Positions 1-64,000 of a stretch of DNA of 64,000 nt are shown piece by piece. The translations under genes and the position numbers were made by a program. Source of the stretch: Ischnura elegans (taxonomy: Eukaryota; Arthropoda; Insecta; Odonata; Coenagrionidae); the NCBI RefSeq assembly GCF_921293095.1, contig NC_060246.1, forward strand, positions 91,385,030 to 91,449,029, read 5' to 3'. Numbering within the stretch: the first letter of the stretch is position 1; every line of letters starts with the position of its first letter. The notes under the pieces are model-generated. The model was given only the letters and a program-made list of their open reading frames with translations, did no database searches and had not been told where the DNA came from.

Positions 1-592
1 TAGTTCGGTCTGCAACGGAGTCACTTCCCTCGTAAAGTGTGCTCGAACGCCTTACATTCACCCTGGCAAATCGTGTCAATACGCCTTAAAGCGTCGCTCA
101 GAATATTCTTTAAGGCGTTTTAGGGCTTATGTGAAGCGTTTGATTTCCTTCGAGAGATTCAAGAAGGAATATCCGTGAAACATTGAGACATACGAGGGAT
201 AAGCAAAAATATCCAAATGTTATTCCCTCTTTGTCGGGGATTTTACCTCACAAGTAACTAAGTAAAACACCATAATGGTTAATTCAAAACTGGTTTCGAA
301 TTTTTAATAAATAGCAGTGACCTGATAATATCAGCTAAGAAAAATGAAATTCCATTTCTTCTTGAGACCGTCGCAGCGCTGTTGTATCTTAGAACATCAC
401 CATAGTTCCAAGTCCGACAGAAGCGATATATAATAAGAGAGATATTATGTCCAATGTTCAGATGTAGGTATTGGTTTTGCTCCCAAGTAAAAAAATACTT
501 TAATAAATACAAGAAGGATCTCAGTACGAGAATTTCCATTTTTTGCTGGCAACTGGTGTCCTAACACTAGCCTGAACACGCCAATGGAGGCA
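1..592. other. AT-rich intergenic sequence
   Basis: No gene, RNA or clear repeat is visible. The open frames are short and lack coding character. Confidence 0.5.
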
Positions 593-600
593 GCTTGCGG

Positions 601-862
601 AAGTGGCGTAGCCGAGGGGGCGTTCCAGGGAGTCCGGACCCCCCCCCCCCCCCTCCCCGAAATATAAAAACATTTGCTTCATAAAAGAAAATTAAATATT
701 GAAATATCACGAATTAAAAAATATTTATTTAACAAATGAAGTTGTTTCGATCATGAAAAGTGTTAAAATTAGTTTAAAACCCATTGCTTAGTGCCCTGTT
801 TTTCAAAAATTTTCCCCATGGTTTTGGTACCCCCCCAAACGAAATTCCTGGCTACGCCACTG
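601..862. mobile_element. hAT-type MITE with perfect 8-bp target duplication
   Basis: Terminal inverted repeats AGTGGCGTAGCC and GGCTACGCCACTG bound a 262-bp AT-rich element with a poly-C tract. Both sides carry GCTTGCGG (593-600 and 863-870), an exact 8-bp target duplication as made by hAT transposases. Reverse-complemented, its interior matches the element at 41639-42114. Confidence 0.85.
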
Positions 863-1025
863 GCTTGCGGGTTAGTATGTGGATGTAAAATGGTAAACCC
901 GTGTGTTTTGGGTGAAGCTGCGTCGCTGTATGTGGCTTTCTTCATATTAATATTGTTCAAATGCATAAAACTATGCATATCGGCCGAAAAGCGTGAATGA
1001 AAACAACTGTCTTTCACAATCACAT

Positions 1026-1145
1026 AGAGCAATCACCTTGAAAATGGCGTAATGTGCCGAAACTTTGGTCGGTGGGAATAACGAAGTGTGGAAATAGTGA
1101 AATTCTTTCATTATATTAAACATCAAAGATTTCCTCTTCAATACG
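1026..1145 (+). repeat. Dispersed repeat with GCCGAAACTTTGGTCGGT, copy 1
   Basis: It shares CTTGAAAATG, then a GAAAC-x-TGGTCGGT core and AAGTGTGGAAATA with 27263-27375. The GAAAC-GGTCGG core recalls retroelement ends, but no CTGATGA partner is present. Confidence 0.4.
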
Positions 1146-1250
1146 CCGGAAACTTTATCTTTTCTAATGTAATAGCCATTATGAACACAATTTTTGTGGA
1201 AAATTAAGGCAATTTAGATTATTTCAGGAATTTATTGAGAATGTTATTCC

Positions 1251-1560
1251 GGACGTGGCGTTGTAACTTTAAGAAAGTGCGAGGGTGGGGATGAGTGGTC
1301 GGCGGTAGGAGCGAAGGGAAGAGTCTGTGCCCCCGGAGGCGGAAAGGAAAGGCTGCGGGGGCGGGTAAACAGCTGAGCGCTTAACGTTGAAGTCTGCGGA
1401 GAGAGGGATAGGGGGGGTTTCCCCCCGGCGCGGCAGGGAGCGTTCGGGGGAGGGCGGGCGAGATGGAGCCGTGCTCGGAATGGGCAATCGTCCCCAGGTC
1501 CTTTGTCTTTTCACCCTCGAAGACCCCCTTCGAAAGACATCCGCATTGGAAGCGAATCAA
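1251..1560. other. GC-rich island without recognisable gene
   Basis: This block is G+C- and CpG-rich in an AT-rich region. Short open frames on both strands are arginine/proline/glycine-rich by composition alone and overlap one another. It could be a promoter-type CpG-rich block, but no adjacent gene is visible. Confidence 0.35.
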
Positions 1561-1689
1561 TTTGTAAGACCGCATTGCTTAACACTGGTTCCGTTTATTC
1601 GATTCTATCCGCATTTAATGAGCCATGAATAATTAATTGCTTTCTCGAAAACGCTCTTCTTTTTGGTGGTGAAGCTTTAATCTCCGGAG

Positions 1690-2170
1690 CAACTGAAGGC
1701 CGATTTTATAATGGCTGGAGCATGATATGCGTAACCATAATTGAAGAATATTTGAAAGTGAAGCAAAGAAGTTCTGAATAACGCTTGGTTATTGTTAGTG
1801 TTCGAATGCTTAGTTAAAATGGTAGTGGCTTTATTAGTGAAAAAATCAACATTAAAAAATAAAGAAATTCTCGCCTCTTACCCTACTGACACCGAAAGAA
1901 AATAATCACGCAAATTTCCTAAATTAATAACTTCATAAACAATTTTTATAAAAAAAATCCTCACTAATTTCTCATTGTGTCATGAGAACTACCTTATTTG
2001 TTTCTAATTTGAATGCTTCCCTTAAATATACCTCCTACTTAATTATTTACTTCATACGCCGCGAATAATTATTTGCTATTGTTCTATCGAGAATGATCTT
2101 CGTTGTAGTGGTGAAGCTCTATCTCATGAGCGACCTAAGGGCCGATTTTATAATGTTTGGATAATAGTAG
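1690..2170 (+). repeat. Two copies of a short dispersed motif (GGCCGATTTTATAATG)
   Basis: AAGGCCGATTTTATAATGGC at about 1698 and GGGCCGATTTTATAATGTTT at about 2140 each follow GGTGAAGCT. Related forms occur at 19270 (GACTTTATAATGTCTAG) and 36710 (GGCCGGTTTTATAATGTCTA), the last two also sharing CCGAAACATGATA-like sequence. It is an old repeat of unknown type. Confidence 0.45.
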
Positions 2171-2455
2171 CAGTTAGAATAACTAACGGGCTAGAAGTCT
2201 TAGATGGACCAATGAGTTATCTCCGGTTTTTCCTCAAAATGTTCGGTAGATAATATTAAACAGGTCATTAGTAACTTTACGCTCAAGTTGTCCTTCCGGT
2301 GTTGTTAGATAGTAGCGGCTTCTGATTGAGAGATAGACGGAAAGCAGTAAAATCGCGAAAGAGAAAGCCATTAGTACTTTACTTCTTGCTTAAATTACGT
2401 TTAATCCGTATTGTTGCTTTTGCTGTGCAGTGCACAGTACTTACTGAAAGAAACA

Positions 2456-3010
2456 TAATTATTTTAAGAAACGGCAAAAGATTAAAGAAATGATGGCCAG
2501 AATGGCGCCCATGCAATGCCACTCCACGGGACGTCACAGGGGCCTAGTTTCTATACTAGCAGATAGGAGTTTTACATCGTCTGAGATTACCAATGCATGC
2601 ATGAGACACAAAGCTCAGATAAACATCTCTTAATAATCACCTATTAAAACTGCCTAAGGTCGGAAATTTTCTTCGTTTGATAAGGTATTGATAATCCTTA
2701 TTTAAGCCAAGCGCTACCTGCTAGCAGGGTACCCTGCTACCTGCTAGCATCCTGCGTCGTATCAGCGCTCAAAGCCTCGCCCCAAGGTCACCTCACTTGC
2801 GGCAGCGGGAACCAGAACGACGTCACCCGGAGTTTTCCCAGCATTCATACTTAGCCGTCGCGTTTTCGTGCGCTTGAAAATTTTCACTTTTCATTTAATC
2901 GCGAAAAATAGATATCGTCATTTTAAAAATCTAAAAGCGTGAAATACGCACTCCAGGAGTAATAATCTTTCGATTTAGGCAATAAAAAAATAATAGGAAA
3001 CCACCCTATT
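2456..3010 (-). mobile_element. 669-bp TIR element family, copy 1 (partly deleted)
   Basis: In minus orientation this matches the copies at 43751 and 52019, from a GGCGCC-CATGCAATGCCACTCC block to the terminal AGGAAACCACCCTATT at 3010. The far terminus is deleted or diverged. An AGCAGGGTACCCTGCT palindrome lies near 2723-2738. Confidence 0.75.
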
Positions 3011-4935
3011 CTGGAGCAAATAAGAGAAGTGAGGAGCGAAACAGATCTACTAAACGAAGGTCTCTCTAAGGCTTCCAAGACTATTGAGCTACCGAGAGTG
3101 GAATTCGTAGTCACTAAGCCGCAATCAACCCCGCTTGTTCAAGTGCTACTCCTCTATTACCCAGAAAGCCTTATAATGTTGGTATCATGAAATCAGCCCC
3201 CTGAAACCCACGTGCATGTTGTTTAATGGCCTCCAATAATCATCTTCCGGGGACCTCACCTACGGAGCTTTGAGAAGGGCAACCCAGAAAGAAATTGAAT
3301 CGCCTTAATTGGCTTGAGACCTTACGACATCACATGCGTAACGTCTCCTGCCTGGCTGAGTCGCTGACAGATGTCCAGATAAGTCCAACGAGACGTAATT
3401 ATCATTTATCAATAGTGTGGAAGCACCTAGTCCATTTGTTTTTCCCTTTCCAAACTAATTAGTAGTTACCCAAACAACACATTATTAACATTACTTGCTT
3501 ATCTATAGATTTTTTGGTTGTGTTGTTTCCGAGTCTTTACTAGTCCAAAAACCCATCCACTCTAACAGAAAACTTTAAATTTCAGCCAATTGACGTTACT
3601 TTTATCCAAATAACCAATAATAGGTGGCTAATAATTCCACAGGAAGAACCGAGTTATAAATTCACTTTCCGCATTGTTGTTGCAGAACATTTTTCGTCTT
3701 TATACTCATGTGAGTACTTTCACATCAATACAACGGCTGATTTTCTCTGACTTTAAAAAGTACCAACATAATTATGCGCTTTACAAAATTGGTAACGATG
3801 TCGTAATTATGTGCATTAAAGTATGCTGAGCATTAAAATGTCGACAAAATTTTCATACTGATTTAGATCAATAATTTTTTGCGAGGCTCTATTTTGACTA
3901 AAGCATCAATGGCAATCTTACTTTTGCAGTTAAATGATCCGAAACGATGAAACGATTATTCATGTAAGATGTTTATGTATGTGTGGTTTTTCGGAGATTT
4001 TCTGACGAAATTGTGTAAATACAGCCTTAACCTATGTCAAAGTTTTCAAACGATTGTTTTCTTTCTTAGTTTTTTAGAGTCGCATGAAGGGAAAAAAATC
4101 GGGCAGGGTTAGCAGAAAACAATATCAGTAGAGAAATATCAAATTAGAGTGAACTTGAGGCATGCTTATCTTGGGCCAGTGCCATTACTTCTCGTGTTAG
4201 GCCTACCTGTATGTAAAATAAGTGAAGCGGGAATTAATTCCAAGAATTTTAGCTCAATCAAAAATTGGAAACATTTAAAGCCTATCGAATCAGAACTAAA
4301 CGAATATTTCCCGCCGCATAGGATGCTTTTCGTGGAGTCGCTGATTCATCGGAAGGATAAAATCTCTATTATTTTGATTTTATCTTATCTTTCATCTTTA
4401 ATGGAAGGAGCTTTAATTAATCGCCCTAGTTCAAGTACACAAATTCCCGGGTGTCAATTACGTTTACCGCCGTGCTATAGTAAGCTTAATCACGAGAAGA
4501 AAATACGGAAATAGACTGCAAAACAGCGATATTTAAAATGTCGTTATTTCTTGTATTATCAGGGATGACAACGGTTTCTTGATTATGGCGTCAGTCACTA
4601 GGACAACTCATTTCATGTTTACCTTTTTCCATTGTTCAAACCTTGTTTGGATTTACAATAGGAATTACTAATCGTTGGCAAGTTTTGCCTATGCGTGAAT
4701 GTGCACGTATTTTTTTATTATGCGTAATATTTTTATGACAATGTGGTGTACATGGTGAGGTTGCCTGGCATGCTGGTATTTTATCACCCCCTTCCAAACA
4801 CCCAAAAGGTGGCTCACAGGGTATAACGTAGATGTAGCTGCACATGTACAGTCGAAATAGTTTCATTATGAATTCCTTTGTATTCTTTTTTTGGAAGGAT
4901 TAAATTACGAGTAACGTCGTAAACATACGACCTAA
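3011..4935. other. Intergenic, nothing recognised
   Basis: AT-rich unique-looking sequence. The longest frame (121 codons near 4149-4514) uses AT-rich codons and has no domain, and I treat it as chance. Confidence 0.5.
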
Positions 4936-4939
4936 GCTC

Positions 4940-5221
4940 CGTCCTCGTCGTTCTACGCTTTGATCTTGCTTTGATCGTTTCCCGCGCGTTCCCAATGGCT
5001 TCCGGCCACGCTCGAGCGTGCTCTTGTCGCCTCGTCCCATAATGCACTTGGGCGGCTTCTCGTCAAACGGTGGCCTCGGAGGCTGGCAAATTAGTTCGAA
5101 ATCGTTTTGAGAGCCACGACTCCCACTGCCATTCTCGAAGCCAATGTACAGCCCGGAACATTCGCTACTTTCCCCTTCCGCTTTTATTTGGACGGCCTTC
5201 AACAAGCCAATGGTATTCTTA
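4940..5221 (-). CDS. Orphan exon-like coding block (candidate internal exon or gene remnant)
   Basis: On the minus strand a frame without stops runs from just after a CTCTGCAG acceptor-like site (around 5222-5229) and reads TIGLLKAVQIKAEGESSEC, then SGLYIGFENGSGSRGSQNDF, ELICQPPRPPFDEKPPKC and a Lys/Arg-rich end. GC content and GC-ending codons are much higher than in the flanks, and the peptide has normal composition with few low-complexity runs. No start codon at the front and no clear stop-associated context suggest an internal exon, an unusual donor near 4935, or a retained pseudogene piece. I cannot name a family. The boundaries are approximate. Confidence 0.35.
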
Positions 5222-5233
5222 CTGCAGAGTTCA

Positions 5234-5940
5234 TTAAAGCTTAACTTTTACATCTAGTCCTACGCCTAATTTTATGCGACAATTCAAGCTCATTTAAAAT
5301 ATTAGAATTTGTATTATTTAGAGCAGAATTTAATACATTTATTACCAGTAAAAAATGAAAAGTTTCTTTCGAGCCCTCTCAGTAGTAATTTGTGCAATAG
5401 GCGATTTTGATAATCGAAAGTCGGTGTTAAAAAATATCTACGGTCTGGGGTATATCGATGATTAGCGGAGAACCATGGTCGACAAGACTGAACTTAAATA
5501 ATTGCTTTATGTAAAATAAGTGCAGAACAATAGTTTATAGGCTTGCGTTCTCAAAAGACCCATAGTTGAGTGAGCATGACGGAATATTGGTTTTGAACGC
5601 CTCTGCCTTGAGCCACCCATAGCGTGGTTTCTGTTGGCCGTAGCCTCCAATACCACCATTACGGTACACCTCAATTAAGCTAAACTTTTATACCTAGTTT
5701 TACCCCTCATTTAATGCGCCAATTCAATTTCATTTGAAACATTCATGCTCTGGGGAAATAATTTCTCTAATTTAAGATGGAATTTAGGACAATTATTACC
5801 CAAAAAATTGACAAGTTTTTTTCGAGTCCCACATAATTATTATCGCAGAGTTTCAGAAAAAATAGCATTTCTCTATATTCGCACGGCTAATTTCATGCAA
5901 CACTTATCTTTCATTTAAAACATAAATACAACATTGTATT
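5234..5940. repeat. Degenerate tandem repeat, about three units
   Basis: Units beginning near 5234, 5676 and 5866 share AAGCTTAACTTTTA-like starts, AATTCAA-CTCATTTAAAA-like middles, and ends near AAGTTTCTTTCGAG. They are diverged and of unequal length, and the last is partial. Confidence 0.45.
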
Positions 5941-6056
5941 CAAGAGAAAAAAGAGACAAATTTCGATTATAAATGATTCCTATCGAAACTTTTCTTCTAA
6001 TTACTTGATAATATCGGATAAAATCACATATAACACAGACGTCATCAGTAGCAATT

Positions 6057-6208
6057 ACATGTCGATACCTCCACTGCAAAAACGCTCAACAATCGCCCAC
6101 CTCCATGGAATCAAATCCACTCATCTAGTACTATTAGGGCTCCTGGATTAGCGGATTTGATTCGATTGGCGATTATTGAGCGTTTCTGCCGTGGAGGTAT
6201 CGATGTAT
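6057..6208. repeat. Foldback hairpin repeat with arms of about 62 bp
   Basis: The block ACATGTCGATACCTCCACTG at the left is mirrored by GTGGAGGTATCGATGTAT at the right, and AAACGCTCAACAATCGCC by GGCGATTATTGAGCGTTT. The central loop is about 25 bases. It has no coding content and is probably a hairpin MITE. Confidence 0.7.
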
Positions 6209-8462
6209 ATAGCATTTTACCGATTAAGGTAGGTTTCCGTGGAGTACTTAAAAATCATTATGGCAGCCTCCCCTTACTTCATGTACTTCCCTCATCAATT
6301 CACAAAAATCTTCTCCCTATAATAATCCCTCTCCCTTCTATCTAAAAAATACTTTTCTCTTCCTTCCTTTCCCTCGTTTACCCAAAATTCTTCCCTCCAA
6401 TACTGTTGTCATCATTCCCTACCCGCTAAGCACTAGCTCCATTCATACCTTCTGCCTTCATCGTATCTCATCTAGAAGTTGCGTCTCCTCACCCACCATG
6501 TCCAGCACTTCGTCCTTTCTCCTTCTCTCCGCCCGCTTCGCCTTATTTTTTCGCCTCGACAACAATCTTCTCTCGTCCTCTTTAGTGTCCACATTTCCGC
6601 ACCGTAAAGCGCTACTCTCCAGATCAGACACTTGACTAATCTTTTCTTTGATCTCTTGCATTACGATCCCCTCACAAGCTCCTTCCTGTTCATGAGCGCT
6701 TCCTTTGCAAAAGCAATTCTCTTCCTGTTATCCTTACTGCTGTATCCTTTTTCCTCTAATGTGCTACTCAAGTGGTTGTATTTCTATAACCTGTTCAAAC
6801 TATTCCCCACCTACTTTTACCTTCAGTCTCACATTCCTACCTCGTGATGCTTTACAAAACCTCATAACCTTGGTCTCCTTGTGATTAATAATTACATGAT
6901 GACTATGGCAATGATTTTATAGAAATTTTGCGGTATATAAGTATACGGTAGGTACTAACTAAATATTAGCAGCATTTATAACGTTGCATGGGAAAATGTT
7001 ATAGCATCCCCGTGAGGACCTACACCAAAACTGGTCTACCAATGTCAAACAGATGGCAGTCAAAATTCGGATGTAGGGAGCGTATGGGTGTATGTGTGGC
7101 ATTGATGATCTGAATTGCAGCATTCCCTTTCCACCTGCTGCGGATAGTTCGTCTTCCCGTCTAACCTATTTTTCTCCGACATCTACTGGTGCACCATGTG
7201 CCCTCGGATGCGGTCACAGTAGGTCAGCGTATAATGAGAATGGTTCGACCGAAACTCGGGAGAGCGGCAGATGTTTCAAAACAGACGCTCGTTGCATGTT
7301 GAGGCAAGATATGCGAAAGTGTGGTATGCTGCCTCAGAGCACGTAGTAAATTGAGCGATGGAACTTGCTTTATGGGACTGGACGGTGGAATTTAGAGTCT
7401 CACGATGTCATATATTTCATGGGCCTCTCTAATGCAGTATCTACATTCCCATGGTGTATTCAATCTACGGCCTTGTTAGTTAAAATTTTTATAAATTTCT
7501 TGTCTTGTGGGTTTTTTGCATCTTGAATAAAAAAGGTGTCTCTGCAATTACACTCATGTTCTTGAGGACAACAAAGCAGAAAAATATCATTTATCAATCA
7601 TTCCGATGGAAGGGTTCCTTTTAACGACGTGACAGTATATGTTGAATCATATCCAATACAACACAGCATAAACCATCAGTAGGAATAACATGATTAAGGT
7701 AAAGCGTTCTACTGATTAAGGCAGTTTTTTTTTATCTGATAAATAATTCCTTAGCTTTTATTAAAGTCAAGAGGGAAGATTTTAATATAATTATAAATTT
7801 AAAATTCTGGATATCTTTTTTTATATTTCTTTGTCTTTAGGAATAGTTTTTTAAATAATTTAGTTACACTCTTATCACACAATATTTTTATTAATATTGG
7901 AGTTGCGATAATGTAATGATTCTAGTGCTAGTGTTTCACAAAAGATTATTTGTGAAAATATTGCAATGTTATTTCTCTTCAAAAATAGCTTAAATAGTGA
8001 TGACTTGATGAGGTAAATTACGTTATAGCAAAATATTTCCAAGAAATCATTGCATTTTGCATTTGGAAAGTTTGCAGTATAGCGGCAGATACTCGGGTAA
8101 ACTTTGGGCATAGAGCAGTGAACGGAATTTCTTCCATAAAATATTTTATGCGTCGTTAATTTAATGCATTTAATAGATTTTAGTAATTAGTTCTGCATTA
8201 TTTTACATTTGTATTATTATAAATATTTTCATTTCTGTCAATGATCCTTCTTTAACACTCCTGACTCTAATTTCATTACACTACTATTGACTCCAAAAAT
8301 TGACCAAGTGCATCAGCTTTTTATCTCATTGTTTGTCACGCTTCCGGAGCTTATGCATGATTTTTTTATATAAATTTAGAATTAAAATTGAAGAACACTC
8401 AACAATTCTCATATCAGAGAGGTAGAGTACAGCCGGCGATGGATAGAAAGCATAACACAACT
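6209..8462. other. Intergenic, nothing recognised
   Basis: AT-rich, with a pyrimidine-rich stretch at about 6280-6560 that creates spurious frames on both strands. No gene is supported. Confidence 0.45.
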
Positions 8463-8562
8463 CACAGCAACTTTACTTGGCGTAGCTATAGAGTTGAACT
8501 CTTGAGCATAGCGGCAACTGGTTTTCAACAACTTAAAATGGCGTAACTCTGCCTAGAATGGT
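8463..8562 (+). repeat. Dispersed repeat pair, copy 1
   Basis: This diverged match to 24661-24757 shares CAACTTAAAATGGCGT and a CAACTTT-CTTGG-GTA-CTAT block in the same order. It is non-coding. Confidence 0.4.
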
Positions 8563-9361
8563 AATTTAATTTAAAAAAGATCAAATATCCCTTGGCAGAG
8601 GTCAGAATCAAGGAATTTAGTGAAAGCCATCGACGGCCCTATAGATTGTGCTGAGTACCGCGACGCGCGGAGACAGATTAATCTAGGGGAGACCTTGAAT
8701 TCTTCTAGGAGACAACCCTACCAATATAAATAATACCCTTCGGTTCCTCAAGGAGATAAGTATTTTTAATAGAACTTAAGTATGCTCTCTCATTTTGCGG
8801 ATTGAACATGTACTGCGGCTACCTTTTTATTCTATTTCCATCGCAGCATTGGAATTAAATGATAAAGTAGTGGTGCGAAATGACATAGCCTTCGACACAC
8901 CCCAAATGTTAATACTACTACTACGACAACCAAATGAATTTTAAAATCTATTTTGTGATTGGTGGAGTATTTCACTCATAGGTCTGGGGGATATTAAGTC
9001 AAGTTACGCCCACTTAACTTGTTTTGAATGGAACGATCATGAGCGAGACGGAAAACAGGAGGTGCGAAGGTATTTGATTAGAAACCACTCTAAATTCATC
9101 TGTAGACGGTCAGCAAACAATCCCTTCACTTTTTTCCACGCTGGAAAGATGGGGCTGCTCGATATTCCTACGATGCGTTCAAGATCTCGAGAGTGTCGGC
9201 ATGCGGACTCTCAAGGGTACCTAAATAAAAGCTAAGTGATATTTTTTGTCTATATTGGCTTTGAAACGCTTTGCAAGCACGTGAGTACACACTTCATTTC
9301 TATGCTTCGTTCATAGCATCAGAAAATTATAGGATGAATGCGATATTTAAAAGGACGCCGT

Positions 9362-9456
9362 CCTATCAATAAAAATGGTAGTCACGAGTAGTGAGATCTG
9401 TGATTAACTAGCGCTGAAATTTTGTGTGCACTATACCCTTGCTAAAAAAAGTACCG
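9362..9456 (+). repeat. Direct repeat, first copy (about 95 bp)
   Basis: TCAATAAAAATGGTAGTCAC and CGCTGAAATTTTGTGTGCAC are shared in order with 11541-11635, with about ten differences. Its family is unknown to me. Confidence 0.65.
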
Positions 9457-11540
9457 CTATAAGAGCATTTGAATCAGGCATAAAAAGTGATAATGTACTT
9501 AAATAAGGCATCCAGAGTGTTTTCCACCAATTGGTCGATTTGAAGAAGCTCATTGGTGCCCTAAACTTGCAGTCGATTTGGTTTGAAGACCTTTAATTAT
9601 TTTTATCTAACTAGGAACTTAGGTACTTAATTTTGCACATCAAGGAATAAAGAGGTCTATTCTGTTAGTGTAACCTTCTGGCATATTTATGAACCACCTC
9701 CGTTGTAGATTCTCTTGCCTCGGAATGGGGCATATGAGGTGATAACCGTGAACATATGAATCTTCTCTGATCTCTAGGATGCAAAAATCTCATTTGGTCC
9801 GATATAAGTTCACTTCCGTAATCGACTTCATCAAGATCAAAGAGACTTCTCTGATGGCTTCTATTTCCCCTCCTCTTTCTTTCTCGTCGTTCGCGATGTT
9901 GGATATATTGTGGAACAGGGTAGAGTGTTTCTTTCGACATAAAGAACAGAAATAAGAAACTAAACAAATTACATGTTTGAAAAAGTGCATTATCCCATTT
10001 GATATATCTTGTATGATATTACGTATGCTGCTGCCATATCATATATGCTGCATTTGAATCTAAAGTAAAGATTTTTATCAAGAGATTTTACATGATTCTC
10101 TTTGGATCTCTTGGGTTATTTATTTCGGATCAGAAAATTATAAAATTTCATCTTTTATCATAACTCAAGTGGCAAGACCAAATAACAATACCAGTTTCGA
10201 TATCAACGCCATTTGTTGTTCAGTAATCGGGTTCCTTTCTCCCTCCCTACCTACTCCAAGAGAAAAGAAGCCACTTTTCCAGTTGAACAATTGTATACGT
10301 GTGGTTATTAATAATGTGAGTGGAAATCTGATGGCTCGGGATTTCCATTGTTGGGACTAGATTGTGGACGAAAGCTTCACTGGCGCCATTCTGAAAGGCC
10401 GCGTTAAATAGATTCCTGCTCACAGCAGGGGGAGAGAGAGAATCGCTTTAAAACGCGCCTCTTCGATCCGATGAATCTGCGCCGTTGAATGTACGAGGTC
10501 TCGTACGGAGGAAGACGCCTGCGTTGAGTTTGACCGCCACAGCATAATTGATCCACGCATCGAACCCAGGCGTTTTCATTTCCACTGATCGGTGGTTCAG
10601 GTTTATATGACTGTTTGCTTCGTCATGTTTATGCGTATTAAATTGAAAGGAGCTGTTCCTTATCTATATTATACTTAGCAGGCAAATGTTTTTGGAAGTA
10701 GTGATGTGTCGAAGTGGTGGTTATTTATATTTAGTTTTTGATTATTTATAATCCTACGAAGCTCAAGGAAACTGGATGGCATAAAAGGGATTTTACGGTA
10801 TATGATCAGATGCAATGCAGAGTTGGACAGTGTAGATACTTCTTATATCAGCTTTCATCATTTTTTAAATGCTATTATCTATAAAATCAACTGATTGTCT
10901 ACCTGCTGGAGGGTCCCAAATACCAGAGCCGTCCTAACCTCCTTATGTCCCTTGCCCCTTCCTTGGTTTCTGTGCAACTTCTGTTTATTCTCACTTCGTT
11001 TGACACTTTTAGCCTTCTACTTCCCTTATCTTATCTTCTTTCAATATTCCCTCAACTTTTATATTTAAAATTCTAATAATTATTTATGAATAATATTGTG
11101 AAATTATTGTACATTTGGAAGGGGCGGGGCAAATATATTTTAATGAATCTGCGCTGTAGAATTTGGATTTGAGTTTTGCGCTACTGATTTTTTTTAGCAC
11201 TATGACAACTGAATACGATTTGGTTTTTTTCAATTTCTAAAGGAAATAGGTTAATTTTCACGGATAATAAATGGGTCTTCACGTATTTTTAAGCCAAGAC
11301 CAACTATCACTTCATCCTCCATAGTGTACGGGACTCGAACAGAAGAACGCCCATGTCTGTTTGCGTGCGCCCATAAATTTATGACATGTAGTTATCCATA
11401 GCCACGTAATTTAGAGGAAATCTATTGAGAAGTATAAACAAAGTCCAGTCCTTGTTTACTACTTATTCAGTTAATGAATTCATTCTGTTAATGTTTCAGT
11501 TTCTCTTTCTACTCTGTCCGCAAGTGTTCCTTAATTCCCT
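9457..11540. other. Intergenic, includes a moderately GC-rich block
   Basis: The block at about 10370-10590 (CTGGCGCCATTCTGAAAGGC onwards) is richer in CpG than its flanks and may be regulatory or repeat-derived. Otherwise nothing is recognised. Confidence 0.35.
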
Positions 11541-11635
11541 GTCAATAAAAATGGTGGTCACGAGTAATGAGAATTGTGATTAACATGCGCTGAAATTTTG
11601 TGTGCACCATACCCTTGCTAAAAAAATTACTGGCA
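11541..11635 (+). repeat. Direct repeat, second copy (about 95 bp)
   Basis: This is the partner of 9362-9456, 2.2 kb away in the same orientation. The flanks are unrelated, so this is a dispersed repeat and not a local tandem duplication. Confidence 0.65.
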
Positions 11636-11921
11636 TTAATTCTTAATTATACCAGTTGTTGAGACAAATTTTCATTTTTTCCTTTTTAGGTAGAAGATGG
11701 AGGCGTAAAAAATGAAGGTTTAATATTTTGGCTAGTCATCATCTAAATTGCAGTTCTTTGATGTCTTATGTGAGTATTTTTAAATGCATTTTGATATACT
11801 ATATATTCTTGTTGCAAACCGAATTCGACCAAAGTATATGATAGAGTGCAGCACCTAGCTCCATGACTAAGTTGATACGTTATATGACCCGGATTTCGAG
11901 CTATCTAAAATTGCAATGTCT

Positions 11922-12722
11922 TTAATAGAATAGAATAGAATAGGATTTTATTGTTCGAGGACTAGTGTCCTATGGAACAGGATTACAATTTACATACATA
12001 TACACTTATATAAGTGCACTTTCTTATTAATACAAAAGGTAACACACATATCAGAGTATACCCAGGTAAACATTAACAAAAAATAAATTATACACGTCTT
12101 CAGAAAATGAATAGTTACAAAATATACCAACATAACATATATACACTTATTATTATACATTGGCCAATGAACCAGATGGTTTTTCATTAAGGCTTGCGCG
12201 GAAAATTTGATACAGGTGAGCTGTCATAAGCCTTTTAAACTGTTTAATGTTATTAGCCTTAACAATATAATCTGGGATATCATTCCATATTCTCATAGAA
12301 GTATTTAGAGGGGATTGCAGGAACGAGTTTGTTCTGCATTTAGGTATTTTAAAACGTCTCCGCGCCCTAACAACCCTATCACAATTGCTAATGTTGACCA
12401 TTATTCTTTCATATAAATAATCAGGAGTCTTGCTTGACAATAAATTAAACATAAAAATAGAATACTGTAACTTTTTTCGTTCTTCAAGTTTTAGCCACTC
12501 GATCTTTAAGTAGTAAGGAGTAATGTGTTCATGTAATGCCACATTAAATATAAATCTTACACCAGCGTTTAACAATATTTGCATTTTATTAGACAATTCA
12601 TTAGTTAGATCAGACATTACCAGCGAGCAATACTGAATATGAGGAAGGTACAACGATTGAATTAACTTTTTGCGCAATTCAAGAGGTATTAAATGCTTAA
12701 AATGCTTAAGCTGGGCCAACGT
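11922..12722 (-). mobile_element. 5'-truncated non-LTR retrotransposon (LINE) with TTCTA tail
   Basis: The element runs on the minus strand from about 12722, where the coding match stops abruptly, to a 3' tail of TTCTA repeats at about 11926-11941. Truncation at the 5' end with a short tandem-repeat tail is the usual product of LINE insertion. The region between the coding end and the tail is AT-rich 3' UTR. Confidence 0.78.
12153..12719 (-). pseudogene. C-terminal end of a LINE reverse transcriptase (truncated)
   Basis: The 188-residue frame reads LIPLELRKKLIQSLYLPHIQ, then QILLNAGVRFIFN, H-x-TPYYLKIEWLKLEERKK and TPDYLYERI, the post-palm/C-terminal region found in CR1/Jockey-type LINEs (L-x-R-x3-I-x2-L-x-L-P-x2-x-Y; W-L-x-L-x-x-R; P-x-Y-L). 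The catalytic palm with its FADD box is missing through 5' truncation, so it cannot act on its own. The reading frame is still open, implying a fairly recent insertion. Confidence 0.8.
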
Positions 12723-13006
12723 TATATAACACTTATTTGAAATATGTGCTACTTGTTACTTAATAAAGTGCATTTATGTCGAGGAATACATAATTTATGT
12801 GATTTCTAATGAAATTAGGAGCCTAATTGAGCCAAATCTCATAAATAGGAATATTTTTAGTCCAAAAATCAAGGTTTAGAAAATAAAGTCCATTTATTGT
12901 GGTATTAAAGAAAGAATGAGGGAAGGCAAATTCAAAAATTCATTTCTTTTGCCGCTTTAAATCGCTTGAGTAGGAACTCAACCACCTGTAAATATTAGCT
13001 GCAGCA

Positions 13007-15272
13007 GGGCAGTTCCATGGTGTCGGACGTAGAATTTGTGCAAATATTCTCATTTTTTTGCAATGTTTCATTTACTTAAAAGTATTTAAATTAGTTGTGA
13101 GTTATATCACTTGAAAGACCACTTTTCTAGGAACATTTTGACATATAACACATTACAAAAATATGTTTAATTACTAGTGGAAAAAAATAATTTCTTTTGT
13201 GTCGGACGTAAAGTGCACAAGTTTTACTTTGTTCTTTTTCAAACTCTTATTCAAAACTCTATGAAATGTGAATGTCTATGCAAATAAAAAAATTTTTAAT
13301 ATTAAATGGACTATGAGCTTCTATATGGGACCTATTTCACCATTGTTGATTAAGTTATTTTACTGCAAGAAATATTTTTCTAAGGTGTCGGACGTAGGAT
13401 TTTTGGTGTCGCACATATAATATACACATATTAAATGGATTTTTGAGGGAAAAAATTGTAAAACCCTATTATACTTTTATTTTTACAATGTGGTACTTAT
13501 TAATTATTCCACAGAAGTAATTGGTATATCAACATTGAAACCCTAAAATATAATTATAAAGTACTTATAGCTAGCATGAACTAAATCAATCTGGCCCTAT
13601 GATACTTTTAAAATTATATTGTCGTCTTGTTCTTCCGTATGGTTCAGGAGCCACAATTTTCTTTATAATTTCTGTTTTTAAATAACTAATGCAGTCTTCA
13701 TTGGCAGGCCAGAAGTAGAAAGCACCTGACTCGGAACAGTGTATTAATTTCACCACGGCTTCATTTTCCAAAACAGATTGAACTTCGCCTGGATAGTAGG
13801 TATCATCATACCTTACAACAACCAAGTCCTGCATTGTTACTAGGTCCTTAAGACTTATGCTTGTGATGGGTTTTGCAAAATCTTCACAAACTTCAGGTTC
13901 TGACATTGAAATGTCAGAATCAAGACTTGGTACTACTCTTTCTTTGCGTTGGATAGTGTCGTCACTTGTTTTGCCAACTAACACAAATTGGTCTGAACTA
14001 GCTGGTTTCACATAGTGCACTTTGTGTGTATTCGAGACCGGAATGCCTGACTCCCAGACATGTTGCACTTCATGTTCCTTTTCTTGCACATCATTACTAG
14101 ACAAATACTCTATCATAATGTTGGGGTTTCTTAAGGTTGCAATTTCAGCAAAGTTTTCTGCAGAGCTCAAAACGATTTCTGTATTATTTGCTTTGTCATA
14201 ATTCCAAACACTTCTCTTAACTTCTCCTCCTATCTCATCTACTACCCCTTTCCCATGGGAGGTTGCGAAGTATTGACAGTGTAAATTAATTTCAAATCTA
14301 CTCTGAAGTAAAGGAAGAACAGAAACACCTTCAGAACACATGAAATCAACAGCAATGCACCAGATCAACATTGAACTAAAGTGTAGAAAACTAACAACAA
14401 GTTTTCCCTGCTTTTTCCCAATGGGCTTGTTATTGTTTCCATAGAGATTGTAAAGCCTTTATACTTTATTTATTAGTTAATGTTAAATCCAATAAAATGA
14501 AAAAATGTGGTTTACATCATTGCTGTTGTGGTGAAGTATTTTTTCTTAAAGTATAATAAATTATTAATACCAGATTTCATTTTTAGGTTATCCTATATGG
14601 ATTATGCTTAACTTAAGATTAAATAAACACAATTCCTACTAATGATGATAATAGTCTAATAGTTGAAACTTAATACAGCCAATATAAATGAAGTTTGCAG
14701 CATTTAAAGGTTGGTGTCAGACGTAGGGTCAGACGTAGACTTATTTTTCTACGTCCGACACCAATGTTTCAAAAAACTGCGGGACATAATTATTTTTCAA
14801 CTCCAGGGTCTTTTAGCTATAAATGAACTCACTTTAAATCTGTACTAACATGGCTTTAAAAAAATGTGTGTGACTGCTATAAAACTAAAACTTCTTTTTT
14901 GGTGTCGGACGTAGAACAAAATGTAATTCAAAGTTAAACTACTCTGTCATGGCAACTAAGAGAGTTAAAAAGTTGCAAATGGCAAACATTTTTTCTCTGT
15001 TTCCTTAATCAACCAAAAACATTAACTTTGGTTTGATATGATTTTTCTTTTTTATTCCATTTATAATAATATGACGTTGTTGCACAAGCCAACGAGAAAA
15101 ACACCGAATGAAATTGGAAAACGAATTACCATTTCTTTAAAGCATGGAAAATTTTCCTAAAACATATGCTAGAAATTTATAACTGGTACTTTTAGCTTTC
15201 CAAAAATGTATAATACATAGGGGTTTGAAATAAAAAAATAGTGTTGAGGTTTGCAATTTTGTGGAATTGCCC
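13007..15272. mobile_element. Candidate DNA transposon with subterminal GTGTCGGACGTAG repeats
   Basis: The proposed ends are GGGCAGTTCCA (13007) and TGGAATTGCCC (15272), an 11-bp inverted repeat with one mismatch, flanked by AGCA on each side. Inside, GGTGTCGGACGTAG or close variants occur at 13019, 13197, 13384 and 13405 on one side of the ORF and at 14713, 14726, 14749 (inverted) and 14901 on the other, and none within it. This distribution resembles transposase-binding subterminal repeats. The terminal repeat is short, so the exact ends are less certain than the element's existence. Confidence 0.55.
13586..14371 (-). CDS. Transposase-like protein fragment, 261 aa
   Basis: The frame contains YFATSHGKGVVDEIGGEVKR near residues 34-53, a motif I recall from transposon-encoded proteins of cnidarians and arthropods downstream of their catalytic core, though I cannot place the superfamily. 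The C-terminal third (about residues 175-245) reads VVRYDDTYYPGEV, then W-P-x-N-E-D, resembling a small SH3/Tudor-like barrel. The N-terminal catalytic part expected of such proteins is missing, either in unseen exons or lost. The ORF has no in-frame stops over 785 bases and sits centrally between the two clusters of repeated motifs, which supports its being the element's own gene. Confidence 0.5.
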   Translation of the reverse strand: MLIWCIAVDFMCSEGVSVLPLLQSRFEINLHCQYFATSHGKGVVDEIGGEVKRSVWNYDKANNTEIVLSSAENFAEIATLRNPNIMIEYLSSNDVQEKEHEVQHVWESGIPVSNTHKVHYVKPASSDQFVLVGKTSDDTIQRKERVVPSLDSDISMSEPEVCEDFAKPITSISLKDLVTMQDLVVVRYDDTYYPGEVQSVLENEAVVKLIHCSESGAFYFWPANEDCISYLKTEIIKKIVAPEPYGRTRRQYNFKSIIGPD

Positions 15273-17559
15273 AGCAGCGTAGTTTAATGAATGCTGTAAA
15301 TACTGCACAATATATGCAGTTAAATTTATCCTTTTGATGGAGTCCTGAAAATTACTTTCGATGCAATGAAAACTCTAAATAACAGTGTAGCACTACCTTC
15401 ACTGAAGAGTAATGTCATAATTGCTTATTGAATAAGAGGACTAAATGCAGTCGTATCTCGTGACATCTAGTATTACACCAAAACTTACCACTTTCAAATT
15501 TAGGAATATTTATGCAGCACAGTATTTGACTGAAGATTATGAAGGAAATGGAATACGTTTTTATACACATTTCAGTCACATTTTCATTTGTGGATGCAGC
15601 TGATATTATACGCAGTACCCATATTTTCGTTGCTCACAAAAGGTTGACATCTTAAAAAAAAATATATAGATAAATTACTGCGTAAAAACTGAAAATGTTT
15701 TTCATCTTATTGAAGTGAGGCGTAATATGACTTTTCCAGGCCATCTTTCACGATTTAGGACTTCTTTGGTTATATGTTAGGAGAGACGATTGATGATGCA
15801 ACATCGACCATTAACTTTGTTTTATTTCGTAATATCCGGCCTCCGCCAACTGATCTAATGGAAAGTTATTCGGTGGACAGCATTTTAGCGCGACAGAGAG
15901 GCAGAGAAATAGACCGGTAGACTGCGTGCCCCCGCTATAGGCTCCAAATCACCTGGGGGACACGGCACGTGTACAGTGCAACAGGACGCGTCGTATTGGC
16001 CGGGAGACTGAAACAGATACGAGCCCCCAGTTTCCTAGTTAATGTACGAAGTGAATTAAACTAGCAGGTATAGAGGAAAGTACTATTTTTAGGTCTTCAT
16101 TTATGATCTCATATTTACATTAACGTGTGAGTATTATATTCCCTTGTCCCTAAAGAAAACCAATTCTTATACAAGCGTACGTGGCTTAGCATGATGAAAA
16201 TATGTTGTAGTATCGTTAAAATAGAACAAAAATGGTGACTTTCCATACAAAATGTATATAAATTCAACTGTCCTTGGTGTCATATCCTCGTACGTGCCAT
16301 TATTTAGTGGATCCTTTTTCACTGAATTCATATCAACCCATTGGTCACCATAGAATTTACCTTATCGAATATAATTTTGTGCAGTGATGTAACAGACGCT
16401 ATCTAAATTATACTTTATTCTGCTCAATTGCAAGGACAAATTTTCACTTAAGTGGGAACATCTTTTATCTGATATTCATCAAAGTGAATATTAGCTACCC
16501 TGACGTTTCTATCAACTTCTTTCACCCAAAATATCAATTTTTTGCGACATATATGTATAGCGACAAATACGAATGCGGATTTAATCACATTTGAGACAAT
16601 ACTAAGGTCTGTAACCATCTTTTATTACCACCAAAACGCTTTTAGTAATCTGGTGGGACAGTCAACTCGATGAGCTCGTTTTAATATCCGTTTTTAAGAA
16701 ATTAACATCATTTATTTACCACACAAAAAGAATTTTTTCTATCACAACGGAAAAATCTTCACAGGTGAAAATGAGCTTTTTTACGAGGTAGAGGATGAGT
16801 GAGACAAAAAGCGGGGCTAAACTGGAACAATAAAAACGACTTACGGTATTTGGGTCATCGCGTCAACCTTTGTTTGTTTTAATCCAACGACCCCCGTGGC
16901 TCTGCTATTCTTTACTTGCATCCTTCTTTTTTTTGCACCGGCTTTCTTTCCACTCCCTTCCCTTATTTCATTTCACCAAAGTGTATTATTCTGCCCCTCG
17001 CGGGATAATTATCCTCTGCAACAAAAAAGACCACCCGTCAGTCACAACGATGCAAATAAAACAAGAGGTCGGAGATGACGTTGTTCCCCGGGCTTAGAGG
17101 GAACGATCCTTTAACCTCCATCCTCTCTGCCTTCGCCTCGCGCCGACAAGCAATTTACTTCAGTGTCGGATACAGAGAGGATGAAAGACCTCCGCCACAC
17201 GGCTGCTTTTTTACGTTTCCATTGCATGACACCCTGGCGGGCTCGTAATTTTTTTTCTGAGCGATGTCATCTTTTTTTTTTTCTTAGCAATAAAATCTCC
17301 AGATCTTCTATAATGACTATCTTCTACAAGGAAACGATTACGGCAACAGGTTTTTGTAATGCTTTTGGGAAAAAGCAGCCATTGCAACCCATTCTCTTGC
17401 AGAAGTTTACATTTTTTGTCATTAGCGTCAGCTATGTATTTGGACGCGAGCAAAAAAACTACGAGAAAATGGCCGTCGGGTTGAAACATAATCGGTATCA
17501 AGCTTTCACTCGGGAGAATAAGTTTATATATCGATATTATAATTAATTTTTATTATTGT
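15273..17559. other. Intergenic, nothing recognised
   Basis: AT-rich with a CpG-richer part at about 15830-16030. The overlapping frames at 16870-17546 on both strands have no domain or codon signal. Confidence 0.45.
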
Positions 17560-17755
17560 TGCCGACCTCGGTGGTGGCGGCTCCTTGCCTACCAAATAGG
17601 TGGTCGTCGGTTCGAGTCCTGCTAGGGTAGGTTGCTCCTATGCAGGGCATGGTTGTTCGTGATAATGTAATTGTTATATAATTGTTGAACACCCCGATGT
17701 AAAATGACCAAAATATGCTGCATTTGGTGGCATTGGAATAAATATTTTAAAATAT
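17560..17755 (+). repeat. tRNA-derived SINE
   Basis: GTGGTGGCGGCTCCTTGCC, then GGTTCGAGTCC (17609-17619) give A- and B-box-like signals at normal spacing. A body of about 120 bases follows, ending in an AT-rich tail with AAATATTTTAAAATATTAC. Confidence 0.55.
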
Positions 17756-19708
17756 TACAAAACTTCGAAATTGATATCCATTTTTCCTTCATGCATCGGT
17801 TACAAATTCTTTCATGCTGTATTTCAACTTATTCCCGATTTCCTAAAAGTAATTGCTGATTTTTTTTAAAATTTCAATTTAGAAGGAAATTGCATAAAAG
17901 AAGACTCATACTTGAATATAAAAGTGGGTAGTATTTAACTACCAGTTTTACGTAACCCAAATTAAACTGGTGGTGAAATACTACCCAGAGCAATGGTAAT
18001 AACTGACTTTATGTCTGACTGATATCTCTCTGGAACTCGACTTGGCAACACGGTAAAGTTTTCGTATTGACAAGCACCCGATTCATATTGAATGAGTGGT
18101 CATAGCAAATATTTCTTTCGATATAAGGTTCTTTGCATGATGTCAGATTTATTTCACACAATAATATTTTCTTAACTTTCTTTACCGTCTTTGATGAAAA
18201 CCTTACATCTGGGCATCTAAAACTTTGAGATCTATCTCATCTTGCAAAATTCGGTAATTCATCTCTCTGTAAAAGTATTTATCTCATCTTAAAGGTAATT
18301 ATCTCTTATTTTATTTATTATTATTTTTATTTATTATTATTACCTTTTCCACGTATAATTATTTTTTGAAGTAAGATTTCACGCTTTCGTTTTCTTTTGG
18401 AGCTGCATGTAGGTAGAGGATTAGAAATTAATTCTGATTTAGGCCTCTGCTTCTTTTGCAGTTAACCTTCAAAAATGTTTCCAAAGTAAGTGTTTTTATT
18501 TCCAAAAGAATGGCGAGTTTTACAATGGCAATTATCTCCCAGCGGAACAATAGAAGATACATTTGAATGGTAAACCATATTTAAATGCATGCCATTCTCC
18601 TAGTATTGAAATAGTTCGATACACACCAAAAACTTTAAATATTTTCCCCTATTAAACATTATGAACAGCTGCGCATATTAATTTCTACTTAAAATTATTT
18701 TGTGAATTGATGCAAATATTTTCGAACTAGTTCAGATTTCTGGTCTCTGGGAGTTCTCATAACAAATATTAGTAATTTTTGATGTACAACTTAAGAGAAG
18801 AAATTATTTTGGAAGTATTTGAGATCACTTGAACAGTAAGGGATGGGAAATTGTTTAACAGAAATGCAGGTGTAGAGTATTTATCATTCTGGTATTGAGT
18901 GACCTGAAGTGATCTGGAGAAGATTTCTAGATCGGAAGCCATGGGGTCATCCGCACTGGATCAATAAATGGGCACGCGTGAGCAGAAATGATGTATTGGG
19001 AGAGAATCATTGTATACTACAGCATGGCGACGTTCATTGGCAGTGTAGTAATTAGGTACTGATTGCTAAGTAAGGGTAGAGAGAACGCAAATCATGAACC
19101 TAAACTGCCAATTCGTTTCTCTGCAAAGTATGGCATCCTAACGACGACGTAACCCTAGCGTAAAAGATTCATTCGCTAGGAGAGAATTTTAGCAATTTTG
19201 TAAACTGGACGTTAAGTTTGCGAACTGATTTCTACACTTTTGCTTACTGCCCAAAAGCTAGTAAATAACGGAGGACTGACTTTATAATGTCTAGTAGCGT
19301 TACCCGAAACATGATACTATCATTTCTATGAAATGAGAAATGTGAAAGTTACAGTAAAGCAAATTAGTTCGGAACAAAGTTTTGTATAACTGGTGACCAT
19401 AAACATTAAAATGCGATAACTCAGGTTTTCATACTTCGCACGACGTCAATCTCTTTTTGGTGGATGCGGAACTTCCGATTTCGTGTCGGCAATGCCTCGT
19501 GGGGAAAACTACTCTTGGTCATATTCATAAATGCCTTACACATTAAATTCGTAACGATATTTATTCCTTTACTTATTTTAAAGTTATTAATATCATTACA
19601 AACCTTTCTACGCAGGTGTTTCACCATCCACAATGAAAGGAGGATGATTCTTTGATCGCAACTCGGCTTCCTTTGCTCGTGAGATTCGGACATTACTGCC
19701 TCACAGCC
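17756..19708. other. Intergenic upstream of the 197-aa membrane-protein gene
   Basis: AT-rich, with a TTTATTATT low-complexity run at about 18306-18345 and one copy of the TTTATAATGTCTAG repeat at 19270. No promoter element stands out. Confidence 0.4.
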
Positions 19709-20302
19709 ATGAGACCATACCGCAGGAAAATGCACAGCAGTTGGCGGAGAAGAAGCTCCGGGTTCTTCTACCGCATTTACGACTACCTTCTTCCGTTCGT
19801 GTGCCACCTGTACTTCTTCTGGCGTTACCAAAGGACGTTCAACAGCATAGTGACGAAATTGGTCGTCACATTTTTCTGTGTCGTCATCCTCATACTACCT
19901 CTCCTCTACCTGATCTTCGTGCCTTTCGTGACGGTCGGGGCTTTTCAGCACGTTCTCATGGGGCTCGACACTTCGCCGATATCAGCTCCAGCAAAAGCTC
20001 CTCCGCCACCGAAGCTGACACCGAAAGAAGAAACACAAGCACACGCCCCACGGTTTGCTGATTTTGCGCTGCCTCCAAAAAAGGACGTGGTCACAAGACT
20101 ATTCGAGTTTTATGCGCTAACCATACCGGAGGAGGATAAAAAGAAGGTTGCGTCGGTACTGAGGGAAAGATTGGACAATTTTTACTTCCATATGGCTGTG
20201 TTGGTCCTATCTCAGGAATACATAATGGCGTATCGGTCTTTGTTACTTTATGAACCTGACATGGAATTTGATGATTTTGACAATGATGTAGTGCTGGCGT
20301 AA
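19709..20302 (+). CDS. Orphan single-pass or hairpin membrane protein, about 197 aa
   Basis: I do not recognise this protein. From ATG 19709 it reads a strongly basic N-terminus (RPYRRKMHSSWRRR), an aromatic stretch, a hydrophobic segment at about residues 45-78 (VVTFFCVVILILPLLYLIFV), a proline-rich linker (SAPAKAPPPPKLTPKEE) and a C-terminal region of charged amphipathic helices (about 130-197) ending in an acidic tail EPDMEFDDFDND. Base composition and third positions are GC-rich against AT-rich flanks, and AATAAA hexamers follow at 20427 and 20440, which supports a real transcribed gene. The frame is open upstream to 19652 without an ATG, and CTCACAG just before 19707 could be an acceptor, so this may be a last exon. 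The basic residues before the helix suggest the N-terminus is cytosolic. Confidence 0.6.
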   Translation: MRPYRRKMHSSWRRRSSGFFYRIYDYLLPFVCHLYFFWRYQRTFNSIVTKLVVTFFCVVILILPLLYLIFVPFVTVGAFQHVLMGLDTSPISAPAKAPPPPKLTPKEETQAHAPRFADFALPPKKDVVTRLFEFYALTIPEEDKKKVASVLRERLDNFYFHMAVLVLSQEYIMAYRSLLLYEPDMEFDDFDNDVVLA

Positions 20303-20426
20303 TTTTGAACTTATATAGTTGCATTAAGTTTCATTTATTTTAGTATTGTAGCTGACATAGCAATATACACATTTTCCATTTTTTACTTAGCTGTAGAAAA
20401 ATACGCGGCATTTGTAAGGCAAACTG

Positions 20427-20445
20427 AATAAACCACATAAATAAA
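20427..20445 (+). terminator. Candidate polyadenylation signals after the 197-aa membrane-protein gene
   Basis: Two AATAAA hexamers lie 125 and 138 bases downstream of the stop at 20302, on the same strand. Confidence 0.45.
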
Positions 20446-22422
20446 TTACTGGATTTCATTTCTAATTTTAACAATTCATTCCAAAATAAATGCATGATTC
20501 AAAGGTCATGCTTTCTTTTTAAGAAATTTGATAGACTGATTGTGAATTATTAACGTGATAAGATGTTGTCGTACCCAGTCATATCTTCTGAAGGAAAATG
20601 CCAGCTGTGGTGGAATACATGTCCTATTATATCACTTCATTCGTATTTACATCGTGTGATTCAGTGAATATGATTGGTTATAAAGCGAAGGCCGGTATCG
20701 TATGCACTTTTTTTATTTTAATGAAATCCAATGCTAATTAATTATTTGGCATCTTGTATGCATCACACCCCTCCTTTATAAAGTGAATTTATGGAATTCC
20801 AATGTTCTTTACTCACCTCTCTAATATATTTGCAAGAGTAAATTATGATCTCTACTGGCAATCAAAGAAAATTACTGATTTTGCTAGCCATTGAAAATTT
20901 TTCAAGGTCGTGTAAAGGCAGTAAATAAATATTTTTCGTGCAACTTTCTTCAAAGAATAATTATCCCTATTCTTTTTTGCAAGCGATCGAAGAATTTATC
21001 CGTATGTTATGGTGTGTTTGGGTGAATTGGTAATTTTTTAATCGTAACTACGCTATTTTTTTTTTAAAGAAAAATCGATATTCATTCGATCATTTTCCTT
21101 CAACTTCGGAAAGTCTAAATCACCGTATTTTATCTCGCGTTGAATGTGATACTTACGGTAACGCAGGTGTGTACATTTATTCCCCGTAATTTTGTGAAGG
21201 TTTATGTCTGAAAACTGCTCAGAAATTTAATTTAGGATTCACTTGACAGGATGTTTACAGACATATAAATCATGCCATGATGACCTACTGAAAGAAACCT
21301 TCCTTTATGAATATCCTGTTTTCTGTGAAAAAGTCTACAAATAAAAAATTCACGTGTTGACTCGATAACGAGAAAACTGTATTTCCAAAGCTCTTCATTG
21401 GGACCACACTTTCTTGAGGCGACCGAAGACATAAAAGCTTTTACAATTTTATAAGAAAAGATTTTCCATTGTAAAAGATTTTACGCTTCTATTATATTAT
21501 AACTCACATTTAGTATGGTTTTGTTGGCATGTTTTTAAAGACTACATTCGCTGAGGGTGAAAATCAGTGTATGCTAGAGTATTGAGTAGTTCATTGGTAC
21601 TGTAGCCAATGGTATTGATATAAAGAAAGGGTAGTGAAAACCAAAAATCATTGAAGTGAAAACTGAAAAGTAATATATAATTACTGTCTCACATAATACG
21701 TATCCATATTTGTAGTACCTTTGCATGCTATATGTAACAGTATGCGTTAAAAGTCGGTCAAGCATGAATCTACTTGAAAAATGTTGCTCTCCATCTAAAT
21801 TATGCTTTTTTCTAACCTAAGGAAATTCATTTTATCAATATTATTAGATAAATGAAAATTTTCTTTAGTAGGAGTTAGGGATGTCAACGACGTGATACTG
21901 TAAATGTGGTCTGTCAGTGCTCCATTAAATACATTTCTCACGACTAGCACGTCCTTGGTAAGGAGCGAGGTTAAGGGATAAGCAGTTTTTTAAACCCCAC
22001 CCACCTGCCTATTAACCCGAATACTTTGAAATTTCGCAACTATTTTTCTTAACTATGCACCCTCAACTGCAGTGGATTACGATCTGATTTTGTAAATAAA
22101 CTCTATCTTGAACGAGTCAGTGAGGCTATAAACGTCTGCTCCAGAACCAAAATATTTTAGTTCTCTTGTCGGCTGCGCGCCGTGAATATTGGGATTGGAG
22201 AAAACCAGTACCCTGCCTGAACGAAATCGAAAAAAGTATCGGTTCCAATATAAGCTGTATTTCGTGCTTCACATTATGTTAATATCCATAAATTCGTGCA
22301 AAAAAGAAAGCCGCTTTCCCTATAGTGCTTATTGGCCATAATAATAATTTATTATTGGCTATAGATATTTTTTGCATCGTTGTAAATGGATTTAAGGGCA
22401 GTAAGTATCTGGATGGCGGGGA
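20446..22422. other. Intergenic, nothing recognised
   Basis: AT-rich sequence without supported genes or clear repeats before the 669-bp element copy 2. Confidence 0.45.
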
Positions 22423-23091
22423 AATATGGTAGTTTCATTTATCAAAGAAAACGAAAGGCATTGATTGCGATTCGTTACCTACCATTAGTGTATTCATAAT
22501 ATTCGAATTATTAGGTTTTAGAAATCCCAGTTTAGACGAATGTTAATTGTCAATTTTAGCATCATTTGAAATAGGCCAGATTGGAGGCCAAGCGATGCCA
22601 TTCCACGTGACGTCACAGGGACCTAGAGTCTATACGAGGAGTTAAGAGTTCTACATCGTCTGAGATTACCAACACATGCATGTGGCAGAGAGCTCTGGGA
22701 AACGTATCTTAATATTCACTTATTAAAATTACCTAACGTCGGAAAGTTTCCTTCGTTTTATAGGGTATTAATAATCCCTATTTAAGCCAAGCGCTACCTG
22801 CTAGCAGAGTACTCTGCTACCTGCTAGCAGCCTGCATCGTAGCGGCGCTCATAGCCTCACACCAAGGTGGCCTCACACGGTGGCAGCCGGAACCAGATTG
22901 ATGTCACATGGGCTTTTCCCAGCATTCATACTTAGCCATCGCGTTTTCGCGCGCTTGAAAATTTTCACTTTTAATTTAATCGCGAAAATATATATCGTCA
23001 TTTAAAAATCTAAAATCGTGAAATACGTAGGTACTCCAAGTGTAATAATCTTTCGATTTAGGCAAAAAAAATAATAGGAAACCACCCCATT
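22423..23091 (-). mobile_element. 669-bp TIR element family, copy 2
   Basis: This full-length but diverged copy is in minus orientation. The left end AATATGGTAGTTTCATTTAT corresponds to the AATAGGGTGGTTTCCTTCAT terminus and the right end is AGGAAACCACCCCATT. It contains the same internal blocks, including the GCTACCTGCTAGCAG palindromic region. Confidence 0.78.
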
Positions 23092-23839
23092 ATCTGATAG
23101 GAAGGCAGGAGATACACTAATCTGGTCGTCGCAACTGCCATTTTGGACAAGTTCGTGACAGGAACGTAACCAGGCCTCGATTTTTTTCCCTTGAGGGCGA
23201 CTACCCGCGATACACCTCCTGAGGAAACCACCAGCCCTGGCGCATGTATCCTCTGATACTCCATTTTTACAAGTAGTTACATTTCATAATTTATACCTAT
23301 AACTAACAACTACATGATGATGAATTTAACTTTCATGCAAAACGAATAAAAGGCTAACTTAAAGTAATGAGTGGTTTTCTGATGCATCCAAACTGACCAC
23401 AAAACATCAGTGTAGGCAACCCGCAAATCTCTCAAACACTGCTCGAAGACTATTTCTGGCTACGTTTGGCGGATAGATACTTCTTCTCATTTGAGCCGAG
23501 TATTACATTTTATTGGAACTTAGCGGGGAAGAAAGCGGTTGCATGGGAAATCGTATCAACTCACGGAGATCACTTTGACCCCCGGAGAGGTATGAATGTG
23601 TCACCTAGTTTTCTATGAATAACGTTTCCTTTTCGATGGGACTTGATGAAGTCTTAAAAAAATAGATTTAAAGTCATGCATGAAAGATTTTGTCATGAAG
23701 AATAATCCATAGGCGACAGCGATAACTAGGGATCCGTCGTAGTAAATCTGTTCCCTCGATGAACGTTGCGAGGGTGCATTTCACCCGCTCGACTGGTCTA
23801 TTTCACAACGAAGTGCTCTTTTAAAGTGTAAGTTATCAT

Positions 23840-24145
23840 GATGAAACAGTCGTAAATAGAAGAGTAGGGAAAATAAGAGTCTTCTATAACCCTTAAGGAG
23901 AAGGCGGGACGACTTAGTTGGCCACATTATGAGACATGATAGCCTAATGAAAACAGTGGTAGAATGACAGGTGGAAGGGAAGAAGGGCAAGGGACGCCCC
24001 TGAATTAATGACATAGGACAGGTAATAGAGGATATAAAAGAGAAGAAATAACGTTGCTATTAAAAGGCTACCAGATTGGAGAGCGGAGTGGAGATCTGTG
24101 TCAAACCAACCTCAGGATTATTGACTTATGATGATGGTGACGAGA
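23840..24145 (+). mobile_element. LINE 3' end, family A, copy 1 (decayed)
   Basis: Plus-strand translation gives LVGHIMRHDSLMKTVVE and EGKKGKGRP with stops interrupting it, a typical reverse-transcriptase C-terminus, followed by a GATGATGG tail. It shares its sequence with 32800-33035 (ACATAGGACAGG and AAAAGAGAAGAAAT blocks). Confidence 0.65.
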
Positions 24146-24660
24146 CCCTTTTCAGCATTTTCATTTACCTTAAATTTAAAAATTTTACCACAGTATTTTC
24201 TGAATTATAAGTCACATAGTAATAACAAGAAAAATGTTGAAAATAGTCTACCTTACGCACCCTGATTATTTTATGATCAGAAGATAAGTTTTGAATGCTT
24301 AATGATTCCCCAAAAATTACATAAACGTCCTCTAAAGGAGGTTTAGCGAGTACAGAAAATACCCTGAAAACGTTAAATGCTAAAATTAATCCGGCTCTCG
24401 AGAAGAGGTTCAGTGGCGAATGGGTATTCGACGAAAGGTGGAAAAAGTGGAAGGTGGGGAGTGAGAGAGGACGCCTTTCCACTCGTTTCGCTGTTCTTTT
24501 TTTTTAATGGCTCCATTTACTACGGGATCTGCAGAGGCGAGCGAGCGAAGGGTGAAGGCGGGCGTGAGTTGTGTGGGGAAGCAGAAAAGATGTCGCGAAT
24601 ATATAGTCGCTGACGCTAACAGTGATCTTTTGTTCTGATCAACAGGCCATAAGCCTTTTC

Positions 24661-24757
24661 TGCAATAACTTTGCTTGGAGTAACTATGCAGTTTAAAACT
24701 CAAAAAGAGCGTTTGTATATCAACTACAACTTAAAATGGCGTTACTTGAATGGAGGA
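24661..24757 (+). repeat. Dispersed repeat pair, copy 2
   Basis: This is the partner of 8463-8562 in the same orientation, moderately diverged. Confidence 0.4.
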
Positions 24758-25324
24758 GGTGAGAAGCCAAAGTTTACAAGTGATTTATTTTCGAAAGAAA
24801 GTTAGATACAGAAATGAGGCAAAGAAGACAAAAAAAGATCAACTATGTAGTTATTTTGTATCACGTTTTATTTTCCACTCGGTGTTAGTATTCAATTCCA
24901 GAGGCCACCTAGTTTTTCTATATTTCTTTCAACAATTTCTGTACCTAATTCTGCTTAGAAAGAAAATCACTTGTGCCCCTTGGCTACTCACCCCCTCAAT
25001 TAAGATAGCCATTCCTGGAGAAAAGCCCAAATTTCTCTTGACATTAACGAACAACAAGGAAGATAATTTGGTCTCTCGGGAGGTAACAGTGACGCCATGG
25101 CAACATTAGCAGTGCCGGAACGCGCTTTTGTTAACCTTTTTTTAGAGGAGAAATATTACTGTGTATGTTTTTATTACAAATTTCAATTTGCATTTTATTA
25201 TAAAATGTTTTGTTTTGGTTTCGAATGTATTATTAGAAATTTTCAGGCACCAAAATTGATAAAAGAGTTGTTTGACTATTATGTCGTTTGTCAACGCCGT
25301 TTCGGCGCCATGACACCACTGTGA

Positions 25325-25333
25325 GGTATATAA
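25325..25333 (+). promoter_or_regulatory. Isolated TATA-box-like sequence
   Basis: GTATATAAAGTA is a close match to a core TATA box, but no gene start is seen within the next several hundred bases, so it may be chance in AT-rich DNA. Confidence 0.15.
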
Positions 25334-25431
25334 AGTACCGATTGATGCGCAATTTGTACAGTTTGAAGGAAAATGACATTAATTGGTCAAGTAGCACCAA
25401 GTGAAATTGCTGATCTCGGGGCATTGCGGTT

Positions 25432-25620
25432 ATGCAGGCGGAGTAGTGTGGGTAGAGCCTTGTAGGTGGAGTGCTTCTAGCACAAGGGTTGCGGGTCGAA
25501 TTCCTGAGTTGAGGCGAGTGAAGATATTATGTACAGCACCTCATTACTTCCCATGCCTTGAGCGTTTCCTGTAACCATTTATACACTCAAGGGACGATAC
25601 ATTGTAAGCTGAGGAACGCA
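25432..25620 (+). repeat. tRNA-derived SINE candidate
   Basis: GTGTGGGTAGAGCCTTG and GGGTCGAATTCC have the spacing of tRNA A and B boxes. The tRNA-like head is followed by unrelated sequence with no intact acceptor stem. Confidence 0.5.
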
Positions 25621-27262
25621 ATTGGAACATATATCATTAGTCATGAGCTCAGTTGAACGCAGCCTCCTTTATTTGTTCCTGAGGTACTCACACGTTTTGA
25701 AAATAGTCGTGGGTTGGCCGCCGGCGGGAGGAGGAAATGAGGGAAGAGATTGGTTTGAGAGAAAGGATTGGCGGGAGGCGGGACAGGCGTGCGAAATCTC
25801 TCTCAGCAGGTGAGGAGGTCAGAGAATTGGGAGGAAACTTGCTTTCGATCGCACCCCATTACTTAAAATGAGATGGATTGTAGAGAGAAGCCGTCGGTTA
25901 GAGAATCTCAATTAACCACTATACTATGAGATTGAGTCTGGAGCTGATAACAAAGGGAACCCTTACCCCTTCTTCTGCATAGGTTACTTTTATATTTTAA
26001 TGTCGTTGAAATTCTCTCATTCAGTTGGTAGGCATTATTATAGCCTACGGTGAAGGACTGGAACCAGTGATAGTTCATTTTTTTATCGTATCTCGTTAGT
26101 TAGTTAGTTAGTAACAGTCTTTTAACGAAATCGTTCGATCCTAGTCGTGAAAGTTTTTTTTTATTATATGTTTTTTTTCTTTTCTGTAATTAGCATGATT
26201 TGAATTCCAAATGCTTCTGCTTTAACTGTTTTACGTCGTGATTGTTTGACTGCTATCATTTCAACGAGACTTTTCTTATGGTATTCATTAGTAAGTGCGG
26301 TGATTAGCCTTAAGCTCTTTCTCAGAGAAACACAGTTATCTATGTTGGTTATTACATCATTTTCAAAGAAGTTAATGCTCTCAGTTATTATTCACTCATA
26401 ATCTCATTGTAATGAAGTGTGGGATTATCGTTATACAATAAATTTTTTATATAATTTCATATTTTCTAGGCAATTATTCTCTTTGTATCATAATTTTTCT
26501 TTACTTTTTTGATTCACATGAAGCCTATGGTCAAATATTTACCCTTGGCCGTCTCCTGGCGAAATCATTCAATCTATTTATTTAAAATACCTCGTTTTTT
26601 CATCTCAAAATAAAACCCTCTATTATCGTTTATCATGAAGCATATTCTGAGCGTTTCCCCTTAGACCGTTTCGTGCCGTTAATCCTTGAATTTTGCCAAA
26701 AACTTACCAATTTTTCTCATAGTAGTTTCTCATAATAGTTTGTTCTTAACTAAATACTAATCGTAAAAACCTCTGTATACCCTTATTCCTCACACTTTTG
26801 TACATCGAAAGAGATAGGTTCCCATTAGCACAGTTAAAAAAATGCTTTTTGCACATAAAAAATGTTTTTCATCTAATACAGGACCTTTCGACATTATAAT
26901 GCAAAATCTTAGTTCACAGAATACAGGCAATGAAATCGTTGTATTTTTAAGTTTGTTGTCTATTTATCCAGCAATTTGAGCAAGTTTTGGTGACCATTTC
27001 ATGTTACCACCGCGATTTAACTTCAATTTCAGCATTCATTCAAATTACCCTGAAAAAGTGGTCCGGTGTCGAGCCTAAGTACCATCTTTGACTCGATTCT
27101 TAAGGTACATACAATGAACATAATGTCAGCTTTTTTCTCAATCACAAGTATATTCTAGCATTGATAAACATTTTTCGTTTGCTTAAACAAATATCACCGT
27201 AAAAGCCCGCGTAAAAATGTGGATTTTCCAATGCAATTTCCGGAAAATAAAGGTAGTAAAGG
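25621..27262. other. Intergenic, low-complexity patches only
   Basis: Contains a short GTTA tetranucleotide run near 26096-26111 and T-rich stretches. No gene is seen. Confidence 0.45.
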
Positions 27263-27375
27263 TTCACTTTGAAAATGACATAATATGTTGAAACCATGGT
27301 CGGTAGATGAATTCTGAATTAAAGTGTGGAAATAACTATTTTTAGTTTTTATCGTGGATATATCGAACTTCCACC
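27263..27375 (+). repeat. Dispersed repeat with GTTGAAACCATGGTCGGT, copy 2
   Basis: This is the partner of 1026-1145 in the same orientation, about 70 percent alike by eye. Confidence 0.4.
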
Positions 27376-27639
27376 AAATCAAGCCTGAAGCGACTTTATA
27401 CGCTAGGAAAGCCTGTTATCTGCGGCCGTCATTCCATGAGATTCAGCCAGAAGAATATAATTTGAAATTCTCATGAAAATGACATGCTTTCTTCAAGCGA
27501 CCAACCTCCTTAATAGCAAATGCGGCCTTCACGTAAACTCCAATGGACCATGCGCCCCCCGAATGTGCGTGTAGGTGGCGTCCAGCAAAAACAGATCGGC
27601 AGCAATGTTTGGCCCTTGGTTACCTCACTCTCACCTTGG

Positions 27640-27860
27640 AAACTCTCTCCCCCTCCTCCCCCACCCCACGGAAATAGCGACCAGTGAAAACAAACCGAAT
27701 CCATGGGGAGGGAGGGTGCTCTGCTGGGAGAGGAGGCGGTTTACTTCCCGAGACCGACTGTGCTAACAGCGGGCGGCGCGGCGGTGGGTGGAGGAGTACA
27801 GGCAACAGGGGAGCTGGCGGGCAAGGATGATTAAGCGAGCGTTCTGGATCGTTTAAAAGG
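27640..27860. other. GC-rich block, no gene recognised
   Basis: CpG and C-rich sequence lies next to the MITE at 27902. The overlapping short frames on both strands are proline/serine-rich by composition. Confidence 0.3.
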
Positions 27861-27901
27861 GTCGTCCCCAAGAAACTAAATGAATATTATCTTCATGACA
27901 T

Positions 27902-28202
27902 CAGTGGCGCAGCGAGGGGGGGGGGGGTTTGGGGGATAAACCCCCCCAGAGCTCAGACAATTTTTTAAGTTTAATGCAATTTATTTATTTGGATTAATAA
28001 TACTTATAGAATAGTGTATGGATTAATAAAATATCCCTCAGAAGGCCGTAAAACACACAATTTTTGACCATTTATCTTTTTTTCTCTGGCGGAGGACCCT
28101 CGCATCTCCCGCTAACCCTCGAAGGTATGCCACACCCCCAGACATTCCAGTTTTAGTTGTGCCTGAAACACCCCATATCCTTAATTCCTGGCTGCGCCCC
28201 TG
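27902..28202. mobile_element. hAT-type MITE with perfect 8-bp target duplication
   Basis: The ends CAGTGGCGCAGCGAGG and CCTGGCTGCGCCCCTG are inverted repeats. CATGACAT flanks both sides (27894-27901 and 28203-28210). The element is 301 bp with a G-run near one end and no coding sequence. Confidence 0.85.
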
Positions 28203-28210
28203 CATGACAT

Positions 28211-29936
28211 AGATGTAATATTTTTCTTATACCTAATGGAATGATGACCACAGCAATATAGGCTTTTCATTCTTAATTTTCTGGAAATTGCGTTCGAAAT
28301 TTTGTACTTTTACTTGGGCTTTTATGGCCATAGTTGTTTTAGCACACGAAAAACGTTTATCGATGCTAGGATAATCTGTTATTATTGAAAACTAGCTTAT
28401 ATAATGTCACCGGACGGTATTAAGAGTTATTAGCCAATGAATGCCGTAATAAAAGTAAAATAATGTTAGTTACATGAAAATGACACAACTCTCGGTTTTA
28501 ATGGCCGCATAAACTGTTTGCTTCAAAATTTAAGGAAGGAATTATCTGTATCCTCTGAATCCATATTTTTCTTTATTCCCCCATCGATGTAGTCTATCGT
28601 GCCAAAAAAATCAATTACACACGTAAGAGTATTCGTGTTGAACCCCGCAGTCGCGAACCTAACTCCTAAAGAGATACAAATATTCTGAATTCGTGTCCGT
28701 AAAACTTCCAAACCTGCAAAAATTATCGACTGTCCGTTCGAACCAGGCGCTGAACTTGCCAATCGATGCGAGCTACATCGCTCAGTCGGTAATCATCTAT
28801 CCGAAAGGGTTCTATTTACATGATGCTTCTTTATTTCGGAGTACCATGGCTTTTACGATATTCGGAATTCCGATTGCCATCATCTCCATTTTCTACGTAA
28901 AAATGTTTAGCGCTTTAGAAATTTGAAAGGCTTTATTAATATTTGTTATTCCGTGTTTTACATACGTATTTCATGATAATTTTTTCTTTCCCTTACATTG
29001 ATAGTTCTAGCGATAGGTTTTCAGGGACCAAAAGAGTGATCGCTCGAATCATCATTTCTGAATCATACGGTTATTCCCTGTTTCCGTCGCTTATTCCGAC
29101 ACTATCTGTCAAGGATCTATCTGTTATTGATACACTTGACACTGTTGTTTGTAACAACAAAACGCGCAGCACCAAAATAAAACTCAGTGGAAATATTTCA
29201 ATCTCCAATTTTACTTATATTAAGAACTTCCACCACATCGTACCTCATATCATACAGGACTCGCTTGATACTCAATCAATCATCTAGAAAGTTTCAGAGC
29301 ACATAGAGTGGCTCCTTTTCAACTTTTCCCTCTTCCTCAAATTTGAAAATTATATCTCGTCATTTTCTCTGTGGTCAAATTTTAATATTTGAGGTACTTA
29401 CATGCTTAATGCTTACAAGATTTTGCTACGCATTTGCTGAATTTTTCGGTATCATGGCGTGAGCTTTAAACGAACGAGTAGTTTTCGCTTAGGTGGTGGT
29501 CTCTTCCCCCAGCCTCTCCCGGAGAATTCCTGCGGCCTTCTCAGGTAACTCTGGCAGTTTTTACAATTTTCGCCAGCCGTTTGCTCTTCAAGCATCTTTT
29601 TTTCGGTGATATAAAATCTGGTTAAATTCAATACTAGGAATACCAAACAGTTCTAGGATTGGAGGCTTTCTCACTCTTACAATGCTTGGACTAATGGCCG
29701 CCGCAATGACTTTGGTGCATTAACAAGCTTCTCCACGATTTTCAAATTCCTCTTTACCATAGATTATTTGACCCTCAAACGCCCCCAAAATAGTAGAGGA
29801 ATGGTGGCAAATGGCGATATTATAGATTAAAAAATATAGTGTTTCGACAATTTTTCCTTGGGCTTCAGACGATTTTGGAAAGGGTCTATTCTATGATTTT
29901 TGTCGCATCTTGGCTCATTCACCCCAAACATTCGTA
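28211..29936. other. Intergenic, nothing recognised
   Basis: Several short frames near 28523-29287 have no coding signal. One TATATAATGTC fragment of the dispersed motif occurs near 28398. Confidence 0.4.
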
Positions 29937-30170
29937 AAGGCCGTTTTCCACGGTATACGGAATTGCGCAATCTGACGTACGTGCGAAGGCGCAAAATTGC
30001 GTCGTGTAAAGCGGTGAATTGCTAGAACACATGCGAGAATGCGTGGATGCGAGACGGCAAAATAGCCCCTGTTCTAATTTCGTTCATGCATTCGCGCAAT
30101 TCCACGCCATTCATTAGAAATGAATGCAGCTCTAACCTGCGCTATTCCGTGCCCCGTGTAAAACGGCCTT
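29937..30170. mobile_element. MITE with AAGGCCGTTTT termini, 234 bp
   Basis: AAGGCCGTTTTCCACGG at the left and CCGTGTAAAACGGCCTT at the right form a 17-bp inverted repeat with one mismatch. The inside is rich in short GCGCAATT / AATTGCG motifs in both orientations. No clear target duplication is seen; TA or TTA is possible. Confidence 0.7.
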
Positions 30171-30375
30171 AAGAATCAATCAGTCACCGGTCGAAAGTGG
30201 GTTTTTAATTATACAGATACGCTACTAAAAAAAAGAAAAAATATTCTACCGGGCGAGAGGGAATGATACGTCATCTTAAGACATCGGTGAGGCAATGATA
30301 GGTGGGGAAGGGTTATGGGGAGCGTCTGGGATCTTCTCGGCCCCTTCTCCTCCAGCAGCAGATCCCCATCCCAGA

Positions 30376-30720
30376 CTAGAAGGGAGGTAGGGGGGGGGCG
30401 GGAGTCCATAGGGGATCCGTTGAGAGCCTCCCCGTGAGATTAGCACTCAACATCTCGCGCCTATGCAAGCGGACCATCATCATCACCATCGTGTAGTACC
30501 AGACTTGATTCGGAGCGATCAGCTCCCCAAACTGCCGCAGTCTCCCTCGCGATCTCAGCTCAGTGGTCCGAAGCCGTTTACGTTTTGCCCGCGATACCTC
30601 CACGGGATGTTTACCCATCAACATACTCCCGCGTCGTCTCCTTAAACGCCTTTTTGCGCGGTCGCTCGCGGGTGCAAGCACGTCTTGAGGCCGGAGGACC
30701 GTTCGTCTTGTGATCACGCC
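30376..30720 (-). other. GC-rich block with a 113-residue open frame
   Basis: On the minus strand a frame from 30717 reads basic sequence (AKRRLRRRRGSML, VSRAKRKRLRTTELRSRGRL) with mostly GC-ending codons. It has no family I recognise and no splice or polyadenylation context. Composition could explain it. A weak coding candidate. Confidence 0.2.
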
Positions 30721-32799
30721 TCCTGTTTATTGTTGCGAGTCGTCAAGGTAACTAGACGTAGTACTAACACTCAATTAACGTCAGTTGAGGTTGATGGTAA
30801 CGCTCCTTCAATGTTTTCTACTAAAACATTATGTGCGCTAATTATAATTCTGCATTTTATGATCTTCTCAACCCTTGAACGACTTTGATGGAATGAGTTG
30901 GCGCTCAAATATTTCTTCTCTTATTTCGAAATTTCTATTCGAGAATTTCTCGATCGACCGAGAAATCAATCTCAAATTTTGGGTTTTCGTATCTTCTTAC
31001 CTTTGATCAAATGGATTACTTGAAATTCGTCGCATCTATTTAAATGATTATGGGGTTCCATATGGAAATTTCTGGAAGTGTGATGTTTTCTATTGTCAGA
31101 GCGCTTCAAATAATCTGTATTGGAATCGGAAATAATTGGAAAACGCCATGCGTCTATACCTTCACAAAAATAAAATTCAACGTAGATATCTACAGGAAAC
31201 ACTAATTTTATGAATAGAAGCAAACTTATTCAGCTCATATCTTGGATACATGTGTGCTTATGATCATTAACTCGTTTGTGTGAAATTTTTCATTCCACAA
31301 TTCGTACGGCTTATAATTAGGAAACTATTCGAATCAAATCATAGGCTCTGATTTGAAACGAATCCTATGGGTATATTTTCCTTCATACACAGTTATTGTG
31401 TCTAGATTTTTAAGATTCTAAATTTAATACTTTATAAAGGAACTTACTTTCATGGGTAGGGTGGTGTGTGACCTAATCTTATTTTTATTCATGTGGGAAA
31501 AATTAAAATAATAAATACCAATCACCTGCGGCTCTCTTTGATAGAGTAAAAAACACTGCAGTTTTTCTCGGTAATAACTCCATCTCTTACTCTTACAGTA
31601 AAAATTAATTTTTGTTGATTACCTTTGCGTATTGTGAGGTTAAAATAAATTCCAATGGATTTTTCGCAAGGAGAGTAAATTTCTGATTGATACCTTTATG
31701 TGTTTGTTGCAAAGTAGGCGTAAATGTGAACGATTATTTTTACCACTGTTTCTTGATGCTGTGCAGTGGCAACTAATAAACTTTTAATTTTTCTTATTTT
31801 GTGATAAACTGCTTAGGCTAAAGAAACCTCTCGAGAAGGCATAAACATTGGAATACTTAATATGAATCTGTAACTGTTACTTACTTTATAAAATGAGTAG
31901 GCGATCTCTATGATACATACCTATATCAGCTTTTGGAAGTGTACTCTTGAGCCCTTTTCTGGAACTCCAATGGAAAATCCATGGCATAAATTCCCTCTCA
32001 GACTGTATTCATGAAAAAATAAAGCCATCAATATTTTAGTATGAGTCCGTCTTTTTTTACATTTTTAGAGTTAGAGCTTCCGCATGGACCAGCAGTTTGT
32101 GTTCCATTTTTGATTTTTTTACTATATCATCCATTTTTTGGGTTTCAGATAAGCCCTATGGATGAATAATCTTAAAAATAAAGTGGGTGATCCTATGATC
32201 CTGGAAAAGATAGAGAATCTCCATTTTTTTGGCCCGTGACCAAACGTCCCTCTTCCAACCTTTGGATGACCTAAAAAGAGGGTGCCTCTTTCAAAAGCGC
32301 TCTCGAAGCACATTTTCTTGCCAGGAAGAGCATGAAATTCGCATAGGAAACATTTGCAGTAGAAAGTACAGACATTTTCATCATTTCATTAGTATTCTCA
32401 TGTCTCCCTTAAAAAGCAACCAAATATTGAGGGATAATTATGTACTGAATGCCAAAATATTTAAGCGAAAATAATTGTTACCAAAGCATAATTGCGTTTT
32501 TATATCCTTTTACTTATTTTTTAAAATTTTGATTCTTCAATTGGGCAGCATTTGATAAGAATCTCATAGCAAGGTTAATTTCTCACTAAATATATTGTAT
32601 TTAGAGCAATAAATATGATTGCGTGAATTGTCTTTTGTCTCTAAATTTTATATTTTTTATTTCATCCTTAGGTCGGTCTCAAATTAAAGTCTTTAACTTT
32701 TTTTGATGGGTTGATAAAAGTTATTGAGCATGTAAAAAATAGCATGAAGTAACGTGTGACGTGGTATTCAGTTATTCTAATTTATTATACCGTGAAGAT
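30721..32799. other. Intergenic, nothing recognised
   Basis: AT-rich. No domains appear in any frame, and no repeat was detected by eye. Confidence 0.45.
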
Positions 32800-33035
32800 G
32801 GGACAGCTTTGGAGGCCACATTATGAGGACTGATGGCCTAATAAAAAAAATCGCAGAAGGAAAGACGGAAAAGGAAAGTACTCGAATGAGTTACATAGGA
32901 CAGGCTATAATGGATGTAAAAGAGAAGAAATGTATCACTATGAAAAAGCCAGCGGATTCGAAAGCGGAATGGAGAGCTGAGTCAAATTAATCTTAGGATT
33001 GTTGACTAATGATGATGATCGTTAGCTTAAATTAG
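32800..33035 (+). mobile_element. LINE 3' end, family A, copy 2 (decayed)
   Basis: This matches copy 1: GGHIMRTDGLIKKIAEGK, then SYIGQAIMDVKEKK, then EWRAESN, a stop and a GATGATGATC tail. It is severely 5'-truncated. Confidence 0.65.
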
Positions 33036-33466
33036 GTATTTGCCTCGCTCTCCTCTTGACCTTGGTTTGGTATTTGTATTCTCAACTGTAGTAGCTTAAC
33101 TAATGCAGAAACCCTATTTATGCATCTCTAGTTCAAACCAACGGAGCTATCAAATCCCTCTTTCAGTTTGAAAGCGTATAAAATCCAACGTAAACATGTT
33201 TGCTATCGCTACTTTTTATAAAAACATGGCCCCATCAAAAGACTGTGATCGTTGACTCGGAATGCTTAGCTTTTTATACAATTTTACGGCGCGAAGGTTC
33301 ACAAAACCTTTTCAAGTTCAGTTTTAAATCGTTTGCTTTTGTTCTTTTCTCAGAGAGAATCATTAAATAGTTTAATATAAAATAAAGCATTAACGGCAAA
33401 TGTTGTGAAAATCTGAGTCATCAGTAAAAGTTTAATTGTTTATTTAACAGAAGTTTTTGTTAAATT

Positions 33467-33835
33467 ACTAAAGGTTTCGCGGTCCATGTTTGTAGATTTA
33501 TGGCTTTTTGGGAATATCCCGCGTCAGGTTATTAAAATGGCCGACGTTTCTTCTCCTATGCCGGAGACCTCATCAGGGCGAATGACCGTGTTGTCTTTAT
33601 TTCGCATCAATTTATAGGTGGTGGGTGGTGGTAGGGAGTTAGGGAGGGTTAGGGAGTAGGGTAGGAGGGTTAGGGACCCCTCCCTAACTCCCTACCACCA
33701 CCCACCACCTATAAATTGATGCGAAATAAAGACAACACGGTCATTCGCCCTGATGAGGTCTCCGGCATAGGAGAAGAAACGTCGGCCATTTTAATAACCT
33801 GACGCGGGATATTCCCAAAAAACCATAAATCTACA
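33467..33835. mobile_element. Foldback insertion, Penelope-like, with 14-bp target duplication
   Basis: GTTTTTGTTAAATT flanks the insertion exactly at 33453-33466 and 33836-33849. The insert is 24 bases plus a palindrome: arms 33491-33648 and 33678-33835 (158 bp each, one mismatch seen) around a 29-base loop. Each arm carries CTGATGAG-hairpin-GAAACGTC. Long variable duplications and inverted partial copies with hammerhead motifs are established properties of Penelope-like retroelements; assignment here is inferred from those traits, with no coding sequence. Confidence 0.7.
33741..33790 (+). ncRNA. Hammerhead-ribozyme-like motif (degenerate)
   Basis: CTGATGA at 33750-33756 and GAAAC at 33776-33780 are the two core strands. 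Stem II is TCTCC (33759-33763) with GGAGA (33770-33774) around GGCATA. Stem I can pair GCC (33747-33749) with GGC (33784-33786) next to a GTC cleavage triplet (33781-33783). Stem III reduces to the palindrome ACGT, which would need dimers. The usual G10.1-C11.1 pair is lost, so activity is doubtful. A mirror copy lies on the minus strand at 33540-33585. Confidence 0.45.
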
Positions 33836-34189
33836 GTTTTTGTTAAATTTATTAAATTGAGTTTATTTCTTTTTTCCCCTTTTTATTGAATTCAATTTTT
33901 AACGTTGATTACTGTCTTAAGAATTGAATGCAAAATTTTTTGCCAACTTTTTGGTATATTTTTATACCTTCATCTTTTTTGCAATGTGAAGATACTGCTT
34001 GGTCGTACTGGTCAGGTGAATAGTGTTCTCCTCCTACCCCCCCTGGCGCCGGGTTAGAATTTTGAACGTATTTATGTTGGCCACAGCTATATTATGGGCA
34101 CTACTAGTCTCGATCTCTTCAAGCCATTTACAAGAGAACAATATTATTTCTCAAGAATACGACATTGCACATCCATCGGTCCTAAAGAG

Positions 34190-34570
34190 GCCGACTTTGG
34201 TTGAATGTCTCCCATATCTTCGTGAAGTAGAGAAACGCATATTCATTATACCGGGTTGAAATCCTGGTGGCGGCAGAGATTTTCCGTACCCTGCTTGAGT
34301 ATCATGTGGGGAGCACTGTTAGGACGTGCACTTCGTCCGTCAAATGGAACGTTAAGCCGTAGTCCTCTTGTCGCCTTTCGTAAATAGGAGGCTAATGCCG
34401 ACCACTGGGGGGTGTTTCAGAGTCTCCCTTTCCGAGCGGATCGGGAGACTTGACGCGGATTCTGCGTCACTTACTATCGGCCAGGCAATCCGTGCGTTTC
34501 AGACTGGCTTCCTATCGACTCAAGGCCGGCTTTCCTATCGGATAGAAGTCGAGTGGGCTAGAGGTGCCGG
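34190..34570 (+). repeat. Putative SINE or retroelement 3' region with tRNA-like B box
   Basis: GGGTTGAAATCC at 34254-34265 is a pol III B-box-like sequence, followed by GGTGGCGGCAGAGATTTTCC and AACGTTAAGCCG, a run I recall from arthropod SINEs. The segment from about 34404 shares GGGGTGTTTCAGAGTCTC and, about 85 bases later, CCGTGCGTTTCA with the minus strand near 36247-36345. Confidence 0.45.
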
Positions 34571-35162
34571 AAACTCATTCCCGTGGCGAGTGGAGATATG
34601 TTATATTGCTGTTTTTTATTAAGTATTTGGCTATAATAAAATCATACCACTTTATTTCATGAGTGCTGATATATGCGGATATTCTGATAGAGTAATATAA
34701 GTGCAAGTGACTTTAATTCTCGTGCAAATTAGGCGATAAATAGGCAGACTGTATCATTGACGGTACAAGTTCGTTTGCGTTGTTATTTGGACGAGTAATT
34801 TGGCAAAAAGAACGTGAAACAAGTTGGAATGCATGGCGTAACGACTTACAAATATGCAGGTAGCATAATGCATTGAATATGTGTCCGTGGGTTAGGAAGT
34901 ATAACAATTTGTATAGTTTGAAATGATTGTGTGTGTGACTTGACATCGTAGTCACATCGAAATTAGACGTGGTTATGTACCTAATTCAGCTGATTACGTG
35001 GTACATGGTTTCAGTACATTCCATGTACATTCTAAATATTCATTTTAATATTAAATACTAGTTCAAGCATAACGGGAATAGCCACGATAACAACTATACC
35101 GAAGCTCCCTCATACCATCCTTCTATTTATAGGTTACAAATTTCGGCCTTTTTGTAACAATT

Positions 35163-35232
35163 GACGGTGGCGCAGCGGGTTAAGGCAGTATGCAGCGAGG
35201 TAAAGGTTATAGGTTCGACTCCCTTTTGCAGC
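35163..35232 (+). repeat. tRNA-like SINE head or tRNA relic
   Basis: GGTGGCGCAGCGGGTTAAGGC (first 20: GGTGGCGCAGCGGGTTAAGG) resembles an A box and GGTTCGACTCC a B box, at tRNA-like spacing, followed by a T-run. The acceptor stem does not pair, so this is not a functional tRNA. Confidence 0.5.
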
Positions 35233-35557
35233 GAATTTTTTTTTTGTGGAATTATCGCTCACTGAAATATAATTTAGAAGATGTATTTCAAGTTTCATCA
35301 GTAGCAACAATTTGTCATTTTCGTACCAAATAAAATGGTGTTATAGAAATAACCGAGAACGTGCAAAACAGATAACAAACTAACAAAATTATTTTGCGTT
35401 ATTTTAACGTACATAACTCAAGCCATTACTAATAATGGACACTATTCAACCTATTTTAATCGCTGTATTTCCTTTCAGCGTACCTTCACTTTCACGGAAA
35501 AATTGTAAGACGTTTACGGCATATCATGAAGGCCATAACATCATTTATGATGGACAA

Positions 35558-35755
35558 CATAGGCGGATCCAGGGGGGGGGCACGGGGGCACGTGCCCCCC
35601 CCAGACCCTCAAAAATATGCAAGATTTTTAATACGCTCCCATTATCATTGCATTCGTTTTGTATTACTAGGTATCCTTGTGCCCCACCCAGAACAAAATC
35701 CTGGATACGGCCTTGCTTGTGCCCCTCCCAGAAAAAAATCCTGGATCCGCCCCTG
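35558..35755. mobile_element. hAT-type MITE with perfect 8-bp target duplication
   Basis: The left end CATAGGCGGATCCAGG and right end CCTGGATCCGCCCCTG are inverted repeats. ATGGACAA flanks both sides (35550-35557 and 35756-35763). A second copy of the terminal motif (CCTGGATACGGCC) lies 55 bp inside the right end, suggesting a partial internal duplication of the terminus. It is 198 bp long. Confidence 0.87.
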
Positions 35756-36149
35756 ATGGACAATATTAATATTTAATTGAGATACTGAATGAAAATATGA
35801 CAATTTGGTTAAACAATAGAGTAAGTAAACCATATGTTGTTGGAAAAAATGATGGATATCGCGACTACCAGTAGTTTAGTTCTTAAAAACAATCAACTAT
35901 GCTCTCACGAGAATGAAAAGAACAAACTCGTTCAAAATTTTCCTTCACTCCCGTAATTTGCTCAAAACGACAGGGTATTACGTTAAAAAAAACTACAGAC
36001 GAACAATTCTAAAATAATTTTACCCGGCAACAACGTCAATTATGTGACAATGTATCAATTAGCACTTATTTATGCCCGTACATACCTTTCGCCTCCCTTG
36101 TCAAGTATCAAATCTTGCGGGAGGTTATTTTCGCTGCTCACTTGTCAAT

Positions 36150-36350
36150 TGAAAATTGTGACGTTTTCTCGTTTCCCGGAGGAGGATGACTGTTGACGTC
36201 ATACCAAAAGCGGAACGCTTTCCGATAGTATGTGTGAAACGCACGGAAGACGAGCGTAGGATAGGTTCCCGATCGACTCGGAATGAATCCGTTTCCGACG
36301 CCGCCAATCCTACGAGACTCTGAAACACCCCCCTGGTTTCTCTCCACCTA
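36150..36350 (-). repeat. Diverged copy of the repeat at 34404-34570
   Basis: On the minus strand GGGGTGTTTCAGAGTCTC and CCGTGCGTTTCA occur with nearly the same spacing as on the plus strand at 34404-34500. This repeat match explains the open frames seen here better than a gene does. Confidence 0.4.
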
Positions 36351-36499
36351 ACCAAACTGCAAATGACCAAAGATGTCGGTCGCCTCGTCCAATTATCTAT
36401 CTTTGGTGGAGAGACCAAACAAAATTGAGGAAACAAGCTGGCGGGCAATGTAACTGGGGTGTGGCGCGAGCTGCCCCAGCGATACATGAGGCTCAATGT

Positions 36500-39400
36500 T
36501 CAATGATGGCCCAGAGATTTCTCTCTAGTTCTCCCATTGCAACCATGGGGAATAATTTCTAAACTGTAGAAGCACCCAAAAAATACGGAAAGATTGGCAA
36601 CCCTACTAGTCGAATTAAATCCAGCCATCTTTATCTCAACTTTATCGTAAGGGAGATGAGAGTAAGGCGCGTGAGATGGAATTTGGAGGATGATAGACAA
36701 ATATACTGAAGGCCGGTTTTATAATGTCTAAATAGCTTTAACCGGAACACGATATTGTCGTAACCTCAACTTGAGAATATTTAAAAGTTGAGATAAAACG
36801 AGTAGATCAGAATAACATTCAGTAACAGGTGATCTTAAGTGAAAGACATCGTTAAGTCTGATTTTCAAGTACTGAAAAAAGTTTAACTACACATTATAAA
36901 CCGGCCCTTGAGAGCGTGAAGAAGGGCTTAATATCACCGGTGAGGTGAGGATTTTGCTAAAGGAGACTAAAAGGAGGCTATAAGGTGTGAATAAATCACA
37001 TCGTTAAAGTTCATAAGGACGCTGTGGCCTGTAGTAGTGGAAAGAATATTCGGTAAGAAGCAGAAGGAGGAATGTTCATTGAGATAATCCAGGGAGAATG
37101 GCGTTGAATTCTAAAATTGAGGCGGAATGAAATAGGTTCTTTAGCTTTTGGCTCAGAGGTCAAAAGTTGAGTAGGCTGAGCCACCAAGCATGACGTGTAA
37201 TGAGGACGCCACGAATTGACTTTCCGCAGCCGTGTTCCCTGCTCTCAGACTTACTCGTGCAAACTTTTCATATTCCCCTTGCAGTACAGTAATTTGACAA
37301 GTATTCAGTTGAAAAGTTATACGAACGATTACCTAGGTTCTCTACTCCATTGTGGAAATTATGGTTTTGAGTACGCAGCCCTGCTTCGAGTCTCGAGAAA
37401 GGAAAATCATTTATTTTTTTGCTGTAGGATTTTTGAATTTGACCGTCATAGCTCCTGAAGATCTCTGTTTTAATTATTTCCTTACCAGAAGTTATTGATA
37501 AATTTATTGACTATTGTATTTACAAATAGTAATGTAAAGCAAGTATGTGTAACTTTGCGTATGTCTGAGAGTTCCACCTTACTGTGGGCTTTATAAAGAA
37601 TTTAAATGTCTCCATAAATTTTGTCCCTAGTTTTCTTTATTATTTCGTATATTTAGTTAATTTAATGAATCCGGCGATGAAATTAGCTAAAAATTTAGCG
37701 AAAATTAAGCTAGATTCCGAAAGATATTAAGTTATTAGAATATTTTCACAGTGTAATTTCTCGCCTCATGGCGCACGTTTCTTAATCTACGATTTAAAGA
37801 CCTCGGTTCCAGTACCTGATACGGAAGCAGCTGAAAATTTTTTCCACATGATGACTTGATAATGTCATTTTTAAGCTAAATATCTTGGAAGTGACTAAAC
37901 GGCCTAATCTGAAAATGACGCATCGACTAGTCGTTTGCGGTCACGGAGTGTATGGTCGGTTTTAATGGAATTAGCCTTTATCAGGAGAACTTTGTGGCAT
38001 TTCCTTTAACGTGATTATATGGTTTTGAAAATGTGTCTAAGAGTGTTTACAGCTCCAAGGTCATACAACTTGTTCTTAAGTTTCGTTCCCTGTTAAGGTC
38101 TTGCGATTAGAAAAGAAAATGAGAAACAGGAAATACCTGTCGTCTTAACTACTTTGCCGGTACATATATCTATATTTTATCAGTATAAATTTGGAAAAAG
38201 AGAAAAGATTCTTGTGACCACTGATTATGTCAAATATGTGAAAGCTCTTAAGAGAACGCTTCACTACCGATTAGCCGGTCTTTTTTCGTTACTTATTTCT
38301 TTTTTAAATTACGCTACCAATTTGAATGTCTTGTCTTTTGGTTTCCATTTTATTTTATGTTGCGCATTAGGTTGCCTCTTTCCTAGCCGTCCACCAAATC
38401 ACTTCCTTACCTAACCCTTTTATTTTCCCAGTGATCGATACGGTCTATCTGGGGTGTTTTTATTTCTTTCAATAACGCCATTATCATGAAATTTTCAGAA
38501 TATTTTGATTAGAATTATGACAGAATTTGCTTGTATCGTATTTATGAAGGTTTGCTCCAAAATTTAGCTGTACAATTTTTTTAATTGAAATGCATTAAAT
38601 TATTTTTTATTAAAATTTCGACGAGGTTTTATTCTATATGATTCCGTTAGAAAAACTATTCCTGTACATTTTTAAGACTTAACTCTCCTATTTGCGCTAA
38701 TCTTCACTTCTTGCCTATTTTATGAGGGCCGCTCGCTACTAATGCAAATAGTATTATTTCAACCGCTAGAATAACGATTGTTACACGTATGTCTTTGATA
38801 CAGCTACTGAAGGTGTCTTTTCATATTGTAATGAAGGTTTCTTAAGTTTTGGACGAAACCGAGCAATATTTCCTAGGAACTTTGATGAATGTGTTCAACG
38901 AATCCAGTTGATTAAGTGCGTCCATTATTTGCGTCAATAGCATCAATTAAATTACAGCGAATCGATAAACCATGGTAAAATCAGGTTCATCACATATGAA
39001 CATTATTCATTTTTAACCGTACCTTTCCCATCCATTTTTCCCTCCACGTTTAGAATTTTGCCCCTGATTACAAAACAATGTAATTTTGATACCAATGCAG
39101 ATTTTCTGGTGAGCTACTTTGGTGATTTAGTCGTAAGGGATGTAAGAATATTAGGAGCTTGAAAAATGTAACATAGTTAAGGAATGTATACATGTAAATG
39201 TCTTTGAAGCGGTATGCTAAGATAGAAGCAAAGTTTTTGAAAAGCAGTGTAGGAACCCTTGCAAGAAAATATTCTTCTCCGAAGAAAATGATGTCAAAAT
39301 TTGTTTTTACAAAAGTGTTAGTTGCGAGCCAGCATTTTATGAAAGTATTATTTTGAGTGATTTTTCCTTAAATCATTGCATTTCTCAGATTTTTTGGAGT

Positions 39401-39985
39401 CTTATTATATTCCTGACATCTGTATTGGATTTTCTGTGTCCAAATAATCATGGGTCCAAATCATCCAAATAATCTTGAATATTTTCCTAATTTGATAGCT
39501 TAGCCCTAATGTAATCATTTTTTAAATGTTATTCAAAACCATAACACTGAGTAATTTATCGTCACGCTGAATTCCATGCGTTAATCTATAGTTATTGCTT
39601 TCATTCCTTGAGTTACCGAAGGTTCTTCTTCATGCACCCCAAGTAATTATCTCTTTTCTTCCTAGGAAGACAAATCCTTCAATGTTTTCCACAACTACTC
39701 GATATTGACTGTTTCTTCTAAAAATGTAATTCTCGATTTCAATAAGATGTGTTTTTATTACGAAAATTTAATGCCAGGACTAATTATTTATCAAGTTAAT
39801 GAAGCAACTTAGGTGGCAGAGCATACAATATTTAAAGTTTAGCTAGGCTGATACGTCCGTTTAGATGACGTCAATTTTTCCGTGTGTAATAATGACCTGG
39901 GTCAACGACTCCATTTTAAAGAGGACGAATCACTCCTTCTCGACCAGTCGCATTTTGCCCGTTTTCGCGACAAATCAGTCGCTTA
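36500..39985. other. Intergenic upstream of the GPCR gene
   Basis: AT-rich sequence with one copy of the GGCCGGTTTTATAATGTCTA repeat near 36710. No exon could be recognised. Regulatory sequence and a 5' UTR exon of the GPCR may lie here or in the next 500 bases. Confidence 0.4.
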
Positions 39986-39989
39986 AAAA

Positions 39990-40140
39990 GTCAGGTACGT
40001 TATCATACACCTAGCATGAAATTCGCCGTGAAAAAAATCACTTGCCTTTGCCAAGATTCGAACCCGGATAAGCCAAATGATATTTTCATTGCGAACTACA
40101 ATTTTCGTAGGTATAACTTTGCACATGGGAGCGTGACTGC
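39990..40140 (-). repeat. tRNA-related SINE fragment
   Basis: On the minus strand GGGTTCGAATCTTGG (B box, around 40051-40065) is followed by GCAAAGGCAAGTGATTTTTT and CACGGCGAATTTCA. The upstream A-box region is poor. Confidence 0.35.
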
Positions 40141-40529
40141 GTACGAAGTCACTTATCCAATGCAGTGCTTAGAAATTAACTTATCATCTAGGAATTTTCA
40201 GACTACATATGCTTAGTTTACCCTTTACGAAATTTTCTTATATCTCAAGCATAAAATTTCTACGTCTTAGAAATTTTTGAGGTAAACTTTTATACGCGTA
40301 ATATACAGAAAATTTTTATTAAGGGTCTACTCCATGAACCCCGGAAATATAATGATGATACCTATGTTTTCAGTGACCTATCACCAAAATAGACCAGCCG
40401 AGTGGGAGTGATAGGTCTTATCGAGAAGGGCCATTACTGTTCTCAGAGCTATGAATTAAAAATGCGAAAATGTTATTTCTTTTTTATCTGGATTTAAAGG
40501 TCTTAATTATTTTTATTGGCAGTGCATGA

Positions 40530-40711
40530 ATGCAGAGCGGAATGAAATTGTCATCGAGGTGTGTCTGGGCGGTCCTCATTTTTGGGTTCAACGGGATTAG
40601 TTTGTCTGCCTTAGCCGCAGTCATTTCGACAACCGAATCTCCTGGCCAAGTCCACCCTCAAGCTGTCTGCCCGAATCAACTCTGCAGTTCATCCTCCCAG
40701 GAGAAGGTTCG
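40530..40711 (+). CDS. GPCR exon 1: signal peptide and start of somatomedin-B-like domain
   Basis: The exon opens with ATG at 40530 (a second in-frame ATG at 40542 is an equally good start) and encodes a hydrophobic signal peptide, then CPNQLC, the first two cysteines of the knot. A strong donor, G followed by GTGAGT, begins at 40712. The exon is 182 nt, so it leaves two bases (CG) to be completed by the next exon. Any 5' UTR exon upstream is not identified. Confidence 0.75.
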
Positions 40712-43700
40712 GTGAGTTATTCTTCTTGCTAAGGAGTTATTACGGAGAGGTTTTATGTGGTTTCGATTTTCTCGATAATTTTGGCTTTATATTTATGTAC
40801 AATCACTTGTTGCTTGTGCAGAATGAGATAAGTCATCCTTCAGCATTTATACGTGATTTGGTTTCATATTTTATTTACTGATAAATTTCAATTCAACTGT
40901 TCCTAGATGAACTAGTGGGATATCGAAGTTGTCATACTGGTAGAAATGAACCATTTGTAATAAAATGGAGTTAATCGTGTGCCCTTATTAATGACGCAGT
41001 AGCTTGGAAACCCGTTGGACTTAGATAAGTGGAGAATTACGAGCACTTCAATTCTCCTAGTAAGAAAAGGAACAGATATTCTGATCCGAAATTTTGAATT
41101 CGTATTTACTTTTTTTGACTTTAAAATATGTTAATCATGTATTTACTTCGCAGGATTTTAGTTTTTTGCTCAATTATGAGTCAGTACATATCAGGATGAA
41201 TGTATTAAATGGAATGTTCTATTCCGAACATTTCCCTACTCTCGCCTCAAGAAGTGTTATATCTAAAGGTTGGTTGGGATGGGCGAGGGCACACCCCACA
41301 CCATGCTTAGTCACAAGCTTTCAATATCATATATTCAGGGTAAGGGGAGTTCCTTTCCCTGAGCTGCCATGCACCGCGAGGATCTTGTTAGGACTATCCG
41401 AACTCCCGACAAGAATTCCAAAGGGTTCCCTCGGCAATTCTCTCAACTCATCCCTCACCTTCCCGAACCATCCTTTGAGTTGAATCTGCTGCGGAATGAG
41501 TTGCATTTACGCAGCTAGCACATTCGCTCAGTTGATTAGAGCGTTTTGCTAACTACGCGAAGGTCGATAGTGCGATCCCTTCGTGGGCCAAATTTTTTTT
41601 TTGCTTCAGCGGCAGAGGGTTCGGGTGAGATATCGAGCCAGTGGCGTAGCCAGGAATTTTGTTCGGGTGAGTCCAAAATCAGAGGGAGGAATTTTTGGAA
41701 AACAGGGTGCTAAGGAGAGGGTTTTTAACCAATTTTAATACTTTTCACAATCGAAAAACTTCACTGGTCAAAGAAATCTTCTGTACATTCATAATTTTCC
41801 AATATTTTGTCTTCTTTTATGAAGCAAAGTAATTGTCATGTTAAGTAAAAACTTTTGGGCTATGTCGCCCCGTCAATTTAGGGGTGGCACCAACATTTTC
41901 CGACCGACCGATGCTGACCGCTTTCTGAATTCGGAAAGCGACCAGTATCGTTCGGGAAACGTTGGGGCCATCCAAAACAATTGACGCGGCGGCATAGCCC
42001 AAAGTTTTTATGTAACATGACGAGTACCCGCGCAAGTTTTAACGAAGAATTACAGAGTAATTGTGTTTTATATTTCGGGGGGGTCCGGACCCCCCGCCCC
42101 CTTCGGTACGCCACTTTACCTACTATACAGGTCATGGAATCATGTGTTTGTCCAAACATGAAAATTGAAAGAAAGGACTTCATTGTCCTTAATTCGCTTA
42201 TGAATGAAGACATTATTCTCACATCCTACCTGATACTGCGCATTTTAACTATTTATGAGACTACGTGGTTTTGATTCATCGTAATTAATCGCCAAATGTT
42301 CAGATTCTTTTGCATTAGTGTGCTGATTGTAGTTATCCACTGTTTTCAGATGGTGCAGATGTGATCCGATTTGTGTTAAATTTGGAGACTGCTGCTACGA
42401 TTATGGCAAAGAAGAAAGTGGAAAACAGAACGTTGAATATCAGGAACCATTCGGAGAAGCGGAACCGAAGTGCACCTACGTACCCAATCTGGTAAGAAAA
42501 TACAATTCTTTCTTGAATTGCAAAAAAATCTCAATCGCTCTCATAAAAAATGCCCAAACAAAATATAAAATTAAGTGACGTGTATTTATGATCAGAATGA
42601 AAGAAGAGAGAAGTATGTCCACAATCAATACCCATACTTGTAAAAGAAGTATCAATGGAAAATTACACTCCAGCAGCTTAGTTGTTGTAATAGAGGTTCC
42701 ATTATTCCAGGCGTAGAGAACCTTTGGAACTGTACAAGTACTTCATGAGATTTTAACCTTAAATATATTGCGTGAATACCCTGGTGCAGCTGCACAAGGT
42801 AAAGCGACGCGGGGTGCCTCTTTAAGTATTTGATGGCTATCGAAATTCATGAATGGCATTTTTTGCGTTCCAAGGGATAAAAATGAAAGTACATATATAA
42901 AATTATTACTGCCCTTCACTTTTGGTATTTATACCGCCCACTATGCTTAATATTAAGAAATTGATTAATATTATTGTTTATTAATTTATAATTTTATATT
43001 TATTGATTAATTATTTAATAAGAAAAATTAAATAACTTTTATGAATAAATAAAAAAACTTTTCAAAACTTGCCGTCCCCTGAAATCTGCCGTTCGGGACC
43101 CGTGCCCCCTTTTCCTGCCCTGGTTCCGGGCTTGCCCAGAACCATTAAGTAAGTATAAGTATATACTCGCTCTATGCCAGAACCCATGCATCGAAAATCC
43201 TGTTTTGGAGAAATCGCTGGAGTCACGTACTTCCAGTGTTTTCCTCGACATTCCCATTCCTCATGTGATTTAATTTTGTGAACTCTTGGTCGTGGTTATG
43301 GATATATTTCATGAGTAACTGGAAAATATGCTGTGTGTGGGCAACTTACTAAATAAATAAACTGAATGTCGTCTTCCCTATAGCGCTAAATTTCGACCGG
43401 GACGCACCGAAACGGCGTAACGGCACCTCTCGGAGAAAAAAGGGTTATAATAAAAAAGTCATCGTTTTTATGCTTGGTTCAAAATGGTTCCTCATTGTAA
43501 CTTTTATTACAAGTTTGATAAATCGGAATTTTTTTATGGGGAACTCTGGATAATATTTGAAAAATATTTATGAATAAAATGTATGATTATGCGTTCCCGT
43601 AACCTATACTTTTTAGAAATTAAGCACAGGCTCCCTATCCACTTATCTGAATGAGTTTCTTCCTCTCAATCCCCACTAAAATATATTGTCAATTCGTCAG

Positions 43701-46700
43701 GAGATAGTCTAGTTAACTCTTCCTCGAAGGCACAGTTTAGGGACCAACAGAATAGGGTGGTTTCCTATTATTTTTTTATTGCCTAAATTGAAAGATTATT
43801 ACTCCTGGAGTTCGTATTTCACGCTTTTAAATTTTTAAATGACGATATCTATTTTTCGCGATTAAATGAAAAGTGAAAATTTTCAAGCGCGCGAAAACGC
43901 GACGCGTAAGTATGAATGCCGGGAAATCTCTCCGCGTGACGTATTTTTGGTTCCCGTTGCCGCCCTGCGAGGTGACCTTGAGGCGAGGCTTAGCGCTGAT
44001 ACGACGCAGGCTGCTAGCGGGTAGCCTAGTACCCTGTTGGCTGGTAGCGTTTGGCTTAAATAAGGATTATTAATAACTTATCAAACGAGGAAAACTTTCC
44101 GACCTTAGCCAGTTTTAATAAGTGATTATTAAGACATGTTTCCCTGAGCTCTGCGCCTCATGCATGCATTGGTAACCTCAGATGATTTATAACTCCTATC
44201 ATCTCCTATAGAAACTAGGTCCCTGTGGCGTCACGTGGAGTGGCATCGCATGGGCGCCAATCTGGCCCTTTTCAAATGAGGATAAAAATGGACCATTGCC
44301 ATTCGTCTAACCCGGTATTTCTAAAACAAAATAATTTGTGTATTATGAATACACTAATGGTGGGTAACGAATCGCAATCAATGCCTTTCGTTTTCTTTGA
44401 TGAAGGAAACCACCCTATTCCGTGACGCAGGGGCGGTCTGGCCGTCTCGGATAGTCGGAAATCGTCGAGGGCCCAGAGGCCCAGAGCTTAGGGGGCCCCC
44501 ACAATGCTCGCGTTTATCGTTTTTTTTACATTTCAGTGCAGATTCAAGGAATAAATTCACTAAATAGATAATAGAACCATTATGCATTATTAAACTTTAT
44601 TAGCTGAGAAATTCTCACTTTTCGCTATATTTTTTCTTACGAAATTGCTAATTTCTATTAACACTTACCTAGTTTTTAAGAGCCAGAATAGCGTCAAAAT
44701 CCATTTCCGGGAATGCAATTTCCCAAAATTTTCCGGATGAAGACCCCCGATTCCCTAGGTAAGGTGGGCCTAATCATGAGGCTAGGCCGAGAGCCCCATA
44801 TCACCCCAGACCGCCGGTGCTTCCACGTTTTCTCCGTCTCATCATACTGTTGGTGGAAAGTGTAAATTCTTCTGATTTTCGACCATTTGCTGCCTTTGAC
44901 TCCCGTATTCCGAGGCTCATCTGTCACTGCCGCACTGTAGTGAAGTCGTCAACTTATCTGCGATTAGGGCCTCATATTTTCGAGGTCGACGACGGACCGA
45001 TAAATGGTAAAAAAAAAAAAGCGGTGGCAAAAAGCGGAACTATTTCGTTTTGTAAACTCTATTCGAGAGCTGATTAAGGATCCCATATTTTGTTTAAAAA
45101 GTTCCCTCATGGTAGCATCGCGGAATGTAAATGTTGAAGAAAGTTCTTTGAAAACGGCCGAATGGCTTACCTGCATTCAGTTTAATTTCAAAATCCTGAA
45201 AATTATATCTTTCCATATATATACTCCAAATTCCTCCATGTACGTATTTTCATCACTTTTATGCTTTCTTCCGATTGCCTTCATACTTTTATTTCTTCAT
45301 ACTTCATACTGATTATATACATACCTTTGAAATATGCACACAGCTTTGAGACAGTAAATTGCAGAGGCGAAGTAAGGGGATGAGCGGGGGAATTATTGAT
45401 TTTAATTCTGAAATAATTCAAGTTATGGTAATCTTTAATGTGACTGTCCAATTTTTTTTATTTCACTAGTTTAACAAACATTGATGAAAATGAATTCATG
45501 AATATCTACAAGCCACTTGCTTAAGCATATTCCCAGAACTCATACGCCGCTAGGTATTGCATACCACCAAGGCGCCGCGAAAAGTAATGGGCCTATCTTT
45601 TAATTCTCGCAATTAAGAAAAAAAAATTCTCCTGATACTATAACGGTTATTCTACTGTATTTGGACAAATAATGGTTCTATAGAGTCTACGATTATGATT
45701 TTAAAAATTTTATGGAAAAAAAAACATGAACTAAACAATTAGTGGCACCAGGATGGTATGCAATACTTCTCAGTAAAAGGGAGGGCTCAGGGACCTCTTT
45801 GAAAAAAATTATAGTGGTGTAACCTATGCAGCTAACGGATTAATTTTGTACCCGATTTAATACCGAACAGTACTAGAAAGTTACCCTGATTACTGATATT
45901 TTTCTCTTTGCTCTGAAATTACAGTGGACAAACAGTCCCCCAGGCTCATCCTACACTATCCACTGCATGAATACTTCAATTTTAATAAGCCTGAAACATC
46001 GATGTGCTAGCTTTATAAATCCTGAATTGTACTGAAAAGACTTTCAGAACAATCTTTTGTAGCATATACTATGATAGAAATTTTAAATGACACAACATCA
46101 TTTAAAACTTAGATTGCAGAAAATTACTTGTTTAAAACCCAATAATGCTGATTTTATTATTCTCACTGGCTTTGATGTTGGGTAGTGGGTAGTAGTAGCA
46201 TCCATATATTTTCACATGAGGCCACTTTTTCAACTTCAAGCATGCATAACTTACATTATTTATAGGAAAAGTGACAGCATGTCCATCCATGTACTTTGCC
46301 AATGGTGGAAGGTGAAGGGAAGTGTTTCAAAGTCAATATGCTAAATTTAAATTAAATTTAAAAATTAAGAGAAATTTTATATACTTAATTTGAGTATTAC
46401 TATTTATCTATGAAATTATGAGTTTTGAAAACTCTTCAGGAAGATTCAAAGCAATGGTACCAGAAAATAACCTCAGAATTTAATTTTCATTCTCAGGGAT
46501 GGCACTTGATTGTGTCATCGTGTGCCTTTGGGTCAAAAGCTAGTCCAAAAGTCAACCGGTTGAGCGAGCAGCTTTGCAATGGCAGTGGAGAAGTACAATC
46601 CCATTTGCTTGACATCCCGGTCACCTCTGCTACAACTGGAAGGACTTACAAGAATGTTCATTGTGCTGTCTGCAATGAAGATGCGGAAAATCTTCTGCCA

Positions 46701-48758
46701 CAGACAGCTGTGTTACTAGCTGATGGTGAATTTTCAGTGGAAGATGCTCATTATCTAGATGGTAGCCTCTCTTGGGTGCAAGTTTCTAAGTACTCGTCAA
46801 AAGGCCCTTTCAGTACTACAGAAGAAAATTCTGTGGGAGCAGATGACTATTCTCATATAGAAAGTGACTATAGTCCCATAGAGATGTTCAAGAGTGTCTT
46901 TTCCCCCCTAAACATGTCTCTCTCAAACCTAAATTTCAGTGACGAATTTCACCAACCAGACTTTTCTGATCCTGAAATCCCATATGGAGAGAGGAATCTT
47001 AATGACGAAATGGGAAAGGAAATGCCTCAGGAAAACTTCAACAAGGTCACTCCTCCAGAATTTACTTCAGACTTAATGAGCAACTCCAGTAACCGCCATG
47101 CCTTAAGAGCTCTAAAATACTTGTTGAGTAAAGACTTTTGGGGAGATGTTCACTCTGCATCAAGTTCTACGAAAGGTTTTATGGACTTCAGTGGGGAATT
47201 GATGCAGCAGAAGGAGAAACAAAAAAAATCACCTGAAAACTTCAGGAATACATCAAGATATCAACTGTTTCTCAGTGGAGAGTTCATGCAACGTTGTAAA
47301 AATGTAATCAATTCTTGTGAAAAAAGTTGGGAGGGGTGGCATGATGATACCCATAATCTATGTATCTCATACACAATGCCAGTTTATAAGTATGCAAAAG
47401 GAATGGTTTCAGTATTCAAAAATCCACATTGTGCTTTGTGCAACCATGTAGCTATTGATGAACTTGAGTGTCTGAATAGGCTGCCTGTACCATTTAATAT
47501 GGAGATTGAAACTTTTATTTCAACACAGGTGAACTTCAGTTTTGGTAATGTTACTGCTGGGCATGAAAAATGTGGTATGAAGACTGTTTGGGACCCATTG
47601 TTTAAGCAATGCTACCACCTTGACGATGAAGAAGGAAACAGAAATTATTCAATGACGGTGTATCTAACTCCCAATCCCCCGACCAAATCTTCTGTAGTTC
47701 CAAAACAGGATGAGACTGTGCTTGAAAATGCTATAAATTTTGATGATGGTTGTAAAAATACCACATTAATGACAATGAGTGATGTCCAATGGTACTTGGG
47801 GTATGCTTTTTTTGGAGTCTCTATGACTTGCCTTATTTTGCATTTGGTCTCATATGCATACCCAAGGAAGTTTTTTGAGTTATCTTCCGGGGAAAACTCA
47901 AAATCATTTTATTCGTCTCCTACGTCCCTAGAGGGTAGACAAATCACTGGAAATTCCTTTTTAATCCTCTCATGGCTACTCTTGATTGGCCAGTTATTGT
48001 TTGTAGTTGGAGTTCCCCGTACAGAAGTAAGAGAGGTATGTCTATCAATTGCAGTTTTTCTCAATTTTCTTTCACTTGCTGCTGTTTCTTGGCTCTCCGT
48101 TTTTTGCCTTCAAGTTTTTGCATCTCATTTTTCTCTTCAATCTTTTAAAGCTATGAGCTCCCTAGAATCTGGATCTGGGCCTCCGCCATTGAAACTCAGT
48201 CTTATTGCTTGGATAATTCCTATTGTATTTTCAAGTCTGTTTTTAAGTTTTGATTTAGTACCTGGTGATTTAAAACCATGCCTTGCAAGAGGTGGAGCTT
48301 GCTGGTATGGTGACACAGTGAGTTTTAGAATATTTTTTGTACTCCCAGCTTTGCTTATGCTTGCTGGAGATGGTTGCATTTTTACAGCAATTATTTTTGG
48401 TACACATGATACGAGGGAGAGAAATAGATCAACCTCCACGAGAAGGAAAAGTAAATCTGGTAGACAGTGCAGTGCTGTTAGAAGTTATGATCATTTCTAC
48501 TTTAGGTTTTGTGCTAGGCTGGGAATCATAATGACTATTTCTTGGTCATGTGCTGCTATTGCTTCGATATGGAATGTGCGCTCTATGTGGTATGGGTATG
48601 TGATTTTTTCTGGATTTCAAGGAATTTATATATTCTTGGCTTCTGGGTCCAAAGCTAGAATTACCGATTTGATTTGGGCCAAATATAAGGGACAGCAGGA
48701 GCCAGTAATTAGAGAGAGAAGCATAAAAAGATATTCAAAAGCAGCTAAAAACATATGA
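40530..48758 (+). CDS. Somatomedin-B-containing adhesion/secretin-like GPCR (three-exon gene; span includes introns)
   Basis: Three plus-strand exons (40530-40711, 42350-42491, 46440-48758) join with matching phases into about 880 residues. Residues 5-30 are a signal peptide (K-L-S-S-R then a hydrophobic run ending ALA). Residues 47-79 carry the cysteine spacing of a somatomedin-B knot, including WCRC, then C-x5-GDCC-x-D, split by intron 1. About residues 168-190 have a VTS-x3-G-x-TY-x-N-x-H-C-A-x-C motif, repeated in spirit near residue 439 (CALCN), in a long cysteine- and N-glycosylation-rich ectodomain. Seven hydrophobic helices lie near 559-583, 609-633, 640-672, 693-713, 736-762, 802-819 and 825-844, followed by a short basic tail. 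The family role would be ligand or adhesion sensing at the plasma membrane; the ligand is unknown. I see no clear GPS autoproteolysis site. The fold call is firm; the exact subfamily (methuselah-like versus other adhesion type) is not. The alternative start is Met5. Confidence 0.85.
41517..41590 (+). pseudogene. tRNA-Ile-like pseudogene
   Basis: GCTCAGTTGATTAGAGCG, a GCTAACTACGC anticodon arm and GCGAAGGTCG match the D arm, anticodon stem and variable region of tRNA-Ile, and the 3' end reads GGGCCA as in that tRNA. The 5' acceptor strand is replaced, the B box is damaged (GTGCGATCCC) and the anticodon position reads AAC. It is therefore not functional, and may be a SINE head. It lies in intron 1 of the GPCR gene. 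Confidence 0.6.
41639..42114. mobile_element. hAT-type MITE interrupted by a hairpin insertion
   Basis: The element begins CAGTGGCGTAGCCAGGAATT and ends GGTACGCCACT. Its sequence matches the reverse complement of the 601-862 element along both halves, but the middle is split by 219 foreign bases (41837-42055). No 8-bp flanking duplication is visible, so the outer insertion is old or rearranged. It lies in intron 1 of the GPCR gene. Confidence 0.7.
41837..42055. mobile_element. Hairpin MITE nested inside another MITE, 9-bp duplication
   Basis: AGTAATTGT occurs at 41828-41836 and 42056-42064, exactly where the host MITE is interrupted. The insert is dominated by an imperfect hairpin (about 41838-42018) with arms such as TTTTGGGCTATGTCGCC and GGCGGCATAGCCCAAA folding around GAATTC. 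A 9-bp duplication is typical of Mutator-like elements, but the right end extends about 36 bases past the hairpin, so the family call is tentative. Confidence 0.6.
42350..42491 (+). CDS. GPCR exon 2: core of somatomedin-B-like domain
   Basis: A polypyrimidine tract and CAG precede 42350 (TGTTTTCAG). The exon starts with one base (A) that completes CGA, then reads W-C-R-C-D-P-I-C-V-K-F-G-D-C-C-Y-D-Y. It ends at CTG before GTAAGA, in phase 0. The cysteine order C-x-C-x3-C-x5-CC with GDCC is the somatomedin-B signature. The exon is too short (47 codons) to stand out as an ORF on its own. Confidence 0.82.
42492..43750. other. GPCR intron 2, first part
   Basis: AT-rich intron. A CCCGTGCCCCCTTTTCCTGC patch near 43090-43130 looks like a fragment of a GC-rich MITE terminus; otherwise nothing. 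Confidence 0.4.
43751..44419 (+). mobile_element. 669-bp TIR element family, copy 3
   Basis: The element starts AATAGGGTGGTTTCCT and ends AGGAAACCACCCTATT: perfect 16-bp inverted termini. Its length equals that of copy 4 and the two are nearly identical throughout. It has no transposase; the short frames inside are conserved only because the DNA is. It lies in intron 2 of the GPCR gene. Confidence 0.88.
44428..44819. mobile_element. hAT-like MITE, 392 bp
   Basis: The ends CAGGGGCGGTCTGG and CCAGACCGCCGGTG are inverted repeats with a GC-rich left part and AT-rich middle. A matching 8-bp duplication is not evident. It starts 8 bases after the right end of the 669-bp element, in intron 2 of the GPCR gene. 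Confidence 0.6.
45554..45766. mobile_element. Short MITE with GTATTGCATACC termini, 213 bp
   Basis: GTATTGCATACCACCAAGGC at the left and its inverted partner GGATGGTATGCAATAC at the right form about a 23-bp imperfect inverted repeat. The middle is AT-rich. It lies in intron 2 of the GPCR gene. No flanking duplication was identified. Confidence 0.55.
46440..48758 (+). CDS. GPCR exon 3: ectodomain remainder, 7TM domain and stop
   Basis: The open frame runs further upstream only through a non-ATG codon, and CTTCAG immediately before 46440 is a plausible acceptor in phase 0, matching exon 2. The exon encodes 772 residues: about 445 of Cys- and Asn-rich ectodomain, then seven hydrophobic segments from about 47790 to 48650, then a lysine/arginine-rich tail ending at a TGA at 48756-48758. 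Loss of introns across the whole ectodomain and 7TM is notable but fits a large terminal exon. Confidence 0.88.
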   Translation, partial: EDSKQWYQKITSEFNFHSQGWHLIVSSCAFGSKASPKVNRLSEQLCNGSGEVQSHLLDIPVTSATTGRTYKNVHCAVCNEDAENLLPQTAVLLADGEFSVEDAHYLDGSLSWVQVSKYSSKGPFSTTEENSVGADDYSHIESDYSPIEMFKSVFSPLNMSLSNLNFSDEFHQPDFSDPEIPYGERNLNDEMGKEMPQENFNKVTPPEFTSDLMSNSSNRHALRALKYLLSKDFWGDVHSASSSTKGFMDFSGELMQQKEKQKKSPENFRNTSRYQLFLSGEFMQRCKNVINSCEKSWEGWHDDTHNLCISYTMPVYKYAKGMVSVFKNPHCALCNHVAIDELECLNRLPVPFNMEIETFISTQVNFSFGNVTAGHEKCGMKTVWDPLFKQCYHLDDEEGNRNYSMTVYLTPNPPTKSSVVPKQDETVLENAINFDDGCKNTTLMTMSDVQWYLGYAFFGVSMTCLILHLVSYAYPRKFFELSSGENSKSFYSSPTSLEGRQITGNSFLILSWLLLIGQLLFVVGVPRTEVREVCLSIAVFLNFLSLAAVSWLSVFCLQVFASHFSLQSFKAMSSLESGSGPPPLKLSLIAWIIPIVFSSLFLSFDLVPGDLKPCLARGGACWYGDTVSFRIFFVLPALLMLAGDGCIFTAIIFGTHDTRERNRSTSTRRKSKSGRQCSAVRSYDHFYFRFCARLGIIMTISWSCAAIASIWNVRSMWYGYVIFSGFQGIYIFLASGSKARITDLIWAKYKGQQEPVIRERSIKRYSKAAKNI

Positions 48759-50204
48759 AGTGGCATATGTATTATTTATCACATTATCACTTCAGAGCTA
48801 CATCCTGTGTAGAATACTGAGGACCTTGTCTCAGGTATATGAGAGATAGAGGGAGACAAATAAAAATACTCATGCAGAAGTGAGCGACTGGCAGCTGTAA
48901 TACAGAACACATTCAAGCAATGGAAAACCATGCAATTTCCTTGCTTTCTTTCAGGGGTAAGCATGTCACCACTGTGATTGGTCATATGTAGGAGTAGAAT
49001 GCTGGACTATGAGAAATGAATGAATGCTTAGAGAATTAAGGTGAAAGGTAGCACGATGCTGGGAAAAAGATTTCATCAAGAGGTATTTACTCAGTTATCA
49101 GAACTTATGTGGGTATGATCTAAATATGCAATAAAAAAATGAACACTACACTTATTCATGATAATAACATTTGGTTCCATCCCGTGCATTTTTATACTCA
49201 TCATCCTGGATTTTGACACCTGTTCCATGTTTTGCATAGCATCAAAACCATAGCAGATGTGTATTAAGGGTGTGGAATAGAACCTTAAGTTTTAATCTAA
49301 TGAGTGATATCATAAAAATCCACCAAGAGAATGTCAGTAACATCACCTTATATTCAAGACTCATTTTTCCATTATGTCAAGTAAAATGTCTAATACATAA
49401 CTGAAGTAAGATGGATTTTTGATTCATGAATGTTTTATTATCAGGCAATTTTGAGAGTTATTGATTAAACATGTGAAATTTTAATCACGAGGAAAGAACT
49501 CTTGTGCAATTGTGTGCAGTTTTCATACAATACAAACTCTCACATGATTAACATTTATGAGTTCAAAATGCGACTGGGAAACAGTGCGTAGTGGAATTTT
49601 TCAACGGAATCATACATTTATCTAAGAATGTTATTTTTATTAATTTTTTGTTCCTAATTAAGAAATATTACTTTTTGGTTTGTATTTTTTAGAAATGGTT
49701 TAATAAATGCTTACGATGGTTGTATGTAAATTTTTTATTATCCTCTGGTGATTTATCAAGTGCTACATCATGCCAAATAGTAAAGGAATGAGCTGATGAA
49801 ATAGTTGCTATTAGTGGTGCATGGGAGTTGTTAATAGCTGTAGAAAATTAACCTATGGCAGAATTATCTAAAGTATTTTTCAAAATTTAGGAGACAATTT
49901 TTATAAATTTGGCAAAGCTCAATGATGTAATTATCAATTTACATGATTAATTAGACGGAAATACATCTTGTAACCATTTACACCTTTCGCTCCAGAATTT
50001 GAAAAATGTGCGAAACTGTCAAGTGACAACTTACCTTTTAAAAAAAAATTATTTATTAAAAAAATAGGTCATTTTTAAAGTTGATATTTTATATAAAATT
50101 TATTAAGTGTATTTTTCTCGTGTTAGAGGTAGAATGATGAGAAAGCATGAGTTAAAATCCCACTTCTATTTTGATTTACTTCCGGTCTGTTGGCTGCGAA
50201 CAAC
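48759..50204. other. Intergenic between GPCR and UBE2O
   Basis: Holds the GPCR 3' UTR with AATAAA hexamers and the presumed UBE2O promoter and 5' UTR. The sequence is AT-rich with no TATA box at a convincing distance. Confidence 0.5.
48859..49135 (+). terminator. Candidate polyadenylation signals of the GPCR gene
   Basis: AATAAA hexamers occur at 48859-48864 and 49130-49135, 100 and 372 bases after the GPCR stop codon and before the next gene. These are sequence matches only; the site used is unknown. Confidence 0.45.
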
Positions 50205-50414
50205 ATGGCTGCGGAGTACCAGTATTTTTATGAAGACGAAGTTTACAGAATTAATAAACGGGGAAATGTGGAATTTGGAATGGTTTTGGAAAATGCAGAG
50301 CTTGTCAGTGGTGATGAAAATTCAGACGTTGAGGAGGGAGGCCGGATGAAGAAGGGGCACATCAGAGTTGCGTGGCATCCCAAAGGAGTAGAAGAGGTTA
50401 TCCCCGAGAGAAAA
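50205..50414 (+). CDS. UBE2O: UBE2O exon 1
   Basis: The exon has 70 codons from ATG 50205 to AAA, followed by donor GTAAGG at 50415 (phase 0). The frame also opens from a TTG at 50190, but the ATG in good start context is preferred. It encodes the YFYEDEVYRINKRGNVEFG segment and an acidic stretch, then HIRVAWHPKG. Confidence 0.82.
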
Positions 50415-53400
50415 GTAAGGAATCTTTTCGTCTGGCAGCTGTCGCGTGCTCGTTTAATATTTTATACAGCGCGAAAAATATAATCTACTCCCTAAACAAA
50501 ATTATTTCAGCCTATAATTTAACCTCAGTAAATAACTCTTAAGAGATAATGATGTAAAGCGAACGGTTGCCCTTGCATCGACTGTTGTCATTGTAATTAT
50601 GTCCAGTGTGTTTTTCTGTATTGCTCTTATCGTTTGCTAAGTATTAAAACCTATAAATTCGATATATTTGCTTTTAACATACAAATCTAGAATGTAATTT
50701 TGGGAAGTAGTGGAAAATAAGACTGATGGAAATGACTTCGTACTTCAGGTGGGACTTGCCGATAGATCTCTAATGCCTGGTGATGTTGTTCGACGAATGA
50801 TAAAGGGTAAAGATACTCAGAGAGGGTACTGCCGAAATATAAATGTGCTGGCTAGTGTTCAAATTGTGGGCTCCAAACAAGTGATAATTAACGTCAAAAG
50901 TGCCGATCTGACACCATTGGAGGTATGTGTTATTGATGTGTAGTATTTGATCGTGAGCTAGGTGCTTGGTGTTGCACAGGTTACCTATTGCGACGTTAAT
51001 GTTATTTTGGTATCTAGTTATGTTTGGCGGAATTGACATGTGACCATTTTTGTATTTTTTGAAGGAATTTTCGGCGGATATAGCAGTTTGTCTTGATTCA
51101 TGGGTGGGTGGGGTCAAATCGGTTCATTCTAAGATTTACCTGCAGTGGCCTGATGGGTCTCGATGTGTTTTGGATGACCTTGATGCCTGCGGCCTGGAAG
51201 ACGTTGAAGAGAAAAAGGAGAAGGTAGATGTGTGTATCTCTTTGTGTTGTGATACTTACTATTGGCATTACTTTGTCTCTTCCTCTTTATCTGGGTCTGT
51301 GCTATGTTGCTGTTGAAAACCTTTTTTACACACTTAAACTAGTTTTTCCACAATATTCTTGTTCATTTTCACCCTCAAACGTAGTTTCTCTTTGTCAGCA
51401 CTCGCACTTGTAAATAGTTTGGAAATTTTCATTTTTTTCATCATTTTGTATGTCATTTTTTTACACTTGCAAGAAAATCGGCCAATAAATTCCATTAATC
51501 AATATATTGCTGGCATATGAACTGAATGGTTATCTGTGAAGTTATATTTTTGATATGCATCTAATGATATAGTTTCTCCTTATACCACTTTCTTGACTGT
51601 CCATTGCACTGTTTTACCTCGTTTTATTTGATTTATAAAGTGCTCAATTTTTCCTAGATGTTGGTATCTGAAGTTGCTTAGCCAAAGATGTGTGTGTGTG
51701 ATTCATGTGTTATTGCAATGTCTTCTTAAACTGAACTGATAATTTTGCCATTCATATTTCCCACCCATTTTGAGTTTATTTCATGGTTTTTAAAACTCAC
51801 ATGCTTCATTTCACTGTCAACATTTCTTATAGTATGTCCTGGAGAAGAAAAGAGTATGTTGCTAATCTTGAACACCAAATTAAATAACTATAGCTTTTAT
51901 TTTAGCTGCCCACTGCCAACTTCTTTACTTATTGTGCATGGTTTCTTTGCCTGATGGCTAATTTTGTTGTCACAAAAGGCATCTGGGAAACCTGTGCGAT
52001 TTTTTTGTGTCTTAAACTAATAGGGTGGTTTCCTATTATTTTTTTATTGCCTAAATCGAAAGATTATTACTCCTGGAGTACGTATTTCACGCTTTTAGAT
52101 TTTTAAATGACGATATCTATTTTTCGCGATTAAATGAAAAGTGAAAATTTTCAAGCACGCGAAAACGCGACGCTTAAGTATGAATGTCGGGAAGTCTCTC
52201 CGCGTGACGTATTTCTGGTTCCCCCTCCCACCCTGCGAGGTGACCTTGAGGCGAGGCTTAGCGCTGATACGACGCAGGCTGCTAGCGGCTAGCCTAGTAC
52301 CCTGCTGGCTGGTAGCTCTTGGCTTAAATAAGGATTATTAATAACTTATCAAACGAGGAAAACTTTCCGACCTTAGCCAGTTTTAATAAGTGATTGTGAA
52401 GACATGTTTTCCTGAGCTCTGCGCCTCATGCATGCAATGGTAACCTCAGACGACGTATAACTCCTATCTTCTCGTATAGAAACTAGGTCCCTGTGACGTC
52501 ACGTGGAGTGGCATCGCATGGGCGCCAATCTGGCCCTTTTCAAATGAGGATAAAAATGGACCATTGCCATTCGTCTAACCCGGTATTTCTAAAACAAAAT
52601 AATTTGTATATTATGAATACACTATTGGTGGGTAACGAATCGCAATCAATGCCTTTCGTTTTCTTTGATGAAGGAAACCACCCTATTCAGTGTTCATAAT
52701 ACCCTTGATAGCTTTTATTCAAGTTTCTTTCATGTACAACTTTTAGAAAGAATATCACCGTTACTGTGTTGTTCATAATTTTGTGAATGTTTTCGCTCCC
52801 TCCCTCCATATTATGAGGATAAGTTTTTCTGAAAGGTTGGATAGGTGGTAGCTTTAGAGTCACTGCAGACATAGAAATGTAAATATGTACCCAAATGGAG
52901 TTTGCTGGGATGAGGTGTCATTAAGCGGCCTTAGGAAGTCCGCCAATGAGGAGATTCAGCTATTAAGGTTTTATGGGACTGGTGGGAAAAGAACATACTG
53001 TGCAGTGTTAAGGGCAGGAGAGGATGTTCTTGTTGGCTGGCCTGCACACATTTACTAGGTTCTAGCCATTTCAGCAATTTCAATTTCAAAGTGCCACGTT
53101 CACTGAGTAAAGGAAAAATAGGGGCCATGAAAAAAGAAACAATACAGGGAAAGATAAAAATATGAATCTTATGAATGACCTCAAGTTTCTCGCATCTCCC
53201 TCCCCTATCCTCTCCATCACTTTCCCCCATATACTCCATCCCTGGCCTGCCCTACCTCCCTCCAATATCGTTTTGTGTGCAGGGTGGCTGACTACAGCAT
53301 GTTATTTATTTTTATTTATTTATTTCTCCACCAAAAACGGCACGAAGGCTTTTGCATTGGCTGTTTCTCAAATAAATAATAGCTAAAAGATAACAAGCAA

Positions 53401-56400
53401 TTACATGATGAATAAAAATAACAGAAAACTAAATTTTTAAGCATAAGAAAGGGGCACTATGGATTAGATAATGGTGAATTATTCAGATAGCATTTTAAGG
53501 AGGATTTGTAAATATGTAGTGGCAGAGGAAAAGAGGTCCAGGAAAGAGATATTTGAAGCCATGGAATTAAATAAGGACAGGATTCAGTAGAACAGAGAGC
53601 GTTGATAGATGGAAAGATGGAAAAGCGGAATGTTAAGCAGAGATTTATTACGTAAGGGGCGAGGAGGAACATGAAAACGGAAAAGAGGGAGAATTTCAAT
53701 TGTCAGGAGAGAATCACTAAAAGATTCTATGCAGAAACTTGAGATCAGATAAGACACTGTGGCTAGTTATGGTAGAGATCTTGAGGTTTATGGCTGATGG
53801 CCTTTTCCCTTCCCCAAATAAGTTAATGTCACCATCTTACTGAGTGGGTCACTGGTTCTCAACTACTCCTCAGCCTCATGCATCAATCTCGTGTGGTTTG
53901 TTTGTGTGTTAACGCTAAAAAGTTTACACTCTAGTGAGTGATTCCTGCCCTCAGTGATAGGTCTTCTCTGTGTGAGAGAATGAAAGAGAACTTTAATGGC
54001 TTCAATAACTCATATAAAGTGTTGGTGGCACATTTTCTCATTTTTAACTTGTGAGTGAATGGCTGAATGGGTAAGTTTTTTCTTCGTAAATTGTCTTTCA
54101 CTTCGTTCTGCAAAATTCTTTGATGAATTGTGATTTCAGCCTGGAGTGAACAACGCCATTCATCCCATTCTTGTGGAATGAAAAGTGATGGGAATATGTG
54201 GGTCAATGAATGTATTTTCAAAATTGTTGTTTTAAGTACAATTTATTGCTATTGTCTTTGCAAACATCACTTACAGGACTCTGAATTCCAGAATGGGGAT
54301 TTTTACCCGGGACAAACACTGTGTGGCCCAATGCACTGTCTAGCTGAGGCTAAATGGGTCACTTGCACAAAAGAGATGAAGGCATTGAGACAGAAGATGA
54401 ACAAAAATGTTCGTGCTGTGGTGGAGCAAGTGAAAGTTGATTCCGTTGGTGTCCACTGGCAATGTCGTGCTTACTCTAAAGATGGTGCTTGCTTGGAAAA
54501 GGAACAACCAAAATTTCTTGTCCAAGGAGAAGATTTGAAAAAGTAAGTCTATTTAAGGAACATAATTAGATAGGTATGGTTGTATTTGAACAAATTGATA
54601 TGTTTTTATCGAAACTTTTGGCTGAACTTCCATTTTTTTCATTGCATGCATATGTCATTTATTTTCATTCCAGGTTGAAACTTCTCAATGTTTTTGAGCC
54701 ATGCACATTACAAGTTGGTGATAGAAATTACTATACATTCCAAGAAGGAGATGTGATAATGATGAAAGACCAGTGGCGCAGAATGCAACGTGATCACATG
54801 CTCTCTCTGGGAAATAGTCCTTTGAGGCCGAAACCAAATTTAAGGCATCCTCAGGCAGATAAAAAAGGTGTATATTTCATTTTTATCTGAGTGGGTGGTG
54901 AATTTTATTTGAACTTGATTTCTTGCATGCTTATGATAATTTTTTATCATAAAGTGTTGAACAGACATGTTCATTGAACAGTATATTATATAAAGAAGTT
55001 ATTGCATTACTCCATTTTAGGGCAGTGTCTTAACAAATAATCAATTTAGCCATTTTGAAGTCAGGAACTGTTTAGCGTTTCGCCCATTCTTCCTTTCTAA
55101 GGGCAGCGAAAAATATTCGTCTCCAGCCACAAGAAAACTGCAAGTTAGTTTGTCAGCACCGTGAGTTAAATTGTAATGCAGTGTTGTGTAATGCAGGATA
55201 ACTACACTTCTCGTTATATTGCTTCGGTGTTTCAACTTACGAACAAGGTCTCGGATGGCATCTTGTACTTATGTCGAGAACTTACTGTAGTGTAATTGAT
55301 GTTGATGAAATTATCATTTTTTACTGATACCTGCTCATTCATCTATTTTGTTTCCAAAACAGCAGGGAAAAATGAAATTTTACCAAAAGTTCCACAGAGT
55401 GAAGTGGGTTCATGTGTTTTGTTGGAAGTCTGGTTGTCAGTAGACTCCCAAATGAATGGATTGAGCGTGAGTGTACTGAGGCCTTTTACCTCAGTGCACT
55501 TATAACAGATTCAGTGTGATTTTTGAGTGGCGAGAGTCTAGTCTTTGCTTAGACTAGAAAGCTTTGGAGAGGTTGGAATAGTTGACCATAGCATGTTTTT
55601 AATTTTTTATTAAATCAGAGCTAAATCAATTCATGGCTCAAGATTTATGTGTGAGACCACAAAAAATGTGTCGAAAAGAGTAAGAATAAAAAATGGTCTG
55701 CCAGGAGTGTCCAAGGAATTGAAGCGTATTGAAAGACTTTGAAAAAGAAACATTGATGATGGACTGATAAAAGAGTGGTGAACATATAATTTTAGTTTAA
55801 GTTTATATTTAGGTTTATATTAAGGACATAGAATACGTTTAAGCAGCCAATGGACTAGAATAACCTCTACAATACCTTTTGCTTAACGATTGGCATTTGG
55901 CACATATACGTGGGTTGTGGAGATAGCTTGTTGAGGTTGGGTAGAGGACAATGGCAAAGTGGAGGTGAGATGCATGCATGGCAACTTTTGGGAAAAGCTT
56001 CACAAAATACTAATAAAAAAAGTAAAATGCAAAATTGTCATGCACAGCTGTGTGGTATGGATAACTTCACTTTTGATTGCCTGTATGTTTTTTAACTTCC
56101 AAACAATAAGTAATTGCATAACTTGTTTTTGTAATGAGGAATTATTGGTTTCATACGAATTGTAAATGAAACCTTTCACTGACTAAGTGAATTGCTCATT
56201 CAGAAAGTGCAAGGACATCAACCCTATGCTAGGTATTAGTTTTCTGAATCTAGATTACATTTCATTTTATTTGTTGACCTTCTAAAAACACAAGACTTCA
56301 ACTCTTTCAGCTTCTAAACCAACATTAGGTATTGGCAGCATTTATTTTGTATTCTTATGGTTGTTTTGGCTGTATTTTGGTTTCATGCAATGGTGATCAA

Positions 56401-59400
56401 ACTAAATGTTTTCTTGCATGCATCTAAAAGAGCCTAGCTTTATAGTGACATGTTATTTTTATATTTGTTTTTTTGATAGAGTTAATTTTATATCCCTTGC
56501 GTTTCAGAAAATTTAAGGGTTAGTAATAATAGACATTTTTTTCATCCAGCCCCTCAACTCTGGCCAGCTGATTCATCCGAAGTTCCTGCTAACTCAGAAG
56601 CTAATGGCACTGCTTCTGCTTCTCGAAATGCAATACCTCCTATTCCTCTCCAAAACAACCATACTACTCCAGCATCAAATAGTCCTGTTCCTTTGGTTGT
56701 TGTCGATGGCAGTGGTGGAACTGCAGATGGCAATAACAGTGATCAATATGAGGATAATGACTCTGATGAAACGGCCAGCCAGTCAGATACTGCATCAGCC
56801 AGCAGTGGTTGCAGTACAGGATCTTTTGGTATGTTGCTTATGGATTTCATCTTTACCTTGAAAGAAATTATTGCAGCTTCGGATTAATTTTGAATTGGCT
56901 TGTTTCTCATCTTTGAATTGTTGATTGTGAAAGGGTTTGACTTTGTTTTCACATGTGCAAGGATGCATAATTTTTTTTACCTAATTACTGAAAATGCAAA
57001 ATTAACTTGCCAATCTAGCTTAGTTCCTAGGAAATTAGTTGACACTGAGGGTTAATCAGATCTCGTTTTTTTATTGTTTATATTGTATGCTCTCATTTAT
57101 TAATTAAGGAATCTTTACTTGCAAAATTTTATGTCAAATATTTATTTCATTTAAAAATTCGGCCTTTTGCCCATAATACTAGCTTGTGGTTAATTTAAAA
57201 TGTGCTGGTTTGCATGTATTTGTAGTTGTTGATTGTGAAAGGGTTTAAAAAAGAAACCCGTACTTTCCCATGTTTCTATATGTCGTCTACTTCAGCTATT
57301 TGCAGCAAAAAACTGGTGGCCATAAACCTATCGCAGATATGTTGATGATGTGACGGACGCTTGCCTAGGAGTTTGCTCCATCTCAGCTACTCTGTAGCCT
57401 TGAGGGTCAGTTTTGTGTGGTTCGTTGCTGTTAACACTATTGTGAGCGATTCCTTCTGTAGTGAGGGTTTCTCTTAGAAGGAGGAAATGAACCAGAATTC
57501 AAATGACATCAACTAAGGGAAAGTGGTTGACTAGTCTTGTGATTTTGTATTATAAAATAAGGAGATAATGGCTGAGTGAGGAATATTTCATCATAGCCAT
57601 CTGCCTGTAACAGAGTTTAAGAGAGCCATGATATGCTCTGGGAACTTCTTGCCAGGTGCTACTTACAGCTGGCTCCCAATTCTCCCCTAACCCTCAGTGA
57701 ATCAGGTGTGAAATCATCACATGTGGAATCCGTAGAATAACTAAGATCTCTTTGGATATGTGTGTCAACAGCTGATTTTTTTGTTTTTATTCTTTCTTCT
57801 TCGGCTTACAGCTTTTTCTCGCATACTATATGTATGAAATTTGAACAACTATGGATTCAAAACAAATTTTTATTTAATAGGACCAGGAAACCAAATTACT
57901 TTATTGCAAAATATTAATATATGTTACTTAATTAGTGACTACCAATGAATGAAAAGCTTGCTAGTTTGGGGCAGATGTTGGAGCTATATTGATAAGAATA
58001 TATTCTCAAATATATGTACATAACTCAGAATACAGATTCAATTATTCATATCAAGTGCTGCATTGTGCCTAATGTGGGGCCTTGGGGACTCCAAAGGAAG
58101 ATTTTTTTATGAATTTATCCGATTTTATTGCTGGAGTTACTAAGTTGCATTTGTTACGTAAGGGTACTCTTAATTTGCTGTTTCTTAACTGTAGTCTGTT
58201 GGGCCCTTTATGTTTCTCAGATCATTAGACTATATTCTCACTTATTGAAATTAAATGAATTTGCACTTTTATTTAATGTGTTGTACACTTTTAAGCTCAC
58301 AGAGCCATCCTCTGGTACAAGAGGATGGCTAACTTCCAATTTATAACACCTGAATCAGTTGAATATACAGTGGAATCCCGATCTATTGTTCCTGCATTCA
58401 TTGTTCTCCGTTCCTGGTCCCAAATAAAGTGCCATACAGACAATTTAATTTCTTCCCGCATCTATCATTCCCCAAAGTATTTTTTCCCACTTTCATTGTT
58501 TGAAGATTGTGCTCCCAACGTCTGATGAAATATAGAAATATATACAATGTGTCATTAATGGCTAATAATGGCAGATGGAACTATCATAGGGAGAGCCAGT
58601 GCCTAAGGGCAGTAACACAAACATTTGCGCATTTCCCAAAATCTGCTATCCCCCTCCATTCAGCAGTTGCCCCCCCCCCCCCCCATCTGATGCTTTCCTC
58701 TTCTCTGATATCAAACAAGGTCCCAGCTGGCGCAGGGATCCTATTCGGAAGACCATAAATCATTAGCCTCGAAAGAAAATACCTGGTTACATGAGGACAA
58801 TAAAAATATGTGTTTTGCACCTACCCTTTTCTCCCCCATGGGCCTTTTTCAGCCTAAGGGCTTCAAAATTCTCCATTTCTGTTGGTCAACTGCTGCATGA
58901 GTCACCTATTAGCCCAAAAGGTGTCTAACAATGACTTTCGGCTGTTGAAATTATACTTTTATTAGATTGGAATATTAATAATGTGCACGTAATTCCAATA
59001 AGAATGAGACCAAACAGGATGCATTTCCTACATTATTTCAGCATTTTAAGCAATTAAGTAGTTGGAAAAATACAATGGAGACTTAGCTTTCTGGCAAAAC
59101 TCAATATCCAAGCAGCTGAGCTTCTATGCAATTGTTGCTGCATTTTTTTCTGAAAACAAGATGTCAGAGTTACTGACGAAGGGATATAAATATCTTCTTA
59201 TACATAAGGGATAAATATCTTCTCAGGATATTTTGTTTCTTCCTACTAGCAATTGGAATTCTTCTCCTTATCTGGTGCTATGCTACTTAGAAATGAGTGG
59301 GTAAGTTGTCTTCTCTTTAGGACGAAAAATTTCATGGCACATCCATGTGTTCATGCTTCACCCTCTGCAGTTGGCTCTGAATATGCCGTATGCGATAGCA

Positions 59401-61308
59401 TCAGTTGCGAAGTTCATCTTGTACGAGTGGTTCCGTACTTTCCAGGATGGGTTGACTTCAAACCAGCGAGTGTTTTCCATGTGCGTTTAATAAAGTTAGG
59501 TTTCATTTTTATTAGTTCTATTTTTATCTGTCTTCGGACTATGACCCTTCCGAAGAAACAAGGAAGAACTTTAAAAGATTGACTGAAAATAACTGAAGAA
59601 AACAATCCAGGCCAGAAGCGTGTGAATATTGTCAAATGCCTCAGGTTGTCAGCCAGCACATGATAGTAGGGGTGGGGGTAGAGCGAGCTACCTGGTGAAA
59701 ACAAGAAGTGGTATGAAGCCGAGGATCAGGTGGGCGTGCCGCTGTCGACTAACGCAACATTGTTCATGCTTTACACGATTGCCTCAGTTATATTTAGAAT
59801 ATACTTACTAGAAAGGAACATTTCAGATAATAGACTATTTTTGGCCATTGTGATCCATCTCACCACCAATCACTGCTCCGTCAAAAGCTATTGTTTTAGG
59901 CATAACATGCACATTACTCTCGTAAATATGTGTAATTGAAATGGTGTTTGATGGATAAGAATATTTACATCAACCTACTCAAACATCCCCGTATTCTTCG
60001 TTTTTTTTACCGTCCATCCCCTTGAAAAACGATAGATCGAGGTTCCACTGTATTTTCACCATAAACCTTGCCATTTATAGCCATTCTCTTGTTAACCAGG
60101 AAAGCACCTCACTAAGCTTTCGTCCCTAGATTGGTATCATCAGGGATTCCATTCTTTCGTCGCCACATTTTTCGTTGCAGACCCTCAATTACATTTGAAT
60201 AAATTTGTCAACGAACTACAATATTTGTTATAGTATTGTGTGACCCCCTTTCAAATAGAATCTTTGCCAAAACAGTTTTTATTGTAAATATATGTTCCAT
60301 GTAAAGCTATAAAAATATTTTTTCATTATATTGATTTGGCTCAGCTAATGTGTACAGTTTCATTCTGTGTCATTGCTTTTTATTCAAGTATTACCTGAAT
60401 GAGAGATGGCCTTGTTACATCATGATGGCTACTATAATTGTGATACGTTTAGAAAAATTGTAAAAAAATGTGCTTATTAATGGAAATACCCATTATTGAA
60501 TGGTTTTAATAGATACTTTCCATAGGAACTCTCTGTATCAAGTTTTTCACTGAGGTTAAAGAGAGCTCATGGAGAATGCCACATTATATGATAAATCCTC
60601 AATACAGATAAGTTCCCGAATTCTTTGCGAGTTGAATGTGGTCCTTGGATCGGTTTTCTTAAAATAAGAATTTTATTTCGCCTAGTCAACTAAACAATTA
60701 TTATTGAAGATGGTATATTTTGGTGAAATCTTTATTCCAGGGTTTTTCAGGAAGGCTCTAAGTACAGTTTGTTATATTTTTTGTTAGTAGATTAGCAGGA
60801 TATTTTTTATTGTAGTTAACTAGAATGAAATTCTTCTTTGAATATTTAGGCAAAAAGAAGAAGGGTCCTGCTCTCATGACCAAAGTTTTAAAGAGGAAGA
60901 AATTAAGACGAGCTAGAAAACGAGCCCCGATGGTGGTGGTCAAGCCTGGTGATCGCTTGGTGGTTGAAACCTTGTCTACAACCTCTCAAGCCGATGTTGT
61001 TTGGCAGGTGAGTTTCTTTTATGCTCTTTTAGCATTCTGTTATATGGAGACATTTTTTTCATTCACCACTTGCTTCTGTGCTTGTGTTTATTGCCATAGG
61101 ATGGATCTGTTGAGCATGGAATACCATCTACTCAGCTTTATCCAATCCATCACTTGGATGATCAAGAATTCTTCCCTGGTGACTTTGTAATAGAAAGCAA
61201 AGAAGATTCATCTATGAGGGTGTATGGCGTAGTTCAGAGTGTTGATCATGCAGGTCGCACAGCGCGAGTGAAATGGTTCAGGACTTACACTTCAACAGAT
61301 GAGCCACA
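50205..61308 (+). CDS. UBE2O: UBE2O-type E2/E3 hybrid ubiquitin-conjugating enzyme, N-terminal 549 residues (partial gene; span includes introns)
   Basis: Eight plus-strand exons with compatible phases encode residues 1-549 of a UBE2O homologue. In the family this is a very large cytoplasmic enzyme that both binds substrates and conjugates ubiquitin, acting on orphan ribosomal proteins and others. Recognised pieces are the N-terminal Y-x(5)-R-x-N-x-G-x-V-E-F-G-x-V region (about 12-25), the GDVVRR and RGYC blocks (exon 2), the SKIYLQWPDGSRC block (exon 3), FYPGQTLCGP (exon 4), VGDRNYYTF (exon 5), an acidic Ser/Asp-rich linker (exon 6), a KKKKGP-to-KRKKLRRARKR basic nuclear-localisation-like run (exon 7), and IPSTQLYPIHHLDDQEFFPGDFV with YGVVQSVDHAGRT (exon 8). 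The conserved small barrel-like regions bind substrate; the UBC catalytic domain is absent because the gene continues past the window. Start chosen: ATG at 50205 in AACAACATGG context. Confidence 0.88.
50749..50922 (+). CDS. UBE2O: UBE2O exon 2
   Basis: Acceptor TACTTCAG precedes 50749 and donor GTATGT follows 50922, both phase 0, giving 58 codons. The peptide contains LADRSLMPGDVVRRM and QRGYCRNINVLASVQIVG, typical of the UBE2O N-terminal region. Confidence 0.88.
51065..51223 (+). CDS. UBE2O: UBE2O exon 3
   Basis: Acceptor TTTTTTGAAG precedes 51065 and donor GTAGAT follows 51223, phase 0, 53 codons. It encodes CLDSWVGGVKSVHSKIYLQW and PDGSRC, then an acidic-to-lysine tail. The donor is weaker than its neighbours but the phase matches exon 4. 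Confidence 0.85.
52019..52687 (+). mobile_element. 669-bp TIR element family, copy 4
   Basis: The termini are the same perfect 16 bp as in copy 3, the length is the same, and only scattered substitutions separate them. It lies in intron 3 of the UBE2O gene. No obvious duplication beyond the AATA/TATT symmetry is seen at the ends, which is compatible with a TA target, but this is not proven. Confidence 0.88.
53818..54110 (+). repeat. Dispersed repeat pair, copy 1 (UBE2O intron 3)
   Basis: This diverged match to 57385-57610 shares GTGTGGTT-GTT, GTTAACxCT, GTGAG-GATTCCT and AATGGCTGA blocks in order. Confidence 0.35.
54277..54542 (+). CDS. UBE2O: UBE2O exon 4
   Basis: Acceptor ATCACTTACAG precedes 54277 and donor GTAAGT follows 54542. 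The exon holds 88 codons plus two bases. FYPGQTLCGP and VRAVVEQVKVDSVGVHWQCR align in my reading with the conserved second block of UBE2O. Confidence 0.88.
54674..54867 (+). CDS. UBE2O: UBE2O exon 5
   Basis: Acceptor TTCATTCCAG precedes 54674. The first base completes AAG from exon 4, then LKLLNVFEPCTLQVGDRNYY and EGDVIMMKDQWRR follow. The exon ends with one base (G) before a weak donor GTGTAT. The codon completed by exon 6 is GCC. Confidence 0.83.
56550..56828 (+). CDS. UBE2O: UBE2O exon 6: acidic low-complexity linker
   Basis: Acceptor TTTTTTCATCCAG precedes 56550 and donor GTATGT follows 56828 (phase 1). The 92 codons read APQLWPADSSEVP, then Ser/Asn/Thr-rich sequence, then a DQYEDNDSDETASQSDTASA acidic run. 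Low complexity is expected here in the family, so homology support is weaker than for the flanking exons; the splice phases on both sides fit. Confidence 0.75.
57385..57610 (+). repeat. Dispersed repeat pair, copy 2 (UBE2O intron 6)
   Basis: This is the partner of 53818-54110 in the same orientation, clearly diverged. Confidence 0.35.
58368..60050. mobile_element. TA-flanked mariner-like element, 1.68 kb
   Basis: CAGTGGAATCCCGATCTATT at the left and its inverted partner AGATCGAGGTTCCACTG at the right, each flanked by TA (58366-58367, 60051-60052), define the element. No intact transposase is present. The inner part is AT-rich with a poly-C run at 58670-58684. It lies in UBE2O intron 6. Confidence 0.7.
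60085..60165 (-). repeat. Penelope-like motif remnant with hammerhead-like core
   Basis: On the minus strand CTGATGAT is followed 14 bases later by GGGACGAAAGCTT, the same spacing of core strands as at 33750. Stem II pairing is poor (about ACC with GGG) and stem I does not pair well, so this is a fossil at best. It lies in UBE2O intron 6. Confidence 0.35.
60850..61007 (+). CDS. UBE2O: UBE2O exon 7: basic stretch and following conserved block
   Basis: Acceptor AATATTTAG precedes 60850. Two bases complete a glycine codon, then KKKKGPALMTKVLKRKKLRR leads into PGDRLVVETLSTTSQADVVWQ. Donor GTGAGT follows 61007 (phase 0). The lysine/arginine run resembles the nuclear localisation signal known in UBE2O. 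Confidence 0.88.
61100..61308 (+). CDS. UBE2O: UBE2O exon 8 (last exon inside the window)
   Basis: Acceptor TTGCCATAG precedes 61100. The exon encodes DGSVEHGIPSTQLYPIHHLD, DQEFFPGDFV and YGVVQSVDHAGRTARVKWF and ends CA before GTGAGT (phase 2). This is the most recognisable UBE2O segment in the window. No following exon is visible up to 64000, so the next intron exceeds 2.6 kb. Confidence 0.9.
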
Positions 61309-62261
61309 GTGAGTCTTCATACGTATTGTTGTGTTGTAGTGTAGAAGTTTGTCTTTAGTGTGATGAGGTTTGTGTGTCAGCATTCTTCCCTAGCCATAAT
61401 CCTTACCTTTTATCCTCCTCTGGACATCACTAATACTTGATAAATACAGGCATGCCTCTCTAAGGTCATTGATATAGTAGGGATCTATCCAAGAATAATG
61501 GGAATGCAGTTAAGCATGTTTACCTACCTACTCACGTAAGTTATTAAATAAACTTTTTGGAGGAGAAAGAATCCATTCTAATGGTTTTTTTTAATGGTAA
61601 TTATGTCAGGCTACTTCAACCCCTGAGCAGTTGTGTCATCTGGCAAAATATGAGCAATTGCAGTTGCTCAGTGCCTTGGGGTTACTTTTTGCATTATTTC
61701 TTCACACCTACTAATGTCTTTACTCTTATATAAGCAGTTGTACATGAAATTTAGGCTTCCATAATTCTGTATTCACCTGTTGCCTGACTTAATGACAGAT
61801 CGTTACCCTGGATTTTTCCAATGGAATTCTGGATGGTTTAAGAGCATGAAATAAGTTAACAATGAAAAATTTAACCCCTGGTGGACACAGTTCACCTGGA
61901 TGACTGCTTGACTGTTGTCATCATGTCGCAATCATCACTTTATCAGAAAAGTAATGCCTATAGTCATTAATCACCCTCGGCAGTACATTGCTAGACCTGG
62001 TCCTTGTCCAAGCTCTCATTTCAGTAGGGAAAGTGATTATGTTGACACATTTGGTGCTGTAAGCCTTGAAAATCTTTTTTTCTTCTTTTTTTTTCCTTAA
62101 ATATTTGCTGGGACTGGGAATATACAAGTGAAGAAAGGATATTTGGAAAATATTTAATAGAAGAGTGTGGCTAGTTCATGCCTATATTGAGGATCTCGGC
62201 CTAAAAAATGGCTATTAATGTCTAATAACAGCTTTTATTAATATCAAGGCTAGTTTGGCAT
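61309..62261. other. UBE2O intron 8, first part
   Basis: No exon is found. TACAGGCATGCCTCTCTAAG at about 61446 resembles a TIR-element end without a visible partner. Confidence 0.4.
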
Positions 62262-62263
62262 TA

Positions 62264-63198
62264 CAGGCGGTCCCTGACTTTCCCACACAATGCATTCCCG
62301 AAAACTTATACGAAAGTCGAACCATTGACTTCCATACTAATTAGGGGTTACGTTCCAAAAGAGCGGAATATACGTACTATAACCTTTTTTTCACGGATTT
62401 TATTTCAATTCACTAAATTTTAATAATATGTTGATAAAATTCCTCAAATCATCTAATTTCTTTCGAAAATATGTAGAGAATGCAAATAAAAGTTTAAAAA
62501 ACTAGAACTCCGTTGGCTATCGAGTGAAACTTCCTCTTGGTGTTTAAGTTGACATTCCACTTATTATGTCCACTATAAATAAAAAGACATATCAAGAAGC
62601 ATAACAAAATGTCATTGTTGAACCCGCACTCTGGATACCTTTTAATTTTCACACCAAAATTCGACATTCGGCAGGTGACGTTTGTGATCGCGTATATTTT
62701 GCATGTTATTCAAAAAAGACAAAAGACAAACGGAATTCAGGTGATATTTCGTGCAATATCGTTGCCGAAGGTGTACATGAATTAAACAGCCCTCAAACGA
62801 AAAAACACAATTAGAAAGAAGAACTTACTAGTTTCATTGAAAGCTATTTGATGATGTCTAGTCAACTTTTTTGAAAAATCTCTCCAATGAAGGCTTTCTT
62901 TTTCTCTTGATGAAGGAGCCTATAGCAGGCAGTCTCTCTCCCAAATAAATCACCTAGATTAGAGTCAACTACCAACAATTCCCTTCATTGTATACGTTCG
63001 TATTGTTCACATATTGTAATTGTTCCATTTGAAGCCATGTTCCATTGAATGTTGGGATGTGCAGTAAACATCGCAGGAATTTAAAAAAATTACAGACCAA
63101 CGTCCGAAATTCCGAATTTAGTGTACGGAAGTCAAGTAAAAGGTGTCAGTTTTGAATGTACGAAAGTGCAAACTGTACGAAAGTCGAGGACCGCCTGT
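62264..63198. mobile_element. TA-flanked mariner-like element, 935 bp
   Basis: CAGGCGGTCCCTGACTTTC at the left pairs with GAAAGTCGAGGACCGCCTG at the right. TA duplicates at 62262-62263 and 63199-63200. Sub-terminal ACGAAAGTCGA motifs recur near both ends. No transposase frame survives. It lies after UBE2O exon 8, in an intron. Confidence 0.75.
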
Positions 63199-63513
63199 AC
63201 CGAATAGGGTAGTGACTTTATTCAAAGGGCACAATCCTTTTATTTAAATTTTTGGCTAACAATTAGTCCTTTTTTGTTTGAAAATAATTTAGTTAAGAAA
63301 TCCAATTTCATTTGGAAATTAAATGCTGTATTTAAGCTCATTTGATTATGCTTGGAATTGATTTTAAAGTTTCATCTTTCATTGTGAGAGGTAGGTAACC
63401 CATCATCCGTTAAACTAGTAATACCATTTGGAAGTTCTGCAAAAATATATTAATAATTGCTTATGGAAAATATCTATGAGTAAAAACTTCTTTCAATGAG
63501 AGAATTACTGGTA

Positions 63514-63686
63514 ATGTATTTATCTGAATATAGTCCCCCCTTTTTTTTGCAATGCCCACAGTAAAAGTAAAGGGGGGGGGGGGCTATATTCAAACCCATT
63601 TCTTAAAATCCTCCCTAAGCTGGAGCCTCAAAATTAGGGGGAGGGACTATATACAAAAGGGGACTACATTTGGAGAAATATGGTAT
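63514..63686. mobile_element. Small MITE with TATAGTCCCCC ends
   Basis: GTATTTATCTGAATATAGTC near the left end is inverted as GGACTACATTTGGAGAAATA at the right end. The inside repeats GGGGGACTATAT-like segments and poly-G tracts, suggesting internal duplications of the terminus. Confidence 0.5.
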
Positions 63687-63775
63687 TTGTTGGTATTCTA
63701 CCTGGTAGAAGAATACTCTACTAACACAAAGCTGGACTGTTTTTGTGACTCGATACTGAGAAATGAATAATAAAA

Positions 63776-64000
63776 TACAGTAAAACCTCTTTACATCGTA
63801 ATGTAGGGACCAAAATTTGGGCAATTTGATGTATGGAGGTTCACTATAGAAAGGTTTTAGTGATAGACACGATTATTTCATATCATTCGGAAATTAAAGG
63901 CACTACTGTCTTTTAAACCATTATATTTATGTGTTGAAACAAACATGCATGAATTAGAGAATGTATGTTATTATTTAATGATAACAAAGGGAGTGCAATT
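63776..64000. mobile_element. Start of a TIR element continuing past the window
   Basis: TACAGTAAAACCTCTTTACA resembles the terminus of mariner/pogo-type MITEs, and a related GGAGGTTCACTATAGAAAGG occurs about 50 bases later. The other terminus is not in the window. Confidence 0.35.

Follow-up and report, generated by a model that had tools for sequence, protein, structure and literature searches.

A transposon of Ischnura elegans, probably of the Sola lineage, and related families whose differing subterminal motifs lie at similar distances from the ends

Introduction

A stretch of 64,000 nucleotides of the genome of Ischnura elegans (hereafter the window) carries a transposon whose ends are lined with copies of one short motif, and five related families in the same genome (B, C, D, E and F, the window family being A) carry other motifs at nearly the same distances from their ends. 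We consider it likely that the window element belongs to a D-D-D transposon lineage with 4-bp target duplications, probably Sola, that the motifs are binding sites of the cognate transposase, and that the geometry of these sites is constrained while their sequence co-diverges with the protein.

If the spacing is constrained, the six families in one genome would form a natural experiment in which the recognition sequence varies and the end architecture stays constant. Such a system would let the assembly of long-range transposase complexes on chromatin be tested, would bear on the way in which a newly arisen family avoids being cross-mobilised by its relatives, and would supply orthogonal pairs of transposase and site. 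The geometry also offers a means, independent of motif, of locating the ends of such elements.

The window element

The initial annotation proposed a DNA transposon at 13007-15272, and this is borne out by the termini, GGGCAGTTCC and GGAATTGCCC, and by the direct duplication of AGCA on either side; the proposed coordinates are the exact ends of the insertion (Table 1). On its sequence, the element is a cut-and-paste DNA transposon, presumably now dead through internal deletion. It aligns to positions 1-1317 and 2333-3105 of another copy (L055), and between the two aligned blocks about 1,015 bp of element have been replaced by 178 bp of filler. A genome search with 14326-14505, which skips very common words, matched only itself. 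We infer that the filler arose by interrupted gap repair following excision, of which it is the expected product. The ORF had been described as transposase-like and is indeed of transposase origin, but it is a C-terminal remnant rather than a whole gene: the window copy keeps roughly the C-terminal third of the protein, with the last of three conserved aspartates, and the stretch coding for the first two was lost to the filler.

Searching the window with TGTCGGACGTAG at up to two mismatches gives 11 matches where 1.4 are expected and where the maximum among 100 shuffles is 7. Seven of the 11 fall within 13021-14914, and an eighth copy in that region, TGTCGCACATA at 13407, is detected with an 11-base query at two mismatches. 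The reported arrangement of eight motif copies around one ORF, one of them inverted and none inside the ORF, was therefore confirmed. The pair at 14715 and 14727, described as overlapping by one base, is adjacent when the sites are counted as 12-mers and overlaps only when 13 bases are counted. Decay, put forward to explain the variant sites, holds for S4 but not for every variant. The final A of the 13200 site is also present in two other copies (L031 and L055), and the counterpart of the 14727 site is imperfect in most other copies and perfect in four (L035, L037, L039 and L052); these variants recur, and so not all variant sites represent decay.

Table 1. Features of the transposon insertion, in window positions
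Feature	Position	Strand	Basis or remark
Target site duplication AGCA, left copy	13003..13006	.	direct reading
Left terminal inverted repeat GGGCAGTTCC (3' end, past the stop codon of the transposase)	13007..13016	+	direct reading
Site S1, TGTCGGACGTAG, 15 nt from the end	13021..13032	+	motif search
Site S2, TGTCGGACGTAA	13200..13211	+	motif search
Site S3, TGTCGGACGTAG	13386..13397	+	motif search
Site S4, decayed in the window copy (TGTCGCACATA)	13407..13417	+	most other copies have TGTCGGACGTA without mismatch
261-aa ORF, C-terminal transposase remnant	13586..14371	-	HGKGVVD (third conserved Asp) and the weakly Tudor-like C-terminus kept; N-terminal end in filler
178-bp filler replacing about 1,015 bp	14326..14503	.	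alignment to other copies
5'-side site TGTCAGACGTAG	14715..14726	+	motif search
5'-side imperfect site GGTCAGACGTAG	14727..14738	+	motif search
5'-side inverted site (TGTCGGACGTAG on the minus strand)	14749..14760	-	motif search
Site S6, TGTCGGACGTAG, in the window copy 370 nt inside the right (5') end	14903..14914	+	motif search
Right terminal inverted repeat (GGAATTGCCC on the plus strand)	15263..15272	-	direct reading
Target site duplication AGCA, right copy	15273..15276	.	direct reading

Family A copies in the genome

The genome searched comprises 1.72 Gb in 110 contigs. Other copies with readable ends were recovered from it: searching with 13000-15280 at the DNA level returned 42 matches, one of them the window itself, and 19 of the others begin close to the left end and reach query position 1326, at identities of 86-90%. 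An automatic end search (12-bp inverted repeats plus a 4-bp duplication) recovered none of the ends used here, which were taken by reading the boundaries shared between copies. Both ends were read in 19 family A copies, including the one in the window, and 18 of them have perfect 4-bp duplications; the exception is L039 (TGAT/TGCT). Outside this count stand L056, whose right end was not aligned, L058, which has no valid left end, and L042/L043. Lengths are 3.05-3.29 kb for 17 of the 19, 5.9 kb for L032 and 2.27 kb for the window copy. The terminal pattern GGGCARTTCCATNGTGTCGGACGTA, at no more than three mismatches, occurs at 33 places genome-wide, and its reversed control at 1. The family A ends in L043 at 6206 and L042 at 1588 (G000:C2:140830587-140853205) lie 22.6 kb apart and are both flanked by AGTG, a layout that would fit a single element broken up by nested insertions.

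Family A sites lie about 15, 193, 380 and 401 from the 3' end and about -561, -549, -526 (inverted) and -373 from the 5' end. Counting a site as present at no more than two mismatches to TGTCGGACGTA, and adding L056 to the 19, 14 of these 20 copies have all eight, five have seven (L034, L035, L039, L051 and L052) and one has six (L037); a ninth, weak site near -497 is found in 11 of the 20. Copies found through DNA similarity, and not through the motif, carry the same clusters, which speaks against the refuting case set out with the initial annotation, in which copies share the ORF and lack the clusters. As a single word the motif is not enriched genome-wide (188 exact matches, against 273 for the reversed control word), but its occurrences are clustered. 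Of the first 100 motif places listed, 70 belong to 14 clusters whose members lie no more than 6 kb from a neighbour, and the other 30 stand alone; uniform placement would give 0.08 neighbour pairs.

The sites are also conserved above other subterminal 11-mers (0.974 versus 0.931, sd 0.017; 9 of 5,000 random sets reach 0.974) in an alignment of the window copy with seven copies chosen by DNA similarity and not by motif. The window copy is 86-88% identical to these seven, of which six are 96-99% identical to one another and L057 is about 90%. An earlier test gave 0.965 versus 0.924 (5 of 5,000) for the window and copies picked by motif, and is biased because of that choice.

Frame breaks or stops occur in many other family A copies, and nine family A protein matches all break off at residue 185. 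Some of the family has therefore probably multiplied as non-autonomous elements that relied on transposase supplied in trans, and part of it seems to stem from one frame-broken master that was moved in trans.

Related transposases

A tblastn search of the same genome gave 131 matches, the lowest at 24% identity, many of them in open frames of 500-887 codons. Read by eye, the long relatives conserve a cluster of the form H-x2-C-x-C-x2-H ... C-x6-C-x4-C-x2-C, from which family E departs, and three aspartates, the first before [FY][AS], the second in FSD or variants of it and the third in HGK-x3-D. In the seven long relatives with all three read, 79-85 residues separate the first aspartate from the second and 41-42 the second from the third. 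The conserved aspartates may reflect an RNase H-type fold with a putative catalytic D-D-D triad. A Pfam scan of the window ORF and five long relatives returned nothing above cut-off; the best sub-threshold matches, each in one of the five long relatives, were DUF7869 (E 0.028, 14.4 bits against a cut-off of 26) and HTH_23 (E 0.029, 14.6 bits against 24.6). Sequence searches of the PDB returned no transposase match. Among viral and prokaryote contigs, 8 and 19 stretches fit the peptide patterns and none passed tblastn.

Pairwise transposase identity among families A-F is 26-43% (with fragments only for A). In the protein tree C and D form the one supported pair among the six (SH-aLRT 97), and these two share nearly one motif and a short first gap of 166-167. 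Motif and geometry track the protein tree where it is resolved. Over 3.5 kb, two family C copies match at 99.97% identity; both contain an open frame of 773 codons, and their duplications differ. On these grounds family C has probably moved recently.

Three further observations concern individual relatives. Two of the distant CDGIGGTVKR group that includes L048 have 878-codon frames and are oppositely oriented at a distance of about 5 kb (G000:C19:1276276 and 1281232). At about 4327 of L060 (G000:C1:28161500-28166300) a family B copy switches at TTAA to sequence beginning CCCTTATCCGGGCACC, which by eye looks like a piggyBac-type insertion. A family C copy, at about 519-1470 of L061, contains an insert of about 950 bp with inverted ends GGCGGTCCTCGACTTTCGTACA and repeated CGACTTTCGTACA.

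Spacing of sites across six families

Motif arrays of their own are present in three of the five long relatives (L046, L047 and L049); in the DNA fetched for L048, of a distant CDGIGGTVKR group, and for L050, the two being kin to each other (43%), no array was seen. A repeat scan of twelve further downstream pieces, picked by protein match and not by motif, found an array in nine (six of family B, one of family C, and the new families E and F) and none in the DNA fetched for L063, L064 and L067. The array is thus present in 6 of the 11 lineages examined, and the five without one in the DNA fetched indicate that it may not be universal.

All six motifs contain CGG, placed elsewhere within the motif of family E (Table 2). 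Each of the six families has an inverted site 527-556 nt in from its 5' end, the distances of E being counted from its true ends. The mean SD of the distances of S1-S3 and S6 is 3.7, reached by none of 20,000 uniform placements, although this null model is a crude one and the families, being of common descent, are not independent.

Table 2. Motifs, site distances and gaps (nt) and target duplications by family
Family	Motif	S1 from 3' end	S2 from 3' end	S3 from 3' end	S4 from 3' end	S6 (plus) from 5' end	Gap S1-S2	Gap S2-S3	Gap S3-S4	Duplications
A	GTGTCGGACGTAG	15	193	380	401	373	178	187	21	
B	GTGACGGAATTAC	15	194	383	397	373	179	189	14	TAGT
C	GTAACGGGTGTTAC	14	181	370	392	374	167	189	22	TGGA and ATCA
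D	GTAACGGATGTTAC	15	181	371	394	369	166	190	23	TACT
E	TGTTACGTACGGGAC	13	193	384	404	375	180	191	20	TATA
F	TCACGGACTGAC	16	195	383	403	376	179	188	20	TCAA

Perfect 4-bp duplications flank all six elements of the five other families with both ends read, those of E and of the second C copy having been read by eye. For families C-F the outer ends were assigned by eye, from similar termini combined with the fit of the duplication, so that as evidence these duplications are not wholly independent; on one boundary the two C copies agree.

The DNA between the sites was compared between families in 45 alignments, with z from -1.9 to 2.5, and does not rise above shuffled levels. With blastn, short matches appear in 6 of 15 family pairs; the best is a 34-bp in-register match between C and D (88%, in the 5' region), and the spacing shared by C and D may therefore partly be inherited DNA. 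An A/T-rich stretch lies on the end-proximal side of S2, S3 and S6 (0.764 versus 0.718; 22 of 4,000 random sets reach it), and the opposite side is A/T-poor; this comparison was made after the sequences had been seen and was set aside. Taken across the six families, the distances suggest that spacing is itself part of end recognition by the transposase.

Classification

Sola elements have a DDD transposase, 4-bp duplications, lengths of 2-9 kb, very variable termini and inverted repeats from 11 bp (PMC10741241), and Sola2 likewise makes 4-bp target duplications, at an AWWT target in amoebozoan cases (PMC3627910). Compared by described traits, the present families resemble Sola in their 4-bp duplications, length and variable termini, and their putative D-D-D triad would fit it too. 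Unlike the AWWT of Sola2 (PMC3627910), their targets are not confined to AT-rich sequence (e.g. AGCA, TGAA, TCCA, TGTA and TCTG), and they possess a fixed subterminal array, none being seen for Sola in the excerpts of PMC10741241 and PMC3627910. By its duplications and putative DDD triad the lineage is probably Sola, with an end architecture that is probably new within it. The initial suggestion of an undescribed element type is weakened accordingly, since 4-bp duplications and DDD are stated Sola traits (PMC10741241); what does look undescribed is one geometry common to families with different motifs. Excerpts of open-licence PMC papers yielded none on the spacing of subterminal sites.

In Hermes, a hAT element, subterminal repeats are bound by a zinc-binding domain of the transposase, and the ends differ, with the zinc-binding domains engaging one end and not the other (PMC10368747). 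The duplications made by Hermes are 8 bp long, and its ends, of about 450 bp, carry 17 and 14 repeats of 4 bp that crowd towards the tips (PMC10368747). The present families are like Hermes in having subterminal repeats and two ends that differ in their sites, and unlike it in their 4-bp duplications, 13-15 bp sites and near-fixed distances over about 400-560 bp. Assignment to hAT was rejected on the duplications, which are 4 bp and not 8 bp, and on the result that no BED or hAT dimerisation domain matched above the Pfam cut-off.

Short subterminal repeats in both orientations are characteristic of En/Spm (CACTA) and Ac elements, whose duplications are 3 bp in CACTA and 8 bp in Ac. The families described here likewise have sites in both orientations, and unlike those elements they have 4-bp duplications and no Pfam domain; En/Spm was rejected on duplication length. 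Academ, with a 3-bp target duplication (PMC5199201), was rejected against the 4 bp found here, and piggyBac and Kolobok, which duplicate TTAA (PMC9587614), were rejected on the varied 4-bp duplications, none of which is TTAA.

Interpretation of the site array

Subterminal transposase-binding repeats, the interpretation first offered for the window copy, remain the best reading of its layout, binding being the predicted role of the sites. Each 13-15 bp repeated motif would be a binding site for the transposase of its own family, the terminal 10-13 bp would be the cleavage ends, with S1 adjoining one of them, and transposase on the sites would fold both ends into a single asymmetric complex. The presence of S1 and S2 at the 3' end only would make the two ends distinguishable. 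As families diverged, protein and motif would have changed jointly, and the distances would have stayed near-fixed through a conserved shape of the complex or through its chromatin.

The sites could instead serve to control transcription of the transposase gene, as promoter or enhancer elements occupied by a transcription factor of the host or by the transposase acting as repressor, with cutting independent of them. The gene is flanked by sites, and the 5' cluster is suitably placed for a promoter, but S1-S4 are found past the gene's 3' end, S1 adjoins the terminus in all six families, and families of one genome have different motifs, so that we regard this account as improbable; the difference in motifs would likewise disfavour a single host factor. 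The arrays might also be repeats within an ordinary element of another superfamily, En/Spm or hAT, with the ORF a fragment of a host gene. Such repeats do occur in En/Spm elements and in Hermes among hAT elements, but a duplication of 4 bp, and not 3 or 8 bp, contradicts this, and the window ORF and the five long relatives contain no Pfam hAT or CACTA domain; we assign it next to no probability.

Common ancestry of all the families might account for the spacing, the ends of one ancestral element having diverged by substitution with few indels and the distances being unconstrained. The short in-register match kept by C and D is in keeping with such descent. Yet the inter-site DNA is unalignable above shuffles where transposase identities are near 30%, and DNA so saturated should have many indels, whereas the distance from S1 to S3 is 356-371 bp in the six families. 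We accord this explanation very little probability.

If the motifs are binding sites of the cognate transposase, it is conceivable, in our estimate doubtful, that the ends are read by geometry no less than by sequence, the transposase with a Tudor-like C-terminus lying on one DNA face, at steps of nucleosome length, in a complex on a phased nucleosome array. The S1-S2 gaps (166-180 bp), the S2-S3 gaps (187-191 bp) and the S3-S4 gaps (20-23 bp, with 14 in family B) correspond to about 16-17, 18 and 2 helical turns, and most are near whole turns of 10.5 bp, the exception being the 14 of family B. The long S1-S2 and S2-S3 gaps are near nucleosome-repeat lengths.

An alignment of the C-terminal stretch of the transposase (A2) matched five PDB chains, three of PHF19, one of an Agenet protein and one of a DUF724 protein, with a best E of 0.011; we take these chains to have Tudor or Agenet folds. 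With a wider alignment (A3) the PHF19 match weakened to E 0.25 and a proline racemase was added, and Pfam gave BRWD_AD alone for this stretch (E 0.1, in one of five). Three reversed sequences, a control set smaller than A2 or A3, gave no such PDB match. These matches hint weakly that the C-terminal stretch may be Tudor-like. Were the ends read by geometry, a new family could arise through change of the DNA-binding domain and motif alone, with the scaffold kept.

Other features of the window

A 188-aa ORF on the minus strand at 12153-12719 has no Pfam match and resembles the C-terminal region of the reverse transcriptase of non-LTR retrotransposons. On the plus strand, 46425-48758 holds an open frame of 777 codons that by eye looks like a single-exon seven-helix receptor of the Methuselah or adhesion type.
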